From assembly GCA_022763185.1 (NCBI GenBank), contig JALEGL010000006.1:1-64000 (forward strand): 64,000 nt of DNA, in the 5' to 3' direction. This stretch comes from a bacterium. Its GTDB lineage: Bacteria; Bdellovibrionota_G; JALEGL01. A program made the translations under genes and the position numbers. Every line of letters begins with the position of its first letter. Position 1 is the first letter of the stretch. The notes below the pieces were generated by a model that was not told the origin of the DNA, ran no database searches, and worked only from the letters and a program-made list of their open reading frames with translations. Below are positions 1 to 64,000 of this stretch, in pieces.

Positions 1-165
1 TGCACGGGAGTGAAAAAATCAAAACCGTGTTTTGATTTTTGAGAGGGTCGTGAGGCCCTCTACAAAAAAGAGCGAAGCGGGAAGAGATCAGAGACTCGGT
101 TCGTTATCCAAAGCATAAGAAGAAATAAAGAGAAGAGGCCATGAAATATGGCCAATGAGCTCAGT

Positions 166-196
166 AAAAAGGTGTGTAATTTACATACCTTTTTTT
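166..196 (+). terminator. rho-independent terminator-like hairpin
   Basis: An A-rich arm (166-179) pairs with 181-194 with one G-U pair and runs into a T tract. The A and T flanks make it look bidirectional. It would end a transcript coming from the left edge of the window. Confidence 0.55.
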
Positions 197-410
197 AATG
201 GTGGTGATTTAAAATTAGCATCAATAATTTCAATAGATTGCGCATTTTAGTCCGTTTTTTTGCTGTTTAGCCTATAAATACTTAAAAAAAAAGGCTCTAT
301 TTTAAAGAACTTAGATTTTTTGGGTGCAAAAGCCTTGCATTTTGATGTAGGCTATATAGATAAGTAAGCGTTAAAAGTAGAGCATACTTTTAACATAAAA
401 AGAGATTTTT

Positions 411-439
411 TAAGTTATTTCAATAACTTATGTTTTTTT
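411..439 (+). terminator. hairpin plus T run
   Basis: A perfect 9-bp inverted repeat (411-419 with 422-430) is followed by TG and seven T. Just upstream a second perfect 10-bp hairpin lies at 370-394 (arms GTTAAAAGTA and TACTTTTAAC). Together they may be the body and terminator of a small RNA. Confidence 0.45.
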
Positions 440-493
440 AAATGCTTTGCTAAAGTATTCAATCAGACATAATCTCTATAATGTGTAGGTAGC

Positions 494-550
494 AAAAGGT
501 CTTTTAAAGTGGGATTTGGCTCTCATTTTTTAAGGCCTTTTTCTTTTTTT
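494..550 (+). terminator. possible terminator, long loop
   Basis: Arms 494-503 and 532-541 pair over 10 bp with one G-U pair and are followed by TCTTTTTTT. The 28-nt loop is long for a classical terminator. Confidence 0.35.
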
Positions 551-649
551 AAGGCATTTTTTATAAAAAAGTGGGAAATGGTTTCAATAAAAACATTAAG
601 TTATGAGAATCTTTGATTTTCATTTTTTTTCAAGGTAGGCTCATTTTTA

Positions 650-1483
650 ATGATTCGTTCTGATCTTAGACCCATATTACTGTTTTCCAGTGTTTTAGAA
701 GCCAATGCGTTTATGAGCCATTTTCTTAAAGGAGAAGAGTTGGTTTGGAGTTTTGCCCACCATTATGGTTACAGCATGATGGATAAGCCATTTAAGTTGA
801 CCTGTGTGGTGACGGGTTTTACGCCTGAACAAGCGACCAAAGGTTTAGAAAGTGCATTGGAAAGATTTCCTCACAGCAATATACTGATGGGTCTGGGGGT
901 TTGTTCAGGTTTAGTTAAAACCGCAGCTCGAGGAGATATGTGCTTGGCAAAACGCGTGCAACTGGAAAGTGATAAAACTTATGTTTTGGGCGATCATAAA
1001 TTACAGGTATTGCAGGAAAGTTGTGAAAGTAAGGGGACCAAAGTACTCCAAGCCATGTATACCTGCGCACAACACTTGCGTTCAAGCACAGAAAAAGCGG
1101 CTGTACATGTTGCCAGTCAATGTGACGTTTATGATACCAGTTCAGCAGCTTGGGTTAAGGTGGCCTTGGAACAGCATAAATCGTGCTTAATTTTTAAAAC
1201 GGTGGCGGATAATGCTCAGGAAATTATCTCTCCAGATTTCTTAGCGTCTATGGACAAGTTTGGGCATCTACGTGCAGGAAAAGTTTTTTTGAAACGAATT
1301 TTTAATTCCAGCTTGTATAAAAGTCTACAAAAACTCAATCCCAAAGCCATGCGTCTGTTGTTACAGCCACAGGCACAGATGGTTTATGCCTTATTAAATG
1401 ATGTTAAGAGTCAGCAAAGTTATTCCGAGCAAGAAACTGTAAAAAGAGAAGATCCACAACTTTCCTTGTTGGATCCAGCGTAA
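650..1483 (+). CDS. nucleoside phosphorylase-like protein
   Basis: The 277-residue protein looks like a divergent member of the purine nucleoside phosphorylase/MTA-SAH nucleosidase superfamily. The glycine-rich stretch MGLGVCSGLVKTAARGD (residues 80-96) matches the conserved G-x-(A/C)-G-G...GD core. CDVYDTSSAAWVKVA followed by TVADNA (about 158-189) corresponds to the family DMESAAVA...SD region, but the usual substrate-binding Glu is not evident. It may have shifted specificity, as in hopanoid-associated phosphorylase-like proteins, or be inactive. The start is ATG at 650, without a strong Shine-Dalgarno. Its last 30 codons overlap the 3' end of the convergent uppP gene by 90 bp. Confidence 0.55.
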   Translation: MIRSDLRPILLFSSVLEANAFMSHFLKGEELVWSFAHHYGYSMMDKPFKLTCVVTGFTPEQATKGLESALERFPHSNILMGLGVCSGLVKTAARGDMCLAKRVQLESDKTYVLGDHKLQVLQESCESKGTKVLQAMYTCAQHLRSSTEKAAVHVASQCDVYDTSSAAWVKVALEQHKSCLIFKTVADNAQEIISPDFLASMDKFGHLRAGKVFLKRIFNSSLYKSLQKLNPKAMRLLLQPQAQMVYALLNDVKSQQSYSEQETVKREDPQLSLLDPA

Positions 1484-2215
1484 CAAGAGTTTTAAAGCAA
1501 AAAAACCGGAAATAAAAGCGGTTATAAACGCCACAGTTGCCTCTGTCCATTGGATAGAGGATAAATCACCGCGCAAAGTTAAAAGAAATGCTGCAAAAAT
1601 AGTGGGTATGGAAAGAATAAACGCATAATCACCAACCAACTTTCGCTCGGCTTTAAGATGCATTAAAGTGGCAATACAACTACCAGAACGAGATATACCC
1701 GGAAGCACAGCAAAAGCTTGTGCCAAACCCACCCAAATAGAGTCACGCAGGTTGAGCTGTTTAATGTTCTTACGACCTATAGGGGCATAGCGACTACTCA
1801 ATAAAATAAAGCCATTGAGGATAAACAAACAGGCCAACAAAATAGGTTTTTGACCAATAAATTCAATGTGGTCTTTGATGAGAAGCGCAAGGCAACCCGT
1901 CACAAAAAAGCTGATCGTGACCAACCCTAAAAAGTGCAGATGGGTATCATGTGTTGGCAGCCATTGTTTTTGCTTGAGACTTTGAATACAATATACTGGC
2001 AGCTGTTTGCAAGCCCGTAAAAGTTTAAGGCACTGAACACGAAAAACAATCAATGTGGCCAGAAGTGTTGCCAAGTGAACAAAAACATCTAAAAATAAAG
2101 GTGCCTCTTGATCAAACATAAGATCTAAAATGGCCAGGTGTCCTGAACTGGATACGGGGATAAATTCAGTTAAGCCTTGCAGAAGGCCCATGAAAAATGC
2201 ACCCAGTAAAGTCAT
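1394..2215 (-). CDS. uppP: undecaprenyl-diphosphatase UppP (BacA)
   Basis: UppP removes a phosphate from undecaprenyl diphosphate to regenerate the lipid carrier of peptidoglycan and O-antigen synthesis at the inner membrane. The 273-residue polytopic protein carries both signature regions: GLTEFIPVSSSGH (residues 14-26, catalytic Glu and Ser/His) and PGISRSG (172-178). Length is normal for the family. It lies 2 nt downstream of orn on the same strand, so the two are almost certainly co-transcribed and translationally coupled. The C-terminal membrane helix is encoded antisense to the end of the upstream-facing phosphorylase-like gene. Confidence 0.96.
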   Translation of the reverse strand: MTLLGAFFMGLLQGLTEFIPVSSSGHLAILDLMFDQEAPLFLDVFVHLATLLATLIVFRVQCLKLLRACKQLPVYCIQSLKQKQWLPTHDTHLHFLGLVTISFFVTGCLALLIKDHIEFIGQKPILLACLFILNGFILLSSRYAPIGRKNIKQLNLRDSIWVGLAQAFAVLPGISRSGSCIATLMHLKAERKLVGDYAFILSIPTIFAAFLLTLRGDLSSIQWTEATVAFITAFISGFFALKLLLRWIQQGKLWIFSFYSFLLGITLLTLNII

Positions 2216-2217
2216 GC

Positions 2218-2763
2218 TTAAAATTTATCCTTTTTGACAAAACTCAGATAATACTGAAGTTCAGCGATGGACTCCTTAATATCATCTAAAGCCCGGTGTT
2301 TGTTTTGTTTTTCAAAGTGCAAGTTGTAATGGCGTTTGAAAACTTCTTTAAATGAAGACACATCCACCATTCTGTAATGAAGCATGTTGGATAAAAGCGG
2401 CATGTAGGCATCAATAAACTTTCTGTCTTGACCAATGGAGTTGCCGGCCAGAATGATTTTGTCTTTGCTATGAAAATGCTGTTTGAGCTGCTGACACAAA
2501 TCGACTTCAATTTTAGTTAAGGCGGGTGCGGAAGGGATTTTAGCCGTTAAGCCACTTTCGCCGTGGGTTTTTACGCACCATTCATCCATACGCTCTAAAA
2601 CTTCTGGCGGTTGAAACACGGGTGTTTCAAAGCTGTGCAAAACATTAAATTGCTCATCGGTGATGATAATGGCAACTTCAATAATTTTATGAATCTGTGG
2701 CTCAAGACCTGTCATTTCCATATCCAGCCAAAGATATTGACCACACTTTTTTTGATTTGCCAT
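2218..2763 (-). CDS. orn: oligoribonuclease
   Basis: Orn is a DEDDh 3'-5' exoribonuclease that finishes RNA decay by degrading 2-5 nt oligonucleotides, including pGpG from c-di-GMP breakdown. Visible catalytic residues are D14 and E16 in WLDMEMTGL, D113 in GQDRKFID, and H156/D161 in HRALDDI. At 181 residues it is full length. First gene of an orn-uppP pair. The presence of a GGDEF protein at 21358-22434 makes the pGpG-degrading role relevant here. Confidence 0.95.
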   Translation of the reverse strand: MANQKKCGQYLWLDMEMTGLEPQIHKIIEVAIIITDEQFNVLHSFETPVFQPPEVLERMDEWCVKTHGESGLTAKIPSAPALTKIEVDLCQQLKQHFHSKDKIILAGNSIGQDRKFIDAYMPLLSNMLHYRMVDVSSFKEVFKRHYNLHFEKQNKHRALDDIKESIAELQYYLSFVKKDKF

Positions 2764-2837
2764 GAGACGCTTTTAGCATAGCTTATCATGATCCACAAAA
2801 CGTAGCGGCTTACTTTAAGAACTTTTTACGCAAAGGG

Positions 2838-2868
2838 GTACCCAAAGGTAGCCGGTACCTTTGGGTAC
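2838..2868. promoter_or_regulatory. perfect 13-bp inverted repeat between orn and trmL
   Basis: Arms 2838-2850 and 2856-2868 are perfectly complementary (GTACCCAAAGGTA and its reverse complement) with a 5-nt loop. The element sits in the divergent orn/trmL intergenic region and has no following T run, so it is more likely an operator or mRNA structure than a terminator. Confidence 0.5.
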
Positions 2869-2915
2869 TTCTATTAAGCTTGAATACCCTGACATTTTTC
2901 TGTAAATGAGGGGGC

Positions 2916-3368
2916 ATGTTAGAAGTAGCTTTGGTGCATCCACAGATTCCATGGAATACCGGTAACGTTGGCCGAACCTGCGTGGCCACTCAAACCAAAC
3001 TGCATTTGGTTAAGCCCCTGGGTTTTGATTTGGATGATAAAAAAATGAAGCGAGCGGGCTTGGATTACTGGCCCAATTTAGATCTACAGGTGCACGCTAA
3101 CCTAGAAGATTTTCAAAATTATCTGGAGCAAAACAACAGGCGTCCTATCTTATTTTCTCGTTTTGCCACGCAATCTTATCTCGACTTTGACTACACCAAT
3201 AAAGATGTTTTAATTTTTGGTTCTGAAACAAAAGGTTTACCGGATGAGTTTAAGCAACAACATCCAACACTCTTGGCCAATATTCCAACACCAGGACAAG
3301 TAAGAAGCTTGAATTTGTCTACATCTATGGCCATAGCTTTGTTTGAAGCAAGACGCCAGATTACTTAA
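2916..3368 (+). CDS. trmL: tRNA (cytidine/uridine-34-2'-O)-methyltransferase TrmL
   Basis: A SPOUT-class methyltransferase of 150 residues, which uses SAM to 2'-O-methylate the wobble base of leucine tRNAs. Conserved segments are HPQIPWNTGNVGR near the N terminus, IFGSETKGLP (SAM knot) and RSLNLSTSMAIALFE at the C terminus. Start ATG 2916 is supported by the purine-rich GAGGGGG just upstream. It begins a plus-strand run with the DUF1499, DUF1820 and rlmN genes, three of which are closely spaced. Confidence 0.93.
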   Translation: MLEVALVHPQIPWNTGNVGRTCVATQTKLHLVKPLGFDLDDKKMKRAGLDYWPNLDLQVHANLEDFQNYLEQNNRRPILFSRFATQSYLDFDYTNKDVLIFGSETKGLPDEFKQQHPTLLANIPTPGQVRSLNLSTSMAIALFEARRQIT

Positions 3369-3449
3369 TAAAATTAATCAGTTAAGCTTTGTTTTTTGCT
3401 TTTGCGCCGTGCTTGAGTTTTTTTTCTAAGTGGGATAAGAAAAAAAATT

Positions 3450-3809
3450 ATGAAAACAAAGCTCGATCCCTGTCCTAAATCTCCAAACTGTGTGTGTAGT
3501 TTTGATACTCCTAAGTCAGATTCGCATTACATTAAACCCATTCGATTACGCAGAAAAACTCAAGGCTTGGCGCATTTGTATGAGTTTTTGGAAGCTAGAA
3601 AAGACTGTACAGTGTTGGCTAAAAAATCCAATTACATCAAAGCAGTCTTTGTAACCCCCCTTTTAAGGTTTAAAGATGATGTTGAGTTTTTACTCGCAGA
3701 AAATGGCCGAACATTGCATGTGCGTTCAGCATCAAGAGTTGGTCATTCTGATTTAGGAACAAACCGACGTCGGATAGAAAGCATGCGTAGCGCCATTGAA
3801 AAACTTTAA
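3450..3809 (+). CDS. DUF1499 family protein
   Basis: A 119-residue protein with the family signature LDPCPKSPNCVCS at residues 5-17 and the C-terminal RVGHSDLGTNRRRIE that closes the DUF1499 domain. No signal peptide is seen, whereas many DUF1499 proteins are membrane or periplasmic. Molecular function is unknown. It lies 81 nt after trmL and 44 nt before the DUF1820 gene, probably in one operon. Confidence 0.8.
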   Translation: MKTKLDPCPKSPNCVCSFDTPKSDSHYIKPIRLRRKTQGLAHLYEFLEARKDCTVLAKKSNYIKAVFVTPLLRFKDDVEFLLAENGRTLHVRSASRVGHSDLGTNRRRIESMRSAIEKL

Positions 3810-3853
3810 AAGAGTTTGCAGTTAAAAAGCTTAAGAATGGAACACTGAACTTT

Positions 3854-4183
3854 ATGATGCAAAACAATAAAACGTATTATGCAATCAGCTACAAAGATCC
3901 TAAAGAAGGGACGATTTTAACCCTTAAAGCTCGGAAAATGGTTGACTCCAGTTTGGGCCTGGGTTTTGTAGCCATCTCTGACTTTGTGTTTGAAAATAAT
4001 AAGCTGGTGGTGACTCCAGATGAAGAAGCCTTGATGAAGCGCTTGGAAAATGTCAAAACTCTGCATTTATCAATCTATTCTATTTTATCGGTGAGTGAAA
4101 TGGGTGAAGAAAACAAAGGTTTAAAGTTTAAGCATGATAAGGCCAATGTTTTGCTTATGCCAAACAATAACAAATCGTCTTAG
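3854..4183 (+). CDS. DUF1820 family protein
   Basis: A 109-residue protein resembling DUF1820. YYAISYKDPKEGTILTLKAR followed by GLGFVAISDFVF and the segment KTLHLSIYSILSVSEM match the layout of the family (a small beta-rich protein). Function is not established. The start could be either of two adjacent ATG codons (3854 or 3857). It sits 14 nt upstream of rlmN, consistent with co-transcription and a possible link to RNA modification or translation. That link is inference only. Confidence 0.7.
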   Translation: MMQNNKTYYAISYKDPKEGTILTLKARKMVDSSLGLGFVAISDFVFENNKLVVTPDEEALMKRLENVKTLHLSIYSILSVSEMGEENKGLKFKHDKANVLLMPNNNKSS

Positions 4184-4197
4184 CTTGGCCGTAAATC

Positions 4198-5232
4198 GTG
4201 CCCATACACTATAAAAATACATATCTTTGTGATTTATCTAAAGATGAGTTTATGGCTTTTTTTGCTCAACAAGGTCTGGGGTCAGGTGCAGCAAAAGATA
4301 TGTTTAAGGCTCTCTATCAACAGCCTTTGAATGATTTAAAAATTTTGTTTACTAAAAATAAACATCTTGACGAAAAGCAATTGAAAATTGATTTACCAGA
4401 ACATAAAACTACAGTTGCTCAAGATCAAAGTACAAAGTTTCTTATCAATATGTCACATAAAGAAGCTGTTGAAGCGGTTCGTATGCCCATTATCAATCAA
4501 AGTTCACAAAGAACAACGGCCTGTGTTTCCAGCCAAGTGGGCTGTGCACTGGATTGTTCATTTTGTATAACCGGTACCTTAGGTTTAAAGCGTAATTTAA
4601 AGACTTGGGAAGTGATAGAGCAAGTCTTGTTGATGAATCAACGTTATCCTCAACAGCCAGTAAGCAATGTGGTGTTTATGGGCATGGGCGAGCCTTTTTA
4701 TAATTACAATGCCATAAAGCGTGCCGCAGAAATTTTAAGTGATCATATGGGGCTCAATATTGCGCGGAAACGTATTACTGTATCAACCGCTGGGGTTGTG
4801 CCTAAAATTTTATCTTGGGCCAAAGAAGGCCAAACCAATTTAGCGGTATCTTTGATATCGGCAATACAAGAAAAGCGCAGTCAGCTTATGTCTATCAATG
4901 ACAGATACCCTTTATCTGAACTGTTGCAAAGTATTGAAAGCTATACGCAAAGCACCGGTAAAAAGGTTTTGTGCGAATATATTCTTATTAAAGATTTAAC
5001 TGATGGGCAAGAAGATATAGAGGCATTGGCACACCGTCTAAAAAGTCTTAATGTTACGGTGAACTTAATTCCCTACAACGAAAATAAAAGTTTTGCTTAT
5101 CAACGACCCAGCAAGCAACGTATTCTAAAGTTTAGAGATGACTTACGCCAAAAAGGTATTTTTGCCACCATTCGCTGGAGTTATGGCCATGATATTGGCG
5201 CAGCCTGTGGTCAGTTAAAAAAAAATATTTAA
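4198..5232 (+). CDS. rlmN: 23S rRNA/tRNA A2503/A37 C2-methyltransferase RlmN
   Basis: A radical-SAM enzyme that methylates C2 of A2503 in 23S rRNA and A37 in tRNAs. The 4Fe-4S motif is C116-x3-C120-x2-C123 (CALDCSFC). C109 in TACVSSQ and the methyl-carrying C337 in AACGQL are the two mechanistic cysteines. Other family segments are VFMGMGEPFYNY and the RITVSTAGVVP strand. The start is GTG at 4198. The 344-residue length is normal. C2 rather than C8 (Cfr) specificity is assumed from the chromosomal context. Confidence 0.93.
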   Translation: MPIHYKNTYLCDLSKDEFMAFFAQQGLGSGAAKDMFKALYQQPLNDLKILFTKNKHLDEKQLKIDLPEHKTTVAQDQSTKFLINMSHKEAVEAVRMPIINQSSQRTTACVSSQVGCALDCSFCITGTLGLKRNLKTWEVIEQVLLMNQRYPQQPVSNVVFMGMGEPFYNYNAIKRAAEILSDHMGLNIARKRITVSTAGVVPKILSWAKEGQTNLAVSLISAIQEKRSQLMSINDRYPLSELLQSIESYTQSTGKKVLCEYILIKDLTDGQEDIEALAHRLKSLNVTVNLIPYNENKSFAYQRPSKQRILKFRDDLRQKGIFATIRWSYGHDIGAACGQLKKNI

Positions 5233-5296
5233 TTAGAGTTACTAAAAGCCTAATTTAGTTTTATTGCTGAAGAAGTGTGAGCTGAATAAGATGTAA

Positions 5297-5431
5297 TGTT
5301 GTGTTGAAATTGATGAAGAGGATATTTTAACCTGCTGGTATGAATGGGCAGAATTGCAACAAACCGCGGGCAGTGTGTATAGCGTTCTTCTTGGCTTGAA
5401 GCGAGTTAAGACTTATAAGACTTTGGCATGA
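5297..5431 (+). pseudogene. possible gene remnant, 44 codons without a start
   Basis: The 320-bp gap between rlmN and the Msr fusion contains an open frame ending at TGA 5429-5431. Its protein-like composition includes DEEDILTCWYEWAELQQTAG and SVYSVLLGLKRVKTYKTLA. It follows a TAA directly and has no ATG, GTG or TTG near its beginning, so it looks like the C-terminal stub of a decayed gene. It could equally be chance. Confidence 0.25.
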
Positions 5432-5552
5432 ATCAACAAGCTACATCACAGTCTCAGACAAATATAAAAAACAGTTTCTAAATTAATAAGTATAAGCTAT
5501 TAAATTGATTTTTCATGGTTGCTTTATCTTAGATTGAAACTATAATTGTTCT

Positions 5553-6620
5553 ATGCACTTTCGATACAGCGTAATGATTTTTTTTGTTTCCATAGGTTTA
5601 GGTTTGAGTAAAACTTTTGCTTGGGATGTTAACAGCTTTAAAAAACCACAGGATAAAATTTTAAAGAAACAACTCAGTCCCATTGAGTATGAAGTAACCC
5701 AAAAGAATGGCACAGAACGTCCGTTTAAAAATACTTATTGGGATAATAAAAAAGACGGAATTTATGTTGATGTGGTGTCTGGTGAACCATTGTTCAGTTC
5801 TGTCCATAAATTTAAATCAGGAACCGGCTGGCCCAGCTTTTATCAACCTATTGATGGCCATTATATTATTGAAAAAGATGATTGGAGTTTTTTGGGCAAG
5901 CGCATAGAAGTGCGCAGTCGTTATGCGGACAGTCACCTGGGACATGTGTTTGCCGATGGTCCAAAACCTACAGGTCTACGCTACTGTATTAATTCTGCCG
6001 CTTTAACATTTATTCCTAAACAAGAGTTAAAAGCAAAAGGCTATGCCGAGTATGTCAATATGTTTGATAAAAGCGCCACACAAGAGACAAAGCAACAACT
6101 AAAAACAGCCGTGTTTGCAGGCGGATGTTTTTGGTGTCTGGAAAAACCTTTTGATGAACTTAAAGGCGTTAAAAAAACCATCTCAGGTTACAGTGGAGGG
6201 AAAGCCAAAAATGCCAAGTACAAAACTGTAGCAGCCGGTGGAACGCAACATATTGAGGCTTTAGAAGTTACCTATGATCCAAAACAAATCAGCTATGAAG
6301 ATTTGTTGCAAGTGTATTGGAAAAACATAGACCCCTTTGATTCACAAGGACAGTTTTGTGACAAAGGCTATCAATACACGCCGGCTATTTTTTACCAGGG
6401 TAGTCAAGAGCAGCAGCAAGCCAAAGCCTCTTTGAGTTTAGCCCAAAGAGTAAAAAAAAAGAATGAAAGTATTGCGGTGAGAATTGTTCCATTGAAGAGT
6501 TTTTTTCCAGCAGAAGAGTACCACCAGGATTATTATCAGAAAAATCCAATTCGTTATAAATATTACCGCTACCGCTGCGGTAGAGATCAGCGCCTGCAAG
6601 ACATTTGGGGCGAAAGATAG
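5553..6620 (+). CDS. secreted MsrB-MsrA fusion, methionine sulfoxide reductase
   Basis: A 355-residue bifunctional enzyme that repairs oxidised methionine: MsrB acts on the R form and MsrA on the S form. The N terminus is a signal peptide (hydrophobic residues about 8-23). The MsrB domain (about 40-160) shows GTGWPSF and the catalytic [11 protein letters not shown] with C145. The MsrA domain (about 185-345) shows GCFWC with catalytic C192 and the C-terminal [11 protein letters not shown] with a candidate resolving cysteine. Domain order B-A and the signal peptide point to a periplasmic repair enzyme. No thioredoxin-like partner is adjacent. Confidence 0.92.
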
Positions 6621-6640
6621 CCGTTACTTTTTGCTAAAAC

Positions 6641-7405
6641 TTATTTTTTTAGGTTCAGTTCAATGGGGCAGTGATCGGAACCCATGACTTGATCTTGATG
6701 CTGCATGCCTTTTAAGCGGTCTTTGAGTTCTGGGTTACAGCTGAAGTAATCAATTCTCCAACCCACGTTTCTGACTCTGGCTTGAGCGCGGTAACTCCAC
6801 CATGTGTATTGATCTGGATTTTGATTGAACTCTCTAAAAATATCAAGATAGCCGGCATCCGTGTAAGTGTCCATCCAGGCTCGCTCTTCTGGCAGGTAAC
6901 CAGCATTGCCTTCATTGGCTTTTGGCCTGGCCAAATCAATGGGTTTATGGGCAATGTTGTAGTCCCCACACAAAATCACATGTTTGCCTTGAGCTTTGAG
7001 TTGATCCAAATGCTTGTGCATGGCTTGGCAAAAACGCACTTTATAATCAATACGCTTGCCTTTGTCTTGGCTATTGGGGAAATAGGCATTAACCAAGGTA
7101 AACTCTGGGTATTCAATATTCACCACCCGGCCCTCAGCATCAAATTCATCAATGCTCAGACCATTGGTAATATTCAATGGATCTTTTTTAAAGTACAAGG
7201 CAACACTGCTGTAGCCTTTTTTTTGGGCACTGAACCAATGTGAATGATACTTTTTAGGGTGGAGTTGTTCTTCTGTGAGTTGGTCTTGCCAAGCTTTGGT
7301 TTCCTGAATGGCCACAATATCGGCATCTTGTTGCTCAAACCAGTCCAAAAATCCTTTTTTCCATACGGCGCGAATACCATTCACATTCCAAGATATGAGT
7401 TTCAT
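6641..7405 (-). CDS. xthA: exodeoxyribonuclease III (AP endonuclease)
   Basis: A 254-residue EEP-family nuclease of the ExoIII/ExoA type, which cuts 5' of abasic sites in base-excision repair. Recognisable motifs are LISWNVNGIRA (N terminus), IQETKA with the metal-binding Glu, CGDYNIAH, GWRIDYF and GSDHCPI (catalytic Asp-His near the C terminus). It is convergent with the Msr fusion gene (20 nt between stops) and divergent from the protease-like gene at 7511. Confidence 0.95.
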   Translation of the reverse strand: MKLISWNVNGIRAVWKKGFLDWFEQQDADIVAIQETKAWQDQLTEEQLHPKKYHSHWFSAQKKGYSSVALYFKKDPLNITNGLSIDEFDAEGRVVNIEYPEFTLVNAYFPNSQDKGKRIDYKVRFCQAMHKHLDQLKAQGKHVILCGDYNIAHKPIDLARPKANEGNAGYLPEERAWMDTYTDAGYLDIFREFNQNPDQYTWWSYRAQARVRNVGWRIDYFSCNPELKDRLKGMQHQDQVMGSDHCPIELNLKK

Positions 7406-7451
7406 GGTCTATACATGCGGTATGAAGTTTATTTTGTCAACAAAACTGTAT

Positions 7452-7480
7452 TTGACATTTTTTTGCAATCGCCATAAACA
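7452..7480 (+). promoter_or_regulatory. sigma70-like promoter with adjacent inverted repeat
   Basis: TTGACA (7452-7457), a 17-bp spacer and TAAACA (7475-7480) precede the gene at 7511. A 6+4+6 inverted repeat ACATGATGTCTCATGT (7478-7493) overlaps the -10 end and the predicted start site, as an operator would. An AAGAGG ribosome-binding site follows. Confidence 0.55.
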
Positions 7481-7510
7481 TGATGTCTCATGTCAAAATA
7501 AGAGGTAAAA

Positions 7511-8788
7511 ATGCATTTTAAAATTATCATCGTCTTTGCTTTACTGTCGTTTGAGGCATTTTCACAAAACATTAAAACTTTTCCGTTGGGATTTCATGCT
7601 TTGGATCAAGCGCAAAAAATTGTTCCAGAATATACCCAAGCTATTGCTCAAGCCAGTCAGTTGATTGGAAGAGTACTCAGTGAAAAAGAAAATGGAACCG
7701 CTTATCTATTTTACAATGATAAAGAATCAAGGTGGGAAGCACATTCAGCCTATCATGTAGTTGAAGATGAGGTGGCAGCTTCTTTACCTTTAGTGATGGA
7801 GCTCATGGATAAAACCTGGATCACTTTAGATCCCAATAAGATTGTTTCAACACAAGATGAGCATGATCAAGATAGGGTTCGTTATGAGGTTGAATACAGT
7901 GGAGAAAAACCCAATAAAGTTGTTTATCAACATTCAAGCTCTATAGAGTCAGGGACAAGTATTGTTGTAATGGGCTACCCCCACGTCACAACCAAGATAA
8001 AAACAAGCTTTGGTCATGCGTTGATGACAAGTGATCGTGGTTTTTGGCTGTCAACAGCAACAACGCAAACCGGTTCCAGTGGTTCTCCAGTAATGGCTTT
8101 AGGGGAGGAAGGTGAGTTGAAACTGCTGGGTACCGTGGTGATTGCCCATAATATTGAGCCATTTATGGTGGTGTCCTATAATGTTATAGATAAACGTTTG
8201 CCTAGCGTCTTATCGACGATGGATTTTAATGCATGGATTATGGAAGTATCTAAGCCTAAAAAATCTTTAGATAAAATCAATTTAGACATTAGGACTTTCT
8301 TCACCGAGCTTTTATCTCCATACATAGGTAAAATGAATGTTTATCCTGAAACGGTGGGGGCTTGGTATCAAGTTGAGTATCAAAAAATCATTCATGATTT
8401 AAAAGACTTTTTACAAAGAGCAAAACTAAGGGTAGCCGATAATCCTCACCAAGCAGCTCAGGATATAAAAAAGGGTCTTATAGAATATTATTCACGCAAT
8501 AACTTGGGCACCACTAAAATAAACACCGTCGATTTTCCGCTCTTAACCCAGCATCAATGGAATCACATAGCCCCTAAAGATCTTAAACCCATATTGCTAG
8601 ATGAACTCGATAAAAGTATAGGTTACTTGGATGAATACGCAGAACGATTAAGGGATATTGCACAGCTTTTCATGCATGAACAGTTAGAAGAGGTTATTGT
8701 AAACGCTCGCAGACTTAACATCATTGAAAATGAAGAAAACTTTGAACATTACAATATCCCCATGATGTCATCGATCAGCGCATATTAA
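7511..8788 (+). CDS. secreted trypsin-like serine protease homologue
   Basis: A 425-residue exported protein with a signal peptide ending near AFS-QN (residue 19). The chymotrypsin-fold part (about 45-235) shows the catalytic serine in TGSSGSPVM (S192) and the likely histidine in HSAYHVVED (H82). The catalytic aspartate is not assigned with certainty. The remaining ~190 residues are helical, without a recognised domain (no PDZ seen). A ribosome-binding AAGAGG lies before the ATG. Role and substrate are unknown; extracellular or periplasmic proteolysis is likely. Confidence 0.6.
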   Translation: MHFKIIIVFALLSFEAFSQNIKTFPLGFHALDQAQKIVPEYTQAIAQASQLIGRVLSEKENGTAYLFYNDKESRWEAHSAYHVVEDEVAASLPLVMELMDKTWITLDPNKIVSTQDEHDQDRVRYEVEYSGEKPNKVVYQHSSSIESGTSIVVMGYPHVTTKIKTSFGHALMTSDRGFWLSTATTQTGSSGSPVMALGEEGELKLLGTVVIAHNIEPFMVVSYNVIDKRLPSVLSTMDFNAWIMEVSKPKKSLDKINLDIRTFFTELLSPYIGKMNVYPETVGAWYQVEYQKIIHDLKDFLQRAKLRVADNPHQAAQDIKKGLIEYYSRNNLGTTKINTVDFPLLTQHQWNHIAPKDLKPILLDELDKSIGYLDEYAERLRDIAQLFMHEQLEEVIVNARRLNIIENEENFEHYNIPMMSSISAY

Positions 8789-8842
8789 TGGATAAAGTTT
8801 GGATACTACGCATAAAGTTTAATTTATGTTAGAAGATCCGTG

Positions 8843-10213
8843 ATGTTAACAAAGAATTTTTTAGGCAGTACAGAGTTAGAAGTATCCAAGCTAGGCTTTG
8901 GAACCTATAGGGTTGATGCTAGAGTCAAAACCCATGAGCAAGCCTTATCTTATGCTTTGGACCAAGGTGTTAACTTAATTGATACCAGCAGCAATTACAT
9001 GCATGGTTATTCAGAGCAGTTGATTGGGCAAGTCATCCATGGCAAGATCAAAAAAGGTCAATTAAAGAGGCAAGACTGCGTCATTGTCAGCAAAGCCGGT
9101 TATGTTCAAGGTGAAACCTTAGAAAAAACCAAACAGCATGCAGAAACCTATGGCCAAGCCTTGGTTAAAATCAACGATCAACATTGGCATTGCCTGGCAC
9201 CACATTTTATTCAACAGCAAATTGATCAGTCTTTACAGCGCATGCAGCTCGATCAGATTGACGTTTATTTGCTGCACAACCCTGAATATCTTTTGCCAAG
9301 CTTGGGGGAGGAAAAATTTTATAGCGTTATTGAGTTGGCATTTGCAGCTTTGGAAAAGGCAGTAACAGAAGGCAAGATCAAATATTATGGTGTTTCATCC
9401 AATACCTTTGCAAGCAAAGACAATCAGGTCAATTTAGATCAAGTATGGACCTGTGCCAATGCGGTGAATCCCAAACATCATTTTAGAGTGATTGAGTTTC
9501 CTTTAAACTTGTTTGAGTCATCAGCAGCTGTGGATAAAGATATCAATCTATTAGAAAAAGCGCAGATGTATGGTTTAGGGACCTTGGCCAACAGACCGCT
9601 TAATGCGTTTACCCCAGCAAAAGAGCTGTTTCGTTTGGTGAGCTTTAAAATTGATAAAAAAGATGAGGTTCTTTTAGATAAAGAATTGGCCAAGCATTTA
9701 CAGGCCTTGGTTCAGTGGGAAAAAGAATTCAATCAAATCCCCATGGATGAAAAAGTCCAACCGTTTTTTCTTGGCCATGTTTTGTATGCGCAAAAAGAAA
9801 ACATCACGGATCTGTTTCAATGGCAGGACTTGTACCGCTATCAAATTCATCCTTTGCTAGAAAACAGCATTAAACAGCTCAGTCAAATTGATGAAATCAG
9901 AACCTGGTTGGATGAATACATGACCCAATCCATGCAGTTGATTAAAATATATACAGAGTCTTTAAGCTTAAAAGCGCAAAAAAAATCAGAAGCTTTAATG
10001 CATTGGCTAGATGAACAAAACCAAGGTTTAAAACAGTTTAAAAGCCTTTCACAAAAAGTTTTGTCCGTGTATCAATCTTTGCCGGAGTTGAGTTCAGTCT
10101 TGGTAGGGATGCGTGAAGAAAAATATGTTGAGGATGTTTTAAACAGTCAAGCAGATTTAGATGAAGAGCAAGCAAAAGCAATTTTACAAGGTTTTAAGGA
10201 TATCGCTTCATGA
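8843..10213 (+). CDS. aldo/keto reductase family protein with C-terminal extension
   Basis: The N-terminal ~260 residues form an aldo/keto reductase barrel: LGFGTYR, IDTSSNY (Asp and Tyr of the tetrad), VSKAGY (Lys) and VYLLHNPEYL (His). The C-terminal ~170 residues are helical with no recognised family. Substrate is unknown. ATG 8843 is preferred over the GTG at 8840 because AGAAGA lies 6 nt upstream. The stop overlaps the start of the ABC-F gene (ATGA), so the two are translationally coupled. Confidence 0.82.
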   Translation: MLTKNFLGSTELEVSKLGFGTYRVDARVKTHEQALSYALDQGVNLIDTSSNYMHGYSEQLIGQVIHGKIKKGQLKRQDCVIVSKAGYVQGETLEKTKQHAETYGQALVKINDQHWHCLAPHFIQQQIDQSLQRMQLDQIDVYLLHNPEYLLPSLGEEKFYSVIELAFAALEKAVTEGKIKYYGVSSNTFASKDNQVNLDQVWTCANAVNPKHHFRVIEFPLNLFESSAAVDKDINLLEKAQMYGLGTLANRPLNAFTPAKELFRLVSFKIDKKDEVLLDKELAKHLQALVQWEKEFNQIPMDEKVQPFFLGHVLYAQKENITDLFQWQDLYRYQIHPLLENSIKQLSQIDEIRTWLDEYMTQSMQLIKIYTESLSLKAQKKSEALMHWLDEQNQGLKQFKSLSQKVLSVYQSLPELSSVLVGMREEKYVEDVLNSQADLDEEQAKAILQGFKDIAS

Positions 10214-12156
10214 TTAGTGTTGAAAATGTAAGTAAAATGTTTGGTCCACAAACCTTGTATCAAGATGCATCGTTTTCTATAGAAACCGGACAAAAAATAG
10301 CCCTCTTAGGACCCAACGGTGCTGGTAAGTCTACGTTTTTTAAAATCCTGATGGGTGAAGAAGTGGCGGATACTGGAGAAATCAGAACGCCTAAAAATTA
10401 CAGCATGGGGATGTTACGCCAGGAATGGGAGCCTCCCAAAGATAAAAGTATCTTACAAGCAACCTTGATGGAGTTTAAAGCTTGGTATCAATGCAAACAG
10501 GATTTAGAGCAGCTTCAAAAAAACATTAAAAGCAGTGAAACAGCACAAAAAAACTATGCCCAACAAGAAGAAGCATTTTTATCTTTGGGTGGCTTTGCGG
10601 TTGAACAAGAAGCCAAGGAGCTACTCAGCGGTTTAGGATTTAAAGAAGAGCAGTTTGATAAGCCTTGCCAGACCTTAAGTGGAGGCTGGAAAATGCGCGT
10701 GCATTTGGCAGGACTTTTATTGCAAAAGCCAGAGGCCCTACTCTTAGATGAACCCACCAACCATTTGGATATTCAGTCGGTGGAATGGTTAGAGCGCTTT
10801 TTAAAAAACTACCCCTATACGGTGTTAATGATTACGCACGATAGGATGTTGGCGCAAAAAATATGCAAACAAGTCTTGGAATTTGCTCCGCCAAAACTCA
10901 ACAAGTGGCCGTATCGTGTAGAGCGTTTTGAAAAAGAAAAAGTGGAACGCATGAAAGTGATTCAAGCAGAATATGAAAACAAAATGAAAGAGCTTGAACA
11001 CCTAGAGCAATTTATTTCCAGGTTTAAAGCCAAGGCCAGTAAAGCCAGACAAGCGCAGAGCAGAATGAAATCGGCTGAAAAATACCGAGAAGACATGGAA
11101 AAAATTAAAGCCGAGATGCCCGTCTTTTCCAAAAGGCCGTCTAAGTTTTCTTTACAAATCACCTCTCGCCTACCCAAGGTGGTTCTTTCTTTTGAAAACG
11201 CTTGCTTTGGTTACAGTCAAGATAAGCCCTTGTATACTATTGATGAAGTGCTCATTGAGTCTGGAAAAAAAATAGGCGTCATAGGTCAAAACGGTGTGGG
11301 TAAAAGTACCTTTTTAAAAACTTGTGCTGGTGAGTTGAAGCTTTTAAAAGGTGAGTGGAAAAAACCAGACAGTGTTGATGTGGCTCTATTTACGCAACAT
11401 AGAATGGAAGAACTGCCCTTGCAGTACACAGGAATTAATTATTTGCTAGAGAGTACTCAAGGAAACACCATCACTCAAATTAGAGGTGTGTGTGGAACAT
11501 TAGGCTTAGGTCAAAATGATTTGGACAAAAGCATTGAGGTTTTATCCGGTGGAGAAAAAGCGCGATTGAGTTTGGCCAAGATATTGTTGATGAAGCCAGG
11601 TTTATTGCTACTGGATGAGCCCACTAACCATTTAGATATGGAAGCCTGTGATGCCATGCTTAAAGGCTTGGCAGACTACCAAGGAACAGTGATTGTGGTC
11701 TCTCACAATAGAGAGTTTCTAGATGGCCTGGTGGATGAAATCATGGAAATTGATAGTCCAGAGGTGCATCGATATCTAGGAAATTACAGTTACTGGCACA
11801 ATAAACAAATAGAGTTGGGAAAATCTCAAGCCAATCAAGATGAGAGCTCAAAAAACAATGCTGGTCATAAAGCCAAGTCATCGGGTAAAAAAAGCAAAGA
11901 ACAAAAACGTCAAGAAGCCTTGGAGCGGCAAAAAAAATCGCAAGAGAAAAAAAACTTAGTCAAAAAAAACAAAGAGATTGAAACCCAGCTAGAACAAAAC
12001 AAACAAGAACTTGCAAGCATCGACCAAGATCTCATGAATCCAGAAACCATGCAATCACCAGAATTTGCCAACATGATGAAGCGCAGAAAAGAGTTAGAGC
12101 AAAGCCAAGCAAAATTAGAAGAACAATGGCTTTTGATTCAAGATCAGTTAGAATAA
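10210..12156 (+). CDS. ABC-F family ATPase (Uup/YheS-like)
   Basis: A 648-residue soluble protein with two ABC ATPase domains and no membrane segments. Walker A motifs are GPNGAGKST (about residue 34) and GQNGVGKST. The signature motifs are LSGGWKMR and LSGGEKARLS, each followed by LLLDEPTNHLD. A linker rich in charged helices separates them and a Lys/Glu-rich coiled coil (about 560-648) ends the protein. ABC-F proteins act on the ribosome or, for Uup-like ones with a coiled-coil tail, near DNA transactions. Which applies here is uncertain. Confidence 0.9.
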   Translation: MISVENVSKMFGPQTLYQDASFSIETGQKIALLGPNGAGKSTFFKILMGEEVADTGEIRTPKNYSMGMLRQEWEPPKDKSILQATLMEFKAWYQCKQDLEQLQKNIKSSETAQKNYAQQEEAFLSLGGFAVEQEAKELLSGLGFKEEQFDKPCQTLSGGWKMRVHLAGLLLQKPEALLLDEPTNHLDIQSVEWLERFLKNYPYTVLMITHDRMLAQKICKQVLEFAPPKLNKWPYRVERFEKEKVERMKVIQAEYENKMKELEHLEQFISRFKAKASKARQAQSRMKSAEKYREDMEKIKAEMPVFSKRPSKFSLQITSRLPKVVLSFENACFGYSQDKPLYTIDEVLIESGKKIGVIGQNGVGKSTFLKTCAGELKLLKGEWKKPDSVDVALFTQHRMEELPLQYTGINYLLESTQGNTITQIRGVCGTLGLGQNDLDKSIEVLSGGEKARLSLAKILLMKPGLLLLDEPTNHLDMEACDAMLKGLADYQGTVIVVSHNREFLDGLVDEIMEIDSPEVHRYLGNYSYWHNKQIELGKSQANQDESSKNNAGHKAKSSGKKSKEQKRQEALERQKKSQEKKNLVKKNKEIETQLEQNKQELASIDQDLMNPETMQSPEFANMMKRRKELEQSQAKLEEQWLLIQDQLE

Positions 12157-12271
12157 GACTAAATCTTATGAAAAGCTTATAATTAAGCTGAAATGGGCCA
12201 AGGATGCTGATTTATTGCTCACAAAAAAAGATAATAAAAACAATAAAATTAATAAGTTACGGTTTTTTTGT

Positions 12272-12298
12272 TTGGCACTGATATTGCTTTACTATACA
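12272..12298 (+). promoter_or_regulatory. promoter-like boxes before gspD
   Basis: TTGGCA (12272-12277) and TATACA (12293-12298) are 15 bp apart. The likely transcription start falls on or next to the GTG at 12304, which suggests a very short or absent leader. The spacer is short for sigma70, so confidence is limited. Confidence 0.35.
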
Positions 12299-12303
12299 GT
12301 GTT

Positions 12304-14655
12304 GTGAAAAGAGAGATTAAAAAAGGAAAAAATATCGCTTTAGCGTGGACATTGGTTTTATCTTTGGTTTTGCCACCTGCGGGTTTTGCCAGAACCAACT
12401 TACCTAAAAAAGGTGGAAAAGTGACGCTCGATTTTCATGATGTAGCCCTTAAAGATGTGGTTACCGCTATTTCTGAAATTACTGGTAAAAATATTATTCT
12501 TGATCCCAAAGCCAGTGCAAAAATAACCATTATCTCTCCCAATGCTGTTTCCATTGAAGAAGCTTATGACGCATTTTTAACGGTATTGGATCAAAACAAT
12601 TTAACAGCGACTGATCAAGGTCAATTTACGGTCATTGAAAAACGCAGCAATACTCAAAGTGGAGAGATTATCACTGAAGATGATTATTCGGCTGGAGGAA
12701 AGTTGATTACGCGTGTGGTTAAACTGAAATATGTGGATGCTACAATGTTAAGGGAGGCTTTGCGTTCTAAAGTATCCTTAAAAGGGAAGATGATTGCCTA
12801 TGGACCCACCAACAGTTTGTTCATTACCGATTCAGCGGCCAGTGTGCGCAGCATTGAAAAAATGATTCAACTGATGGATAAAGAAAATTTTAAGATGTCT
12901 ACAGAAGTGGTGCCTTTGAAACATGCACAAGCAGATGATATTGCAGAAAAATTAAAAGTCATCATTGACAGTCAAGCTGGTGGTAGACGTTCAAAGTCAA
13001 AACTCAATAACATTGCCGGTCAAGGTGATATTGTTAGTATTTTGCCAGATAACAGAACCAATTCTTTATTGGTGACATCCACACGTAAAGGTTTAGAAGA
13101 TATTTTGGATTTATTGGTGGATTTGGATAGAAAAGCCAGTGATGGAAACTTAGCCAGCCGAGTAAAAATTAAAAAATTGAAACACGCTGACGCTGAAGAG
13201 TTGGCTTCACTATTGTCTGGTTTATTCAATGGCAGTGGTGGCGCAAGCGTTAGAAAAACAAGCAGCAGTTCAAGCAGTGGATCATCACAATCTTCTGCAT
13301 CAAAAGCTCCTGTTATAAGCTCTACCAGTGGTGGTATTTTTGAGGGTGAAGTTAAAGTCGGTGCAGATCCATCAACAAATTCATTGATTATTACTGCATC
13401 TCCCAATGACTATTTATCCATTGAACCGGTCATTGATCAATTGGATCAACGCCGTTCACAGGTTTTTGTTGAAGCATTGATTATGGAAGTGACCATGACC
13501 AATGGTTTTAATGTAGGAGTTGGTCTTGGTGGCAGTGGCGGCGCCAATGGGTTAGGTGGAGCCATAAGTTCTAATGACCCGGGAGCTGTAGGTTCTCCTT
13601 TATTGGTAGGCGTTGAGCCAGCAAAAATGTTTGGTGCATTGGCGGGTTTACCAGGTTTAGCAGGAAGTATTGTAGGAGGTAGCATGAAGTTGCCTGGAAC
13701 AAACCTAAATTTACCTATTAGCGCAGCAACGTTTAGAGCTATGCAAAGTAATGGGTATGTTAATGTGATTTCTTCTCCCAATATTTTAACCACCGATAAT
13801 AAAAAAGCCAGTATAGAGGTTGGCAAGACATTACAAATTCCAAAATCCATCACAATTGCAACTGCTGGGGCATTGCCACAACAAAGCTTTGAAAGTGAAA
13901 ATGTAGGTTTGAAATTAGCTGTAACACCACAAATCAATGATATGAATTCAGTTACATTAGATTTAGAGCAAGTGATTGAAGATGTTGGAGAATATAATGC
14001 TGAAACCCAATCATATCCTAGAGATACAAGAACATTAACAACGACTGTTGTTGCACAAAATCAACAAACCATTGCTTTGGGTGGTTTGATCAAAGATAGA
14101 GAAAAAAACTCAACAGGTAAAGTTCCTTTACTGGGAGATATTCCATTGGTTGGTGCTTTATTTAAACAAAAAGTAAAAAGTTCTGAGAAGGTTAATCTTA
14201 TTCTGTTTTTAACCCCACACATTATTCGTGACCCTATGGACTTAACACGGATTTCTGTGAAGAAAAACAATGAACGTAGACGCTTTAACAAGAAAAATAA
14301 AATTGGTGAGAACCAAGCGTTGTATGATTATGATTTAGACAAAGGTTTAAACATGGCCCCGCAGCCAGATAGAGATGAGTCTTCGGCAAAACCAACAAGA
14401 AGATTTGACTATGAAAACTTTAATCTGGATCAAAATAGTCAGCAAGGCAACAGCACTATAGATAATGCCAGCACAGAAAGCAGCAACAATGGTGATGTGA
14501 GTCGACGTAGAGAAAGCTACCGTCCGCAGAATTATCAACCGCTAAATGATACCGAGGTATCAGCAGCACCTAGGCCAAAAATTGTTAACCCTGGGTATAG
14601 TGTTGAAGACAACCCATTTGCAGATGTCCAGCCACCAAGCAGTTCTACAAATTAG
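12304..14655 (+). CDS. gspD: type II secretion secretin GspD
   Basis: GspD forms the outer-membrane channel of the type II secretion system. GTG 12304 gives 783 residues with a basic N terminus followed by a signal-peptide core; the frame is also open to TTG 12268. Order: N0 domain (VTLDFHDVALKDVVTAISEI), N1-N3 modules with KLKYVDATMLREAL, VVPLKHAQADDIAEKL and KIKKLKHADAEELASLL, a Ser-rich loop, then the secretin domain with VPLLGDIPLVGALFK and LFLTPHIIRDP. The ~110-residue Asn/Ser/Pro-rich tail may bind a pilotin. No other gsp gene is in the window, so it is an orphan locus. Confidence 0.93.
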   Translation: MKREIKKGKNIALAWTLVLSLVLPPAGFARTNLPKKGGKVTLDFHDVALKDVVTAISEITGKNIILDPKASAKITIISPNAVSIEEAYDAFLTVLDQNNLTATDQGQFTVIEKRSNTQSGEIITEDDYSAGGKLITRVVKLKYVDATMLREALRSKVSLKGKMIAYGPTNSLFITDSAASVRSIEKMIQLMDKENFKMSTEVVPLKHAQADDIAEKLKVIIDSQAGGRRSKSKLNNIAGQGDIVSILPDNRTNSLLVTSTRKGLEDILDLLVDLDRKASDGNLASRVKIKKLKHADAEELASLLSGLFNGSGGASVRKTSSSSSSGSSQSSASKAPVISSTSGGIFEGEVKVGADPSTNSLIITASPNDYLSIEPVIDQLDQRRSQVFVEALIMEVTMTNGFNVGVGLGGSGGANGLGGAISSNDPGAVGSPLLVGVEPAKMFGALAGLPGLAGSIVGGSMKLPGTNLNLPISAATFRAMQSNGYVNVISSPNILTTDNKKASIEVGKTLQIPKSITIATAGALPQQSFESENVGLKLAVTPQINDMNSVTLDLEQVIEDVGEYNAETQSYPRDTRTLTTTVVAQNQQTIALGGLIKDREKNSTGKVPLLGDIPLVGALFKQKVKSSEKVNLILFLTPHIIRDPMDLTRISVKKNNERRRFNKKNKIGENQALYDYDLDKGLNMAPQPDRDESSAKPTRRFDYENFNLDQNSQQGNSTIDNASTESSNNGDVSRRRESYRPQNYQPLNDTEVSAAPRPKIVNPGYSVEDNPFADVQPPSSSTN

Positions 14656-14690
14656 AAAGCAATGATGCTCTAAAATGATTTGCAGTTTGT

Positions 14691-14718
14691 TCCCCAAAGC
14701 TATGTCTTAGTTTGGGGG
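14691..14718. terminator. hairpin between convergent gspD and folC
   Basis: CCCCAAA (14692-14698) pairs with TTTGGGG (14711-14717). On the plus strand a T-rich stretch follows within 10 nt, so it is a plausible terminator for gspD. The minus-strand side lacks a T run. Confidence 0.5.
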
Positions 14719-14724
14719 AGCAAC

Positions 14725-15993
14725 TTATTTTTTTATTGAAGTTATAAATTGAATGCATGGACCAACAAAAAAGAACGAACCAAAAATCAAACATTTTTTA
14801 AATTGTTTTTTTATGTCTTTTAAAGCAGCTGTATAGTCTTCATAAAAAACAATAAGGTTCTCTTTATCCTTGCTTTTGACCCAATCCATTACGGTATTAT
14901 AGTCCCAGGCTCGAGTGGACTCAGTCATGCATAGAAAAATAGGTTTTTTATCTTTAAGCAGTGTATTTAAAACAGATTGCCAAGGTTTGTCTGCAAGCAT
15001 GGATAAGCAATATGCATCAATATCAGGGTCATGTGTTTTACTGGTTTTCATCAGTGACATAAAAGACTGTTGATTGTGAGCCACATCAAAAATAAACGTT
15101 GTTTGATCACACATTGTTTTTTGATAGCGCCCTGCCTTTTGTGTGTTTTTAAGAGCGAGCTTTGTTTTTTCAGGATTAAAATTATTTTTTAAAAGCCCAT
15201 GAGCAACTTGGCTTGCTAACAAAGCATTGTGGAGTTGGTGATCGCCCTGTAATGAAAGATGAATAGGTTTGATTAAAAGGTCATCTTCTAAAGCATAGGA
15301 CACGGTATTTTTATTTTGTTGTAAAGAGAAGTCTTGATTTTCTAAGTGTAGGTTAGCCTGCGTTTGTTTGATTATTTTTTTTAACACAAGCAGAGCCTCA
15401 GTGTTTTGATCCAATGAGAAAACCTGATGCTGATGCTTAATGACAGAAAATTTTTCATAGGCAATGGCTTGTAGTGAATTACCTAGATAAGCTTGATGAT
15501 CATAATCAACAGAAGTGAACATTAGGTGACTGTAGCCAAGTGCCGTGGTTGCATCTAAACGTCCACCTAAGCCAGCTTCAATGAGCATATAATCTACGTT
15601 GCTTTCAGAAAAGTAGAGGTAAGCCAATAAAGTAGTGATTTCAAAATAGCTTAGTTTTGGTATCTGTTGATTTTTTTCAGCATCAAATAAGCGGGACAAA
15701 TAGTTTAAAAAAAGATCTTCAGCAATATTTTGATCATTAATTTTAAAGCGGTCATACAGACTGAATAAATGTGGGGACGTATAAACGGCAACGCTTTTGT
15801 TGTGGCTTATTAAAATATTTTTTAAAAATTCAATGCTGGAGCCTTTTCCGTTGGTTCCTAATATTTGAACACAAGTAGAGTTATGTTGGACATTAAAAAA
15901 GTTTAAGGCTTGATGCATTCGTTCAAGGCCAAAAATAAAACGACTTTCAGATTTTTTATCCAGCCAATTAAGAAGTTTATGCTTTGTTTTCAT
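14725..15993 (-). CDS. folC: folylpolyglutamate/dihydrofolate synthase FolC
   Basis: A Mur-ligase-like ATP-dependent enzyme that adds glutamate to dihydropteroate and folates in the cytoplasm. The P-loop GTNGKGSS is at residues 46-53. YTSPHLFSLYDRFKIN and EAGLGGRLDATTAL are the family folate and glutamate segments, and VDYDHQAYLG carries the metal-site His region. 422 residues is full length. Its start overlaps the end of the histidine kinase gene by 17 bp. It is the last gene of the minus-strand run. Confidence 0.9.
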   Translation of the reverse strand: MKTKHKLLNWLDKKSESRFIFGLERMHQALNFFNVQHNSTCVQILGTNGKGSSIEFLKNILISHNKSVAVYTSPHLFSLYDRFKINDQNIAEDLFLNYLSRLFDAEKNQQIPKLSYFEITTLLAYLYFSESNVDYMLIEAGLGGRLDATTALGYSHLMFTSVDYDHQAYLGNSLQAIAYEKFSVIKHQHQVFSLDQNTEALLVLKKIIKQTQANLHLENQDFSLQQNKNTVSYALEDDLLIKPIHLSLQGDHQLHNALLASQVAHGLLKNNFNPEKTKLALKNTQKAGRYQKTMCDQTTFIFDVAHNQQSFMSLMKTSKTHDPDIDAYCLSMLADKPWQSVLNTLLKDKKPIFLCMTESTRAWDYNTVMDWVKSKDKENLIVFYEDYTAALKDIKKQFKKCLIFGSFFFVGPCIQFITSIKK

Positions 15994-17533
15994 AAGGGAT
16001 CTGAAGGGTGAAAATTGTTTTTTCTTCTGAGCTAGAGTCTAAAATAATATCGGCATTTTGTGTATTAAGTAAATCTTTGGTTATGGATAAACCCAATCCT
16101 GATCCAGATTTTTTAGTGGTATAAAAAGCATCAAATATTTTATGTTGATCGTCAGAGTTTATCATGCTTCCAGTATTCCAAACTTTAAATAAAACATAGG
16201 CTTTGTTTTTTTCTATATTTATGCCTATTGTGTCTTTATCATCACAAGCATCGATTGCATTCTTAACAATGTTAAGCAAAGCCTGAAACAGCAATGATTC
16301 ATCAAATATAATTTTGATAAGGTCTGTAGTATTATTGACAACAAAATTTATGTTTTTGCTGGCAAAGCTGGGTCTAAAAAACTGTTGTAAGTCTTCTAAA
16401 AAGTCATTGATCACAATATTTTGCTGTTTGTAATGATCTTTTTTGGCGGTTTGTAAATAGGTTTCAGTAATTGTAAAAAGACGATCAATTTGAGAAGAAA
16501 TAGAACTAATATTTTGTTTTGCGCTATTGGGTATGTCTTCGTCTAAAAGTAACTCTAGATTAAGCTGAATAGCATTAAGCGGGTTTCTTATCTCGTGGTT
16601 GATTTTAGTTGCCATTTCTCCAATAGTAGCAAGTTTTTGTGAATGTAAAATCTGTAAATGTTGTTGATCTATTTTTTCATTTCGCTCTTGAAGAGATTGC
16701 GCCATGGCATTAAAAGAATGAGAAACACTCTGAAATTCTACAGGTCCAGTTGTATCTAGATATAAATCGTATTTGCCATTTTTTATTTTTTCACTCGCAT
16801 TTTTAATTTGTGCAAAAGGTTTTAAAGCTTGCAAGCCAAGTTGTAAAGCAAGAATCGATAGTAAAATCATCAGCAGAGCAACGCTTGATGTAATGGTAAA
16901 TAAGTATTTTTCATTGCTTATATTTTCTGTGATTGTAGTTTCAATTTGTTTTTGAATGATTTTAGATAAAGAGTTGATGCGATTAATGATTTCTGTTTTT
17001 TTACTCTCAAGCTCTCGTCGTATTTGTTCATGTTCTTGATGGAGACTTCTTTTCATTTCCTCTGTATCAGACTCTTGTGCAATTTGAATATGGTTGGCAA
17101 GCTTATAGATATAGTTTTGATAAATTTCATGTTTTTTTTGTAAAAGGTTGAACATTTTTTGAATTCGCAACCAGTGCAGGCTAGGATTTTTATCTTGTTG
17201 TTTAAAAAAGTCTTCAGCGTAATTAAAGCTTTGTTGCATTTTTTTAGAAAAGATTTCTGGATTAAGCGCTGTCAACGAATGTAAAAACTGCTTTCTATCA
17301 TAATTATTGATGATGGTATCCAATGAAAAACTTTCATGTAAATGCAGATAATGGCTGTAGGTGTTGATTTGCTTGTTTAAAGGGAAAAAAGTTTGTTGGA
17401 GGCTCTTTAAATTTTTAATGTTTTTTTGATATTGAACATAGTTAAATAAAAATATGATTAATGCAAAAACAATAAATAAAGCATAAGCAAGAATAAAACG
17501 GCGTTTGATAGAATTAGTAAACAGTTTGTTCAT
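15977..17533 (-). CDS. membrane sensor histidine kinase
   Basis: A 518-residue kinase. One TM helix (about 12-32), a long helical Lys/Glu-rich sensor region (about 35-205), a second TM helix (about 208-232) and a HAMP-like linker precede HisKA with the phospho-acceptor His in INHEIRNPLN (about 315). The HATPase domain has NAIDACD (N box), VWNTGSMI in the G1 position (Asn instead of the usual Asp) and GSGLGLSI (G2). No response regulator is adjacent, so it is an orphan kinase embedded between accA and folC. The ligand cannot be predicted. Confidence 0.9.
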   Translation of the reverse strand: MNKLFTNSIKRRFILAYALFIVFALIIFLFNYVQYQKNIKNLKSLQQTFFPLNKQINTYSHYLHLHESFSLDTIINNYDRKQFLHSLTALNPEIFSKKMQQSFNYAEDFFKQQDKNPSLHWLRIQKMFNLLQKKHEIYQNYIYKLANHIQIAQESDTEEMKRSLHQEHEQIRRELESKKTEIINRINSLSKIIQKQIETTITENISNEKYLFTITSSVALLMILLSILALQLGLQALKPFAQIKNASEKIKNGKYDLYLDTTGPVEFQSVSHSFNAMAQSLQERNEKIDQQHLQILHSQKLATIGEMATKINHEIRNPLNAIQLNLELLLDEDIPNSAKQNISSISSQIDRLFTITETYLQTAKKDHYKQQNIVINDFLEDLQQFFRPSFASKNINFVVNNTTDLIKIIFDESLLFQALLNIVKNAIDACDDKDTIGINIEKNKAYVLFKVWNTGSMINSDDQHKIFDAFYTTKKSGSGLGLSITKDLLNTQNADIILDSSSEEKTIFTLQIPYENKA

Positions 17534-17567
17534 TGTTCAAAGCTTCTAAACCGAACTTTAAATTTTT

Positions 17568-18524
17568 TTATTCATCAGAAAAAACACCAATTTTTCTAAA
17601 CTTGTCATCACGATCTTGAACTAAGGCTTTAGGATCAAGTTTATTTAAAGCGCTTAAGGTTTTGCTAAGCGCTGTTTTTAGATTTTGTGCTGTTTTTTTG
17701 AAATTTCTATGGGCACCACCTTCAGGTTCTGGAATGATTTGATCTGCTATGCCCAAGGCGTGAATTTCTTCTGCGGTGAGCTTTAAACTTTTGGATGCAA
17801 TTTCACCTTTGCTGGCGTCTCGCCATAAAATGGCAGCACAAGATTCTGGTGAGATGACAGAATAAACAGTGTATTCTAGCATTAAAATTTTATTGGCAAC
17901 GCCAATGGCCAAGGCACCACCAGAACCTCCTTCACCAATCACCACAGAAATAATAGGGACTTTTAAGTGGCTCATCACCATGATATTTTTAGCAATGGCT
18001 TCTGCTTGACCACGCTCTTCTGCTTCAATACCAGGGTAGGCACCAGGCGTATCAATAAAAGTAATGATAGGAATAGAAAAGCGCTCTGCCAAGCCCATTA
18101 AACGAAGAGCTTTGCGATACCCTTCAGGCTGAGGCATTCCAAAATTACGTTGCATTTTTTCTTTGGTGCTGCGGCCTTTTTGATGGCCAATAAGCATGAC
18201 TGGCTGGTTGGCAAAATAAGCCAAGCCACCAATGATGGACTTATCATCAGAGAAGTTGCGGTCTCCATGCAGTTCAGTAAAGTTTTCAAAAATTTCATGC
18301 ACATAATCTAAAAAATATGGACGATTGGGGTGGCGTGAGAGCTGTGTTTTTTGCCAAGGATCAAGTTTAGAAAAAGTATTGTTAATGAGGTGAGAGAGCT
18401 TTTGTTCAAGCTTTTTCAGTTCCTGGTCAATATTAACTTTTCCAGCAAGTTTAAGATCTTTAAGTTCAGAAATTTTTTGCTCTAATTCAACAATAGGTTT
18501 TTCAAAGTCTAAGTGCATATTCAT
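17568..18524 (-). CDS. accA: acetyl-CoA carboxylase carboxyltransferase subunit alpha
   Basis: AccA, with AccD, transfers the carboxyl group from carboxybiotin to acetyl-CoA, the first step of fatty acid synthesis. The 318-residue protein shows family blocks LSRHPNRPYFLDYV, FTELHGDRNFSDD, GMPQPEGYRKALRLM, IITFIDTPGAYPG, and GEGGSGGALAIGVAN. Full length. It lies 47 nt after miaA and 34 nt before the histidine kinase. accD is not in the window. Confidence 0.96.
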   Translation of the reverse strand: MNMHLDFEKPIVELEQKISELKDLKLAGKVNIDQELKKLEQKLSHLINNTFSKLDPWQKTQLSRHPNRPYFLDYVHEIFENFTELHGDRNFSDDKSIIGGLAYFANQPVMLIGHQKGRSTKEKMQRNFGMPQPEGYRKALRLMGLAERFSIPIITFIDTPGAYPGIEAEERGQAEAIAKNIMVMSHLKVPIISVVIGEGGSGGALAIGVANKILMLEYTVYSVISPESCAAILWRDASKGEIASKSLKLTAEEIHALGIADQIIPEPEGGAHRNFKKTAQNLKTALSKTLSALNKLDPKALVQDRDDKFRKIGVFSDE

Positions 18525-18571
18525 AATATTTTGGAAGCTTTCTTTATTATGGATGAATGTTAAATACGGGT

Positions 18572-19474
18572 TTATCCTTTAATTTCATGCTCAACGCATA
18601 TTTTTTCAATGAAAGCATCTAGCTTATCAAAGATTTCATGATATGCAAACCACTGGCTTTGCCCTCTGTTTTTGAACCAGGTAGTTTGTCTTTTGGCATA
18701 ATTTCGGGTTTTTTGTTGCGTGTGAGCAACGGCTTCTTGGTAGTTTAAATCACCCTCAAGATGCTTTAAACACTGAGCATAACCAATGGTTTTGGCCAGC
18801 CGGGTGTAACTTTGTGGAAATTGTTTGAGTATGTTTTGGGTTTCGTTCAAAAGACCTTGTTCAAACATATCCACTACCCTTATGTTGATGCGTTCATAAA
18901 GCTCTTCTCTTGGCCATTGAACGGCAAATGAGTGGATATTGTGCTCCTGGTTGACAGAGGTGTAGGCTTCCCAAGAAAAGTCAGGATCATGTTGCAGTAA
19001 AAAGGCCAACCTCCGAATACGGTAACTGTCATTGGCATGAATTTCTTGGGCAATATGCGGGGCTTTGACTTGGATGAAGGCATATAAATTTTCAGTACTC
19101 TCATCTTCAAGAGTGCCCGGCATAAATGTTTTGTTATTGCTTAAAGCTTGTAAATAAAAGCCAGAGCCACCAACCAAGAGGGGGATGGCTTGACCTTGAT
19201 GAATTTGGTCTATAATGCTTCTGGCTTGCTCTGCAAAGCCTAAGGCTGTGATGGTTTGATCTGGGTTTAAGATATCAAACATATGATGTTTGCATGAAGC
19301 AAGTTCTTGAACACTGGGTTTAGCAGTGCCAATGTTCATGTGTTTATAGATCTGTAAACTGTCAATATTGACCAACTCCACTGGATACTTCTGGGCCAAG
19401 GCAAAAGCAATATCGGATTTGCCAGAAGCCGTTGGTCCAACCAGGGCTACAATAGGCTTTTGTGATTTTATCAT
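18572..19474 (-). CDS. miaA: tRNA dimethylallyltransferase MiaA
   Basis: MiaA transfers a dimethylallyl group to N6 of A37 in tRNAs reading UNN codons. The P-loop GPTASGKSD is at residues 13-21, and NIDSLQIYKHMNIGTAKP and LVGGSGFYLQAL are family blocks. The C-terminal KTRNYAKRQTTWFKN is the tRNA-contact helix. 300 residues. Overlaps the mutL stop by 4 bp, a coupling common in proteobacteria. Confidence 0.96.
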   Translation of the reverse strand: MIKSQKPIVALVGPTASGKSDIAFALAQKYPVELVNIDSLQIYKHMNIGTAKPSVQELASCKHHMFDILNPDQTITALGFAEQARSIIDQIHQGQAIPLLVGGSGFYLQALSNNKTFMPGTLEDESTENLYAFIQVKAPHIAQEIHANDSYRIRRLAFLLQHDPDFSWEAYTSVNQEHNIHSFAVQWPREELYERINIRVVDMFEQGLLNETQNILKQFPQSYTRLAKTIGYAQCLKHLEGDLNYQEAVAHTQQKTRNYAKRQTTWFKNRGQSQWFAYHEIFDKLDAFIEKICVEHEIKG

Positions 19475-21291
19475 ACCCGTTTAAACAATTTTTCAAAATC
19501 TGCCACCTGATACTCAAGGTAGGTGGGGCGGCCATGCGGGCAATATGAGGCTAAATCAACAGTATCCATGGTTCTAAGCAAGTAATCTACTTCTTTGGGA
19601 CTCAAAATATCATGCGCTCTGACGGCACTATGACAAGCCATAGAACTGCAAATATGATCAATAGAGTCTTCCAAACCTTGCGTGCTTTGATGGTTACTTA
19701 ATAAATCGTTGCAGACATTTTCAATATACACTTTTGCATCTTGTTTGATTAAAAAAGAAGGTGTCGTTCTTAAAATAAAGCTTTGTGGACCAAAAATTTC
19801 TAAATCAAAACCCAGTTGCGCAAAGGTTTCTAGATTTTCTGTCAAAAGCTCTGTTTTTTCAGGAGAAAAGTTAAGGGTAACAGGCGTTAAAAGTTGCTGA
19901 CTTTTTTGTAAGTGCGAAGGTTTTGAAAATTGCTGTTTAAATTGGTCAAATAAAATGCGTTCATGCGCGGCATGCTGATCAATGATCACCAGACTTTGTT
20001 GATTGCTACACAATAAATAGGTGTGATCAATATGACCTATAAAATTGAGTTGAGCAAAGTAAGCTTGCGTGTTTTCTGAAACATCTGCCGTATAGGGTAA
20101 ACGTGGTTCAGCTAAAGAAGAGGCTTGCTGTGAAAAATTGGAGAGAGCTGGAGAAGATAAAGTGTAGTTGCCAGTAAGAGAGGGGGAGTGTGTTTGTTCT
20201 GAAGCAACGTTTTTATTCAGGCTGTATACAGAAGATTGGTTTGAGTTGAGTGAAGGTACTTGATGAAGATTAGATTCAGAGGGTTTTTGCTGACTTAAAC
20301 TTTGTTTCACCACAAAAGCCAATTCCTGAAAAACTTGCTGTGGGCCAGAAAAACGCACTTCATTTTTGCGTGGATGGATATTCACGTCCACCCATTGTGG
20401 ATCAATGTCTATTTTTACAATGGCCATAGGATAACGTTTTTCCATCATGGCTGTACGATAGCCCTCCATAAGAGCAGCTTGTAGAGTTTTGTCACTGACC
20501 GGCCTGTGGTTGACATAAAAATAAATTTCACTGCTGCGAGAAAAGCTTAAGTGCCGGTTGGAAATATAGCCTTCTATTGAAAGATGTTGATGTTGGTTGT
20601 TGTGTATGGGTAAAAGTTTTTCTTTAACATCACCAGGAAAAATGGTTTCAATCCTCTGCAACCATGTTTCATGCGCAGGCCAATGATACAACAACTTGTG
20701 TTTGCCTTGATCGGCAAGATAAATTTTAAAAGCTATCCCGTACTCAATCAGAGCAATTTTTTTGATTTGAGAAATAATATGGTTTTTTTCAGTATTGGCA
20801 CTTTTGAGAAACTTTTTTCTGGCCGGCGTGTTGTAAAATAAATGAGCAATGCTGATTTTGGTGCCATTGGGGATGGCACTGGGCTGTATGGGGCTGATGT
20901 CTCCACCTTTTGAAGCAATCATAAAACCATGCTCTTGTGAGCTCGGCTTGCTGTGCAGTTGCATATGAGAAATGGCGGCAATGCTGGCCAAGGCCTCGCC
21001 TCTGAATCCGCGAGTTAGGATTTGATGCAAATCGCTTTCTTGGCTGAGCTTAGACGTGGCATGTGCAGTTAAGGCCAATTGAAGTTGGTCTTTGTCAATG
21101 CCATGACCGTTATCAGTAATTTCAATACCTTCTATGCCTCCCTGACGAATGACAATGTCAATGGCGGTGGCTCCGGCATCAATGGAATTTTCTAAAAGTT
21201 CTTTAATGATAGAGGCTGGTCGCTCAACCACCTCACCGGCAGCAATTTGTTGAACAACATGATCAGGAAGTATCTGTATGGTTTTAGGCAC
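19471..21291 (-). CDS. mutL: DNA mismatch repair protein MutL
   Basis: MutL couples MutS mismatch recognition to strand removal. The N-terminal GHKL ATPase shows ELLENSIDAG, DNGHGI and RGFRGEALASIA. A Ser/Gln-rich linker spans about 335-410. The C-terminal domain carries DQHAAHERILFD (438-449), ACHSAVRAHDIL and CPHGRPT, the three motifs of endonuclease-type MutL. The last Glu of the first motif is replaced by Asp (D449). This suggests a MutH-independent nicking MutL, conditional on that substitution being tolerated. Confidence 0.95.
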   Translation of the reverse strand: MPKTIQILPDHVVQQIAAGEVVERPASIIKELLENSIDAGATAIDIVIRQGGIEGIEITDNGHGIDKDQLQLALTAHATSKLSQESDLHQILTRGFRGEALASIAAISHMQLHSKPSSQEHGFMIASKGGDISPIQPSAIPNGTKISIAHLFYNTPARKKFLKSANTEKNHIISQIKKIALIEYGIAFKIYLADQGKHKLLYHWPAHETWLQRIETIFPGDVKEKLLPIHNNQHQHLSIEGYISNRHLSFSRSSEIYFYVNHRPVSDKTLQAALMEGYRTAMMEKRYPMAIVKIDIDPQWVDVNIHPRKNEVRFSGPQQVFQELAFVVKQSLSQQKPSESNLHQVPSLNSNQSSVYSLNKNVASEQTHSPSLTGNYTLSSPALSNFSQQASSLAEPRLPYTADVSENTQAYFAQLNFIGHIDHTYLLCSNQQSLVIIDQHAAHERILFDQFKQQFSKPSHLQKSQQLLTPVTLNFSPEKTELLTENLETFAQLGFDLEIFGPQSFILRTTPSFLIKQDAKVYIENVCNDLLSNHQSTQGLEDSIDHICSSMACHSAVRAHDILSPKEVDYLLRTMDTVDLASYCPHGRPTYLEYQVADFEKLFKRV

Positions 21292-21357
21292 AGCCTTCAG
21301 TTATAAGGTGAAGATTTAATTGTCAATGTCAAAAGTAGGGTCTTCTGGCTATGGAAA

Positions 21358-22434
21358 TTAAGCCACTTTAACATTATTGCGGCCATGGTGTTTGGCATCG
21401 TACAAAGCTTTATCGGCTTTTTCAATGAGGTCTTTGCTGGTTTTCATGTCTGGGTCAACGCTGGCAATACCGGCACTGAGGGTAATGTTAATGTTGTTAT
21501 CTTTGATTTTAAACGGAATGCTTTCTATCATGCGGCGGATTTTTTCAGCAATGGTCAAGGCACCCGTGCTGTTAATTTCAGGCAAGAGCAAGGCAAATTC
21601 TTCCCCCCCATAACGACCAAAAATATCTTCTTTTCTGACATTGGCCAGAATGTTTTTGGCAATAATTTTTAGGACAGAGTCACCCGTAACATGGCCATGC
21701 TGGTTATTGATAATGCTAAAATGGTCCAAGTCCAGCATGATTAAGGATAAATCACGGCTATAACGCTGTGAGCGTCTAAACTCTTCATTGAGTTTTTCTA
21801 GAAAAAACACTTTATTGTAGGCTTGCGTTAAACCATCTTTGGTAGCCAGGCGGTACATTTCTTCATAATATTGAGTTTCTGTATTGCTACCATAAATAAA
21901 CTTAAGAATATTATTCCCCACCAGAATTAGATCACCGTCTTCAAGGTTTTGTTTGCTGATTTTTCGGGTGTTGATAAATGTACCATTGGTTGAGTTAAGG
22001 TCTTCAATGATAAAAGTATCACCTTCTTTAATAATACGCGCATGTTTGCGCGAGACATTTTCACCAAAAACTTGCACTTGCACTTTTTCGCTGCGGCCAA
22101 TGGTTAAACCTTCTTCATGAATATGGTATTGTTTACCAAAATTAGGGCCATGAATCATGATCAGACAAGCTTCTTGAAACTTAGAGTTTTGCTTGTCCAC
22201 CATGGTGATGGATGTGGCAACAATGGTGGGTTCTTCTGGACCCACGGCCAAGTTTTTTTGTGCTGAAAACTCTTGATAAAACCGTTCCAAACAGGTTAAA
22301 CATGCTCCATCAGAAGAATTCCATTGCGGATGCTTGAGGTTAATGGACTCAATCAGTTGTTCATGACTAAGATAGTACTGAACCAATTGATTGGATTCAT
22401 CGATCGTATGACTACAAAAAGGGCAGGTTTTCAT
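21358..22434 (-). CDS. FHA-GGDEF diguanylate cyclase with Zn-ribbon N terminus
   Basis: A 358-residue cytoplasmic protein. Residues 1-55 hold two CxxC pairs (CPFC and CLTC), likely a zinc ribbon. The FHA domain (about 95-180) has LTIGRS, VSRKHARI and LNSTNGTFIN, which bind phosphothreonine. The GGDEF domain (about 195-357) has the active GGEEF preceded by RKED exactly five residues upstream, the allosteric I-site. It should make c-di-GMP under control of a phosphorylated partner. It is 66 nt upstream of mutL on the same strand and divergent from the DUF721 gene. Confidence 0.92.
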   Translation of the reverse strand: MKTCPFCSHTIDESNQLVQYYLSHEQLIESINLKHPQWNSSDGACLTCLERFYQEFSAQKNLAVGPEEPTIVATSITMVDKQNSKFQEACLIMIHGPNFGKQYHIHEEGLTIGRSEKVQVQVFGENVSRKHARIIKEGDTFIIEDLNSTNGTFINTRKISKQNLEDGDLILVGNNILKFIYGSNTETQYYEEMYRLATKDGLTQAYNKVFFLEKLNEEFRRSQRYSRDLSLIMLDLDHFSIINNQHGHVTGDSVLKIIAKNILANVRKEDIFGRYGGEEFALLLPEINSTGALTIAEKIRRMIESIPFKIKDNNINITLSAGIASVDPDMKTSKDLIEKADKALYDAKHHGRNNVKVA

Positions 22435-22517
22435 GTATTTGGTCTTTGGTTAAAGTACTTTAGGTTAAAAAAATTTAGTCCTATGTATAATAGTATCGAT
22501 ATACAGTAAAATATACA

Positions 22518-22958
22518 ATGAAAAAACACTATAAAAAGCAAGAATATCAGCAAGAACGCAAAACATCGGTTTTGGAACCCGTGCATGAGATTTTTGCCAA
22601 ACATCCTTTGTTTGCCAAACGCCCCATGATCAGTGTCTATAAATTACAAAAAAACTGGGAAAATTTGGTAGGTGAAATGATGGCCAAGCGTAGTTTGCCG
22701 GTTCGGGTCAAAAAAGACTGCTTGATTATTGCGGTAGAAAATCAAGCTTGGGGTCAACAGTTTACCTTGATGAAACCGGTATTGTTGCAAGCCATCGCCG
22801 ATAAGCTCAATTTAAAGTTTGGGGATATTCGTTTTGTTTCTGAAGCCTTTGATAAACCCAAATTGATAGAAAAAGCTAGACCAAAGAAAAAAATAAATAA
22901 AAACAGAAGTTTAGAAGAAATTATGCAAAATATTACAGCTTTAATCAAGGGCAAATAA
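22518..22958 (+). CDS. DUF721 (DciA-like) protein
   Basis: A 146-residue basic protein. The core LQKNWENLVGEMMAKRSLPVRVK...LIIAVENQAWGQQFTLMKP (about 45-95) matches DUF721, the family of the replicative helicase loader DciA. The N terminus is Lys/Gln-rich and the C terminus is basic, as in DciA. A role in loading DnaB is likely but not proven here. Divergent from the FHA-GGDEF gene and convergent with murJ. Confidence 0.75.
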   Translation: MKKHYKKQEYQQERKTSVLEPVHEIFAKHPLFAKRPMISVYKLQKNWENLVGEMMAKRSLPVRVKKDCLIIAVENQAWGQQFTLMKPVLLQAIADKLNLKFGDIRFVSEAFDKPKLIEKARPKKKINKNRSLEEIMQNITALIKGK

Positions 22959-22967
22959 GATCAAAGA

Positions 22968-24527
22968 TTATCGGTGTAGCAAGGTTTTTATTTTATGCTG
23001 CAAAGTGTTCAGTTCATCGGTTTTCATCAGCATCAGAACAGTAAAATAAAATCCAGCCACCAAAGCAATAAAGCCCAATAAACGGACAAAACTTGGAATA
23101 GCTGTATAGCTGTTAAGCCAAGGCCAAATAAAGACGCACAAGGCAATGATCACGCAGCTGGCAATAATAATTTTTGCGCAGGATTTAAGGATGGCAGACC
23201 ACATAAAGATTTTTTCCTGAACATGCAGGGTGATCAATAAAATTAAAAAGTTAACCAGCATAGCCAAAGACGTACCCAAAGCCAAGCCGCCGTGGCCTAA
23301 AATTTTATAATACATCAGGTTAAAAACAATGTTGACGGCAATACCGGTTAAACTGGCATAGGTGGGGATTTTAGATTTATCAAAAGCAAAAAAGATGGGC
23401 GCCAAGACTTTGACCCCTGCATAAAAGGGCAAACCAAAACTGTAAAAATACAAAGCCGTAAAAGTGTTTTGCGTGTCATACAGGTCAAACAAACCGCGTT
23501 GGTAAATCATGGCAATAATGGGCTGGCCCAAAAACAGCAAGCCAATGGTGCTGGGCAAAGTCAGCAACAGAGTAAAGCTCAAGGCTGTGCTGACATTTTT
23601 TTTATAATCTTCCACTTTGTTTTGGGCAATCAGATTGGACACCTGGCTTAAGGTCACCACAGAAATGGCCACACCAAACACGCCAATGGGCAACTGCATC
23701 AGCCTAAAGGCGTAATTGAGCCATGAAATACTGCCTTCTTCTAAGAGAGAGGCCAAAGAGGTGTTCACCAAAACATTGACCTGGGTGCCGGCATTGGCAA
23801 TGATGGCCGGTAGCATCAAATACAGCACGGTTTTTACGCCAGGATGCTTAAAAACCCCTTTAAATTTTGGAATCAATCTATAGCCATAGCGCCAGAGTTT
23901 GGGCACTTGCATGCTGGCTTGGGCAAGGCCAGCAAAGGTGGTGGCCATGGCCCAGGCATAGACGGCAGTTTGATTGGAAAAATCAGCAAAATAGACCCAC
24001 AGCCCCACACTAATGGAGCACAGATTAAACACGGCCGGTGCCAAAGCCGGGCGCAAAAACTCCTGATAGACATTAAGCACACTCATGAACAAAGCCGCGC
24101 AAGATACAAACAAAAGAAAAGGAAACAAAATGCGGGTGAGCTTGATGGTGAGGTCTCTTTTTCCCGGGATATCGGCAAAGCCCGGGGCAATATAATCCAC
24201 AAACACCGGCGCCAAAAATATGCCCAAAACCGTCAAAAAACCCACAATTAAAATAAGCATGGCCAACATGCTTTGAAAAAAAGCCAGCGTTGCCTGCTGG
24301 CTTTGTTTTTCTTTAAATTTGGCAATGGTGGGCACAAAGGCCTGGGATAAAGCCCCTTCAGCAAACAAATCTCTAAATAAATTGGGAATACGAAAGGCAA
24401 AAATAAAGGCATCGGCAAAATAACCCGCACCCAAAACAGCCGCAAAAATTTGCTCGCGCACCAGCCCCAAAATACGGCTTAAAAACGTAGCCGCACTGAT
24501 TTTACTGGCGTTTTTTTGCATGCTCAT
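22968..24527 (-). CDS. murJ: lipid II flippase MurJ
   Basis: A 519-residue MOP-superfamily membrane protein with about 14 helices that moves lipid II across the inner membrane for peptidoglycan synthesis. SAATFLSRILGLVREQIFAA at the N terminus and FRIPNLFRDLFAEGALSQAF (lipid II-binding Arg and acidic residues) are diagnostic. Start: MSMQ or MQ, two codons apart. Base composition is visibly richer in G+C than the neighbouring accessory zone. It marks the left border of the tRNA-linked island. Confidence 0.95.
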   Translation of the reverse strand: MSMQKNASKISAATFLSRILGLVREQIFAAVLGAGYFADAFIFAFRIPNLFRDLFAEGALSQAFVPTIAKFKEKQSQQATLAFFQSMLAMLILIVGFLTVLGIFLAPVFVDYIAPGFADIPGKRDLTIKLTRILFPFLLFVSCAALFMSVLNVYQEFLRPALAPAVFNLCSISVGLWVYFADFSNQTAVYAWAMATTFAGLAQASMQVPKLWRYGYRLIPKFKGVFKHPGVKTVLYLMLPAIIANAGTQVNVLVNTSLASLLEEGSISWLNYAFRLMQLPIGVFGVAISVVTLSQVSNLIAQNKVEDYKKNVSTALSFTLLLTLPSTIGLLFLGQPIIAMIYQRGLFDLYDTQNTFTALYFYSFGLPFYAGVKVLAPIFFAFDKSKIPTYASLTGIAVNIVFNLMYYKILGHGGLALGTSLAMLVNFLILLITLHVQEKIFMWSAILKSCAKIIIASCVIIALCVFIWPWLNSYTAIPSFVRLLGFIALVAGFYFTVLMLMKTDELNTLQHKIKTLLHR

Positions 24528-24589
24528 AGAAGGCCAAAGTGTGCCATAGATGGCTTTAACTGGCTATAAAAAATAAGTTTGTACATAAG

Positions 24590-24617
24590 TTGACATGGAA
24601 AAAAACCATGGTATAAG
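24590..24617 (+). promoter_or_regulatory. promoter of the initiator tRNA gene
   Basis: A consensus TTGACA (24590-24595), 16-bp spacer and TATAAG (24612-24617) lie 17 nt before the tRNA 5' end. Confidence 0.7.
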
Positions 24618-24634
24618 CCATGTTCATTCAATGA

Positions 24635-24711
<77 letters not shown>

Positions 24712-24763
24712 AAACGAGAATTTCATAAAAATACAAATCGTTAGAATAAATCTGTCGTCGGTT

Positions 24764-24842
24764 TAAAGCTATGCTTATGATGAACAAGCCGTAGGCGCCG
24801 TGAAGAATTAGCATAACTTATGGCGATGCCAAAGGCATCGGC
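24764..24842. mobile_element. 79-bp insert splitting the duplicated tRNA end
   Basis: The insert separates GTCGTCGGTT from CAAATCC of the second tRNA 3'-end copy. It contains a hairpin (CGATGCC AAA GGCATCG) near its right end. Size and structure suggest a REP/MITE-type palindromic element. No coding capacity and no target duplication were clear. Confidence 0.45.
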
Positions 24843-24863
24843 CAAATCCGGCTCCCGCTACCA
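24843..24863 (+). repeat. 21-bp copy of the tRNA-fMet 3' end (att-like)
   Basis: These 21 bases are identical to 24691-24711, the last 21 bases of the tRNA including CCA. The preceding 10 tRNA bases GTCGTCGGTT also recur at 24754-24763, so the original duplication was at least 31 bp and was later split by 79 bp. A third, 13-bp fragment GGTTCAAATCCGG lies at 25050-25062. Such 3'-end duplications are the usual trace of tyrosine-integrase insertion; no integrase is in the window. Confidence 0.8.
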
Positions 24864-24911
24864 ATTCCGATCATTTTCCATCAGTTCAATCATGCAAATT
24901 ACGGGTTATTC

Positions 24912-24970
24912 GCCCTTCGGGCTCAACTGTTTTTTTGTGTTGCCTCCGGCAACATGGCGAAGGTCTTTGT
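24912..24970. repeat. R3 structured repeat, left copy
   Basis: Nearly identical to 27180-27237 in direct orientation. Each unit has two mini-hairpins: GCCC...GGGC and GTTGCC TCC GGCAAC. Differences between copies change loops or G-U pairs and keep both stems, which argues for a structure-dependent role. The two copies bracket the A+T-rich cassette. Confidence 0.7.
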
Positions 24971-25086
24971 GCATGGGCTTCCAACTGGATGAATGTGCAT
25001 GTGCGGGTTGGGTTTGGGCCAAGCCCAAACCAGGCACCTGGTTTTTGCTGGTTCAAATCCGGTTTTTTGGTAATAATTATATTTAA

Positions 25087-25749
25087 ATGTATGACTTAAA
25101 AACAGATCAATCCCATAACGAGAAATTTGCAGATGAATATTTTAGAGCAGCTGAAAACCTAAAACAAAATAGTGAAAACTTAAGTTTAATTTTAAGACCG
25201 ACTTTGTATCTTTATAGGCACAGCGCAGAGTTATACTTAAAAGAATGTATCAGAATTAATAAGATGCCCTATTCAGATCAATTATATAAAGACTGGATTA
25301 GATGTAAAAAACCAATTCATGAACGTATGTATTATCCAAATAAAAATTTAAAGGTTTCACGCTTAGACTACATTAAGGAGCTAAATACACATAAACTTTT
25401 AGATCTTTGGAGTTGGTTAAAACCAATTCTTAAAGAATCTGAAATAAATTATCCTTTATACATTGAAAATCTTTTGAAATATGTAGATAGAATCGATGGC
25501 GATGGCCAAGCGCATAGATTTCCAGTTAAAAAAATTGAAAAAAATCGTTTAGTGTCAAATGCTTCTAAAGATCCTGATCTGAAATTATTAAATAAAAATG
25601 AAAGATATATTGCCATGGTGCAAGCTACACAAGGATTTGAAAGTACAAATTTAGATGTTAAAGTACTTATTCCAGTAATTTTAGCAAAACATCACAAACT
25701 CATAGTCATGTTGCGGGATATATTACAACTTTCTAGAAGATCTAGTTAA
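25087..25749 (+). CDS. uncharacterised helical protein, HEPN-like
   Basis: A 220-residue, all-helical, Lys-rich cytoplasmic protein. LYLYRHSAELYLKECI (about 39-54) has the R-H plus E-L-LK pattern seen in HEPN-type helical bundles. THKLLDLWSWLK and DGDGQAHRFPVKK recall uncharacterised HEPN-like proteins of genomic islands. The canonical RNase motif R-x4-6-H is not clearly present, so catalysis is not claimed. First gene of an unusually A+T-rich trio. It starts 24 nt after the last tRNA-end fragment. Confidence 0.5.
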   Translation: MYDLKTDQSHNEKFADEYFRAAENLKQNSENLSLILRPTLYLYRHSAELYLKECIRINKMPYSDQLYKDWIRCKKPIHERMYYPNKNLKVSRLDYIKELNTHKLLDLWSWLKPILKESEINYPLYIENLLKYVDRIDGDGQAHRFPVKKIEKNRLVSNASKDPDLKLLNKNERYIAMVQATQGFESTNLDVKVLIPVILAKHHKLIVMLRDILQLSRRSS

Positions 25750-25844
25750 AAATTTATTCGCTGTATTGTGAGTTGTTATATTTTCTATAATTATCAGGGT
25801 TAATTATTGTTTTAAAAGTTTATATGTATTGATATATAAATATA

Positions 25845-26243
25845 ATGAAAATTTTTAAAATAATATCATTAAAGTTTTTTATGTTTTTATTTATTTTAAC
25901 AAATTCAATTGTTCATGCAGATAACAAGCATTCTGGTAAAATAAAAATAATGACATTGAAGGATAATGACGGATATTCTTATAATTATGGTAAACCAAAA
26001 TTAAGAAATGATCTTTTAACATCAATTACTAAAGAGTTTTCGAAGAAAAAAATTGCTGAATCAATTAAAGATGTAATCAAATTTGTTGAAGAAACAATAA
26101 AAGATACATGTGTTGATAGTGTCGAAATTGCGGTTAGTATAAACACTGAAGGCAAAGCTCAGTTAGTATTTCTTGGTCTTGCTGGAAGCATTAACCTAAC
26201 AGTTATCAATTCTCAAAAAAATAAAATTTGTAGTCAATATTAA
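25845..26243 (+). CDS. small exported protein, trypco-like C terminus
   Basis: A 132-residue protein with a clear signal peptide (hydrophobic about 8-23, cleavage near VHA-DN). The C-terminal half, VDSVEIAVSINTEGKAQLVF and GSINLTVI, resembles the beta pattern of trypsin-co-occurring (trypco1/CU044_2847-like) domains of conflict systems. That resemblance is weak and only by eye. Cytoplasmic trypco domains do not normally carry signal peptides. Very A+T-rich, same strand as its neighbours, 95 nt after the HEPN-like gene. Confidence 0.45.
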   Translation: MKIFKIISLKFFMFLFILTNSIVHADNKHSGKIKIMTLKDNDGYSYNYGKPKLRNDLLTSITKEFSKKKIAESIKDVIKFVEETIKDTCVDSVEIAVSINTEGKAQLVFLGLAGSINLTVINSQKNKICSQY

Positions 26244-26283
26244 CTGTTTAATAATCAAAAATTTGATTAAGTTTCATTTTAAA

Positions 26284-27069
26284 ATGAAAAGAAAAGATAA
26301 ATATTTAAACCATTCAGTATTCAGTGACTTAAGAGAGGTTATAACTTTTTATGATCTTCTCGGATTTTCTGTTATGAGTTTTTTCAGGGGGGGAACAGGT
26401 TCTGTAGTCAATTTTGATACATATATTTTTAGCTCAGTTAAAAACACCCTTGAATCAATAGAATTAACATTAGAACACGGTAAGATAGGAGATGCGTTTA
26501 CTCTTTTAAGAAAATATCATGATTTGTCGATTCTGAGTATTTATTTAAACACCTATCTTTCTGAAAAAAGTGAAAATTATACATATAATAATATTATTGA
26601 TTGGGTGAATAACAAAAAGAAATTACCTGAAAATACATATAAAACTATGTTAAACTATATTGAAAAATATGAAAAATTAAAAAATTTAAAAGTTCTTTTG
26701 AATAAAAGTGAAATTTATATTGATATTAGGAAAAGGTGTAATGACCATACTCACCTTAATTATTTAAATAATATTTTAATCAATGATAATGAGTTTCATT
26801 TTCAAAAAAAAAGTAGATATTTAGATTTGTTTAGAAATGATTTGAAAAATATTTTTGTTTTATTTTTTTCATATACGTTTACACTAAATGAAAGGTATAT
26901 GAATTCTTGTGATTATATAGACTGTTTAGATATGAATATAACTCCTGCAGATGGTTCAGAGTATTGGGTTTCTGAATATGTCCAAAACATTTTTTCAAAA
27001 ATGATCGAGCCATCATATCCAGAAATTGCAAATTTTATTAAAAAACAAACATCTATGGATTTAAAGTAG
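26284..27069 (+). CDS. uncharacterised protein of A+T-rich cassette
   Basis: A 261-residue protein from ATG 26284; a TTG at 26263 in frame would add seven residues. It is rich in Lys, Asn, Tyr and Phe, mostly helical. It contains RKRCNDHTHLNYLNNIL followed by a hydrophobic helix (FVLFFSYTFTL) and the conserved-looking CDYIDCLDMNITPADGSEYW. I recognise no named family, although this layout has the feel of a widespread island protein. Stop at 27067-27069 is followed at once by an R1 repeat. Confidence 0.5.
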   Translation: MKRKDKYLNHSVFSDLREVITFYDLLGFSVMSFFRGGTGSVVNFDTYIFSSVKNTLESIELTLEHGKIGDAFTLLRKYHDLSILSIYLNTYLSEKSENYTYNNIIDWVNNKKKLPENTYKTMLNYIEKYEKLKNLKVLLNKSEIYIDIRKRCNDHTHLNYLNNILINDNEFHFQKKSRYLDLFRNDLKNIFVLFFSYTFTLNERYMNSCDYIDCLDMNITPADGSEYWVSEYVQNIFSKMIEPSYPEIANFIKKQTSMDLK

Positions 27070-27079
27070 ATAATTCAGG

Positions 27080-27132
27080 AATTCCAGGGATAGCTGACTG
27101 AATTACAATAGAATTAAGGTAGCTGTCCCTGG
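27080..27132. repeat. R1 REP-like doublet, copy 1
   Basis: Diverged copy of the R1 element (CCRGGGACAG...CTGAATT, spacer, GGTAGCTGTCCCTGG). The two ends are inverted to each other and would fold into a stem-loop. It abuts the stop of the cassette. Confidence 0.6.
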
Positions 27133-27179
27133 AACTACAGAGATAACTTTCATATTTTGCTATTATGTTCGGGTTCTGA

Positions 27180-27237
27180 GCCCTTGGGCTCAACTGTTTT
27201 TTGGTGTTGTCTCCGGCAACATGGCGAAGGTCTTTGT
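27180..27237. repeat. R3 structured repeat, right copy
   Basis: Direct repeat of 24912-24970 with both mini-hairpins kept (GCCC TT GGGC and GTTGTC TCC GGCAAC with one G-U). It closes the 2.2-kb bracket around the three-gene cassette. Confidence 0.7.
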
Positions 27238-27263
27238 TTATCAAGCTCCTTAGTATCTAATTT

Positions 27264-28439
27264 TTAACCCATATTTAGGCTTGTGTCTCTTGTAAGTATG
27301 TTCATATAACTTCGGTAAACAAATTTTCGATTTCTTTTTTGATTGGTTGTTTGTTCAAGAAGCTTTAACTCTAATAAAGTTTTTATAGCTCGGTTTAAGG
27401 TATTTTGATTTGATCCTTCTATAGTTTTAGCTAGCTCGGGGACAGTTAAGATGGGAAACTTACAGAAGGCTTCAAATACTTGGAGCACTTTTTGTGAAGC
27501 AGATTCTGTATGAAGGGTTGCCCTATCTTTGTTGTGAAGATGATAGATGTCTTTAGCTGCTTGTTGAGCTATTTCAGAAGTTTCTATGATGCCTTGTAAG
27601 AAAAATTGTATCCAAGATTCCCATTCTCCTTTACTTCTTATATTTGTTAATTTTTGATAATATTCAGTTCGATTCGCTTTAAAAAAATAGCTTAAATATA
27701 CAAGAGGCTTATCTAAAATTTCCCAATGACAAAGCAGTAAAGTAATTAGCAACCTTCCAAGCCGGCCATTTCCATCTAAAAATGGGTGGAGTGTTTCAAA
27801 TTGAGCATGAATCAACCCTGCCTTGATAAGTTTAGGCATTTCATCATCAGTATGAATGTATTTTTCCAAATTCGACATGCCTTCAATTGAAGCTTCAGGG
27901 GGAGGTGGAACAAAGTTGGCAGACTCTAAGGTAGCGCCTGGAGAACCTATCCAATTTGGGCTTTTTTTAAAGCTACCGGGATCTTTAGTTTGACCTCGTA
28001 CGTCTTGAAGTAATATTTTATGCGTTTCTTTTAAAAGTCGATTGGAAATGGGAATTTTATGCACTCTTTCTAAGGAATAGTTCATTGCATTAATATAATT
28101 AGATACTTCAGTAACATCTTGTTGGTTGTGCCGTGACCCATCGTTATCTTCATCTAAAATATCTTCAAGAGAGCATTGTGTCCCTTCAATTTGAGAACTC
28201 AGTAAGGCTTCTTTACGAACAAATAAATACACAAAAAGATCTGGATCCGAAATGATAGATGTTACTCCTTTTAATTCACCAATAGCTCTAGAAGCTTTTC
28301 CATGAAGAGATATAATCTCTGCAGTTATTTTTAGGGGAGGGTTCTTTGGAGGAAGAGGTTCTGGTAAAAAAGAGTAGTAGCCACTTGGTTGTTTTACCAC
28401 GCGTCCGGCTCTATTAGAGATATATTCTTTTGGATTCAT
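27264..28439 (-). CDS. Fic family protein with N-terminal inhibitory helix and C-terminal wHTH
   Basis: A 391-residue class II Fic protein, which typically AMPylates target proteins using ATP. The active loop HPFLDGNGRLGR begins at H218. The inhibitory motif SSQIEG (81-86, S-x3-E-G) is intact upstream, so activity should be self-restrained. A C-terminal winged-helix (about 310-375, LTVPELAKTIEGSNQNTLNR) suggests DNA binding and possible autoregulation. Targets unknown. Its upstream region is A+T-rich with two TTAATTACATTTTA copies. Confidence 0.9.
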   Translation of the reverse strand: MNPKEYISNRAGRVVKQPSGYYSFLPEPLPPKNPPLKITAEIISLHGKASRAIGELKGVTSIISDPDLFVYLFVRKEALLSSQIEGTQCSLEDILDEDNDGSRHNQQDVTEVSNYINAMNYSLERVHKIPISNRLLKETHKILLQDVRGQTKDPGSFKKSPNWIGSPGATLESANFVPPPPEASIEGMSNLEKYIHTDDEMPKLIKAGLIHAQFETLHPFLDGNGRLGRLLITLLLCHWEILDKPLVYLSYFFKANRTEYYQKLTNIRSKGEWESWIQFFLQGIIETSEIAQQAAKDIYHLHNKDRATLHTESASQKVLQVFEAFCKFPILTVPELAKTIEGSNQNTLNRAIKTLLELKLLEQTTNQKRNRKFVYRSYMNILTRDTSLNMG

Positions 28440-28858
28440 GTAATTGAAGCCCTTTTTTAATTACATTTTATGCTTATTTTCTAATTATAATATGTTTTAA
28501 TTACATTTTAACCTTATTATGTAATTAATAGCAATGTTAAATTACAAATTAATTCTGTAAGTGATTGGTTCTGATGATAATTGACGATTCCTTGAATTTA
28601 TTAAGAATACATAGTGTGTCCCACGATTTACAGTTTTGTTTGGTTTTAAACCCGGTTTTTTACAACATTGATGCATTTAAAATATATACTAACTAGTATC
28701 ACAGGGTACTTTCCCTTCTTTATCTGTTAAAATCAATCATGCTTAACTCAAAAAAAAGATACTCTTTAAACTAATTCCGGGGACAGTCGACTGAACTTTA
28801 ATTATGATAACTGTATTGGTTTTTTTCTTAAACTTGTGTGGTTAGCCAAAGAGTTTTC

Positions 28859-28934
28859 GAATCTTGGGACACACTATGTATTCCTAATTCAGATCCATAG
28901 TTCTTACTAGGAATACACAGGGTGTCCCACGATT
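28859..28934. repeat. R2 REP-like inverted pair
   Basis: Two copies of GAATACxxAGTGTGTCCCACGATT face away from each other and can fold into one long hairpin. Equivalent pairs occur at 30849-30919 and 37797-37872; single copies at 28603-28629 and 29107-29132. This doublet layout is that of REPINs. Confidence 0.65.
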
Positions 28935-29043
28935 CCCACTATTCAAAGGAATTTAAAAGTGAAAATAAACCCTAACGGGATGATTTAAGTATAAATAGCG
29001 ACTAAAGAAATCTAATAAACCCGATCGGTTTTATTTTTTTAAA

Positions 29044-29096
29044 AATTCCGGGGACAGTCGACTGAATTACAATTAGAATTAAGGTAGCTGTCCCCG
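29044..29096. repeat. R1 REP-like doublet, copy 3
   Basis: ATTCCGGGGACAGTCGACTG ... GGTAGCTGTCCCCG: inverted ends around an A+T-rich centre. The CAGTCGACTG core is itself a palindrome. Confidence 0.7.
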
Positions 29097-29207
29097 AAAC
29101 TAATGAAGAATACCTAGTGTGTCCCACGATTTCACGATTTAAAATGAAAAAGATAAAATTGATTTAATTTATAGCCAATGCATAGAAGCCAAATAAGCTT
29201 TTACATT

Positions 29208-30545
29208 TTATACAAAAAATAAGGTGGCAATAAGGTAAGCACAAGTAACAGCAGTTATTGCAACAATAAGGTTGGGGACCAAAAACGAATGATTAATAAC
29301 CCATCGTCCTATGCGTGTGGTTCCCGAGCGGTCAAATTCAATGGTTGCAATCTGACTTCCGCTGGCTGGAAAAAAGTGAATCCCTATCACAGCCATCCAC
29401 ATTGCAACGATGTATGCTGGGGGTATATTCATAGCCAATGCAATAGGCACAATAATAATGGTTGTACTGGATTGGCTGGTGGTTAAGGCAGCTAAAATAT
29501 AAAAAGCAATGCCCAGAATAAACACATTTTGTGCTGCACTGGCTTGCATCCAGCTTGAAAATAGCTCTTTATGTGCTCCCACAAAGGTATTGGCCATCCA
29601 CGCAATTCCCATCAGAGCCAAGACGGAAACCATACCTGACTGAAATACTTTTGTAGATGGAATTTTTCTAACATCAACATGACACAGTTTTATTATGGCA
29701 ACAGCAGCGGCCATCATCACCATGGTAATCAGCAAGGTCATTTTGACTGGCTTAAATTCATTTTCAACAAAGATCTGTGGACGCAAAGATTCAAAAAAGC
29801 CAAACACAACAACAATGACCACCGCCCCTATAAACAACCATGTGCTCCATTTGGCTTGAGTTGAAACTTCAGACTCTTTGCTAAGCTGGGCGGGTTTTTT
29901 GACTAAGCCCTCTTGCAAGCGTTTTTGATAATGAGGATCATCTTCAAGCTCTTGACCACGCATGTTCTGTATAAAAGCTGCAACAAAAATTGCAATGATG
30001 GTTGAAGGTAAAACAATAAGCATAATAGAGCCTAAACTAAAATTAGAGGGGGCTAAAAACCCGAGCATGATGGCCATTGCTGCTGAAACAGGTGAACTGG
30101 TAATTCCAAGCTGTGACGCTTCTGGAGACAGTGCCAAAGGACGCTCAGGACGAATACCGTTTCGGTATGATATTTCTTCAATTACCGGTAACAAAGAATA
30201 ATACACATTGCCTGTACCTGCCCCAATGGTAAAAAGCCACGATACATATGGCGCTAAAAATGTAATGTAGCGCGGATTCTTTTTTAAAATACGCTGTGCA
30301 ATGTTCACCAAATAATCAATACCACCGGCAACTTGCATGGCCCCAGCGCCTGTAACCACAGCAAAAATGATACTCATGGCTGATATGGGAAAATCACCCG
30401 GAGGCAAATGGAAAATGCTGCTTAATAAGATAACGCCTATACCGCCCCAAAGACCAACGGCTACTCCACCCATTCGGGCGCCAATCCCTAAGCAAATGAG
30501 CACGGTAAGACCTTGTAAAGCAACAGAAATAAGTTCCCAATCCAT
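29208..30545 (-). CDS. anaerobic C4-dicarboxylate transporter, Dcu family
   Basis: A 445-residue inner-membrane protein with about 10-12 helices, close in layout to DcuA/DcuB, which exchange fumarate, malate, aspartate and succinate. Diagnostic segments are GARMGGVAVGLWGG, AVVTGAGAMQVAGGIDYLV, NPRYITFLAPYVSWLFTIGAG, the loop ELEDDPHYQKRLQEGLV and the C-terminal GTTRIGRWVINHSF. Whether it acts in anaerobic fumarate respiration here is unknown. It stands alone between two repeat clusters. Confidence 0.88.
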   Translation of the reverse strand: MDWELISVALQGLTVLICLGIGARMGGVAVGLWGGIGVILLSSIFHLPPGDFPISAMSIIFAVVTGAGAMQVAGGIDYLVNIAQRILKKNPRYITFLAPYVSWLFTIGAGTGNVYYSLLPVIEEISYRNGIRPERPLALSPEASQLGITSSPVSAAMAIMLGFLAPSNFSLGSIMLIVLPSTIIAIFVAAFIQNMRGQELEDDPHYQKRLQEGLVKKPAQLSKESEVSTQAKWSTWLFIGAVVIVVVFGFFESLRPQIFVENEFKPVKMTLLITMVMMAAAVAIIKLCHVDVRKIPSTKVFQSGMVSVLALMGIAWMANTFVGAHKELFSSWMQASAAQNVFILGIAFYILAALTTSQSSTTIIIVPIALAMNIPPAYIVAMWMAVIGIHFFPASGSQIATIEFDRSGTTRIGRWVINHSFLVPNLIVAITAVTCAYLIATLFFV

Positions 30546-30650
30546 GCAAAAAACCTGACATATTAAAGTGTTTTTATCAAGCTTCTTGAGCCATTAAAAT
30601 CATGGGTTATTTTACAACCATAATTCCGGGGACAGTCGACTGAATTAGAT

Positions 30651-30769
30651 AATTCCGGGGACAGTCGACTGAATTAGAATTATAAAAATAAAATATTTAC
30701 GGCAGCTGTCCCTGGAGATACAGATGTTTTATTGAAGGAAGAAGTTTTTTCTATTCCAAGAAAGTTTAA
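30651..30769. repeat. ~120-bp direct repeat, left of second Fic gene
   Basis: An R1 doublet plus a further ~55 bp are shared with 32564-32688 in the same orientation with few differences outside the A+T-rich centre. Together they bracket the Fic gene, as recombination sites of a cassette would. Confidence 0.75.
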
Positions 30770-30940
30770 AAATTTCCAATTGTTGTTTTTTCGCATCGTC
30801 TAAAATCCATGGGGATGCTTCTGCAGATATTGAAGTTCCTTTTCAATCCAGGGACACACTGTGTATTCCTAAGTTAGTTCAATCGTTCATATTAAGAACA
30901 TCTAGTGTGTTCCATGATTCAGACTGTCCTCAGAACTTTT

Positions 30941-31005
30941 ACGCACGTTTTTCATGAAAAAACCTATTTACGCACATTTTTCATGGACTGCGCACGTTTT
31001 TCATG
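30941..31005 (+). promoter_or_regulatory. triple direct repeat before the second Fic gene
   Basis: CGCACRTTTTTCATG occurs at 30942-30956, 30971-30985 and 30991-31005, spaced 29 and 20 bp, ending 13 nt before ATG 31019. Likely an operator array; too few and too irregular for CRISPR. Confidence 0.55.
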
Positions 31006-31018
31006 GAATACTGCCTAT

Positions 31019-32521
31019 ATGATAACAAGAGCTTTACCAGAGACTGACGCTTGTTTAGCAGGCTATTCATACCTCATTAGTCATTATGAGCTTAAAGTTC
31101 CTGTGCCAGTAATTCTATCGGCTATTGGACAAAAACATACAAAATACGAAACAGATACCTGGCACGTTTTTACACCTCGCCATGCGCCAGACGAGAATTT
31201 ATACGGGCATTTGACCTTTGCTTTGCGTTATGAAGGTATTGATCTTGCCATTTTAAATGCTCTGTTTCATAAAATATCACCAGCTGAAATAGAACAAATT
31301 GTAAAAAATGAACCAGGAGGAAGCTATGCTCGCCGTATATGGTTCTTATTTGAATATTTAACAAACAGTGAATTGAATATTTCTAATATTAGTAGACGTA
31401 GATATATCGACCTTGTTGATCCCAAGATTCAATATCCCGGACCGTCCCGCCAATCTAAGAGGCATGGCATAAACAATAACCTCCCCGGTGTTAAAGACTT
31501 TTGTCCACTAGTGCGCCGTACAGAAAAGCTGGATGCTTTGATCGGTCAAGACTTGTCTCAAGTGGCATTAGACAGTGTTGGTGCAATTCACCCAGATGTT
31601 TTGATGCGTGCGGCTAGTTTCTTATTACTCGAAGATTCAAAAGCGTCATACGCCATTGAGGGAGAAACACCCCCTCATAATCGTGCTGAACGCTGGGGAC
31701 GTATTATCGGTCAAGCAGGGAAAGCGCCTTTATCAAGGTTTGAGCTGGAGCGACTGCAAAAAGAAGTCATTGTTGATAGCCGTTTTGTTCAAATGGGCTA
31801 TCGTGATGAAGGTGGCTTTATCGGTAGTCATGACCGCTCAACAAACATGCCGATTCCAAGCCATATATCAGCCAAACATCAAGATTTAGACGCATTAATG
31901 AGCGGGCTTATTGAGACTGCAGAACTTTTGAGTGATAGTGATTATCCTCCTGTATTGGCGGCCACACTTATTGCATTCGGCTTTGTCTTTATACATCCTT
32001 TTGAAGATGGGAATGGTCGTTTACACAGGTATTTACTGCATCATGTGTTGATTGAAACAGGCTTTATCCCAAAGGGACTGGTATTTCCTGTTTCATCTGT
32101 TATCTTAAAACGCATGACAGATTATGTCACGGCGCTTGAAGCATATTCGAAACCACGTTTATCTTTTGTTGAGTGGCGTTCCACAGATAAAGGTAACGTT
32201 GAAGTACTTAACGAAACAATTGATCTCTATCGCTATTTTGATGCGACGACTCAGGCTGAATTCTTTTATGAATGTGTACATGAAACAATCACCCAAGCTT
32301 TGCCCGACGAGGTTAACTATCTCCAGCAATATGATGAGATGAAAGCATTTGTGAATAGCTACATTGATATGCCAGATCGTACAGCAGATCTTTTGATACG
32401 CTTCCTTCATCAAAATGATGGAAAATTATCCAACCGCGCACGCAGTAAAGAGTTCTCTGCTCTGACAGATGAAGAACTTCAGGTGTTTGAAAACAAGTTT
32501 GAAGAGATCTTCAAAGCATAA
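31019..32521 (+). CDS. Fic family protein, second type
   Basis: From ATG 31019 the protein has 500 residues; the longer frame from 30905 runs through the operator-like repeats and is less likely. The Fic loop HPFEDGNGRLHR starts at H326 of this form and ends in HR instead of GR. The inhibitory SYAIEG (about 210-215) is present. The N-terminal ~190 residues look DNA-binding or helical (PETDACLAGYSYLISHY, then PVPVILSAIGQ). It is clearly distinct in sequence from the Fic at 27264. Target unknown. It is bracketed by ~120-bp direct repeats, suggesting acquisition as a cassette. Confidence 0.88.
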   Translation: MITRALPETDACLAGYSYLISHYELKVPVPVILSAIGQKHTKYETDTWHVFTPRHAPDENLYGHLTFALRYEGIDLAILNALFHKISPAEIEQIVKNEPGGSYARRIWFLFEYLTNSELNISNISRRRYIDLVDPKIQYPGPSRQSKRHGINNNLPGVKDFCPLVRRTEKLDALIGQDLSQVALDSVGAIHPDVLMRAASFLLLEDSKASYAIEGETPPHNRAERWGRIIGQAGKAPLSRFELERLQKEVIVDSRFVQMGYRDEGGFIGSHDRSTNMPIPSHISAKHQDLDALMSGLIETAELLSDSDYPPVLAATLIAFGFVFIHPFEDGNGRLHRYLLHHVLIETGFIPKGLVFPVSSVILKRMTDYVTALEAYSKPRLSFVEWRSTDKGNVEVLNETIDLYRYFDATTQAEFFYECVHETITQALPDEVNYLQQYDEMKAFVNSYIDMPDRTADLLIRFLHQNDGKLSNRARSKEFSALTDEELQVFENKFEEIFKA

Positions 32522-32834
32522 AAAACATTCACAAACAACATTGAGTTTTATTTTTCTGGATGTAATTCCGGGGACAGTCGACTGAATTAGAATTATAACA
32601 AATGAAAATAATAGTTACGGTAGCTGTCCCTGGAGATACAGATGTTTTATTGAAGGAAGAAGTTTTTTCTATTCCAAAAAAGTTTTAAGAAGTTTTGGGG
32701 ACAGTCAACTGTCCCCAAAGTGGATGACTATAATTATGTCAAAAACTTAGTGGTTTAGTTTTTTAACTAAAATTTATAACCTACTCTGAAGCCACTTAAA
32801 ATACAAAGACAATAGATGGTTGTCTCATAAATAT
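32522..32834. other. 313-bp intergenic region with R1 repeats
   Basis: It holds the right copy of the direct repeat (32564-32688) and a compact palindrome TTTGGGGACAG TCAA CTGTCCCCAAA at 32694-32719. No gene is seen. Confidence 0.65.
32564..32688. repeat. ~120-bp direct repeat, right of second Fic gene
   Basis: Matches 30651-30769. The minus strand of both copies ends an open frame at the same stop (WNRKNFFLQ then TAA), so the repeat includes the same 3' coding stub. Confidence 0.75.
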
Positions 32835-33245
32835 CTAATCTTTCTTATAGTACTTTACAACAACATAGGGTGCTATATTGCTATCGGTAACAGTGTCGGT
32901 ATAGCCTGAGATTGCACTGGAGTTGAAAATGGTATCCGAGCCAGTAACATTTCCAATGTAGTTATTGGCTGCGGTGTTTGATGTAGCAGAGCCATCCAAT
33001 GGAATGGAGTTGGTGAACTCCCAGCCGCCGGTGTCACCCAACGTTCTTGCTGTAAGCGCATTACCATCCATATCTGTGTTACCGGAACCTACACCCAAAA
33101 CAACTCTTCCTGCCGCATTATTATAATCTGACCATCCGTCTGGGCAAGAAGACAAATTAAAAGGCAGTATGATGTTTTGGTTGAATGAATCTAATCTTAC
33201 TTCAAAACCGCAAGCAGATGCAAAAAGTGTCATCAAACAAAACAA
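32835..33245 (-). CDS. lipoprotein with phage-tail-collar-like domain, start unclear
   Basis: The frame to stop at 32835 encodes a lipoprotein signal (LFCLMTLFASAC) followed by CPDGWSDYNNAAGRVVLGVG and a C-terminal NIAPYVVVKYYKK, the pattern of tail-collar or microcystin-dependent-protein-like domains. The only start codons in frame are TTG 33245 and ATG 33233, inside the hydrophobic core. The open frame continues upstream through AIKIFNLL, with an AAAAGGA ribosome-binding site placed before an ATA. The true start may be ATA or may have been lost. Surface or adhesion role is inferred. Confidence 0.5.
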   Translation of the reverse strand: MFCLMTLFASACGFEVRLDSFNQNIILPFNLSSCPDGWSDYNNAAGRVVLGVGSGNTDMDGNALTARTLGDTGGWEFTNSIPLDGSATSNTAANNYIGNVTGSDTIFNSSAISGYTDTVTDSNIAPYVVVKYYKKD

Positions 33246-33559
33246 TAAGTTGAATATTTTTATGGCTAAAATCCTTTTGAATAAGTGTGTTAAAAATTGA
33301 ATTGGGCTTGAATTAACTCAATACTTTGATTAAGAAATTATACAGCATTTATGCTAAATCAAGAATTTGAATAACTTATTCCTAATTTAAAATAAAGTGT
33401 ATTTCTGCATTTGGACCTTAAATCCTGAAATTTTAAGGACATGCGTCTCATAAAAATGGATGCAACCCTAAAAAGCATGGGTGACTGTATAAATATAGTT
33501 AATGAAATAATTAAAAATATAAAATTATCATATATTAAGACATGTGCTAGATTGCCCAC
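33246..33559. other. intergenic region, 314 bp
   Basis: A+T-rich, divergent between the collar-like lipoprotein and the gene at 33560. The only signals seen are the promoter boxes at 33525-33553. On the minus strand the coding-like frame of the lipoprotein extends a short way into it. Confidence 0.5.
33525..33553 (+). promoter_or_regulatory. promoter with -10 six nt before ATG
   Basis: TTATCA (33525-33530), 17 bp, then TGCTAGATT with -10 TAGATT at 33548-33553. Exactly 6 nt (GCCCAC) separate it from ATG 33560 and there is no ribosome-binding site, so the mRNA is probably leaderless. Compare tatA. Confidence 0.55.
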
Positions 33560-34201
33560 ATGAGATGGTTGTTTGTAGGGGTATTCATCATGTCATCTAT
33601 GCTGCAGGCGCAAACGCAGTATGTAAGCCGTCAAGATCTTATTACTCAAAGAGCTTTGCCCCAAGGCTGCGGTCATTTAATTACCTGGTCTAAAGATGCG
33701 CTGATTTACACGGGCAAAAAAAATTTGAACCTTGCCTCCGCATCGCATAGAAATTTTAATCACGCACCAGGCTCTAATTTTGAGCGCTCCACCGCCGGGC
33801 ATTCAGCTTTACTTTTAAAGTACGACAATGGCGATCAAGACTATATCAGCTTTTTTCCTAAACATGGTGGGGGGTCTATCTTCAGTGAAGAGGGCAAGTT
33901 TACAAGCTTCAAGCACAACATGAATTACTATTATGAAAAGAACGTTGCGGTGACCTCGTTTAAACTTTATGAATCAGCTTACAACGTTTGTACGGCCGAT
34001 TATAAAAGAAAAACAAACACCTTCAATGGCTTAACGTATAATTGTACGCACAGCGTTTTGAGTTTTTTACAAGAGGAGCTTGGCATAGACCTTGAGGATG
34101 ATTTTTTTTCAACACCGCATGGTTTGAAAAAGAGACTGGAATACTTTTTAAAACAAAACCCACACTATCTTTGTGATCAAAACTCAATGACCAGCCATTG
34201 A
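33560..34201 (+). CDS. exported protein, permuted papain-like fold suspected
   Basis: A 213-residue protein with a signal peptide (cleavage near LQA-QT). TAGHSALLLKYDNGD (about 72-86) followed ~75 residues later by TYNCTHSVLSFLQEELG places a His before a Cys. This is the order of permuted NlpC/P60 or LRAT-like cysteine hydrolases, with H preceding the C-containing helix. If active it would cleave amide bonds in the periplasm or outside the cell. The resemblance is by motif only. Expression likely from a leaderless promoter. Confidence 0.45.
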   Translation: MRWLFVGVFIMSSMLQAQTQYVSRQDLITQRALPQGCGHLITWSKDALIYTGKKNLNLASASHRNFNHAPGSNFERSTAGHSALLLKYDNGDQDYISFFPKHGGGSIFSEEGKFTSFKHNMNYYYEKNVAVTSFKLYESAYNVCTADYKRKTNTFNGLTYNCTHSVLSFLQEELGIDLEDDFFSTPHGLKKRLEYFLKQNPHYLCDQNSMTSH

Positions 34202-34410
34202 ATAAAGAGTAAGCGCTGAGCACCATCAGCTATAAATGATGCACAGGCCTTGGTAGATGCTTCTGCCGTTTAAACGCTTGTTGATCTGAGAAAAAAGTAC
34301 CCGGTTACTCTGGGGAACACTATAGTTGAGGTGCCAGGCATATTTTTGTAACATGCTGCATTTAAAAAAGACACCTGGCACTTTAACTCACACAAAGTGT
34401 AGAGCAATCA

Positions 34411-34833
34411 TCACCAGTTGCCAGAGTTTTGCATGCTGGCCCAGGGTTCTTGGCTGGGTAATGGCTTGCCTTTTTGTAACAGTTCAATAGATATATTGTC
34501 CGGTGATTTGATAAAAGCCATGTGGCCATCTCTGGGCGGCCTTAAAATTTTAATGCCTTTTTGTTGCAACGATGCACACATGTCATAGATATTATCTACG
34601 GAGAAAGCCAAATGGCCAAAGTTTCTGGCGTTGCCATAGTCTTCAATGCTATCCCAATTGTAGGTGAGTTCAATTTCTGCATCACTGTCAGGGGCTTTAA
34701 GGAACACCAAGGTAAACTTGCCTTTAGGTACTTCTTTACGGCGAACTTCTTCTAAGCCCAAGGCATCAATATAAAATTTTAAAGAGTCTTCTAGATTAGA
34801 TACGCGAATCATGCTGTGTAAAAATTTTATCAT
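34411..34833 (-). CDS. VOC family protein, lactoylglutathione lyase-like
   Basis: A 140-residue vicinal-oxygen-chelate protein close to glyoxalase I. FLHSMIRVSNLEDSLKFYID (metal His and the N-terminal betaalpha unit), ELTYNWD, NFGHLAFSV and IELLQK (metal Glu) are in place. The methylglyoxal-glutathione adduct is the expected substrate. Just downstream (34320-34380) an inverted repeat GTGCCAGG/CCTGGCAC could be a structured repeat or terminator. Confidence 0.82.
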   Translation of the reverse strand: MIKFLHSMIRVSNLEDSLKFYIDALGLEEVRRKEVPKGKFTLVFLKAPDSDAEIELTYNWDSIEDYGNARNFGHLAFSVDNIYDMCASLQQKGIKILRPPRDGHMAFIKSPDNISIELLQKGKPLPSQEPWASMQNSGNW

Positions 34834-34978
34834 ACTTGATGTTTAACTGATTATGATTAAAAGTTCATGGTTTTTTGTTTATGTTGTGCGATCTAAAGAA
34901 ACACACGGTGTTTTTAACTCAAGTCAATGGTCATTATTAATGAGTAAGTAGCGTGTCTTGTAATTTAATATAAAATAC

Positions 34979-35007
34979 AAAAAGCCGGATTTAAGATCCA
35001 GCTTTTT
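34979..35007 (-). terminator. terminator of osmC
   Basis: AAAAAGC (34979-34985) pairs with GCTTTTT (35001-35007), with an inner GGAT/ATCC stem and one mismatch. On the minus strand the T run follows the stem, 30 nt after the osmC stop. Confidence 0.7.
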
Positions 35008-35037
35008 AATAGTTATTATTGATTAGTGTCTAAAAAA

Positions 35038-35466
35038 CTAAAGAATAGTTGTTTCTAGGTTAATCTCTGCCTTGAACAGTTTTGACACCGGACAGCCAAG
35101 CTTGGCTTTATTGGCTAGATCTTTAACCTTACTTTCTTCTGCACCTGGAACCTGTGCTTTTAGATTTAATTGTATTTTGGTAATGCTAAAACCATCATCC
35201 ATTTTCTCCAAAGTGACATTGGCAGTGGTTTCTAATTTTTCAGCACTTAGGCCTTCTTCCTCAATAATTTTGGCCAAGGCCATGCTAAAACATCCAGCAT
35301 GGGCAGCGCCAATCAGCTCTTCAGGGTTGGTACCGGGCTTATCCTCAAAACGGGTATTGAATCCATAAGGCTGGTGAGCTAATGCTCCACTCTGGGTGGA
35401 AACCGTACCTTTTCCATCTTTTAAGCCCCCTGTCCACTGTGCTGAACCTTTTTTATGTATAACCAT
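35038..35466 (-). CDS. osmC: OsmC family peroxiredoxin
   Basis: A thiol peroxidase that reduces organic hydroperoxides. The start is set by GGAGG eight nt before ATG at 35466, giving 142 residues starting MVIHKKGSAQW. GTVSTQSGALAHQPYGFNTR, NPEELIGAAHAGCFSMAL (first active Cys) and KAKLGCPVSKLFKAEI (second Cys) match E. coli OsmC closely. Likely a stress-induced single gene. Confidence 0.93.
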   Translation of the reverse strand: MVIHKKGSAQWTGGLKDGKGTVSTQSGALAHQPYGFNTRFEDKPGTNPEELIGAAHAGCFSMALAKIIEEEGLSAEKLETTANVTLEKMDDGFSITKIQLNLKAQVPGAEESKVKDLANKAKLGCPVSKLFKAEINLETTIL

Positions 35467-35620
35467 GTTAACAACCTCCATCTATTTTAATCATTTAAAG
35501 CTTAAATCTATCAGAGCTTTATTCTTTTTCATCTAACTTAAGTTATTTTATCCCTATTTGTTTTGACTGGATGGAAACGGAGACTTATATCATTAGGTTG
35601 TTAAACTGGGATGATTGATC

Positions 35621-36970
35621 ATGATGTATTCTATAATTGATATTGAAACCACGGGCTCGTTTTCTGGCCTTCATAAAGTAACAGAAATTGCTATTATTGT
35701 ATTTGATGGCAATAAAATTGTGGACTCCTACCAAACTCTCATTAATCCGCAGCGCAATATTCCTAGTTCTATCACCCGTTTAACCGGCATCACCAATGCC
35801 ATGGTTTCCAGTGCACCTCCTTTCTATAAAGTTGCAAAAAAAATTGTTGAAATGACCCAGTCCTGCGTCTTTGTGGCTCACAACGTAAACTTTGATTACA
35901 ATATCCTTAAAAGTGAGTTCTCAGACTTAGGGTATAACTTCAAAGTTAAAAAACTTTGTACCGTGCGTTTGGCACGTAAAGCACTGCCTGGACATGCCTC
36001 TTACAGTTTAGGTAAAATTTGTAAGGACCTAGGCATTGAAATCAGTAACCGACACCGAGCCATGGGCGATGCCAAAGCTACCCTAGAGTTATTTAAAAAG
36101 ATTCTTACTCAATTGGGGGAGGACCAAGTTTTTAATGCTTATCAAGAAGCTGAGTTACAACTTCCACAACAACTTAATTATTCTGATCTTGAAGACTTAC
36201 CGCAAGAGCCGGGTATTTATTTTTTAAAAGATAAAGAAGATTGTATTATATACATTGGTAAAAGCATCAACATTCAAAAAAGAGTAAAAAGTCATTTTAA
36301 GTTTAAAAACGGTCAAAAGAAAGCTCAACGTATATTTGAGGAAACTTTCAGTATCGATTATATCCTAAGCGGAAGCGATCTTGCAGCCCGTTTATTGGAA
36401 TGTGAGATGATCAAAAAGCACAGACCTCGCCATAATCGCTCACTCAATCGTGCAAGGTTCAGGTACTGCTTGGCACTAGAAGCCGATAAAGCTGGGTACC
36501 TAGATGTTAAAATAAGATCGAACTCGCAGCTGAACTTGTCTTATAAACATGAAGAAATAAAGTTTTTTAGTAAAAAAACAGCCAGCTTGGCAAAGCTTGA
36601 GATTTACAAAAAAGCTTTTGGCATACACTTAGAGCACCCTAAGTACTCAGGGGCCATCGACCAATTAAAGGCTACTTTAGACGCTTTACTTTACAATAAA
36701 AAAATTGAACAGCAATTTGAAAAGTACTTTTATCCGCATTCAGATTTTGATGTTCGTTTAAAGGGAAGGGATAAAGATGAACACGCTTTGATAGAATTTC
36801 GTGATCATCAAATTCAATCTTTATCGTTTATTAAAAATCAGCAACATGTGCAACAGTATAAACTGAGTGAAAATAGTGACATGAAAAATATTTTTTTAAG
36901 TATATACAATAAAAAAAAGCTAAACCTTGTTAAAAAAAGTACAGCAGATACCCAATTAAATTATTTTTGA
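35621..36970 (+). CDS. DEDDh exonuclease fused to GIY-YIG nuclease domain
   Basis: A ~449-residue protein. The N-terminal DnaQ-like exonuclease (about 1-170) has IIDIETTG, VAHNVNFDYNIL and HRAMGDAKATLE. The central GIY-YIG domain (about 195-280) shows PGIYFLKDKEDCIIYIGKS, as in UvrC/Cho. The C-terminal ~170 residues are unassigned. The architecture occurs in several bacterial groups and suggests a DNA-repair nuclease that incises then trims. The start is ATG 35621 or 35624; the frame is open to TTG 35615. Confidence 0.85.
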   Translation: MMYSIIDIETTGSFSGLHKVTEIAIIVFDGNKIVDSYQTLINPQRNIPSSITRLTGITNAMVSSAPPFYKVAKKIVEMTQSCVFVAHNVNFDYNILKSEFSDLGYNFKVKKLCTVRLARKALPGHASYSLGKICKDLGIEISNRHRAMGDAKATLELFKKILTQLGEDQVFNAYQEAELQLPQQLNYSDLEDLPQEPGIYFLKDKEDCIIYIGKSINIQKRVKSHFKFKNGQKKAQRIFEETFSIDYILSGSDLAARLLECEMIKKHRPRHNRSLNRARFRYCLALEADKAGYLDVKIRSNSQLNLSYKHEEIKFFSKKTASLAKLEIYKKAFGIHLEHPKYSGAIDQLKATLDALLYNKKIEQQFEKYFYPHSDFDVRLKGRDKDEHALIEFRDHQIQSLSFIKNQQHVQQYKLSENSDMKNIFLSIYNKKKLNLVKKSTADTQLNYF

Positions 36971-37088
36971 AAAATGAACCAATGACTTTGGAGAAGTCAA
37001 TCGTTGTGGGAACAGTTGACTGAGTTTATTAAGTGTGAGTTAAGAAATTTTATTGAAAAATTGTCGAACACAGGGGGCATTTTTATGT

Positions 37089-37460
37089 TCATGACTTTGA
37101 ACAATGAAAGTTAATTTTGTGTCCTTCAGGGTCCCTAAAATAAGCACAATAATAACCAGCACCCCGTATGCCCGGCTCTCCTTCATTTGTTGCACCTAGT
37201 TCTAAAGCTTTTGCATGGAGTTTGTTGACGTGCTCTGGAGACGAAGCTTGTAAGGCTATCATAACACCATTGCCTACGGTTGCTACATTACCATCATATG
37301 GGCTTGTGATTGAAAATATGGGTGTTCCTTCTTTTGTTTGCCACGCTTTAGCTGTTGGCGTGTCATAAGACTTTTTTGCTCCTAGCAAACCAAATAGAGC
37401 ATCATAAAAATCACCTGTTTTATCTATATTATTTGCACCCAATGTAATGTAACCAATCAT
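37089..37460 (-). CDS. VOC family protein
   Basis: A 123-residue glyoxalase/bleomycin-resistance fold protein. IGYITLGANNIDKTGDFYDA at the start, GTPIFSITSPYDG, and GYYCAYFRDPEGHKINFHC at the end fit the common YetH-like/unknown-substrate VOC branch. No specific substrate can be named. Confidence 0.82.
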   Translation of the reverse strand: MIGYITLGANNIDKTGDFYDALFGLLGAKKSYDTPTAKAWQTKEGTPIFSITSPYDGNVATVGNGVMIALQASSPEHVNKLHAKALELGATNEGEPGIRGAGYYCAYFRDPEGHKINFHCSKS

Positions 37461-38027
37461 AAATAGTCTCCTTTATAAGGCATTAAACTTACCGAATGTT
37501 TTTAAATGTAAGCAAGTATTTTTTAATAAACATATAATCGATTTCATAAATAATTTAAAAATATGCCTTGAACTTCTTTCAATAGGTTATAATTAGAGGA
37601 GTGTATGTATCTAGTGATGGAGAAGTAAAATTAACGCCAGGTATTTATGAAGAGGAGAATAAACAGCTTCTAGTTTTAAAAAATTTTTATCGTTGTTTAA
37701 AGTTCTGGAGACTCACAGCCTCTATTATTTATCATTAAAACTTGTATATATTTTATTAAAAATCCATTGTGAAAAGTATCCAGTTGATTTGTCAACTCCA
37801 GGTACACACGATACATTCTTTAGCTGATTGAAATAATTTTTTTCAAGAATACATTGTGGTGCTCCACAATTGAATTATTAACAAGCAATTCTAATTATTT
37901 CACGAGTTAACTAAGATTACTTTAGATTAAAAATACCTAGGTTTATAGATAGTATCCTTACTAAAGTTAGTAGGCAAATTTTGAATTTAAAGCTAGTTAT
38001 TAACAAACAAAATAACAAGGAGTGTTT
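37461..38027. other. 567-bp intergenic region
   Basis: Contains an R2 inverted pair (37797-37820 and 37846-37872) and a 45-codon frame from GTG 37601 to TAA 37736-37738 that is probably chance or a remnant. The AAGGAG ribosome-binding site for the DUF1328 gene is at its right end. Confidence 0.55.
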
Positions 38028-38204
38028 ATGCTTAAATTAGCTATTTTTTTCTTTATCATATCTTTAGTTGCTGCATTATTTGGTTTTACTGGAATTGCTA
38101 CTGCGGCGGCAGGAATTGCCAAAGTTCTTTTTTTCATTTTTCTGGTTTTATTCATTCTTTTTGGTGTATTGGCTTACAAGGCAACCAAAAAAATAACTTC
38201 ATAA
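38028..38204 (+). CDS. DUF1328 small membrane protein
   Basis: A 58-residue protein starting at ATG 38028 behind AAGGAG. Two hydrophobic helices enclose [20 protein letters not shown], the DUF1328 (YtjA-like) signature. Function is unknown; homologues are often stress-induced. It begins a same-strand group of envelope proteins. Confidence 0.85.
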
Positions 38205-38253
38205 CATGCTCAGCCATACTAACTTGTATCTAAAAAAATAAAGGAAAAGTAAT

Positions 38254-38907
38254 ATGATTAAACATCTACTTTCATTATTAATTGGAATAGTTTTGTTTGC
38301 TACAAATTTATTGTTAGCAAAAGGCGTATATGCAAACTATGATTTGCAGGTAATGGATAAAGGTAGCATGCTTGTCGGTGAAATTGTTACTTTTTATGAT
38401 AATGAAAAAATGAGGATGGAAATTGCTTTAAATAGAGGTAAAGAGCCACTGGAAAAAATCATACATATTGTGGATATCCAAAAAAATAAAAGCTACACAC
38501 TATTCAATGAAAGTAAAACCTATGTAGAGCTTAAGTATCCAAAGTCTAAAAAAAATACACTTGAAAAAAAATACAAACCTAGCAATCAAACTAAAACCAT
38601 TGCCGGCTTTTCTTGTGAAGTGTTTGGTAAAATAAAAAAAGATTTTGTAGAAACTGTCTGTATTAGTCAGGAGCTTTATAATAAGCATAAAAATTATAGG
38701 GAAAGTTTTAGACATATTGGCCAAAAGCAGTCTTATTATATGAATGATATTAAAGGCTTTCCATTGGAGTACCAGATAACAGTTGATGGAAAAATCCAAT
38801 CTAAGTTCAAACTTAAACAGCTAAAGGAAAAAAATATCAAAGCTCAATTATTTGTGATCCCCAAATTTTACAAAAAAATAGAGAGTTTAAAGAAAAAAGC
38901 ACTCTAA
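38254..38907 (+). CDS. exported DUF4412-like protein, paralogue 1
   Basis: A 217-residue protein with a signal peptide. NYDLQVMDKGSMLVGEIVTF, KSYTLFNESKTYVEL, TKTIAGFSCEVF and IKGFPLEY follow the DUF4412/LolA-like layout of periplasmic lipid- or metal-handling proteins. It is a clear paralogue of the protein at 40387. The conserved pair of Cys (FSCEVF and TVCISQE) may form a disulfide. Function unknown. Confidence 0.65.
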   Translation: MIKHLLSLLIGIVLFATNLLLAKGVYANYDLQVMDKGSMLVGEIVTFYDNEKMRMEIALNRGKEPLEKIIHIVDIQKNKSYTLFNESKTYVELKYPKSKKNTLEKKYKPSNQTKTIAGFSCEVFGKIKKDFVETVCISQELYNKHKNYRESFRHIGQKQSYYMNDIKGFPLEYQITVDGKIQSKFKLKQLKEKNIKAQLFVIPKFYKKIESLKKKAL

Positions 38908-39017
38908 AAGTATTGATGCATAGTATAGTTGGTATTCCATGTTGAAGCGCAACGCGTTGTATGTTAGGTCTTCAAAAATAAAATACTTTATGAAAAACAT
39001 AATTATTGAGGGATAGT

Positions 39018-40271
39018 ATGAAATTTACTTATAGTATCAAGTGTTTAAGCTTTATAACGGCTTTGTTTTTTGGAGAGATCTGTTTTGCACAACAGTCAAA
39101 TTTAATCAAAGATTACAACACTATATCACAAACCTTTGCCTGTGCTGTTGTACCAGAAGGCTATACTGGAAAGATAGATCAAGATAATGTTTTTGAACAA
39201 AGTTTTCTCATTGATCGCCATAACTCAGATCATCAAGGAGATATCACAAAGGATTATAGCTATAGAGTTGAAGATAGGTATTTAAGCTTTCCTCATCTTA
39301 AGTTTTATTACTTTCCTTACAATGGTAACTATTTTTCTTGGGCAAGCAACATGCGTTGGGGAGGTTCTAATGTCCCTGATAAAGACAACCCATTTTATGT
39401 TGATACTCGTGAAGGTAAACAAATCATTCAACTCATAAGTTTGGACATGCAACTAGCGAGAATACCAAGAGGTACACGTAATTTAAATAATGAAAGGAAT
39501 TTTACACCTGTTGCAATGGTTAAGTCTCACTGTGAGCATCATTTTGAACAAGAAGAATTGCAACATTTAAATGAGGGGTCAAGTTTATCAAATACATCAA
39601 CTTGGACTGAAAATCGCCAAAACATGTTACCCGCAATGGTTAATTATAATTTAGTTGCAAGGTTTCACTATAGAGATGAGCCAAGTAATTTTATTGGTAT
39701 CGAGAGTGTTCTCAAAGGTGATATTGATCTTAAACAGAATGGAAGTTTAATAGGAAGAGGTGGCTCTATTGATCTTGAAGACGCCACGTTCAATCATAGT
39801 ATTTCTGTTGAAAACATTTATCAATCACAAGCTTTTACAGATGAAGCTTTAAAGCTTTATTGGTGGCAGTTTACAGCCATACCCTTTTTTAAGAATTACA
39901 AAAACTCAGCATTTACAGATCCTGGATTTTATTTAAGCTTAAATGAAGAAGAAAAAATATTATTAAATTGGCAGTTAAGAACACATCAAAGGGTTAATGA
40001 ACAAAGTTTTAAAATTAAATCCAGTTCGGTTACGGTTTCTGAACCTGGTTATGAACCTTGGGAACTCCCTGCAAATAGATCATTAAGAATTACCGATGAG
40101 TTTGGTTATGAAAAAGCATCAGGAACAGGGTCTGTTAGTTTTACTTTTGATGAACGTATTTATGTCAATAATGATGTTTATCAATTAAAATGTAGTTGGT
40201 GGCCAAAAGACTTAATTATTAAATCAACAAATAGTAATAAAGGTCCTTTAGCCAATCAATCATGCAATTGA
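39018..40271 (+). CDS. uncharacterised exported protein
   Basis: From ATG 39018 (behind GAGGG) the protein has 417 residues with a signal peptide ending near CFA-QQ. It is rich in aromatic residues and Asn, with HCEHHFEQEEL and a cysteine near each end of the mature part. Predicted mostly beta. I recognise no family. It lies between the two DUF4412-like paralogues, all reading the same way. Confidence 0.6.
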   Translation: MKFTYSIKCLSFITALFFGEICFAQQSNLIKDYNTISQTFACAVVPEGYTGKIDQDNVFEQSFLIDRHNSDHQGDITKDYSYRVEDRYLSFPHLKFYYFPYNGNYFSWASNMRWGGSNVPDKDNPFYVDTREGKQIIQLISLDMQLARIPRGTRNLNNERNFTPVAMVKSHCEHHFEQEELQHLNEGSSLSNTSTWTENRQNMLPAMVNYNLVARFHYRDEPSNFIGIESVLKGDIDLKQNGSLIGRGGSIDLEDATFNHSISVENIYQSQAFTDEALKLYWWQFTAIPFFKNYKNSAFTDPGFYLSLNEEEKILLNWQLRTHQRVNEQSFKIKSSSVTVSEPGYEPWELPANRSLRITDEFGYEKASGTGSVSFTFDERIYVNNDVYQLKCSWWPKDLIIKSTNSNKGPLANQSCN

Positions 40272-40386
40272 ATACGTTTTATACGGTTAGGTGCATATTG
40301 TTAGTCAATAGAAATATCAATCGTTTGTATTTTAAATAAATACCTGTAAGGTATTGTTTTTGACATTTTATTTAAGGAGAATCACT

Positions 40387-41145
40387 ATGATACGCTTTAT
40401 GCACATTATTTTACTATTGCCTAGCTTATTAAGCTCTGTATATGCCAATGGTGTAGTGGTAGACTATACAATGATCATTAATCAAGCCCAGCAAAATATG
40501 AGTGGAAGCATGAAAGCATTTTACCAAAATGGAATGACCCGAGTTGAGATGAATATAAAAAATATGCCTATGGGTAAGATGATTCATTTGAGTGATGCTA
40601 AAAAAAAGACGAGCTATACGCTATTTCCTGAAGAAAAATCTTACATAGAGAATGCTATCCGTCAGAGCTCTCAACATAAAAGTAAACATAATTTTAAACC
40701 CACAAAAGATAAAAAAACCATTGCTGGGCATAAGTGTCAGGTTTATGAGAAAAAAAGCCGGACACAAGATGAACAAGTATGTTTGAGTGATGATTTGTAT
40801 AAAAAATACAAATCCATGATGGCAGCATTTTATAGCAACAAAAAAAACAACGTTCTGCCAGAAGATATACAAGGTTTTCCTCTAGAATTTGAATCAAAAA
40901 AGAACAATAAACTTGAAACCCAAGTGCGCGTTATTTCACTGAAAGAAAAAAATATCAAAACATCAATGTTTACACTTCCTAAAGGTTACAAAAAAATGAA
41001 CAGCGCCCCTGTAGCAGATCAAGATATGGAGGATATGAAAAAATCTATGATGGAGGCCATGAAAAATGGTGGCATGGATGCTAAAAAAATTGAAGCAATG
41101 AAAAAAATGGCTGAGGAGATGAAGAAAAAATATCAAAGCCAATAA
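40387..41145 (+). CDS. exported DUF4412-like protein, paralogue 2
   Basis: A 252-residue exported protein from ATG 40387, supported by AAGGAG. It shares TSYTLFPEEKSYIE, KKTIAGHKCQVYEKK, QVCLSDDLYKKYK and IQGFPLEFE with the paralogue at 38254, including the two Cys. It differs by a Met/Lys-rich C-terminal tail (MEAMKNGGMDAKKIEAMKKM) that might bind metal or form a helix. Function unknown. Confidence 0.68.
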   Translation: MIRFMHIILLLPSLLSSVYANGVVVDYTMIINQAQQNMSGSMKAFYQNGMTRVEMNIKNMPMGKMIHLSDAKKKTSYTLFPEEKSYIENAIRQSSQHKSKHNFKPTKDKKTIAGHKCQVYEKKSRTQDEQVCLSDDLYKKYKSMMAAFYSNKKNNVLPEDIQGFPLEFESKKNNKLETQVRVISLKEKNIKTSMFTLPKGYKKMNSAPVADQDMEDMKKSMMEAMKNGGMDAKKIEAMKKMAEEMKKKYQSQ

Positions 41146-41456
41146 TACAAAAATTAAACGTTTAGTAGAAAGCCATAGTTATCATTAACTGTATATTACA
41201 GTCTTACTGTAGTGAAGAGTCAACCGAAGTGTTTTTTTAAGCATAGCAAAATATTGGTTGAGGATGTAAAAAATCTAACTTTTCTTAGATCAAGATTAAG
41301 GGACAGTTTGAAATAAATGTGTATCAAAGAATTATGCATAGAGTGTTAGCTACGTCTTGTATAAATTTAAAAATAAATTAAATATATTGGTAAGAATAGA
41401 TTCAAAAAAAAGGCACCTTACAAGGTGCCTTTTTGGGTTAGAGTTAAATGTTGCTC
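41146..41456. other. 311-bp intergenic region
   Basis: Apart from the bidirectional terminator at 41407-41434, no feature is seen. A 62-codon plus-strand frame runs through that terminator and is rejected. Confidence 0.6.
41407..41434. terminator. bidirectional rho-independent terminator
   Basis: GGCACCTT (41412-41419) and AAGGTGCC (41422-41429) form a perfect stem flanked by A and T runs. It lies between convergent genes and directly follows the lipoprotein gene on the minus strand. Confidence 0.88.
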
Positions 41457-42065
41457 TTATAAGTCAAGAAAGGGAACGACACGGTCATAGTCAGTGCCAC
41501 ATAAATTGCCTGAGAATTCACCAACAAAATAAAATTCAGCAATAAGTGCAATGCTGTCAATATTGATTCCACAGGTTCCGTTTTCTACTTCATCACCACT
41601 GACTTCAAGAGAACCTTTATATTCTGAATCAAAACTTCCAGTTAAAATACCTTCTTCACCATCATTAAAGCTTTCGATAACGGTATCTGTTTTGACTTCA
41701 AGTGTGCCATTAACAGTCATTTCTTCTTCTGAGGCTGTTTCTATTACGCAATCGGTAAAAACCACTTCATTTAGGTCAAAGGTTCCATCAAACTCTTCTT
41801 GCTGTTCATTTACTTCATAATTGACAACACCTTTAACGTCCATGGTCCCGCTAATAGGGCAGTCGATTGAGTCGTCGATGTCTTCCTCAAGTCCAACAAA
41901 AATAAACCCTTCAGAAGGGAAGAGGCTAGCCATAAGCAGTAGCTGGGCCATTGCATTTTGTTGCTGAGAGTTTAGGCTAGTGGTAGAATCAAAATCAGAA
42001 TCACCACAAGAGGTTAATAATAGGGCAATAAATAATGTGTTTATGTATAAAATAAGTTTTTTCAT
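41457..42065 (-). CDS. acidic lipoprotein
   Basis: A 202-residue protein with a type II signal peptide and lipobox LLTSC (Cys20). The mature part is strongly acidic and has repeated beta-type segments (GTMDVKGVVNY, GTFDLNEVVF, GTLEVKTDTV, GSFDSEYKGSLEV) plus three further cysteines, probably a beta-barrel-like or beta-sandwich fold. No named family. Outer-membrane anchoring is likely because Gly follows the Cys rather than Asp. Confidence 0.7.
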   Translation of the reverse strand: MKKLILYINTLFIALLLTSCGDSDFDSTTSLNSQQQNAMAQLLLMASLFPSEGFIFVGLEEDIDDSIDCPISGTMDVKGVVNYEVNEQQEEFDGTFDLNEVVFTDCVIETASEEEMTVNGTLEVKTDTVIESFNDGEEGILTGSFDSEYKGSLEVSGDEVENGTCGINIDSIALIAEFYFVGEFSGNLCGTDYDRVVPFLDL

Positions 42066-42204
42066 AGAAGTAATTCTGTACTAATAAATATAAAATGGCA
42101 AATTTATGTAGAGGGGGTTATTTTTTTTTAGTTGTGTTGTATCAATTTATCATGTGATGACTTTAAATGTTTGATGTATGGCTAAATTAGATTATGATAA
42201 GCCT

Positions 42205-43062
42205 ATGAATCTATTAAAAAATATATTTTTTGGCTTGTTTTTTTTAAATGTTATATTGACACAGGCTTTTGCTGTGCCATGTTCACAAGGTACGTTCAGT
42301 GCTGATGGGCATGAACCCTGTACCAATTGCCCGGTAGGTACTTTTGCATCGGAAGAAGGTGCAACTCAGTGTACGCCATGTTCTCCTGGAAGTTTTAGCT
42401 CAGAAGAAGGTCAGATCGAATGTATTTTATGTCCTATTGGCAGGTTTCAACCGGATTCAGGTCAAAGTTCATGTTATGGTTGTGCACCAGGAAGTTTTGC
42501 CAATTTCATGGGCAGTATCACCTGTACCCTTTGTCCTGAAGGTTATTTTCAAGCCAATTCTGAAGCAATGCTCTGTTACGAATGCGAACCTGGGAAAGTG
42601 AGTTTAGCTGGAGCTAATGCTTGTGTAGACACACTTAATGCTTCAAGTTGTCTTGATGGGCAGTATGAATCTGGTATGGGCTGTGCCGATTGTGATCCTG
42701 GAACCTATGCTCAAGCGGGCGATGGTTTTTGTAGAGTGTGTGAGTCTGGAACTTTCTCTGATCAACCTGCTGCCAGCGTTTGTGAAGAGTGTCAAAAGGG
42801 GACATCTTCAAGTTTTGCTATTGGTAGAACAGATTGTACCCTCTGTTCGGCAGGGACGTTTGCTGAAGATACAGGTTCTCCTGGTTGTGAAGATTGCCCT
42901 GAAGGCACAAAAGCAGCAGCGGGTTCCTCTGAGTGTGTTCCTATAAAATCTAAAAAAGGTGGTTGTCAGACAAGTGATGGACATATTTTACTTGTATTAT
43001 TGGCACTTGTTCTTTTCCAATATAAGCAAGGTTTGAGCTTGCAAGTAAAAAAGTCAAACTGA
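42205..43062 (+). CDS. exported Cys-rich GCC2/GCC3-repeat protein with C-terminal anchor
   Basis: A 285-residue protein from ATG 42205 (ATG 42178 would add nine residues) with signal peptide (cleavage near AFA-VP). About ten tandem repeats of the type C-x2-C-x-P-G-x-F/Y follow, resembling eukaryotic ephrin-receptor/TNFR-like GCC2_GCC3 modules. The end, KKGGCQTSDG then a hydrophobic helix and basic residues, resembles MYXO-CTERM-type sorting tails. It is probably a surface protein held by disulfides. Role in adhesion or recognition is inferred. Confidence 0.75.
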   Translation: MNLLKNIFFGLFFLNVILTQAFAVPCSQGTFSADGHEPCTNCPVGTFASEEGATQCTPCSPGSFSSEEGQIECILCPIGRFQPDSGQSSCYGCAPGSFANFMGSITCTLCPEGYFQANSEAMLCYECEPGKVSLAGANACVDTLNASSCLDGQYESGMGCADCDPGTYAQAGDGFCRVCESGTFSDQPAASVCEECQKGTSSSFAIGRTDCTLCSAGTFAEDTGSPGCEDCPEGTKAAAGSSECVPIKSKKGGCQTSDGHILLVLLALVLFQYKQGLSLQVKKSN

Positions 43063-43121
43063 TTAAAGACATTGTAATTATGCAGTAGCATTGCTTCAAA
43101 TTAATTTTAGTAGAAGGCTTC

Positions 43122-43149
43122 TTGACCTATGGATGAATCAATATATATT
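43122..43149 (+). promoter_or_regulatory. promoter of the CDF gene
   Basis: TTGACC (43122-43127), 16 bp, TATATT (43144-43149), then 8 nt to ATG 43158. The leader would be one or two bases, with no ribosome-binding site. Confidence 0.5.
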
Positions 43150-43157
43150 CCTTAGCT

Positions 43158-44162
43158 ATGGCCAGTGGATCAAAAGTCGCTGTATACAGCGCAATTATTG
43201 GGAACAGCATTGTGATGGTGGCAAAGTTTATTGCTTTTTTTTTCACTGGATCGAGTTCTATGTTGTCTGAAGGTATTCACTCTTTTGCCGATGTGAGCAA
43301 CCAGTGTTTGTTAGCCTTAGGCATACAAAAATCTCAGCGAAAAGCGGATGCCCGGCATCCCTATGGCTATGTTAGAGAGCGTTATATATGGGCGCTTATT
43401 TCTGCTGTGGGTATTTTTTTCTTGGGCTGTGGTGTAACCGTTTATCATGGTGTACATGGTTTGTTTGATCCACATGAAATTGAAGATTATACACTGGCCT
43501 TTGCAGTCCTTGCCTTTGCGTTTGTGGTTGAGGGCACCACATTCATCATTGCATTAAAAGCAGTACAAAAAGAAGCTTTAAAACGACAGCAGAGTTTTTT
43601 TTCCTATTTTAAGGGGGGTACCGATCCCACTGGGGTGGCTGTGATTTTGGAAGACGGTGCTGCTGTGTTGGGTGTTATTATTGCAGCAGTAGGGCTGACC
43701 TTCAGTTACCATACGCATAATCCATTTTGGGATAGTATGGCAACCATCATGATTGGCTTACTGTTAGGCGTCGTGGCAACATTCATTGCTGTTAGGACAA
43801 GAGGCTTATTGATTGGACAAGCCATACCGGAAGTAAGTCGAAAAAAAGTACTTGAAATATTACAAACTGAACCAGTGATTGATCAAGTTTACGATATCAA
43901 AACAGCCATTATTGGAGCACAAGATCTTCTTTTTAAAGCAGATGTTGAGTTTGATGGGGAAAAGATTGCAGAAAAATACATACAAGATTACGACTTCAAT
44001 CAACTGATAGATGATTTAAAAACAAGAGATGATTTAAGAAAGTTTTTGCTAGAGTATGGTGATCATGTGATAGAAACTTTAGGGGATGAAATTGATCGCA
44101 TTGAAAAAAAAATCAAGCATGAAATCCCAGACTTGAAGCATATTGATCTGGAAGTTAATTAG
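43158..44162 (+). CDS. cation diffusion facilitator, SLC30A9-like
   Basis: A 334-residue membrane transporter of the CDF family, expected to export Zn2+ or similar ions against protons. Site A residues appear in SEGIHSFADVSNQ (HxxxD). In the second site LEDGAAVLG has Glu where most CDFs have His, as in the SLC30A9/ZnT9 branch. RHPYGYVRERYIWAL is the family loop. The cytoplasmic C-terminal ~120 residues are acidic and longer than usual. Confidence 0.88.
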   Translation: MASGSKVAVYSAIIGNSIVMVAKFIAFFFTGSSSMLSEGIHSFADVSNQCLLALGIQKSQRKADARHPYGYVRERYIWALISAVGIFFLGCGVTVYHGVHGLFDPHEIEDYTLAFAVLAFAFVVEGTTFIIALKAVQKEALKRQQSFFSYFKGGTDPTGVAVILEDGAAVLGVIIAAVGLTFSYHTHNPFWDSMATIMIGLLLGVVATFIAVRTRGLLIGQAIPEVSRKKVLEILQTEPVIDQVYDIKTAIIGAQDLLFKADVEFDGEKIAEKYIQDYDFNQLIDDLKTRDDLRKFLLEYGDHVIETLGDEIDRIEKKIKHEIPDLKHIDLEVN

Positions 44163-44296
44163 CGCGGTTCAGATTTTATGGTAAGCAGTAATTTTTTCGA
44201 ATCTCTTCGTTCTTGCGATCTTACTACTCTAAAACTAGTTAATGAAACCAGTCTGATTTTTTTTGAAGTATAATTTATAGTGTTTTCAGATGCACA

Positions 44297-45091
44297 TTAT
44301 TGAATTTTTTTAAATGGAAGTAAAAGAATTTTGATCAAACTGTGTTCTGAAGATTTTCTAAAATAAGACAAACCAATGGTTGAATCATTTTTAAATTGAG
44401 CTTGGTAAGTTTTAAACAAACGATCCCAAATGGATAGATTAAAGCCAAAGTTTTTATTGGCTTCTTCATGGTTAACAGAATGGTGAACAATATGCATTTG
44501 CGGCGTTACCAGTAAGTAGCGCAAAATACCTTCAAATTTTTTAGGAATATAAAGATTGGCATGATTGAACATGGCTAAAAAGTTTAAGATGATTTCAAAG
44601 ACAATAATTGCTGTTACAGATATGCCTAAAATAACAACAAACATAGATTTATACAAAAGCGACGCCAGGATTTCTACCGGGTGAAAGCGTAAAGCACTGG
44701 TTGCATCTAGATCAATATCTGCATGATGCACTTTATGAAAACGCCAAAAAATAGGAATTTTATGTGATAAAACATGCTGAATATAAATCGCTAAATCTAA
44801 AATAATAATTGAGAGTACAAGCTCAAGCCCTTGATGAATAGAGTAATGATTAAAAAAACCCAAAGAATGCTCTTTGGCATAAAGCGCAAAAAAAATAAGC
44901 CCCGTAGGAAAGATAAGTTTTATTAGAACGTTAGAGATAAGGGTCATGAGTGTATTGGCAGGCCAGCGTTCAAATCGTTTTAAACTTCTTGGGCGGTAAG
45001 ATAAAAAATATTCTAATATGGAAAAAATAACTAAACCCAATAGAAAAACAAAGAGTCGGATATATTCTGGTTTAAAAATGAAGTTAGGCAC
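44297..45091 (-). CDS. sterol desaturase/fatty acid hydroxylase family protein
   Basis: A 264-residue inner-membrane di-iron enzyme. Histidine clusters are HVLSH, HKVHHAD, HANLYIP and HIVHHSVNHEEANKN, the expected HxxxH/HxxHH set. Such proteins hydroxylate or desaturate lipids; the substrate is unknown. It starts 3 nt after the stop of the rhodanese-like gene on the same strand. Confidence 0.88.
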   Translation of the reverse strand: MPNFIFKPEYIRLFVFLLGLVIFSILEYFLSYRPRSLKRFERWPANTLMTLISNVLIKLIFPTGLIFFALYAKEHSLGFFNHYSIHQGLELVLSIIILDLAIYIQHVLSHKIPIFWRFHKVHHADIDLDATSALRFHPVEILASLLYKSMFVVILGISVTAIIVFEIILNFLAMFNHANLYIPKKFEGILRYLLVTPQMHIVHHSVNHEEANKNFGFNLSIWDRLFKTYQAQFKNDSTIGLSYFRKSSEHSLIKILLLPFKKIQ

Positions 45092-45094
45092 AGT

Positions 45095-45508
45095 TTAGTT
45101 TAACCAATCTTTCATACCTTGACGATAGTCTTTTACATTTAAACTCATAGACTGCATTATTTGAGCAGCTTTATTGGAACGGACCCCAACCCAACAATAA
45201 ACAATATAGGTTTTGTTTGGATCTAAAGCTTTAAGCTGATCAGAAAAATTAAACGAAAAATAATTAATGTGAACAGCATCAGCAATTTTGCCGGTTTTAT
45301 TTATTTCCCAAGCCGTTCTTAAGTCAATCAGTATGGGACGGTCTTTTGTTTTTTCTTGGGCTAAAGTTTTTTTTATTGTTTGTTTGGAAACGGTTTGCAC
45401 TTGGGGTGCAGCAGGCTCTTTTAACCATACAATCAACCATAAAAAAGCAATGCTGAGTAATGTGATGAGAGCAAGGAGTAATTTTTTTTGTTTTAGCTGT
45501 AGGAGCAT
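45095..45508 (-). CDS. membrane-anchored rhodanese-like protein
   Basis: A 137-residue protein with one N-terminal TM helix (about 9-29) and a periplasmic rhodanese domain. ILIDLRTAWEINKTGKIADA and the active-site loop CWVGVRSNKAAQ with the catalytic Cys are intact. Probably handles sulfane sulfur or binds a thiol. First gene of the pair with the hydroxylase. Confidence 0.82.
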   Translation of the reverse strand: MLLQLKQKKLLLALITLLSIAFLWLIVWLKEPAAPQVQTVSKQTIKKTLAQEKTKDRPILIDLRTAWEINKTGKIADAVHINYFSFNFSDQLKALDPNKTYIVYCWVGVRSNKAAQIMQSMSLNVKDYRQGMKDWLN

Positions 45509-45585
45509 AGCTTTTACTTAACCTGTTTTGCTCTAGAAATCCATGGATTATAGCTTAGTTTTTATTCATACGATCTGCGCTTGAT

Positions 45586-46310
45586 TTGTTTAGTAAGACT
45601 GAGCCAGTAAAAAGTATGTATGGGGAAATTAGGAAAGCAGCAGTAGCATTGGTTTTTTGTCTTGTCTCTGGGGTGCTGGCTCAACAAAGAGCCAATGTAG
45701 TTATCTTGGTTGATGTTTCTGGTAGCATTGCTTACATTCTACGGTCTATTCATATTGCAAAAATCATTGCCCAGGATACATGTATCAGTCAGAAATCTGA
45801 TGGCAGTAGAGTGGCTATTTTAGGTTTTGGGCAAACCGTTAACACCTCGTATGACTTTTCTAGTTCATCGTCTTAAATTAGAGAAAGTTGGGATTCATCT
45901 TGGTCTATTGATTTGTATGAAGGTCTAAGTCACAACCAAACACTTATTACGCCGGCTTTGCATGAAGCTGAGCACTTGCTAGAAAAATCACAACAAGGGC
46001 ATAAAAATATTGTTGTTATATTGGATGGGATGTTTGATGACCGAAACGCCATGATTTTAGAAAGGGAATATTTCAATACTACAGGTATTGGCGTTGTTGC
46101 ACTTGCAGTTCCTATTCAAGTAACAGAGTCTACACCCTTTAATGAATATGAACCAATCACCGATCCATGCAAAAACATGCCCCATCGTTAAGGAATCTTC
46201 TCATTGAAAACAAGAAAAATCTGCAATACATCTCTGATAAGTACATTGAAAGCCTAAGTCAGTTGCAAGCCTTAATTTTTAAAGAAACCTTGCGTTGTTT
46301 TAAAGCTTGA
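45586..46310 (+). pseudogene. VWA-domain protein, broken by a stop and a frameshift
   Basis: The reading begins with a signal-like sequence and the MIDAS motif VDVSGSI, then meets TAA at 45874-45876. The same frame continues without interruption (LYEGLSHNQTLITPAL, with the MIDAS Thr, and IVVILDGMFDD) to 46191. A second open frame then carries on, coding NLLIENKKNLQYIS and SLSQLQALIFKETLRCF, to TGA 46308-46310. One nonsense and one frameshift mutation in a single gene explain this. The intact gene would encode an exported von Willebrand factor A protein of about 240 residues. Confidence 0.72.
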
Positions 46311-46400
46311 ACTTTGGCCGGTAAAAAATTAGCACTACCTGTCTAGCGTATACAGTTTTTATTGGTGAGATTTTGATGAGAGTGGTATTTTGTTTCAACC

Positions 46401-47651
46401 ATGGCCAAAAAAAGAAAATCAACACTTTATCCAAAAACATCCGTTATTACTGAGGGTTTTGATCCTTCTTTATCCGTTGGTTCAGCTCGACCAGCGGTGT
46501 TTAGAAGTTCTACTTTTGTTTTTTCTTCACCAGAAGCAGCAGAAAATGCTTTTGCCATTGCATTGAACAAAAAAGAAAAAGAAGCAGATGAAATACCCGA
46601 ATTAATTTACTCGCGTTTATCGCATCCCAATGCCGAAATTTTAGAAAAACATTTAACCCCGCTTGAGCCCAGGGCAAAAGATGCGGTGGTATTCAACTCA
46701 GGCATGGCCGCCATCTCAACATTACTGCTGGCTCTTAATAAACCCGGAGAATCATTTGTTTATACCACGCCACTTTATGGCGGAACCTACCACCTTATTA
46801 ATGAAGTGTTACAGCCTCTAAATATTCAAGGTATTGAGGCTCCGGCAAAAAGTCTAAACCAAGTATTGACCACGATTAAAAACAATAAAACCATCAGTAT
46901 GGTATTTGTGGAAACTCCTTCCAACCCTAACTTACGTTTACTGGATATAAAGCAAATTGCTCAGGCTTGTAAAACCCACCCTAAACAACCTTTATTGGTT
47001 GTGGACAATACCTTGATGGGACCAACCTACCAGCACCCGATTCAATTAGGGGCAGATTTAGTTGTGTATTCTGCCACAAAGTATTTGGCTGGTTTTAGTG
47101 ATATGTTGGGTGGCGTGATTTTGGGGAAAACCATAGAACATTTAAATGCCTTGCGTGGGTATAGAGCTCTTTTGGGTAATATCATGCAAGCTGATGAATG
47201 CTGGATTTTGGACAGTCGCTTGCCCACAGTCCAGTTGCGAATGGAAAAACAAAGTAAAAATGCGCAAAAAATTGTTAAAGCCATTCATCAGCATCCAACA
47301 ATAAAACAAGTTTATTATCCAGGTTATTTTACGGATTCCAAACAACAAACCTTATGGGAAGATCAGTGTGGGCAACCAGGAGCTTTATTTTCATTGGTTC
47401 TAAAAGGAGGTAAAAGCCAGGCCTTTAATTTTTTAAGACATCTAAAGATTATCAAAAATGCGGTGAGCTTGGGTGGAATGGAGTCTCTTGCTTGTCATCC
47501 TGCCAGCACCACCCACAGTGAAATGACAGATGAAGTGTTAAAAGAAAACGACATTGATCAAGGCTTGGTTAGAGTGTCAGTAGGCATTGAAGACTGGCGT
47601 GATATTCAACAAGATATTCAGCAAGCTTTAGACAAAAGTGATCAGATTTAA
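46401..47651 (+). CDS. Cys/Met-metabolism PLP-dependent enzyme (methionine gamma-lyase/CGS-like)
   Basis: A 416-residue fold-type I enzyme of the transsulfuration family. The PLP lysine is K227 in [34 protein letters not shown] and [14 protein letters not shown] are family blocks. C-terminal [20 protein letters not shown] binds the substrate carboxylate. Specificity among gamma-lyase, gamma-synthase and O-acetylhomoserine sulfhydrylase cannot be decided by eye. Its stop overlaps the convergent asnS stop by 4 bp. Confidence 0.88.
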
Positions 47652-48949
47652 GGTTTAATTCGATCCATCAATCTTGGAAACGGAATGGTTTCTCTGACAT
47701 GATGTAAGCCACAGACCCAAGCGACAGCTCTCTCTAAACCTAAACCAAAACCAGCATGTGGAACGGTACCATAACGGCGTAAGTCCAGGAACCATTCAAA
47801 ATGTTCTTTGGGTAAATCGTGGGCAGCTATGGCTTGTTCTAAAACCTCTAAATTCTCTTCACGTTCACCACCGCCAATGATTTCACCATAACCTTCTGGG
47901 GCTAAGACATCAACAGATAAAGATAGCTTACTGTTTTCTGGGTCTTTTTTCATATAAAAGGCTTTGATCTCTGCTGGATAACGATGCACCATGATGGGCG
48001 TATCAAACTCCTTGGTTAACATGGTTTCATCATCTGCACCAAAATCATCTCCCCAAACAATATCACTGCCTAATTCATGCAGTTTTTTAATGGCGTCATC
48101 ATAATGAATGCGTGGAAAGGGTTTTTGAATTTTTTCTAAAAGACTGATGTCTCTTTCTAAAACTTTAAGTTCCTGTTGACGGTTTTTTAAAACACGACCC
48201 ACAATGTATTTTAAAAACTTTTCTGCCAAGTCCATGTTATCGTTTAATGTGTTGTAGGCCACCTCTGGCTCTACCATCCAAAACTCAGTCAAGTGTCTAC
48301 GGGTCTTGGATTTTTCAGCTCTAAAGGTGGGGCCAAAGCAATAAACTTTGCCAAAAGCCATGGCTCCCGCTTCCATGTACAACTGACCGCTTTGGGTTAA
48401 ATACGCTTGTCTGTCAAAATAGGTGGTCTCAAAAAGGTTGGTGGTTCCTTCACAGGCGGAAGGGGTAAAGATTGGTGCATCAATCAAGGTAAAATCTTCT
48501 TGATTGAAAAAATCACGAATGGCATTGACCAACTCGTGCCGTATTTTTAAAATGGCATTTTGGCGTTTTGAACGTAGCCATAAATGCCGGTTTTCCATTA
48601 AAAACGCCACACCATGTTCTTTAGGCGTAATGGGATAATCAGTGGCTTCGCCAACAATCGAGTAATCTGTAACGCCAATTTCATAACCGAGATCTGAACG
48701 TGAATCTTCACGAACTGTTCCAGTAATCGTTAAAGACGTTTCTTGGCTTAAGTTGGCAGCAGCTTCAAATAACTCTGATGAAACGTCGTTTTTACCAATC
48801 ACACATTGGATAATAGCACTGCCGTCACGCAATTGAAGGAAGTGAACATTCTTACTGCTACGTCTATTATATAACCAGCCTTTTAAACAAACGGTTTGAT
48901 TAACATGTTGGCCAATATCGGCGATACGAGGAGATAAAGCTGTTGTCAT
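47648..48949 (-). CDS. asnS: asparaginyl-tRNA synthetase
   Basis: A class IIb synthetase of 433 residues that charges tRNA-Asn. The OB-fold anticodon domain ([20 protein letters not shown]) is followed by the catalytic core with motif 2 [20 protein letters not shown] and motif 3 [18 protein letters not shown] is characteristic of AsnRS. Full length. It starts 3 nt after the lipoprotein gene on the same strand. Confidence 0.97.
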
Positions 48950-48952
48950 GAT

Positions 48953-49549
48953 TTAATTCTTCCAGTGAAACGATAGGTTGGCTTCAACGCTATCCAAGTT
49001 AAGGGTTACGTCATTCATCAATTCTTCTTGTTTAGGAAAGAGTACTTTGTAGTTGCGTGACCAAGGCGTGATTTGTGGGTAAAAATAACTCAGCATCAAT
49101 GCATCTCCTTGCAAGTCTTGAATATGCTTGGGCTTTGCCAAGCTGCCATCGGCTTGAACCATTCGTACTTTCCAGTTGCGGGCATTTTTTTCAATTTTGG
49201 ATAGTTTGTGATTGTTGGAGAAATGAAAGACAAGAAAAGTATAATGCTTTTCATTTTCCAACATTTGTTCCTGTAGAAGTTCCTGTTTTTCTTCTGGGCT
49301 GAGGCGGTACTTATTGGCAAACTCATTGACATATGCACGTCTCAGGGATTCACTTAAAAATACGGCTTGGGTCTCAAAACGTACTTTTTCTATGGTGTAG
49401 GCCCCCTTGCTGCGGGTTTGATGGCGTAGGTTTTTGTGGTAGTCACTGGAATACTGTCCAAAAATATTCACTTTATGCGCGCAGCCTTGCAAAAAAGCTA
49501 AACATAAAGCAAAGTATGCAACCCAACGTATGCTCGGTAATTTTATCAT
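48953..49549 (-). CDS. lipoprotein of unknown function
   Basis: A 198-residue protein with a type II signal peptide and lipobox LQGCAH (Cys23). The mature part is basic and helical with FETQAVFLSESLRRAYVNEF and a C-terminal beta segment ending in LSFHW. No family recognised. Co-oriented with asnS, 3 nt upstream of it. Confidence 0.65.
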   Translation of the reverse strand: MIKLPSIRWVAYFALCLAFLQGCAHKVNIFGQYSSDYHKNLRHQTRSKGAYTIEKVRFETQAVFLSESLRRAYVNEFANKYRLSPEEKQELLQEQMLENEKHYTFLVFHFSNNHKLSKIEKNARNWKVRMVQADGSLAKPKHIQDLQGDALMLSYFYPQITPWSRNYKVLFPKQEELMNDVTLNLDSVEANLSFHWKN

Positions 49550-49866
49550 GCGCTAGCTGATATACCTTGAACTTATGAAGAGTGCAAAAACTTGCTCAAA
49601 TCTTTTTTAATTCTAAGAAAGAACTTTTTAGGAATTGTTAAACCAAGAGCCTGGCATTTCTTTATGCAAAATCACTTTTCATCAACCAAAAGTGTTGTTT
49701 TGTTTCAATTCATCCCATCTAGGTCGCCCACAGCCAAAAGCTTAGGCTTCATTCGTGGGCTAAAACATTTCTTGAATTTAAGTAAGTTGTCTAATTGTTG
49801 CGCAACAAGAGTTAATATATTAGTTTAGTCCAGAGTTATAAAGTTTATGCTAAAAAAGGACGTACA
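49550..49866. other. 317-bp divergent intergenic region
   Basis: Between the lipoprotein and maoC. It has an imperfect inverted repeat (AATTCTAA...TTAGGAATT near 49609), GCCCAC/GTGGGC arms (49727-49760), and a 14-bp palindrome at 49795-49808. A 78-codon frame here is not convincing. Confidence 0.5.
49795..49808. promoter_or_regulatory. 14-bp palindrome, likely operator
   Basis: TTGTTGCGCAACAA is perfectly palindromic. Its left half, TTGTTG, can serve as a -35 box with TATTAG 17 bp on. TetR- or FadR-type repressors bind such sites. It would control the downstream maoC/epimerase pair. Confidence 0.5.
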
Positions 49867-50316
49867 ATGCGTGGAGAAGAATACACATATTTTGAAGCTT
49901 TAGAGCTGGGTTATCAATGGCGATCAGCCAATAGAACCGTCACGGAAACAGATATTGTTAATTTTGCCGGTTTAAGTGGTGACTTTAATAGAATTCATAC
50001 CGATGCTGAATTTGCCAAGGCAACAGAGTTTGGACAAAGAATAGCCCATGGCTTGTTGGGTTTATCAATTTCTTCTGGTTTACAGACAACAGAAGCTCCT
50101 TGGGCAATTGTCGCTTTTGCCAATTTAGAATGGAAATTTTCCAAACCTATTTTTATTGGTGACACTGTTCACAGTGAAAGTAAGATCATCAAACTAAAGG
50201 ATCTTGGACGCAGAGGCGCGGGAATCGTTAAGATTGAGCGTAAATTGGTCAATCAAGATGGATTAGTCACGCAACAAGGTGTTTGGACCTTAATGGTTGG
50301 GAAAAAACCCGTATGA
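49867..50316 (+). CDS. MaoC-like dehydratase
   Basis: A 149-residue hot-dog fold protein. SGDFNRIHTDAEFAKATEFG then AHGLLGLSISSGL is the R-specific enoyl-CoA hydratase motif (Asp and His catalytic). Likely substrate is an acyl-CoA or acyl-ACP. Stop overlaps the epimerase start as ATGA, so both are co-translated. Preceded by a palindromic operator candidate. Confidence 0.85.
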   Translation: MRGEEYTYFEALELGYQWRSANRTVTETDIVNFAGLSGDFNRIHTDAEFAKATEFGQRIAHGLLGLSISSGLQTTEAPWAIVAFANLEWKFSKPIFIGDTVHSESKIIKLKDLGRRGAGIVKIERKLVNQDGLVTQQGVWTLMVGKKPV

Positions 50317-51275
50317 ACAGCAAGCACTTAGAGAATAAAAAAATTCTGATTACCGGTGGAGCCGGGTTTATAGGTTCACATTTGGTTGAAATTCTGTGTC
50401 AGAATAACCAGGTAACCATATTGGATAATTTTTCACGTGATGCACTTAAAAATACTCAACTGGCTGAGCATCCCAACGTTAGTATTGTCAAAGGAGATGT
50501 TTGTATTCAAAGTGACGTTGAAGCAGCCTGTAAAGATAAAACACATGTGATTCACTTGGCCTCTATTGCCGGAGTGGATACGGTTTTGAAAAAACCGGTA
50601 GAAACCATGACCATTGCTTTACTGGGCACATACCATATTTTAGAAGCATGCAAAAAACAGGGCTCAGTAGAACGAATCATTGATTTTTCTACCAGCGAAG
50701 TTTTTGGAACTTACGCTTACAAAGTAACTGAAGGCAATGCCACAAGCTTGGGTGCAGTAGGTGAAGCCAGATGGACCTATGCAGTCAGTAAGTTGGCTAC
50801 TGAACATTTGGCCCATAATTACTGGCGTCAATATGGTTTGCCTACGTGCTCCGTGCGGCCGTTTAACATTTTTGGCCCCAATCAAGTAGGTGAAGGTGCT
50901 ATTCATCGTTTCATTACACGCGCTTTGCGCAATGAAAACTTGGAGATTCACAACGATGGTGATCAAATCAGATCTTGGTGTTACATCGATGATATTGTTG
51001 ATGGCATACTGTTATGTTTAACAGCCGATAAGGTTTTGGGTGAAGCCTTTAATATTGGAAACCCACAAAACACACTGACCATTTATGGTTTAGCCAAAGA
51101 GATTATTCGTTTATCTGGGTCAAGCTCAGAAATCACCTTTAAAACTTGGGATCAGCAAGATGTTGAGTTACGCATTCCTGATATCAATAAGGCCAAAGAC
51201 CTTTTAGGTTTTCAGCCTAAATTTGATTTGGAAACCGGACTTCGTAAAACGATTGAATGGTATAGAAAAAAATAA
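50313..51275 (+). CDS. NAD-dependent epimerase/dehydratase
   Basis: A 320-residue extended short-chain dehydrogenase from ATG 50313. The Rossmann motif is GGAGFIGSH, the catalytic pair is YAVSK, and the substrate region CSVRPFNIFGPNQVGEGAI is typical of nucleotide-sugar epimerases. It could be a UDP-glucose 4-epimerase, UDP-glucuronate decarboxylase or related enzyme for surface polysaccharides. Coupling to MaoC is unusual for that role. Confidence 0.85.
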   Translation: MNSKHLENKKILITGGAGFIGSHLVEILCQNNQVTILDNFSRDALKNTQLAEHPNVSIVKGDVCIQSDVEAACKDKTHVIHLASIAGVDTVLKKPVETMTIALLGTYHILEACKKQGSVERIIDFSTSEVFGTYAYKVTEGNATSLGAVGEARWTYAVSKLATEHLAHNYWRQYGLPTCSVRPFNIFGPNQVGEGAIHRFITRALRNENLEIHNDGDQIRSWCYIDDIVDGILLCLTADKVLGEAFNIGNPQNTLTIYGLAKEIIRLSGSSSEITFKTWDQQDVELRIPDINKAKDLLGFQPKFDLETGLRKTIEWYRKK

Positions 51276-51290
51276 GTCCGTAAGACTTGA

Positions 51291-52409
51291 TTAATTAACA
51301 GTGTAGACAAAAATATCAGCAAAGCGGTCATAGGTTTTAATGTCATAACGCGGATAGCGACTTTGATTGAGAATAATTTCTATGCGTGTTGTTGAACCGG
51401 TTTGCTGAGTATGAATACTCTTAAGCATTTGGTCATTAATTGAAATACGTGAGCGAGCTTTACCTTTGTCAACGCTTTTAAAATCGATGCGTATGCGTTT
51501 AGGATTAGACAAGCGACTGACATTTGGTTTGTTGAGTTTTTGTGTTGCAGAAATTGAAACTTTATAAAACGCAGCTGTCTTAACATAACCGAGTTGAGTT
51601 AATCGTGTTTTGGAAGAACGTGTTTTTTTAGGGATATTTTTTTTCTGGATTTTTTTGGGGGGAGAGACTTTTTTTTGTGAGCTTTGTTTTACACGCTTAT
51701 TTTCAATAGCTTTTTGTTTGTCTTGTCTTTTGACATCTTGAACACTGATCACTTTTGGCAGTTTGTCTTTTAATTCTTGGCTGTTAGGTAACAGTTGTCT
51801 AAACTTTTTATTAACCCCCAGCTTGAGAGCGATCAAGGCTAAAAAGAGTGCCAAAATACCCAAATATCTTTTTCTACGTTTTTTTTTTCGGTTTTGTGCC
51901 ATTTTGGGCAGCTGCATTTCAACACGGGTTTTTTGTGCCAAGTCATTGGATGGCGAGGATTTTAGTGTTTCTTCATCCAAGGTCACAGCAACAAAATGCG
52001 GATTTTGATCCGGACTTTGTAAGGCCAAATGCTCTAAAGAATTTAAGTCGGTGATAATTGTTTTTTCTGCAAGGATGGCTTGAGTTTCTTGCTCAATGGG
52101 ATCTTGAGTTGAAGTATTATTTGGCAAGGCTTGCTTTTCTTGTTCTAAAAGCGCTTGCAGGTCTTGTTTGTTTTGCTCTGAAAGGTCAATAAATTGTATA
52201 ATCATACCTTTTTGACCTTGATTATTTTGGCTAAATTTAAATACTTTCCCACTTAACTTTAAGCCTTGATCAAAATTTAAGATGAGCTCATCACCAACGG
52301 AAAACTGTGAAGAGCTTGCCACCATCAGGCCCTTTGAGTTGATTTTAATAGCCATTTTAAGAACTTTAATATTCTTAACAGGATGTGATATTTTTAATTG
52401 TATGGCCAT
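51291..52409 (-). CDS. PilZ-like, transmembrane, AMIN-like protein
   Basis: From ATG 52409 the protein has 372 residues; the frame is open to TTG 52526. N-terminal ~95 residues have a PilZ-like pattern (INSKGLMVASSSQFSVGDEL, FDQGLKLSGKV), though the RxxxR c-di-GMP motif is not clearly seen. After a linker and a Lys/Arg stretch comes one TM helix (YLGILALFLALIALKLG). The periplasmic part is Lys-rich and ends in an AMIN-like domain (FYKVSISATQKL, RIRIDFKS, TTRIEIILNQSRYPRYDIK). It may link a cytoplasmic signal to peptidoglycan or a secretin. Confidence 0.6.
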   Translation of the reverse strand: MAIQLKISHPVKNIKVLKMAIKINSKGLMVASSSQFSVGDELILNFDQGLKLSGKVFKFSQNNQGQKGMIIQFIDLSEQNKQDLQALLEQEKQALPNNTSTQDPIEQETQAILAEKTIITDLNSLEHLALQSPDQNPHFVAVTLDEETLKSSPSNDLAQKTRVEMQLPKMAQNRKKKRRKRYLGILALFLALIALKLGVNKKFRQLLPNSQELKDKLPKVISVQDVKRQDKQKAIENKRVKQSSQKKVSPPKKIQKKNIPKKTRSSKTRLTQLGYVKTAAFYKVSISATQKLNKPNVSRLSNPKRIRIDFKSVDKGKARSRISINDQMLKSIHTQQTGSTTRIEIILNQSRYPRYDIKTYDRFADIFVYTVN

Positions 52410-52542
52410 GGTAAGATGATGAGATTTAATACTATCTAAAATAGAGGCATAACTCAAGTTAGGTCCAAAAAGCAGATTGAGTAAAGTCTTGTTCGTAAAA
52501 TAATTGACCCGTAAATTTATGATCAAGCAGTGCTATAACTTG

Positions 52543-52570
52543 TTTACTTTCTGATAAAGCGTGCTAGAAT
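52543..52570 (+). promoter_or_regulatory. leaderless-type promoter of tatA
   Basis: TTTACT (52543-52548), 16 bp, then TGCTAGAAT with -10 TAGAAT at 52565-52570. Six nt (GCGCCC) separate it from ATG 52577; no ribosome-binding site. Confidence 0.6.
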
Positions 52571-52576
52571 GCGCCC

Positions 52577-52753
52577 ATGTTTGGAACGACTGAATTACTT
52601 TTAGTTTTGGGTGCCGTTTTATTGCTTTTTGGTGGACGCAAAATTCCAGAACTGTTTGAGGGTTTGGGCAAAGGTATTAAAAGTTTTAAAAAAACGATGA
52701 AAGAAGATGATGACCAAGAAAAGCTGGATGATTCAGATCAATCTAAGTCATAA
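52577..52753 (+). CDS. tatA: Sec-independent translocase subunit TatA
   Basis: A 58-residue protein too short for many gene finders. One N-terminal helix ([20 protein letters not shown]), the conserved [18 protein letters not shown] hinge and amphipathic helix, and an acidic tail ([11 protein letters not shown]) are diagnostic of TatA. It forms the pore of twin-arginine export. tatB and tatC are not in the window. It probably has a leaderless mRNA. Followed after 18 nt by a membrane protein gene. Confidence 0.93.
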
Positions 52754-52771
52754 TTTTTTTCTTTTATCTTT

Positions 52772-53761
52772 GTGAAGTTATTTTTAAAAATTTTTGTTGT
52801 TATTGCTATAGGCCTTGGAGCCTTCTATTTGGCATTTAAAAATGTTGATTTCAATCAAAGTTTAAGTGTTTTTAAGGATGCACCACTGAGTTTACAGATA
52901 GGTGTGTTTTTTTGTTTTTTTTTAACCCATATTTTTAGAACATTACGCTGGAAGTTTTTACAAGAAGACTTGCATACTGTTCCTGTTATGGATGTTTATG
53001 CCATCCACAGTATTGGTTTTTTAGGTATATTCATTTTACCATTTCGTTTGGGAGAGCTGGTTAGGCCGGGGCTGTTAAAAAAACAGCAGGCAACACCTCT
53101 TTCTAAAACATTAACCTATGTTTTTATTGAGAGAGTTTTTGATGGCATTGTTGTCTGCGCTTTATTCTTTATAGGGATTGAAATCAGTTTAAAACAAGGG
53201 TTGATTTTAAGTGCAGAGCAATCAACTAAAATAGCATTTTACCTAAATCAAGGTTTAATGCTGTTTTGTGGTTTGAGTGTTTTTTTATTGTGTATTGCTT
53301 TTTTTATACAAAAAAAACAACATACCGTATCTAAACATTTTTTATGGAATCGTTATGGGCAACATATTGCAAAAGCATTGACAATAGTTCTATCATCTAA
53401 AAAAAGCCTGATGACTTTTTTCTATTCAGTTTTAGTTTGGTTGGCTGCTGTTGGCGCTTATTGGTTAATGTTTAAAGCATATCAGTTTCCATTAGGTTTT
53501 TTTGCAGCCATGAGTGTTTTGGGTTTGTTGAGCTTGGGGCTGATGATTCCTGGTCCTCCAGGCTTTATTGGAACCTTTCATTTTTTCATTCAAATTAGCT
53601 TAGCTATTTTTTTGATTGATGCTAGTCATGCCATCGCTTACGCAAGCAGTCTCTATCTTGTAAATGCAATTTATATTATTTTATCTGGAGTATGGGGCAG
53701 CTGGTATATGTCCGTGAATATTAAAGATATACAGGGTTTAACAAAACAACAGCAGGTGTGA
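52772..53761 (+). CDS. LPG synthase TM / flippase-like (UPF0104) protein
   Basis: A 329-residue polytopic protein with about eight helices. HIFRTLRWKFL and LPFRLGELVRPGLLKK are the family signatures (lysylphosphatidylglycerol synthetase TM region, AglD2-like). These proteins are thought to move or position lipids; there is no synthase domain here. Start GTG 52772, without a good ribosome-binding site, in the tatA transcript. Confidence 0.8.
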   Translation: MKLFLKIFVVIAIGLGAFYLAFKNVDFNQSLSVFKDAPLSLQIGVFFCFFLTHIFRTLRWKFLQEDLHTVPVMDVYAIHSIGFLGIFILPFRLGELVRPGLLKKQQATPLSKTLTYVFIERVFDGIVVCALFFIGIEISLKQGLILSAEQSTKIAFYLNQGLMLFCGLSVFLLCIAFFIQKKQHTVSKHFLWNRYGQHIAKALTIVLSSKKSLMTFFYSVLVWLAAVGAYWLMFKAYQFPLGFFAAMSVLGLLSLGLMIPGPPGFIGTFHFFIQISLAIFLIDASHAIAYASSLYLVNAIYIILSGVWGSWYMSVNIKDIQGLTKQQQV

Positions 53762-53795
53762 TTTAACAAGGATTAATTTTTTGGTAAGAAACTCT

Positions 53796-54362
53796 ATGGA
53801 TAAAAAAGAGCATAAAGAAGGAATACAATTGCTGCCCATGGGCATTATTTATTTTATTCTTTTTTTAATTGTTTGGTTTGTCGATCAAAAGTACAAAATT
53901 ATTGCTTATCAAAATTATCAAGATGATATAGTACTGTCTTGGAGCAGTGATATTGTCTTTTGTATTCTATTTGCGTCAATGGTTATTGTGTTCTCTCAGG
54001 TTTTGGGCAGCTTCTCTAAGCTTTTTCACAACCTCGAGCAGTTATTTCAAGAGATTTTAGGTGACTTATCTTTGCAGGATATTTTTTTTATTGCAGCATT
54101 TTCAGCTGTTTGTGAAGAGTATTTTTTTAGAGGTTTGCTTCAATATTATTTGGGCCTGCTTCCAGCATCGTTGATGTTTGGTCTGTTGCACAGTGGACCC
54201 AGTAAACGATTTTTGCCATGGACAATTTTTGCTACAGCCATGGGTTTTATTTTAGGAAGTTTATACATGACGTTTGATAATATTTTTATACCCATAGGCG
54301 TTCATTTTTTAATTAACTTTATTAACTTATGTTTCATGCAACAAAAAAAATTGAGCCCTTGA
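53796..54362 (+). CDS. CPBP family intramembrane metalloprotease
   Basis: From ATG 53796 a 188-residue membrane protein (TTG 53781 would add five). Abortive-infection/CAAX-protease motifs: CEEYFFRG (EExxxR), FGLLHSG and HFLINF (metal-binding His). The N-terminal half has two helices. Substrate unknown. In the same run as tatA and the UPF0104 protein. Confidence 0.85.
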   Translation: MDKKEHKEGIQLLPMGIIYFILFLIVWFVDQKYKIIAYQNYQDDIVLSWSSDIVFCILFASMVIVFSQVLGSFSKLFHNLEQLFQEILGDLSLQDIFFIAAFSAVCEEYFFRGLLQYYLGLLPASLMFGLLHSGPSKRFLPWTIFATAMGFILGSLYMTFDNIFIPIGVHFLINFINLCFMQQKKLSP

Positions 54363-54376
54363 ATATAGCTGATTTT

Positions 54377-55309
54377 TTAGGATAGATTTTGAAAATCTTG
54401 AGCATTAAAATTACAGTTTAAGGCCGTTAAGAAAATGTTTGGGTTCTGGGGGTTGAGCTTAAACGCTTGTTGGAGGTGGTACTTTGCTTGATCAACTTTA
54501 TGTTTTTTTTGTAATAATTTAGCCATAAGAATATGTATTTCTGAATGCTCTAATTTTTTGAGCCAATGGGCCAAATGGTATTCAAGTTCACTGTATTTGT
54601 TTTGGGCATAAAAAATATCTTCAGTTAACTTAAGTAAGTCTTTAACATCTATGGATTGGGTAATAATAGAGTCAATATAGTCTAAAGCTTCTGAGTGATA
54701 TTTATTTTGATGTAAAGCCTTAGCATGATGAAGCTGTAAATCAGGATTCTGAGGATCAAGAGCTATGGCTTTTTCAGTTAAACTTAAATAATCAGCATGA
54801 GAATCTTTGTTTTGAAGCTCATCCAAATGCTTTTGATAAAGGTTGATCAAGATACTTTTTGGCGCATGTTTTTGGCTAACCAAAGTTTCTAGATGTTTAC
54901 GAGTTTTTTCATTGTTTCCTTGTAAAGCATACGCTTTATATAAACCATAATGGGCAAGCGGTGCGGTATGCCTGTTGAGTAAGGCTTTTTCAAAGTGTTC
55001 AATACCATAATCATCGAGTTTTGCATGTAAAGCATCAAAACCAATCTCAAGATAAAGCTGGTGCAAATCCTGCTTGTTTAATTGAGGGTGAGAAAGCAGG
55101 TTAGCATGCAGCTTAAATGCCCGCTGTGCTTCTCCTTTTAAACGCAACAGTTTACCTAAAATTAAATACGCTTTAACATCATTCCTATTCTGTTTAATTT
55201 TATGATCAAAATACTCAATCATGTCATCATAAAAATAATGATGATCTTGACCTAAGGGGTTTCTTGAAAAAATAGACTGCGCAAGTGAGCGTAAGGCTTC
55301 TAACATCAC
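54377..55309 (-). CDS. TPR-repeat protein (LapB-like)
   Basis: A 310-residue helical-repeat protein. Several TPR-like units are visible: AYLILGKLLRLKGEAQRAFK, AHYGLYKAYALQGNNEKTRK and ILMAKLLQKKHKVDQAKYHL. Lacks the C-terminal rubredoxin-like domain of E. coli LapB. Lies 3 nt downstream of a LapA-like gene, so a role in LPS assembly control is plausible. The link is from context, not a motif. Confidence 0.75.
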   Translation of the reverse strand: MMLEALRSLAQSIFSRNPLGQDHHYFYDDMIEYFDHKIKQNRNDVKAYLILGKLLRLKGEAQRAFKLHANLLSHPQLNKQDLHQLYLEIGFDALHAKLDDYGIEHFEKALLNRHTAPLAHYGLYKAYALQGNNEKTRKHLETLVSQKHAPKSILINLYQKHLDELQNKDSHADYLSLTEKAIALDPQNPDLQLHHAKALHQNKYHSEALDYIDSIITQSIDVKDLLKLTEDIFYAQNKYSELEYHLAHWLKKLEHSEIHILMAKLLQKKHKVDQAKYHLQQAFKLNPQNPNIFLTALNCNFNAQDFQNLS

Positions 55310-55312
55310 GGA

Positions 55313-55768
55313 TTATAAAGTCGTTGACTTGGAGTCGATATGGGTTTGCTCCAAATCTACATCTTGGGGATTGTTTTTTTTGCCGGTATCGGTTTGGATA
55401 GAGGCAGAGGATTGTTCTAAGTCGTTGACCCAAGTGTTTGAAGCTTCATGAGAAGGGCTTAATTTTTTTTGTAGAGGGTTGTTGCGCAAATCATCCACTT
55501 CTTTTTGCAAGCGTTGAATTTCTTTCTGTTTTTTTCTAAGCTTGGCTTTGCTACGAAACACTTCAACAATAAAGTAAACACTGGCCAAAGCAAAACCGGC
55601 ACAAAAAGATAAAAGAAGAGAAGTCGCTAAGGGGTGTTGAGGGGATAACCAATGCAAGAATTGAATTTGTATGGGTTGAGAGTTTTCCCAAAAGAAAAAG
55701 AAAAATACAGTAACAACAATAAATACCAGCAACAGTTGTAATAAACGTCCAATACTCTTCATGCCCAT
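55313..55768 (-). CDS. LapA-like (DUF1049) membrane protein
   Basis: A 151-residue protein from ATG 55768 (frame open to 55819). Two TM helices (LLQLLLVFIVVTVFFFFFW and LLLSFCAGFALASVYFIV) enclose ENSQPIQIQFLHWL, the DUF1049/LapA pattern. A coiled coil (KLRKKQKEIQRLQKEVDDLR) and a polar tail follow. Pairs with the TPR gene as lapA-lapB do. Confidence 0.82.
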   Translation of the reverse strand: MGMKSIGRLLQLLLVFIVVTVFFFFFWENSQPIQIQFLHWLSPQHPLATSLLLSFCAGFALASVYFIVEVFRSKAKLRKKQKEIQRLQKEVDDLRNNPLQKKLSPSHEASNTWVNDLEQSSASIQTDTGKKNNPQDVDLEQTHIDSKSTTL

Positions 55769-55840
55769 CAATGTACGTTTTATCCGCAGAATTGTAAAAT
55801 CTTTTTTTGTTAGTAGCATTTATCGTTATTGATGAGAATA

Positions 55841-55895
55841 CTTAAGAGGGGTCTCAAGCTATACAAGCTATACAATCAATTTCAGGCCTCTTAAG
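55841..55895. promoter_or_regulatory. 9-bp inverted repeat, divergent promoter region
   Basis: CTTAAGAGG (55841-55849) and CCTCTTAAG (55887-55895) flank a 37-bp segment with tandem AAGCTATAC. Lies between lapA and the ComM-type gene. Confidence 0.4.
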
Positions 55896-55911
55896 CTTCT
55901 CTTATTCATTC

Positions 55912-57501
55912 ATGCAAAAAACTTGGCCTAAAATATGCTTAATGTTGTTCATGTCAAACAATAAAAAAGAGCCATTCAATTTAGATATCAGAAAAGATAG
56001 AGTTTTTGCGCTTGGATTTCAAGGTTTACGAGCATTGGCCATTTCAATAGAAGTGGAAGTAAAACGGGGCATGCCCAAGTTTAATATCATTGGTTTAGCA
56101 CAAAACGCTGTTTTGGAGGGGAAAAGCAGAGTGAGTACAGCCTTGGCGCAAGTTGGTATTAATTGTGCGGAGTACAGCATAACGGTGAACTTGATGCCAG
56201 CAGCAATTAAAAAAGACGGTACATTATTGGATCTAGCTATTGCGGTGGCGATTTTATCGGCTTTGGGAAGAGTCCATAAACATGCACTTGAAGACAGTCT
56301 GTTTTTAGGTGAACTGTCACTCAAAGGTGAGGTTTTACCTGTTCAGGGAGCTATGGCAGCGAGTTTGTTTGCAGCTGAACAGGGTTATAAAAAGCTATTT
56401 TTGGCGTCTGAAAATCAAACACCCATGTCCTATTTTAAAGATACATTAAGTATTGTTGGCGTATCATCCTTACAAGACTTGATTGAAGTGTTGGCAGAAA
56501 GCAAAACAGGCCAAGCCCTAAAAACAGTTCCAGTTAAAACGCGCAAAAACTATTACTGGCATGATATTAAGGGTCAACACAAAGCCAAAAGAGCTTTACA
56601 AATTGCAGTTGCGGGTGAACATAATGTTTTATTGTTAGGGCCTCCTGGTGTGGGTAAAAGTTTTATGGCCAAGCGTATCAATGCTATTTATCCAGCTCCG
56701 AGTATAAAGGAACAAAAGGAAATCTTAAAAATTAAAAGTTTTACAAAGCCGCACGCAGAACATTATGATGCCAGTAGGCCCTTTCAAATGCCGCATCATA
56801 CTTCATCTTTAGCAGGAATGGTGGGAGGTGGCAGGCCTTTTAGTATGGGAGAGTTTACACGGGCTCATAAAGGTATTCTGTGTTTGGATGAAATTACTGA
56901 ATTTCGTAGAGATATCTTGGAGAGTTTGCGTGAAGCTTTGGAAAATCATGAAATATCTGTGGTCAGAAGTGAAGGTCACTTCACCTTACCCTCAGAGTTT
57001 ATGTTGGTAGGCACCAGTAATTTATGTCCTTGCGGTGGGCGAGGAGAGAATAAAGCTTATTGTCAATGCAGTTATAGAGAGATTCAAAAATACATGGATA
57101 AACTATCCAAACCCATTCGTGAACGTATTGATATGATCATTTATATCCCTAAAATTTCATGGACAGATGTGAAACAAGATCAAAAGCAATTTGAAGATGA
57201 TCAATCCATTGCAACAAGCATAGTCTCTGCTAGGGAAAAACAACAACAGCGTTATAAAAAAGCAAAGAAACAAAGCAACGCAAGAGTAAATAGCCAATTG
57301 TTTTGGCAGAAAAATCCGGTTTCTTTAGCTATTGATCAGCAAGTGGAACGCTGGACACAGAAAAATTTATTGTCTTTTAGGAGGGTAGAGAAAATGCTGA
57401 GAGTTGCACGCAGTATTGCCGACTATGAAAAAAGTCAAACCGTAGAGCTTAAGCATGTTTATGAGGCTTATAGCTATCAGCATTGGCCCAAGTTGGAGTG
57501 A
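55912..57501 (+). CDS. YifB/ComM family Mg-chelatase-like ATPase
   Basis: A 529-residue AAA+ protein. An N-terminal Lon-like domain (GMPKFNIIGLAQNAVLEGKS, YSITVNLMPAAIKKDGTLLD) precedes the ATPase with Walker A GPPGVGKSF and Walker B ILCLDEITEF. CPCGGRGENKAYCQCS is the family Cys block. ComM promotes branch migration during natural transformation. Methionines at 55942 or 55954 are alternative starts. Confidence 0.9.
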   Translation: MQKTWPKICLMLFMSNNKKEPFNLDIRKDRVFALGFQGLRALAISIEVEVKRGMPKFNIIGLAQNAVLEGKSRVSTALAQVGINCAEYSITVNLMPAAIKKDGTLLDLAIAVAILSALGRVHKHALEDSLFLGELSLKGEVLPVQGAMAASLFAAEQGYKKLFLASENQTPMSYFKDTLSIVGVSSLQDLIEVLAESKTGQALKTVPVKTRKNYYWHDIKGQHKAKRALQIAVAGEHNVLLLGPPGVGKSFMAKRINAIYPAPSIKEQKEILKIKSFTKPHAEHYDASRPFQMPHHTSSLAGMVGGGRPFSMGEFTRAHKGILCLDEITEFRRDILESLREALENHEISVVRSEGHFTLPSEFMLVGTSNLCPCGGRGENKAYCQCSYREIQKYMDKLSKPIRERIDMIIYIPKISWTDVKQDQKQFEDDQSIATSIVSAREKQQQRYKKAKKQSNARVNSQLFWQKNPVSLAIDQQVERWTQKNLLSFRRVEKMLRVARSIADYEKSQTVELKHVYEAYSYQHWPKLE

Positions 57502-57545
57502 AAAAGCATTTGACACACTGCATTTTATTGCATAAATCTTGATGC

Positions 57546-58202
57546 ATGATGATGGAAACACTTAAAAAAACCGCGACAATCGTAATATTATTAATCACCT
57601 GTCAGGTTATGGCTCAGACAGTCAACGCACCCATCTATGGCGTAGATATTCCTTATCCAAGCCATTCACCTTTAACGGAAGATCAAGTGATCGTTCAAGC
57701 CATTGGTCCTGTGGATAACTATTTGATTGCGCACTTTAACCGTCCCATTGTTGATAGAGATAGTGACTGCACGATTAAAGCCCAAAAGAACGGAAAACCT
57801 TATTATTCCTTGGTTTTTTCTAACTGTGAGAAACTTTATGGTGAGCTTACATCTATACCGGTTTCTGGTTGGAGAAAGCTTGCAGTTGCCAGAGAAAATC
57901 AACGAGAGTTTGTAACTAAAAATCAATACTCGAAGCGGGTTTACTCGCACTTAAACAGTTGTGGAAGCTATGATCAATGTAGTCAAACTGTTGAATATAC
58001 CCTGTTGTTTAGTGACAACAGTATCCTTAATAATGCAAGTGGTGAAGTACAAAACCTTAACAATTATCAACTAAATGTTATGGTTATAATTACTCAAAAT
58101 TATTGGGATATGATCACCGATGAACCTATCATTGGAAGGCTACCCAAAAAGCAATATGGTCCCGCTTCAGTAGAGACAATTAACTTAGTTTTAAATTATT
58201 AG
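57546..58202 (+). CDS. exported protein of unknown function
   Basis: A 218-residue protein with a signal peptide (cleavage near VMA-QT). Any of three consecutive ATG codons could start it. Mature part mostly beta with four Cys (SDCTIK, SNCEKLY, NSCGSYDQCS). No family recognised. 43 nt after the ComM-type gene. Confidence 0.6.
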   Translation: MMMETLKKTATIVILLITCQVMAQTVNAPIYGVDIPYPSHSPLTEDQVIVQAIGPVDNYLIAHFNRPIVDRDSDCTIKAQKNGKPYYSLVFSNCEKLYGELTSIPVSGWRKLAVARENQREFVTKNQYSKRVYSHLNSCGSYDQCSQTVEYTLLFSDNSILNNASGEVQNLNNYQLNVMVIITQNYWDMITDEPIIGRLPKKQYGPASVETINLVLNY

Positions 58203-58314
58203 TTATAACAGTTAAGAGGGCTACCGGTTTTTTCGATAGGGATGTCAAATCATCGTCTTTATTTTTTTTGATATTATTCTGTTGGGTAAGCTGCATATTT
58301 ATTGTTTTGAGCGC

Positions 58315-58343
58315 TTGACGAAAGTCATAAATTTATAGATAAG
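58315..58343 (+). promoter_or_regulatory. promoter of ispG, leaderless type
   Basis: TTGACG (58315-58320), 17 bp, GATAAG (58338-58343), 6 nt, ATG 58350; no ribosome-binding site. The -10 is poor, and TATAGA overlaps it with a shorter spacer. Confidence 0.4.
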
Positions 58344-58349
58344 TGTTGC

Positions 58350-60326
58350 ATGCTTGCGTACACCAATAATTTTTTACATGCATATCGTCGTAAAACCAAT
58401 GAAGTATCGGTAGGAGATATTAAAATAGGCGGACAACATAAAATTGTTGTTCAGTCTATGACCACAACACCCACCAAAGATACACTGGCAACCGTTGATC
58501 AAATAGAGCGGCTTAAAGATGTAGGCTGTCAGGTTGTTCGAATCACCACGCCCAACTTAAGCGAATTGGAAAACACAGTGGAAATTCGAAAAGAAATGCA
58601 AAAGCGCAATCTGCACATTCCTTTGGTGGCCGATGTTCACTTTCAACCCAAAGTCGCTTTAAGAGCGTGTGAGCTTTATGAAAAAGTCAGAATCAACCCC
58701 GGCAATTTTGCTGATAAAAAAGCCTTTAATATGGTTGAGTATACCGATGCTGCGTATCAAGAAGAGTTGGACAGAATTTATGATACCTTTTTACCCTTAT
58801 TGAACAAAGCCAAAGAAAATGGTGTAGCCTTACGTATTGGCACCAACCATGGCTCTTTGTCTGATAGAATCATGAGCCGCTATGGCGATACGCCCTTAGG
58901 CATGGTGGAGTCTGCCATGGAGTTCTTGCGTATTGCCAAGAGTGAAAATTTTCATAACATTGTGCTATCCATGAAAGCCTCTAATCCGATGGTGATGATT
59001 CAAGCCTATAGGCTTTTGGTCAGTCATCTGCAGCAAAATGACATGCACTATCCTTTGCACTTGGGTGTGACTGAAGCTGGAGATGGAGAAGATGGCAGAA
59101 TCAAGTCCGCCATGGGCATTGGCAGTTTGTTGGCGGATGGTCTAGGCGATACCATCAGGGTATCATTGACCGAAGACCCAGAGCATGAAATCCCGGTGGC
59201 CAAAGCTTTACTGGCTTTATATGAGCGTCCGATTGCAACAGCCAGCCAAGAAAGAGAAGTAGATAAAATGGATAACATTATTCCCAGTTGGGATATGTAT
59301 CAGTACCATCGTCATGCCAGTGAAAATTATGATTTAGCTAATATCAGCTACGGACACAAACATTTGGTGAGAGCTGCAGTAGGACAGCTTAGTGAAAACA
59401 ATTTGGAATTGCTCAAAGATGAAGATTACCCTATTGAAAAGGCTGTATTTAAGCTGGAGACCCCAAACGATAAAAACAACCAGCATAAAGTTATGCAAGC
59501 GTGTCAGGAAGCCAAGGTTTCTAGATGCATACGCATTCAAAGTTTGCAAATGCAGAGCTTGGATATTGCGCCGGAAGATTATGATGAGCTGAGTGTCATG
59601 GTCAGTCCAGTTTGGGGGGAAAAGCAGTATGCAAGCAAGCTATTGCCGATGATTGATAATAAACTGTTGTGGTTGCGTTTTGAATGGCTCAGTGATGTTG
59701 ATCAACTGGCCAATATGGATCTTGAGTTTTTTACAAAGCATAAAATTGGTTTTGAGGTAAGAGGACACAGTTTAATTGCGATTGTTAGAAAATTAAAAGT
59801 ATGGATGGACAAGCACAACATGCAGCTACCCTTACACTTGGTGTATGTCGGGGAAGAAAAACACAACAAAGAAGCCACGCAACTCAAAGCTGCTGTAGAA
59901 CTTGGCGCGTTGTTATGTGAGGGCTTGGGAGACTCGGTTGAAGTAGAGAGTGTTTTTGGTGCACAGTTCAATCGTGACCTTTGTTATTTGGTTTTACAAG
60001 CTTCACGTTTACGGATGACTAAAACCGATTTTATAGCCTGCCCATCATGTGGAAGAACCTTGTTTGATTTACAAGAAACCACGGCAAGAATACGCAGTAA
60101 AACAGGGCATCTTAAGGGTTTAAAAATTGCCATTATGGGTTGTATTGTGAATGGTCCTGGAGAGATGGCCGATGCTGATTTTGGTTATGTAGGTTCTGGT
60201 CCAGGTCATATTAATTTATACGTGGGAAAAGAATGTGTAAAACGCAGTATTCCCAGTGATAAAGCCGATGAAGAATTGATTGCGCTTATCAAAGCGCACA
60301 ATAAATGGATAGAGCCCAGAGCTTAG
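58350..60326 (+). CDS. ispG: 4-hydroxy-3-methylbut-2-en-1-yl diphosphate synthase IspG, long form
   Basis: IspG is the Fe-S enzyme of the MEP isoprenoid pathway. At 658 residues it is the long form seen in chlamydiae, Bacteroidetes and plastids, nearly twice the E. coli length. The TIM barrel (VQSMTTTPTKDTLATVDQIE, VADVHFQPKVALRA, RINPGNF) is followed by a ~250-residue insert. The C-terminal Fe-S domain has CPSCGRTLFDLQ and GCIVNGPGEMADADFGYVG, giving the three cluster Cys. It is 6 nt upstream of the methyltransferase gene. Confidence 0.96.
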   Translation: MLAYTNNFLHAYRRKTNEVSVGDIKIGGQHKIVVQSMTTTPTKDTLATVDQIERLKDVGCQVVRITTPNLSELENTVEIRKEMQKRNLHIPLVADVHFQPKVALRACELYEKVRINPGNFADKKAFNMVEYTDAAYQEELDRIYDTFLPLLNKAKENGVALRIGTNHGSLSDRIMSRYGDTPLGMVESAMEFLRIAKSENFHNIVLSMKASNPMVMIQAYRLLVSHLQQNDMHYPLHLGVTEAGDGEDGRIKSAMGIGSLLADGLGDTIRVSLTEDPEHEIPVAKALLALYERPIATASQEREVDKMDNIIPSWDMYQYHRHASENYDLANISYGHKHLVRAAVGQLSENNLELLKDEDYPIEKAVFKLETPNDKNNQHKVMQACQEAKVSRCIRIQSLQMQSLDIAPEDYDELSVMVSPVWGEKQYASKLLPMIDNKLLWLRFEWLSDVDQLANMDLEFFTKHKIGFEVRGHSLIAIVRKLKVWMDKHNMQLPLHLVYVGEEKHNKEATQLKAAVELGALLCEGLGDSVEVESVFGAQFNRDLCYLVLQASRLRMTKTDFIACPSCGRTLFDLQETTARIRSKTGHLKGLKIAIMGCIVNGPGEMADADFGYVGSGPGHINLYVGKECVKRSIPSDKADEELIALIKAHNKWIEPRA

Positions 60327-60332
60327 AGGGTG

Positions 60333-61520
60333 ATGGATCAACAAAAGATCTCTGGTCACGCTTGGGATCTTCTTCAACAAGCTGTGTTACTTTCTTTTTC
60401 GAATCCAGGGCAAAGTTTTGCCTTTGCAAAAAAAAATATTCTTGGATCACGTCAGCTGCATTCCAGTGAGCGGCGTCATCTGAGCAATTTGTTTTTTGAT
60501 TGTATACGCTGGCGCCGGAAACTATGGGGCGATATTGCACCCAGTCAAATGAATTGGACCTTGATAGAAAAAAAACTAAATGAAACCAAGGTCATGAAAG
60601 AATCATTTGACTATGTGTATTGGTCTAAACAAGCTTTAGATAAAGTAGCCATTGAAGTTTCTTTTCCGACTTGGCTTTTACAATTGTGGGTGTCGCAGTT
60701 TGGTTTTGAACCCAGCATAGATTTGGCTTTGGCTATGAACGAGCCAGCCAAAGCGGTTTTTAGAGTGAATACGCTTAAAACCGATAGAGATTCTGTTTTA
60801 GAGTTTTTAAAGGCAGAAAACATTGCCGCAAAAGCAGGAGCTTACTCACCTTGGGCCATTGAACTGGAACAAAGAACCAATATCAAACATCACCGTGCCT
60901 ATAAAAATGGATGGTTGGAACCGCAAGATGAAGCCAGTCAGCTCTGTATATTAAAAATGGATTTGCCTAAGCACGCTAAAGTACTCGATGCCTGTGCGCG
61001 AACAGGTGGAAAAAGTTTTGCTATGTCGGCACTTTTAGAAAACAGTGGAGAAATTTTAGCCACAGATTGTGATAGCCGTGTTTTAGAGAAGCTGAGTCAA
61101 AGAGCCAAGCGTTTGGGCGTTAAGAATGTTCAAACTCAATGGGTAGGGCAAGATGACCCTAAGCCTATTGTTGGACAAAAAGTATTTGACCAGGTGCTGG
61201 TTGACTCACCGTGTTCGGGTTTAGGAACGCTTCGTCGCAACCCTATAGCAAAATGGACCATGACTCCAACTTGGGTTGAATCTTTTCCTAAATTACAAAA
61301 AACAATATTGAGCCGTTATAGCCAATATGTAAAAGATGGCGGTAGCTTATTTTATGTTACCTGCTCGCTGAATAAAAATGAAAATGAAAAAGTGTGCAAT
61401 GACTTTTTATTGAAGCATCATCATTTTATTACACAAGGTGAGCCTGTGTATTTTAGACCGGACACAGACGGAACAGATGGTTTTTTTATGCAAAAATTTG
61501 TTAAAGCCGTCAAAGATTAA
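60333..61520 (+). CDS. RsmB/NOP2/Sun family RNA m5C methyltransferase
   Basis: A ~395-residue SAM-dependent enzyme. Motif I is DACARTGGKS, motif IV DSPCSGLGTLRRNP and motif VI VTCSLNKNENEKV with the two catalytic cysteines. N-terminal region resembles the NusB-like part of RsmB, so 16S rRNA is the likely substrate. ATG 60333 preferred to GTG 60330. Confidence 0.86.
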   Translation: MDQQKISGHAWDLLQQAVLLSFSNPGQSFAFAKKNILGSRQLHSSERRHLSNLFFDCIRWRRKLWGDIAPSQMNWTLIEKKLNETKVMKESFDYVYWSKQALDKVAIEVSFPTWLLQLWVSQFGFEPSIDLALAMNEPAKAVFRVNTLKTDRDSVLEFLKAENIAAKAGAYSPWAIELEQRTNIKHHRAYKNGWLEPQDEASQLCILKMDLPKHAKVLDACARTGGKSFAMSALLENSGEILATDCDSRVLEKLSQRAKRLGVKNVQTQWVGQDDPKPIVGQKVFDQVLVDSPCSGLGTLRRNPIAKWTMTPTWVESFPKLQKTILSRYSQYVKDGGSLFYVTCSLNKNENEKVCNDFLLKHHHFITQGEPVYFRPDTDGTDGFFMQKFVKAVKD

Positions 61521-61535
61521 CTTGTGGTCATAAAC

Positions 61536-61564
61536 TTGCCAGCTGAGGGAGCAAATGCTAGTCA
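61536..61564 (+). promoter_or_regulatory. promoter of the mscS-like gene, leaderless type
   Basis: TTGCCA (61536-61541), 17 bp, TGCTAGTCA with -10 TAGTCA (61559-61564), then 6 nt to ATG 61571. Shares TGCTAG and spacing with tatA and 33560. Confidence 0.45.
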
Positions 61565-61570
61565 GTAGGC

Positions 61571-62419
61571 ATGGATTTTTCAAAATTATCGTTTGACAGT
61601 GTAGAAGCCAATAAAGAATGGATGCTTGAGTTAAGCATAAAGTATGGTGTAAAAATACTTTTAGCCATTGGCTTGCTTTTTATTGGTTGGATGCTATCCC
61701 TTTGGGCCAGAAACACCATTAAAAAAGTCCTTGGACGAACCGCCATTGACCTTACCATTACCAAGTTTATTGCCAGTATAGTTCGTTATTTGGTTTTGGG
61801 TTTGATTTTACTTTCATGCTTGAATGTTTTTGGCATTAAAACCACCAGCATAGCTGCCATGTTAGGTGCAGCTGGTTTAGCGGTAGGTTTAGCTTTACAA
61901 GGGACCTTATCCAATTTAGCTGCCGGTTTTATGCTTTTGTTGTTTAGACCATTTAAAGTCGGTGATTTTATTGAAGCCGGTGGTGAGTCTGGAACAGTAG
62001 AAGAAATTCAAATTTTTAGCACAGTACTTAGAAATATAAGCAACGTTAAAATTACGGTGCCCAACAGCAATGTTTTTGGTTCAACCATAAAAAATTATGC
62101 AGGTTTTGAAACTAGACGCGTTGATGTTGAAGTGGGTGTTTCTTATACAGCAGATATGGATGCTACCCGTAAAGCACTGGAAGAGGCTATAGCCAAGACA
62201 AAATTAGGGTTGCAAGATCCAGCACCACAAGTGGTATTATCTGGCTTAGGAGATTCAGCAGTCAACTGGAAAGTACGTATTTGGTGTGATGTCAAAGATT
62301 ACTGGGCATTGCATGAGGATATGCTTTATCAAGTTAAGACAGCTTTGGATGCAGCCAAAATAGAAATTCCTTTTCCACAAATGGACGTTCATGTAAAAAA
62401 AGAAGCTGAAACAAATTAA
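61571..62419 (+). CDS. MscS-family mechanosensitive channel
   Basis: A 282-residue inner-membrane channel that opens on osmotic downshock. TM3 carries the glycine/alanine pattern MLGAAGLAVGLALQGTLSNL, followed by FRPFKVGDFIEAGGESGTVE and VPNSNVFGSTIKNY of the beta domain. Length is that of E. coli MscS. It is 19 nt before the ampG gene, in a likely envelope-stress operon. Confidence 0.94.
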   Translation: MDFSKLSFDSVEANKEWMLELSIKYGVKILLAIGLLFIGWMLSLWARNTIKKVLGRTAIDLTITKFIASIVRYLVLGLILLSCLNVFGIKTTSIAAMLGAAGLAVGLALQGTLSNLAAGFMLLLFRPFKVGDFIEAGGESGTVEEIQIFSTVLRNISNVKITVPNSNVFGSTIKNYAGFETRRVDVEVGVSYTADMDATRKALEEAIAKTKLGLQDPAPQVVLSGLGDSAVNWKVRIWCDVKDYWALHEDMLYQVKTALDAAKIEIPFPQMDVHVKKEAETN

Positions 62420-62438
62420 AATAAAGAGGTCATTGATT

Positions 62439-63731
62439 ATGGAAAAGCAAAAGCATTCGTTTAAAGAACTTTTAATGCTGCTCTTACAGAAACGAATGTT
62501 GGTTGTTCTTTTCTTAGGGTTTTCCAGTGGTTTACCTATCATGGTCATTTATAAAACTTTAAAATTGTGGTTGCGCAGAGAAGGCATTGATTTATCCACC
62601 ATAGGTTTTATGTCATTTTTAGCACTCCCATATTCTTGGAATTTTGTTTGGGCGTTTTTGTTAGATCGCTATACATTTTTTAAATCATTTGGTCGCAGAA
62701 GGGGCTGGCTGGCCATGACGCAAATTGCCTTGGCTTTGTGTTTTTTAACCTTAAGTTTTGCTCAACCGCAACAATCCTTAACCTTGATCGCCATTGCAGG
62801 CTTTTTATTGTGCTTTTTTAGTGCTACGCATGACGTTGCGGTGGATGCTTATCGAAATGAAATTTTAGATGAGAGTGAGCTGGGTGTGGGTGCATCGTTT
62901 GGGGTTTATGGTTATCGTCTAGCGATGTGGGTGGCCAGTGGATTTTGTATCTGGATTGTTGATGCAGATACTTGGAACTGGACTTTTAATCAAATGTTTC
63001 GTTTGTTATCTTTCTTTGCTCTTTTAGGTGTATTGGTGACCTTGTGGGCAGATGAGCCAGAGAATTACAATAAGAAGGTATCTTCATTAACCCAAGCGGT
63101 TGTTCACCCTTTTCTTGATTTTTTCAAACGTGAATCTTCAGTTCTAATCTTGTTATTTATCTTACTGTACAAATTTGGTGATGCAATATGTGGATCGATG
63201 ACCTCTCCTTTCTATGCAGATTTGGGGTACAGTAATAAAGACATTGGTGCAATTAGCTCTACGGTAGGTTTCTTCTCCTCCATGGCAGGTCTTTTTATTG
63301 GCGGAGGTGTGATTTATCGCTTTGGTTATAAGGCCGGCTTATGGGTTGGCGGAATCTTACAAGCTCTATCTACAGGGGCGTATGCAATCTTAGCCTATGT
63401 TACAACAAAAATGGTGTTCGCGGGGGTTGTTTTTTTTGAAGACATGTCCAGTGGCATCGGTACAGCAGCTTTGGTGGCTTTAATGGGCAAGTTAACCAAT
63501 AAAAGCTTTACTGCCAGCCAATATGCTTTATTTGCAAGTCTGGCTTCTTTTGGACGCACATTTTTTTCTGGTTTCGCCGGACAGTTGATTGAATACATGC
63601 AAGTCAATACATTATTGAATGTTCAACATGCTGGCTATGCGCAGTTTTTTATCAGTGGAATGCTGATGGCTATACCGGGTTTGATATGTCTTTATCTCTT
63701 GGGTAAGCGAACAGATGAAGTTTTAAAATAA
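62439..63731 (+). CDS. ampG: AmpG-like muropeptide permease
   Basis: A 430-residue MFS transporter that imports anhydromuropeptides in cell wall recycling. LGFSSGLPIMVIYKTLKLWLR, ALPYSWNFVWAFLLDRY, ATHDVAVDAYRNEIL and GVYGYRLAMWVASG match AmpG. ATG 62439 follows an AAGAGG box; TTG 62433 is also in frame. Confidence 0.92.
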   Translation: MEKQKHSFKELLMLLLQKRMLVVLFLGFSSGLPIMVIYKTLKLWLRREGIDLSTIGFMSFLALPYSWNFVWAFLLDRYTFFKSFGRRRGWLAMTQIALALCFLTLSFAQPQQSLTLIAIAGFLLCFFSATHDVAVDAYRNEILDESELGVGASFGVYGYRLAMWVASGFCIWIVDADTWNWTFNQMFRLLSFFALLGVLVTLWADEPENYNKKVSSLTQAVVHPFLDFFKRESSVLILLFILLYKFGDAICGSMTSPFYADLGYSNKDIGAISSTVGFFSSMAGLFIGGGVIYRFGYKAGLWVGGILQALSTGAYAILAYVTTKMVFAGVVFFEDMSSGIGTAALVALMGKLTNKSFTASQYALFASLASFGRTFFSGFAGQLIEYMQVNTLLNVQHAGYAQFFISGMLMAIPGLICLYLLGKRTDEVLK

Positions 63732-63808
63732 AGCTTTAAGCTTATTTTATCTGCCGGCAAATCTGAATAAAACTATACGCTTAAAAATTGATCTGCTATT
63801 TTGTCAGG

Positions 63809-64000
63809 ATGAAAAAAACCTCCAAGCGACAGCTCGACAAGTTTTATGAAAATGAGCATTTTATTCATTCACGCGAAGCAAGACCGGTTAGGATTTTATC
63901 AGAGTATTTAGGGCCTGAAGAAGCTTTAGCCAAAGAAGGTGTAGAAGATACCATTGTCTTTTTTGGTTCAGCTCGCTCTGTTCCACTTAAGGAAGCAAAA
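63809..64000 (+). CDS. LOG family protein (partial, runs off the window)
   Basis: The first 64 codons from ATG 63809. DTIVFFGSARSVPL near residues 48-62 is the N-terminal nucleotide-binding start of the LOG (lysine decarboxylase-like, TIGR00730) family. Members release cytokinin-like bases or cleave nucleotide 5'-phosphates. The PGGxGT signature would lie beyond the edge. Confidence 0.75.
   Translation, partial: MKKTSKRQLDKFYENEHFIHSREARPVRILSEYLGPEEALAKEGVEDTIVFFGSARSVPLKEAK

Follow-up and report, generated by a model that had tools for sequence, protein, structure and literature searches.

An A+T-rich block of three genes beside an initiator-type tRNA-Met, and the putative HEPN-like and AbiJ-associated families of its proteins

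The gene block, its repeats and its neighbours

The window is the whole stretch of DNA that was analysed, i.e., 64,000 nt. The features located in and around the gene block are the following (positions are those of the window):

24635-24711, plus strand: tRNA-Met, CAT anticodon, initiator type by sequence (ARAGORN; Rfam RF00005), divergent from murJ
24843-24864, plus strand: att-like remnant, the last 22 nt of the tRNA repeated exactly (0 expected in shuffles)
24914-24970, plus strand: 57-nt repeat, copy 1, with a hairpin and T run resembling a terminator, followed by a second mini-hairpin
25050-25062, plus strand: 13 nt of the tRNA T-arm (GGTTCAAATCCGG) repeated exactly, on the left border of the A+T-rich part
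25087-25749, plus strand: gene 1, 220 aa, putative non-canonical HEPN-T-like protein (alignment, profile comparison)
25845-26243, plus strand: gene 2, 132 aa, predicted exported protein whose C-terminal part bears a weak likeness to Pepco/Trypco1
26284-27069, plus strand: gene 3, 261 aa, predicted helical protein of a sparse family with invariant LLRKYxD and RCNDHxH
27068-27148, no strand assigned: REP-like inverted repeat with stem GGGACAG/CTGTCCC, also at 28773-29102
27181-27237, plus strand: 57-nt repeat, copy 2, of the same layout as copy 1
27264-28439, minus strand: Fic protein, SoFic in PADLOC (E 1.5e-114)
30905-32521, plus strand: Fic protein, 538 aa, candidate PDC-S24 in PADLOC (E 6.6e-195)

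The three plus-strand open reading frames between the repeat copies are all intact, with gaps of 95 and 40 nt. The GC content of 25071-27069 is 25.3% vs. 37.3% for the window mean, and nowhere else in the window does the GC content fall so low over 2 kb (z about -3.5). A composition unlike that of the neighbourhood, as claimed in the initial annotation, is thus borne out.

The pair of repeats with two mini-hairpins, noticed earlier around the three same-strand genes, is confirmed with a length of 57 nt. The copies are GC-rich and identical at 53 of 57 positions. Their longest exact run is 27 nt, vs. at most 17 nt in dinucleotide shuffles of 22-30 kb (n=200). Sequence search of the whole 2.25-Mb genome finds full copies at these two places only; the sole other match is a 27-nt partial copy of the second hairpin on contig C9. 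The first hairpin is GCCC-TTC-GGGC in copy 1 and GAGCCC-TT-GGGCTC in copy 2, followed by AACTGTTTTTT. The second mini-hairpin is GTTGCC-TCC-GGCAAC and GTTGTC-TCC-GGCAAC, respectively. The first hairpin together with AACTGTTTTTT looks like an intrinsic terminator, and repeat copy 2 is listed as such by the terminator scan.

A small mobile cassette (about 2.27 kb, non-autonomous) using the repeats as attachment or target sequences would account for direct repeats that stand at each end of a sharply A+T-rich unit and are otherwise unique in the genome. This is possible but rather doubtful: the copies are 7% divergent and their content is terminator-like, so that duplicated terminators fit equally, as they also do for the partial copy of one hairpin found elsewhere. 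Moreover, the sampled relatives are no closer than the same order, i.e., too distant for an empty site to be read. In the reading preferred here, the repeats would be transcription terminators insulating the segment, and they may be left over from insertion or duplication.

Integron attC sites are also called «59-base elements». The corresponding RYYYAAC / GTTRRRY pair was sought by eye in the 57-nt repeats; a single half fits, there is no array, and this candidate was rejected.

Further repeats occur to the right of the block. REP-like elements with GGGGACAG/CTGTCCCC arms are located at 27068-27148, 28773-28815 and 29044-29102, and a further family with GTGTGTCCCACGATT arms at 28598, 28860, 28904 and 29101. 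The REP-like elements near 27-29 kb are possibly RAYT-type repeats.

The tRNA-Met/murJ site

The tRNA is the sole match of the Rfam scan. Short hairpins with loops of 3 nt follow it one after another at 24712-25070, e.g., GATGCC-AAA-GGCATC and GGTTTGGGC-CAA-GCCCAAACC; such a series is unusual for the window.

The nearest relatives in the sample belong to the same order (three genomes) or to the same phylum (one genome). The tRNA-Met flank is readable in G001 (same order) and G004 (same phylum) only; the contigs of G002 and G003 end there. In G001, tRNA-Met is upstream of murJ and divergent from it, with one extra gene between them, and the murJ side (FHA protein, mutL, miaA) matches that of the window. 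In G004, tRNA-Met and murJ are again neighbours. The DNA 3' of tRNA-Met differs in all three genomes: (i) the window has the A+T-rich gene block; (ii) G001 has unrelated genes past a clean terminator; (iii) G004 has small accessory genes and, about 3 kb away, a tyrosine integrase (PF00589, E 6.8e-36). The 9 kb read in G004 contain no further copy of the tRNA end. The stretch from the integrase to tRNA-Met in G004 (locus L102, 5519-9193) also contains a PIN plus acetyltransferase-reading protein, an ASCH-like protein and a small NTPase.

A conserved flank, a variable content and tRNA-end duplications are thus found together, as looked for in a tRNA hotspot. Because of the variable content and the tRNA remnants, the site 3' of the initiator-type tRNA-Met beside murJ is, with high confidence, an integration hotspot; insertion by an integrase itself would be a further step, which we infer. 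The remnants of the tRNA 3' end and the variable cargo at a conserved locus are shared with described tRNA integration hotspots and defence islands (PMC10121019), from which the window differs by having no integrase within the segment in this genome. The tRNA-end copies and the relatives bear out the accessory module at a tRNA site proposed initially. Concerning the att site itself, the gene block does adjoin tRNA-Met, but the sequence of the 57-nt repeats is not that of the tRNA end. A probable integration hotspot is documented in this way in a poorly sampled phylum.

The three proteins

Relatives of gene 1 occur in several unrelated families (two-sequence profile, 335 genomes). In eight aligned members P38, R44, E48, L49, K52, H102, D137 and R144 are invariant. 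The family is covered by no Pfam family: when the eight members were scanned singly, one gave a match at E 0.089 and the rest nothing. The family profile was then compared by hhalign with HEPN PF05168, represented by 17 HEPN sequences collected in this analysis; the score is 27.4 (E 0.0009, 67 columns), vs. 16.3 for the best of 100 column shuffles (0/100 reach 27.4) and 11.1 for the reversed profile. The aligned pieces are ELxLK with EKxLK, HxL with HxL and FRYP with RYP, the ExxxK motif being aligned. The HEPN-like character suggested initially for protein 1 is supported by this score, which is above those of all the shuffles.

The canonical catalytic motif Rx4-6H is absent from the eight aligned members. 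Members of HEPN-T lacking the H of Rx4-6H and having an alternative upstream H have been described (Anantharaman et al. 2013, PMC3710099). Gene 1 is called HEPN-like and not a canonical HEPN RNase because the motif is absent, though such HEPN-T variants are known. As judged from sequence comparison, it is likely a HEPN-like protein of a non-canonical HEPN-T type. HEPN-T (PF05168, PMC3710099) has ExxxK, a downstream HxL and RYP in the same order as the gene 1 family. On the contrary, the gene 1 relatives are longer (about 180-380 aa), single members are below the Pfam thresholds and no nucleotidyltransferase partner is seen. Most of the relatives appear to be lone genes, without clear defence neighbours. 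None was found in viral contigs (single-protein scans) or phage records. Across the analysis, sequence searches of solved structures gave no convincing match. Gene 1 would thus represent a widespread HEPN-T-like family that is not in Pfam as such.

Gene 2 has a hydrophobic N-terminus ending VHA-DN, read by eye as a predicted signal peptide. Its C-terminal half (50 residues) resembles Pepco PF24393 (E 0.0015, 19.4 bits vs. a gathering score of 27) and Trypco1 PF19493 (E 0.008, 17.2 bits vs. 24.6), both below the cut-off. In profile comparison with Trypco1, 13/100 shuffles equal its score. The AlphaFold model is poor, and the matches in other genomes are weak (E 0.001-0.04). When Trypco1 was defined (Kaur et al. 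2020, PMC7159879), it stood beside trypsin-like peptidases belonging to VMAP conflict systems; among the open reading frames scanned near gene 2, neither such a peptidase nor a VMAP/MoxR gene was recognised. Of the exported protein with a trypco-like end that had been proposed, the export part stands, as a signal peptide seen by eye; the trypco-like part stays sub-threshold, with a negative profile control.

Protein 3 had been described as unrecognised. This is corrected, since clear relatives exist at 37-44% identity: on two plasmids, on a prophage contig and in two genomes (G164 and G150), i.e., 2/384 other sampled genomes. Their state is as follows: (i) on the Candidatus Megaera plasmid the relative is broken by a frame change; (ii) on the Acidithiobacillus caldus megaplasmid it is interrupted, the N-terminal piece being upstream of IS21 genes; (iii) in G164 it is intact and chromosomal; (iv) in G150 it is a C-terminal fragment; (v) on the viral (prophage) contig it is intact, as cargo among terminase genes. 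The prophage copy was found by a viral-contig scan with the gene 3 alignment; single-protein scans found none, and no relative was found in phage records. A separate scan of genome contigs gave one match; it looks like an unrelated membrane protein of MotA/ExbB type and was set aside.

The remnant tRNA ends at the site and the broken relatives (the two plasmid copies, with a frame change in Megaera and an IS insertion in A. caldus, and the G150 fragment) would also fit a segment in decay, i.e., a gathering of leftovers of past insertions without present function. This is unlikely: all three frames are intact in the window, and the residues invariant in families 1 and 3 are still in place.

The neighbours of the gene 3 relatives were also considered. 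The Megaera relative ends 10 nt before an AbiJ-like/Abi_C gene, the G150 fragment overlaps a downstream AbiJ_NTD3+Abi_C gene by 4 nt, and one further relative adjoins a gene reading as a restriction-type methylase. Relatives of gene 3 are thus located directly upstream of AbiJ-type genes (Abi_C, PF14355) in two unrelated replicons. The product of gene 3 is not an AbiJ protein, and no AbiJ neighbour was seen for gene 3 in the window.

The segment R151-C-N-D-H-x-H157 is invariant in 4/4 aligned members and fits Rx5H, i.e., it falls within Rx4-6H. The residue following R in the HEPN motif is usually N, D or H; gene 3 has C. The comparison with PF05168 gives no match (score 14.7, reached by 12/100 shuffles). 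The PADLOC Csx1 profile gives E 1.1e-4 for one family member only. There is a modest resemblance to the DUF5677 (PF18928) profile, with a score of 25.4 vs. at most 21.2 in 100 shuffles, over 37 columns; the Pfam scan gives 15 bits (E 0.02-0.03) and the gathering score of 27.1 is not reached. The R-x3-E helix of DUF5677 aligns with the LLRKYxD helix of gene 3, and the likeness is limited to this one helix region. The AlphaFold2 model, built from two sequences, is all-helical but of too low a quality for a judgement on the fold (pLDDT 58), and it has no meaningful PDB match.

From these comparisons, the family is predicted to be helical, mobile and in part AbiJ-associated. It is rare, is not in Pfam as such and twice has an AbiJ gene immediately downstream. 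Should this association with AbiJ hold, the gene 3 relatives would offer an easily tested two-gene version of AbiJ defence.

In G150, a defence-like cluster (locus L018, 5566-7646) is composed of nucleotidyltransferase/HepT-like pairs, then the gene 3 fragment and the AbiJ_NTD3-Abi_C gene.

A joint system or separate accessory genes

The three genes could be considered as one co-transcribed, co-operating and possibly defensive system, the exported protein being a sensor or partner of the HEPN proteins. The same strand, the short gaps (95 and 40 nt), the same composition and the shared borders are in its favour. In all, 13 outside loci of 8.4 to 20 kb, of which 5 come from gene 3 relatives and 8 from gene 1 relatives, were searched in all frames with the family 1 and family 3 profiles and with the sequence of gene 2. 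None of the 13 loci, a small sample, holds more than one of the three families. The undescribed three-gene system put forward in the initial annotation is not supported, because the families never co-occur in these loci; absence of co-occurrence elsewhere had been named there as evidence against it, and this is what the available sample gives. In addition, gene 3 pairs with AbiJ instead in two of the 13 loci, and a protein that is exported would hardly interact directly with RNase-like proteins of the cytoplasm. A joint system is thus very improbable. A more elaborate proposal is that gene 3 belongs to an uncatalogued helical family whose members, in some replicons, serve AbiJ-type HEPN RNases as a small partner encoded on the 5' side, and that it forms here, with gene 1 and with gene 2 as exported sensor, a new abortive-infection variant; its probability is judged slightly lower still.

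The genes are probably separate accessory genes of defence or toxin type, gathered locally in a tRNA hotspot near Fic genes. In this preferred explanation as a whole, i.e., an acquired segment in the tRNA-Met hotspot with stand-alone effectors and terminator repeats, to which an even chance is given, what is observed is the location, the composition, the tRNA 3'-end remnants, the variable content in relatives and the families to which genes 1 and 3 are assigned. The accessory segment would have been acquired horizontally into the hotspot 3' of the initiator-type tRNA-Met beside murJ. The products of genes 1 and 3 would be helical proteins, HEPN-type or HEPN-like, that work independently of each other; upon a phage or stress trigger, each may act as an RNase or growth-arresting effector, in abortive-infection style. 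Gene 2 would be an exported protein travelling with genes 1 and 3 and no partner of theirs. Several points count against this explanation: (i) the window segment has no integrase and is not bracketed by an intact att pair; (ii) the 57-nt repeats contain no copies of the tRNA sequence; (iii) the two repeat copies are non-identical; (iv) Rx4-6H is absent from gene 1, and gene 3, despite its Rx5H, has no profile match to PF05168; (v) most gene 1 relatives appear to stand alone, without clear defence genes around them.

The Fic genes announced nearby are present and are two. A defence context is plausible because both of them, SoFic and PDC-S24, are PADLOC entries; the possible defensive context suggested at first is supported by these neighbours and by AbiJ beside gene 3 relatives. 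For the genes of the segment themselves, a defence or toxin function may be proposed, with a likelihood just short of one half.

Two other genes of the window deserve mention. That at 35615-36970 has an RNase_T exonuclease domain fused to a GIY-YIG domain. The product of that at 42178-43062 matches the cysteine-rich repeats of Ephrin_rec_like in four places (E 1e-27), although it is bacterial and this domain is known above all from receptors of animals.
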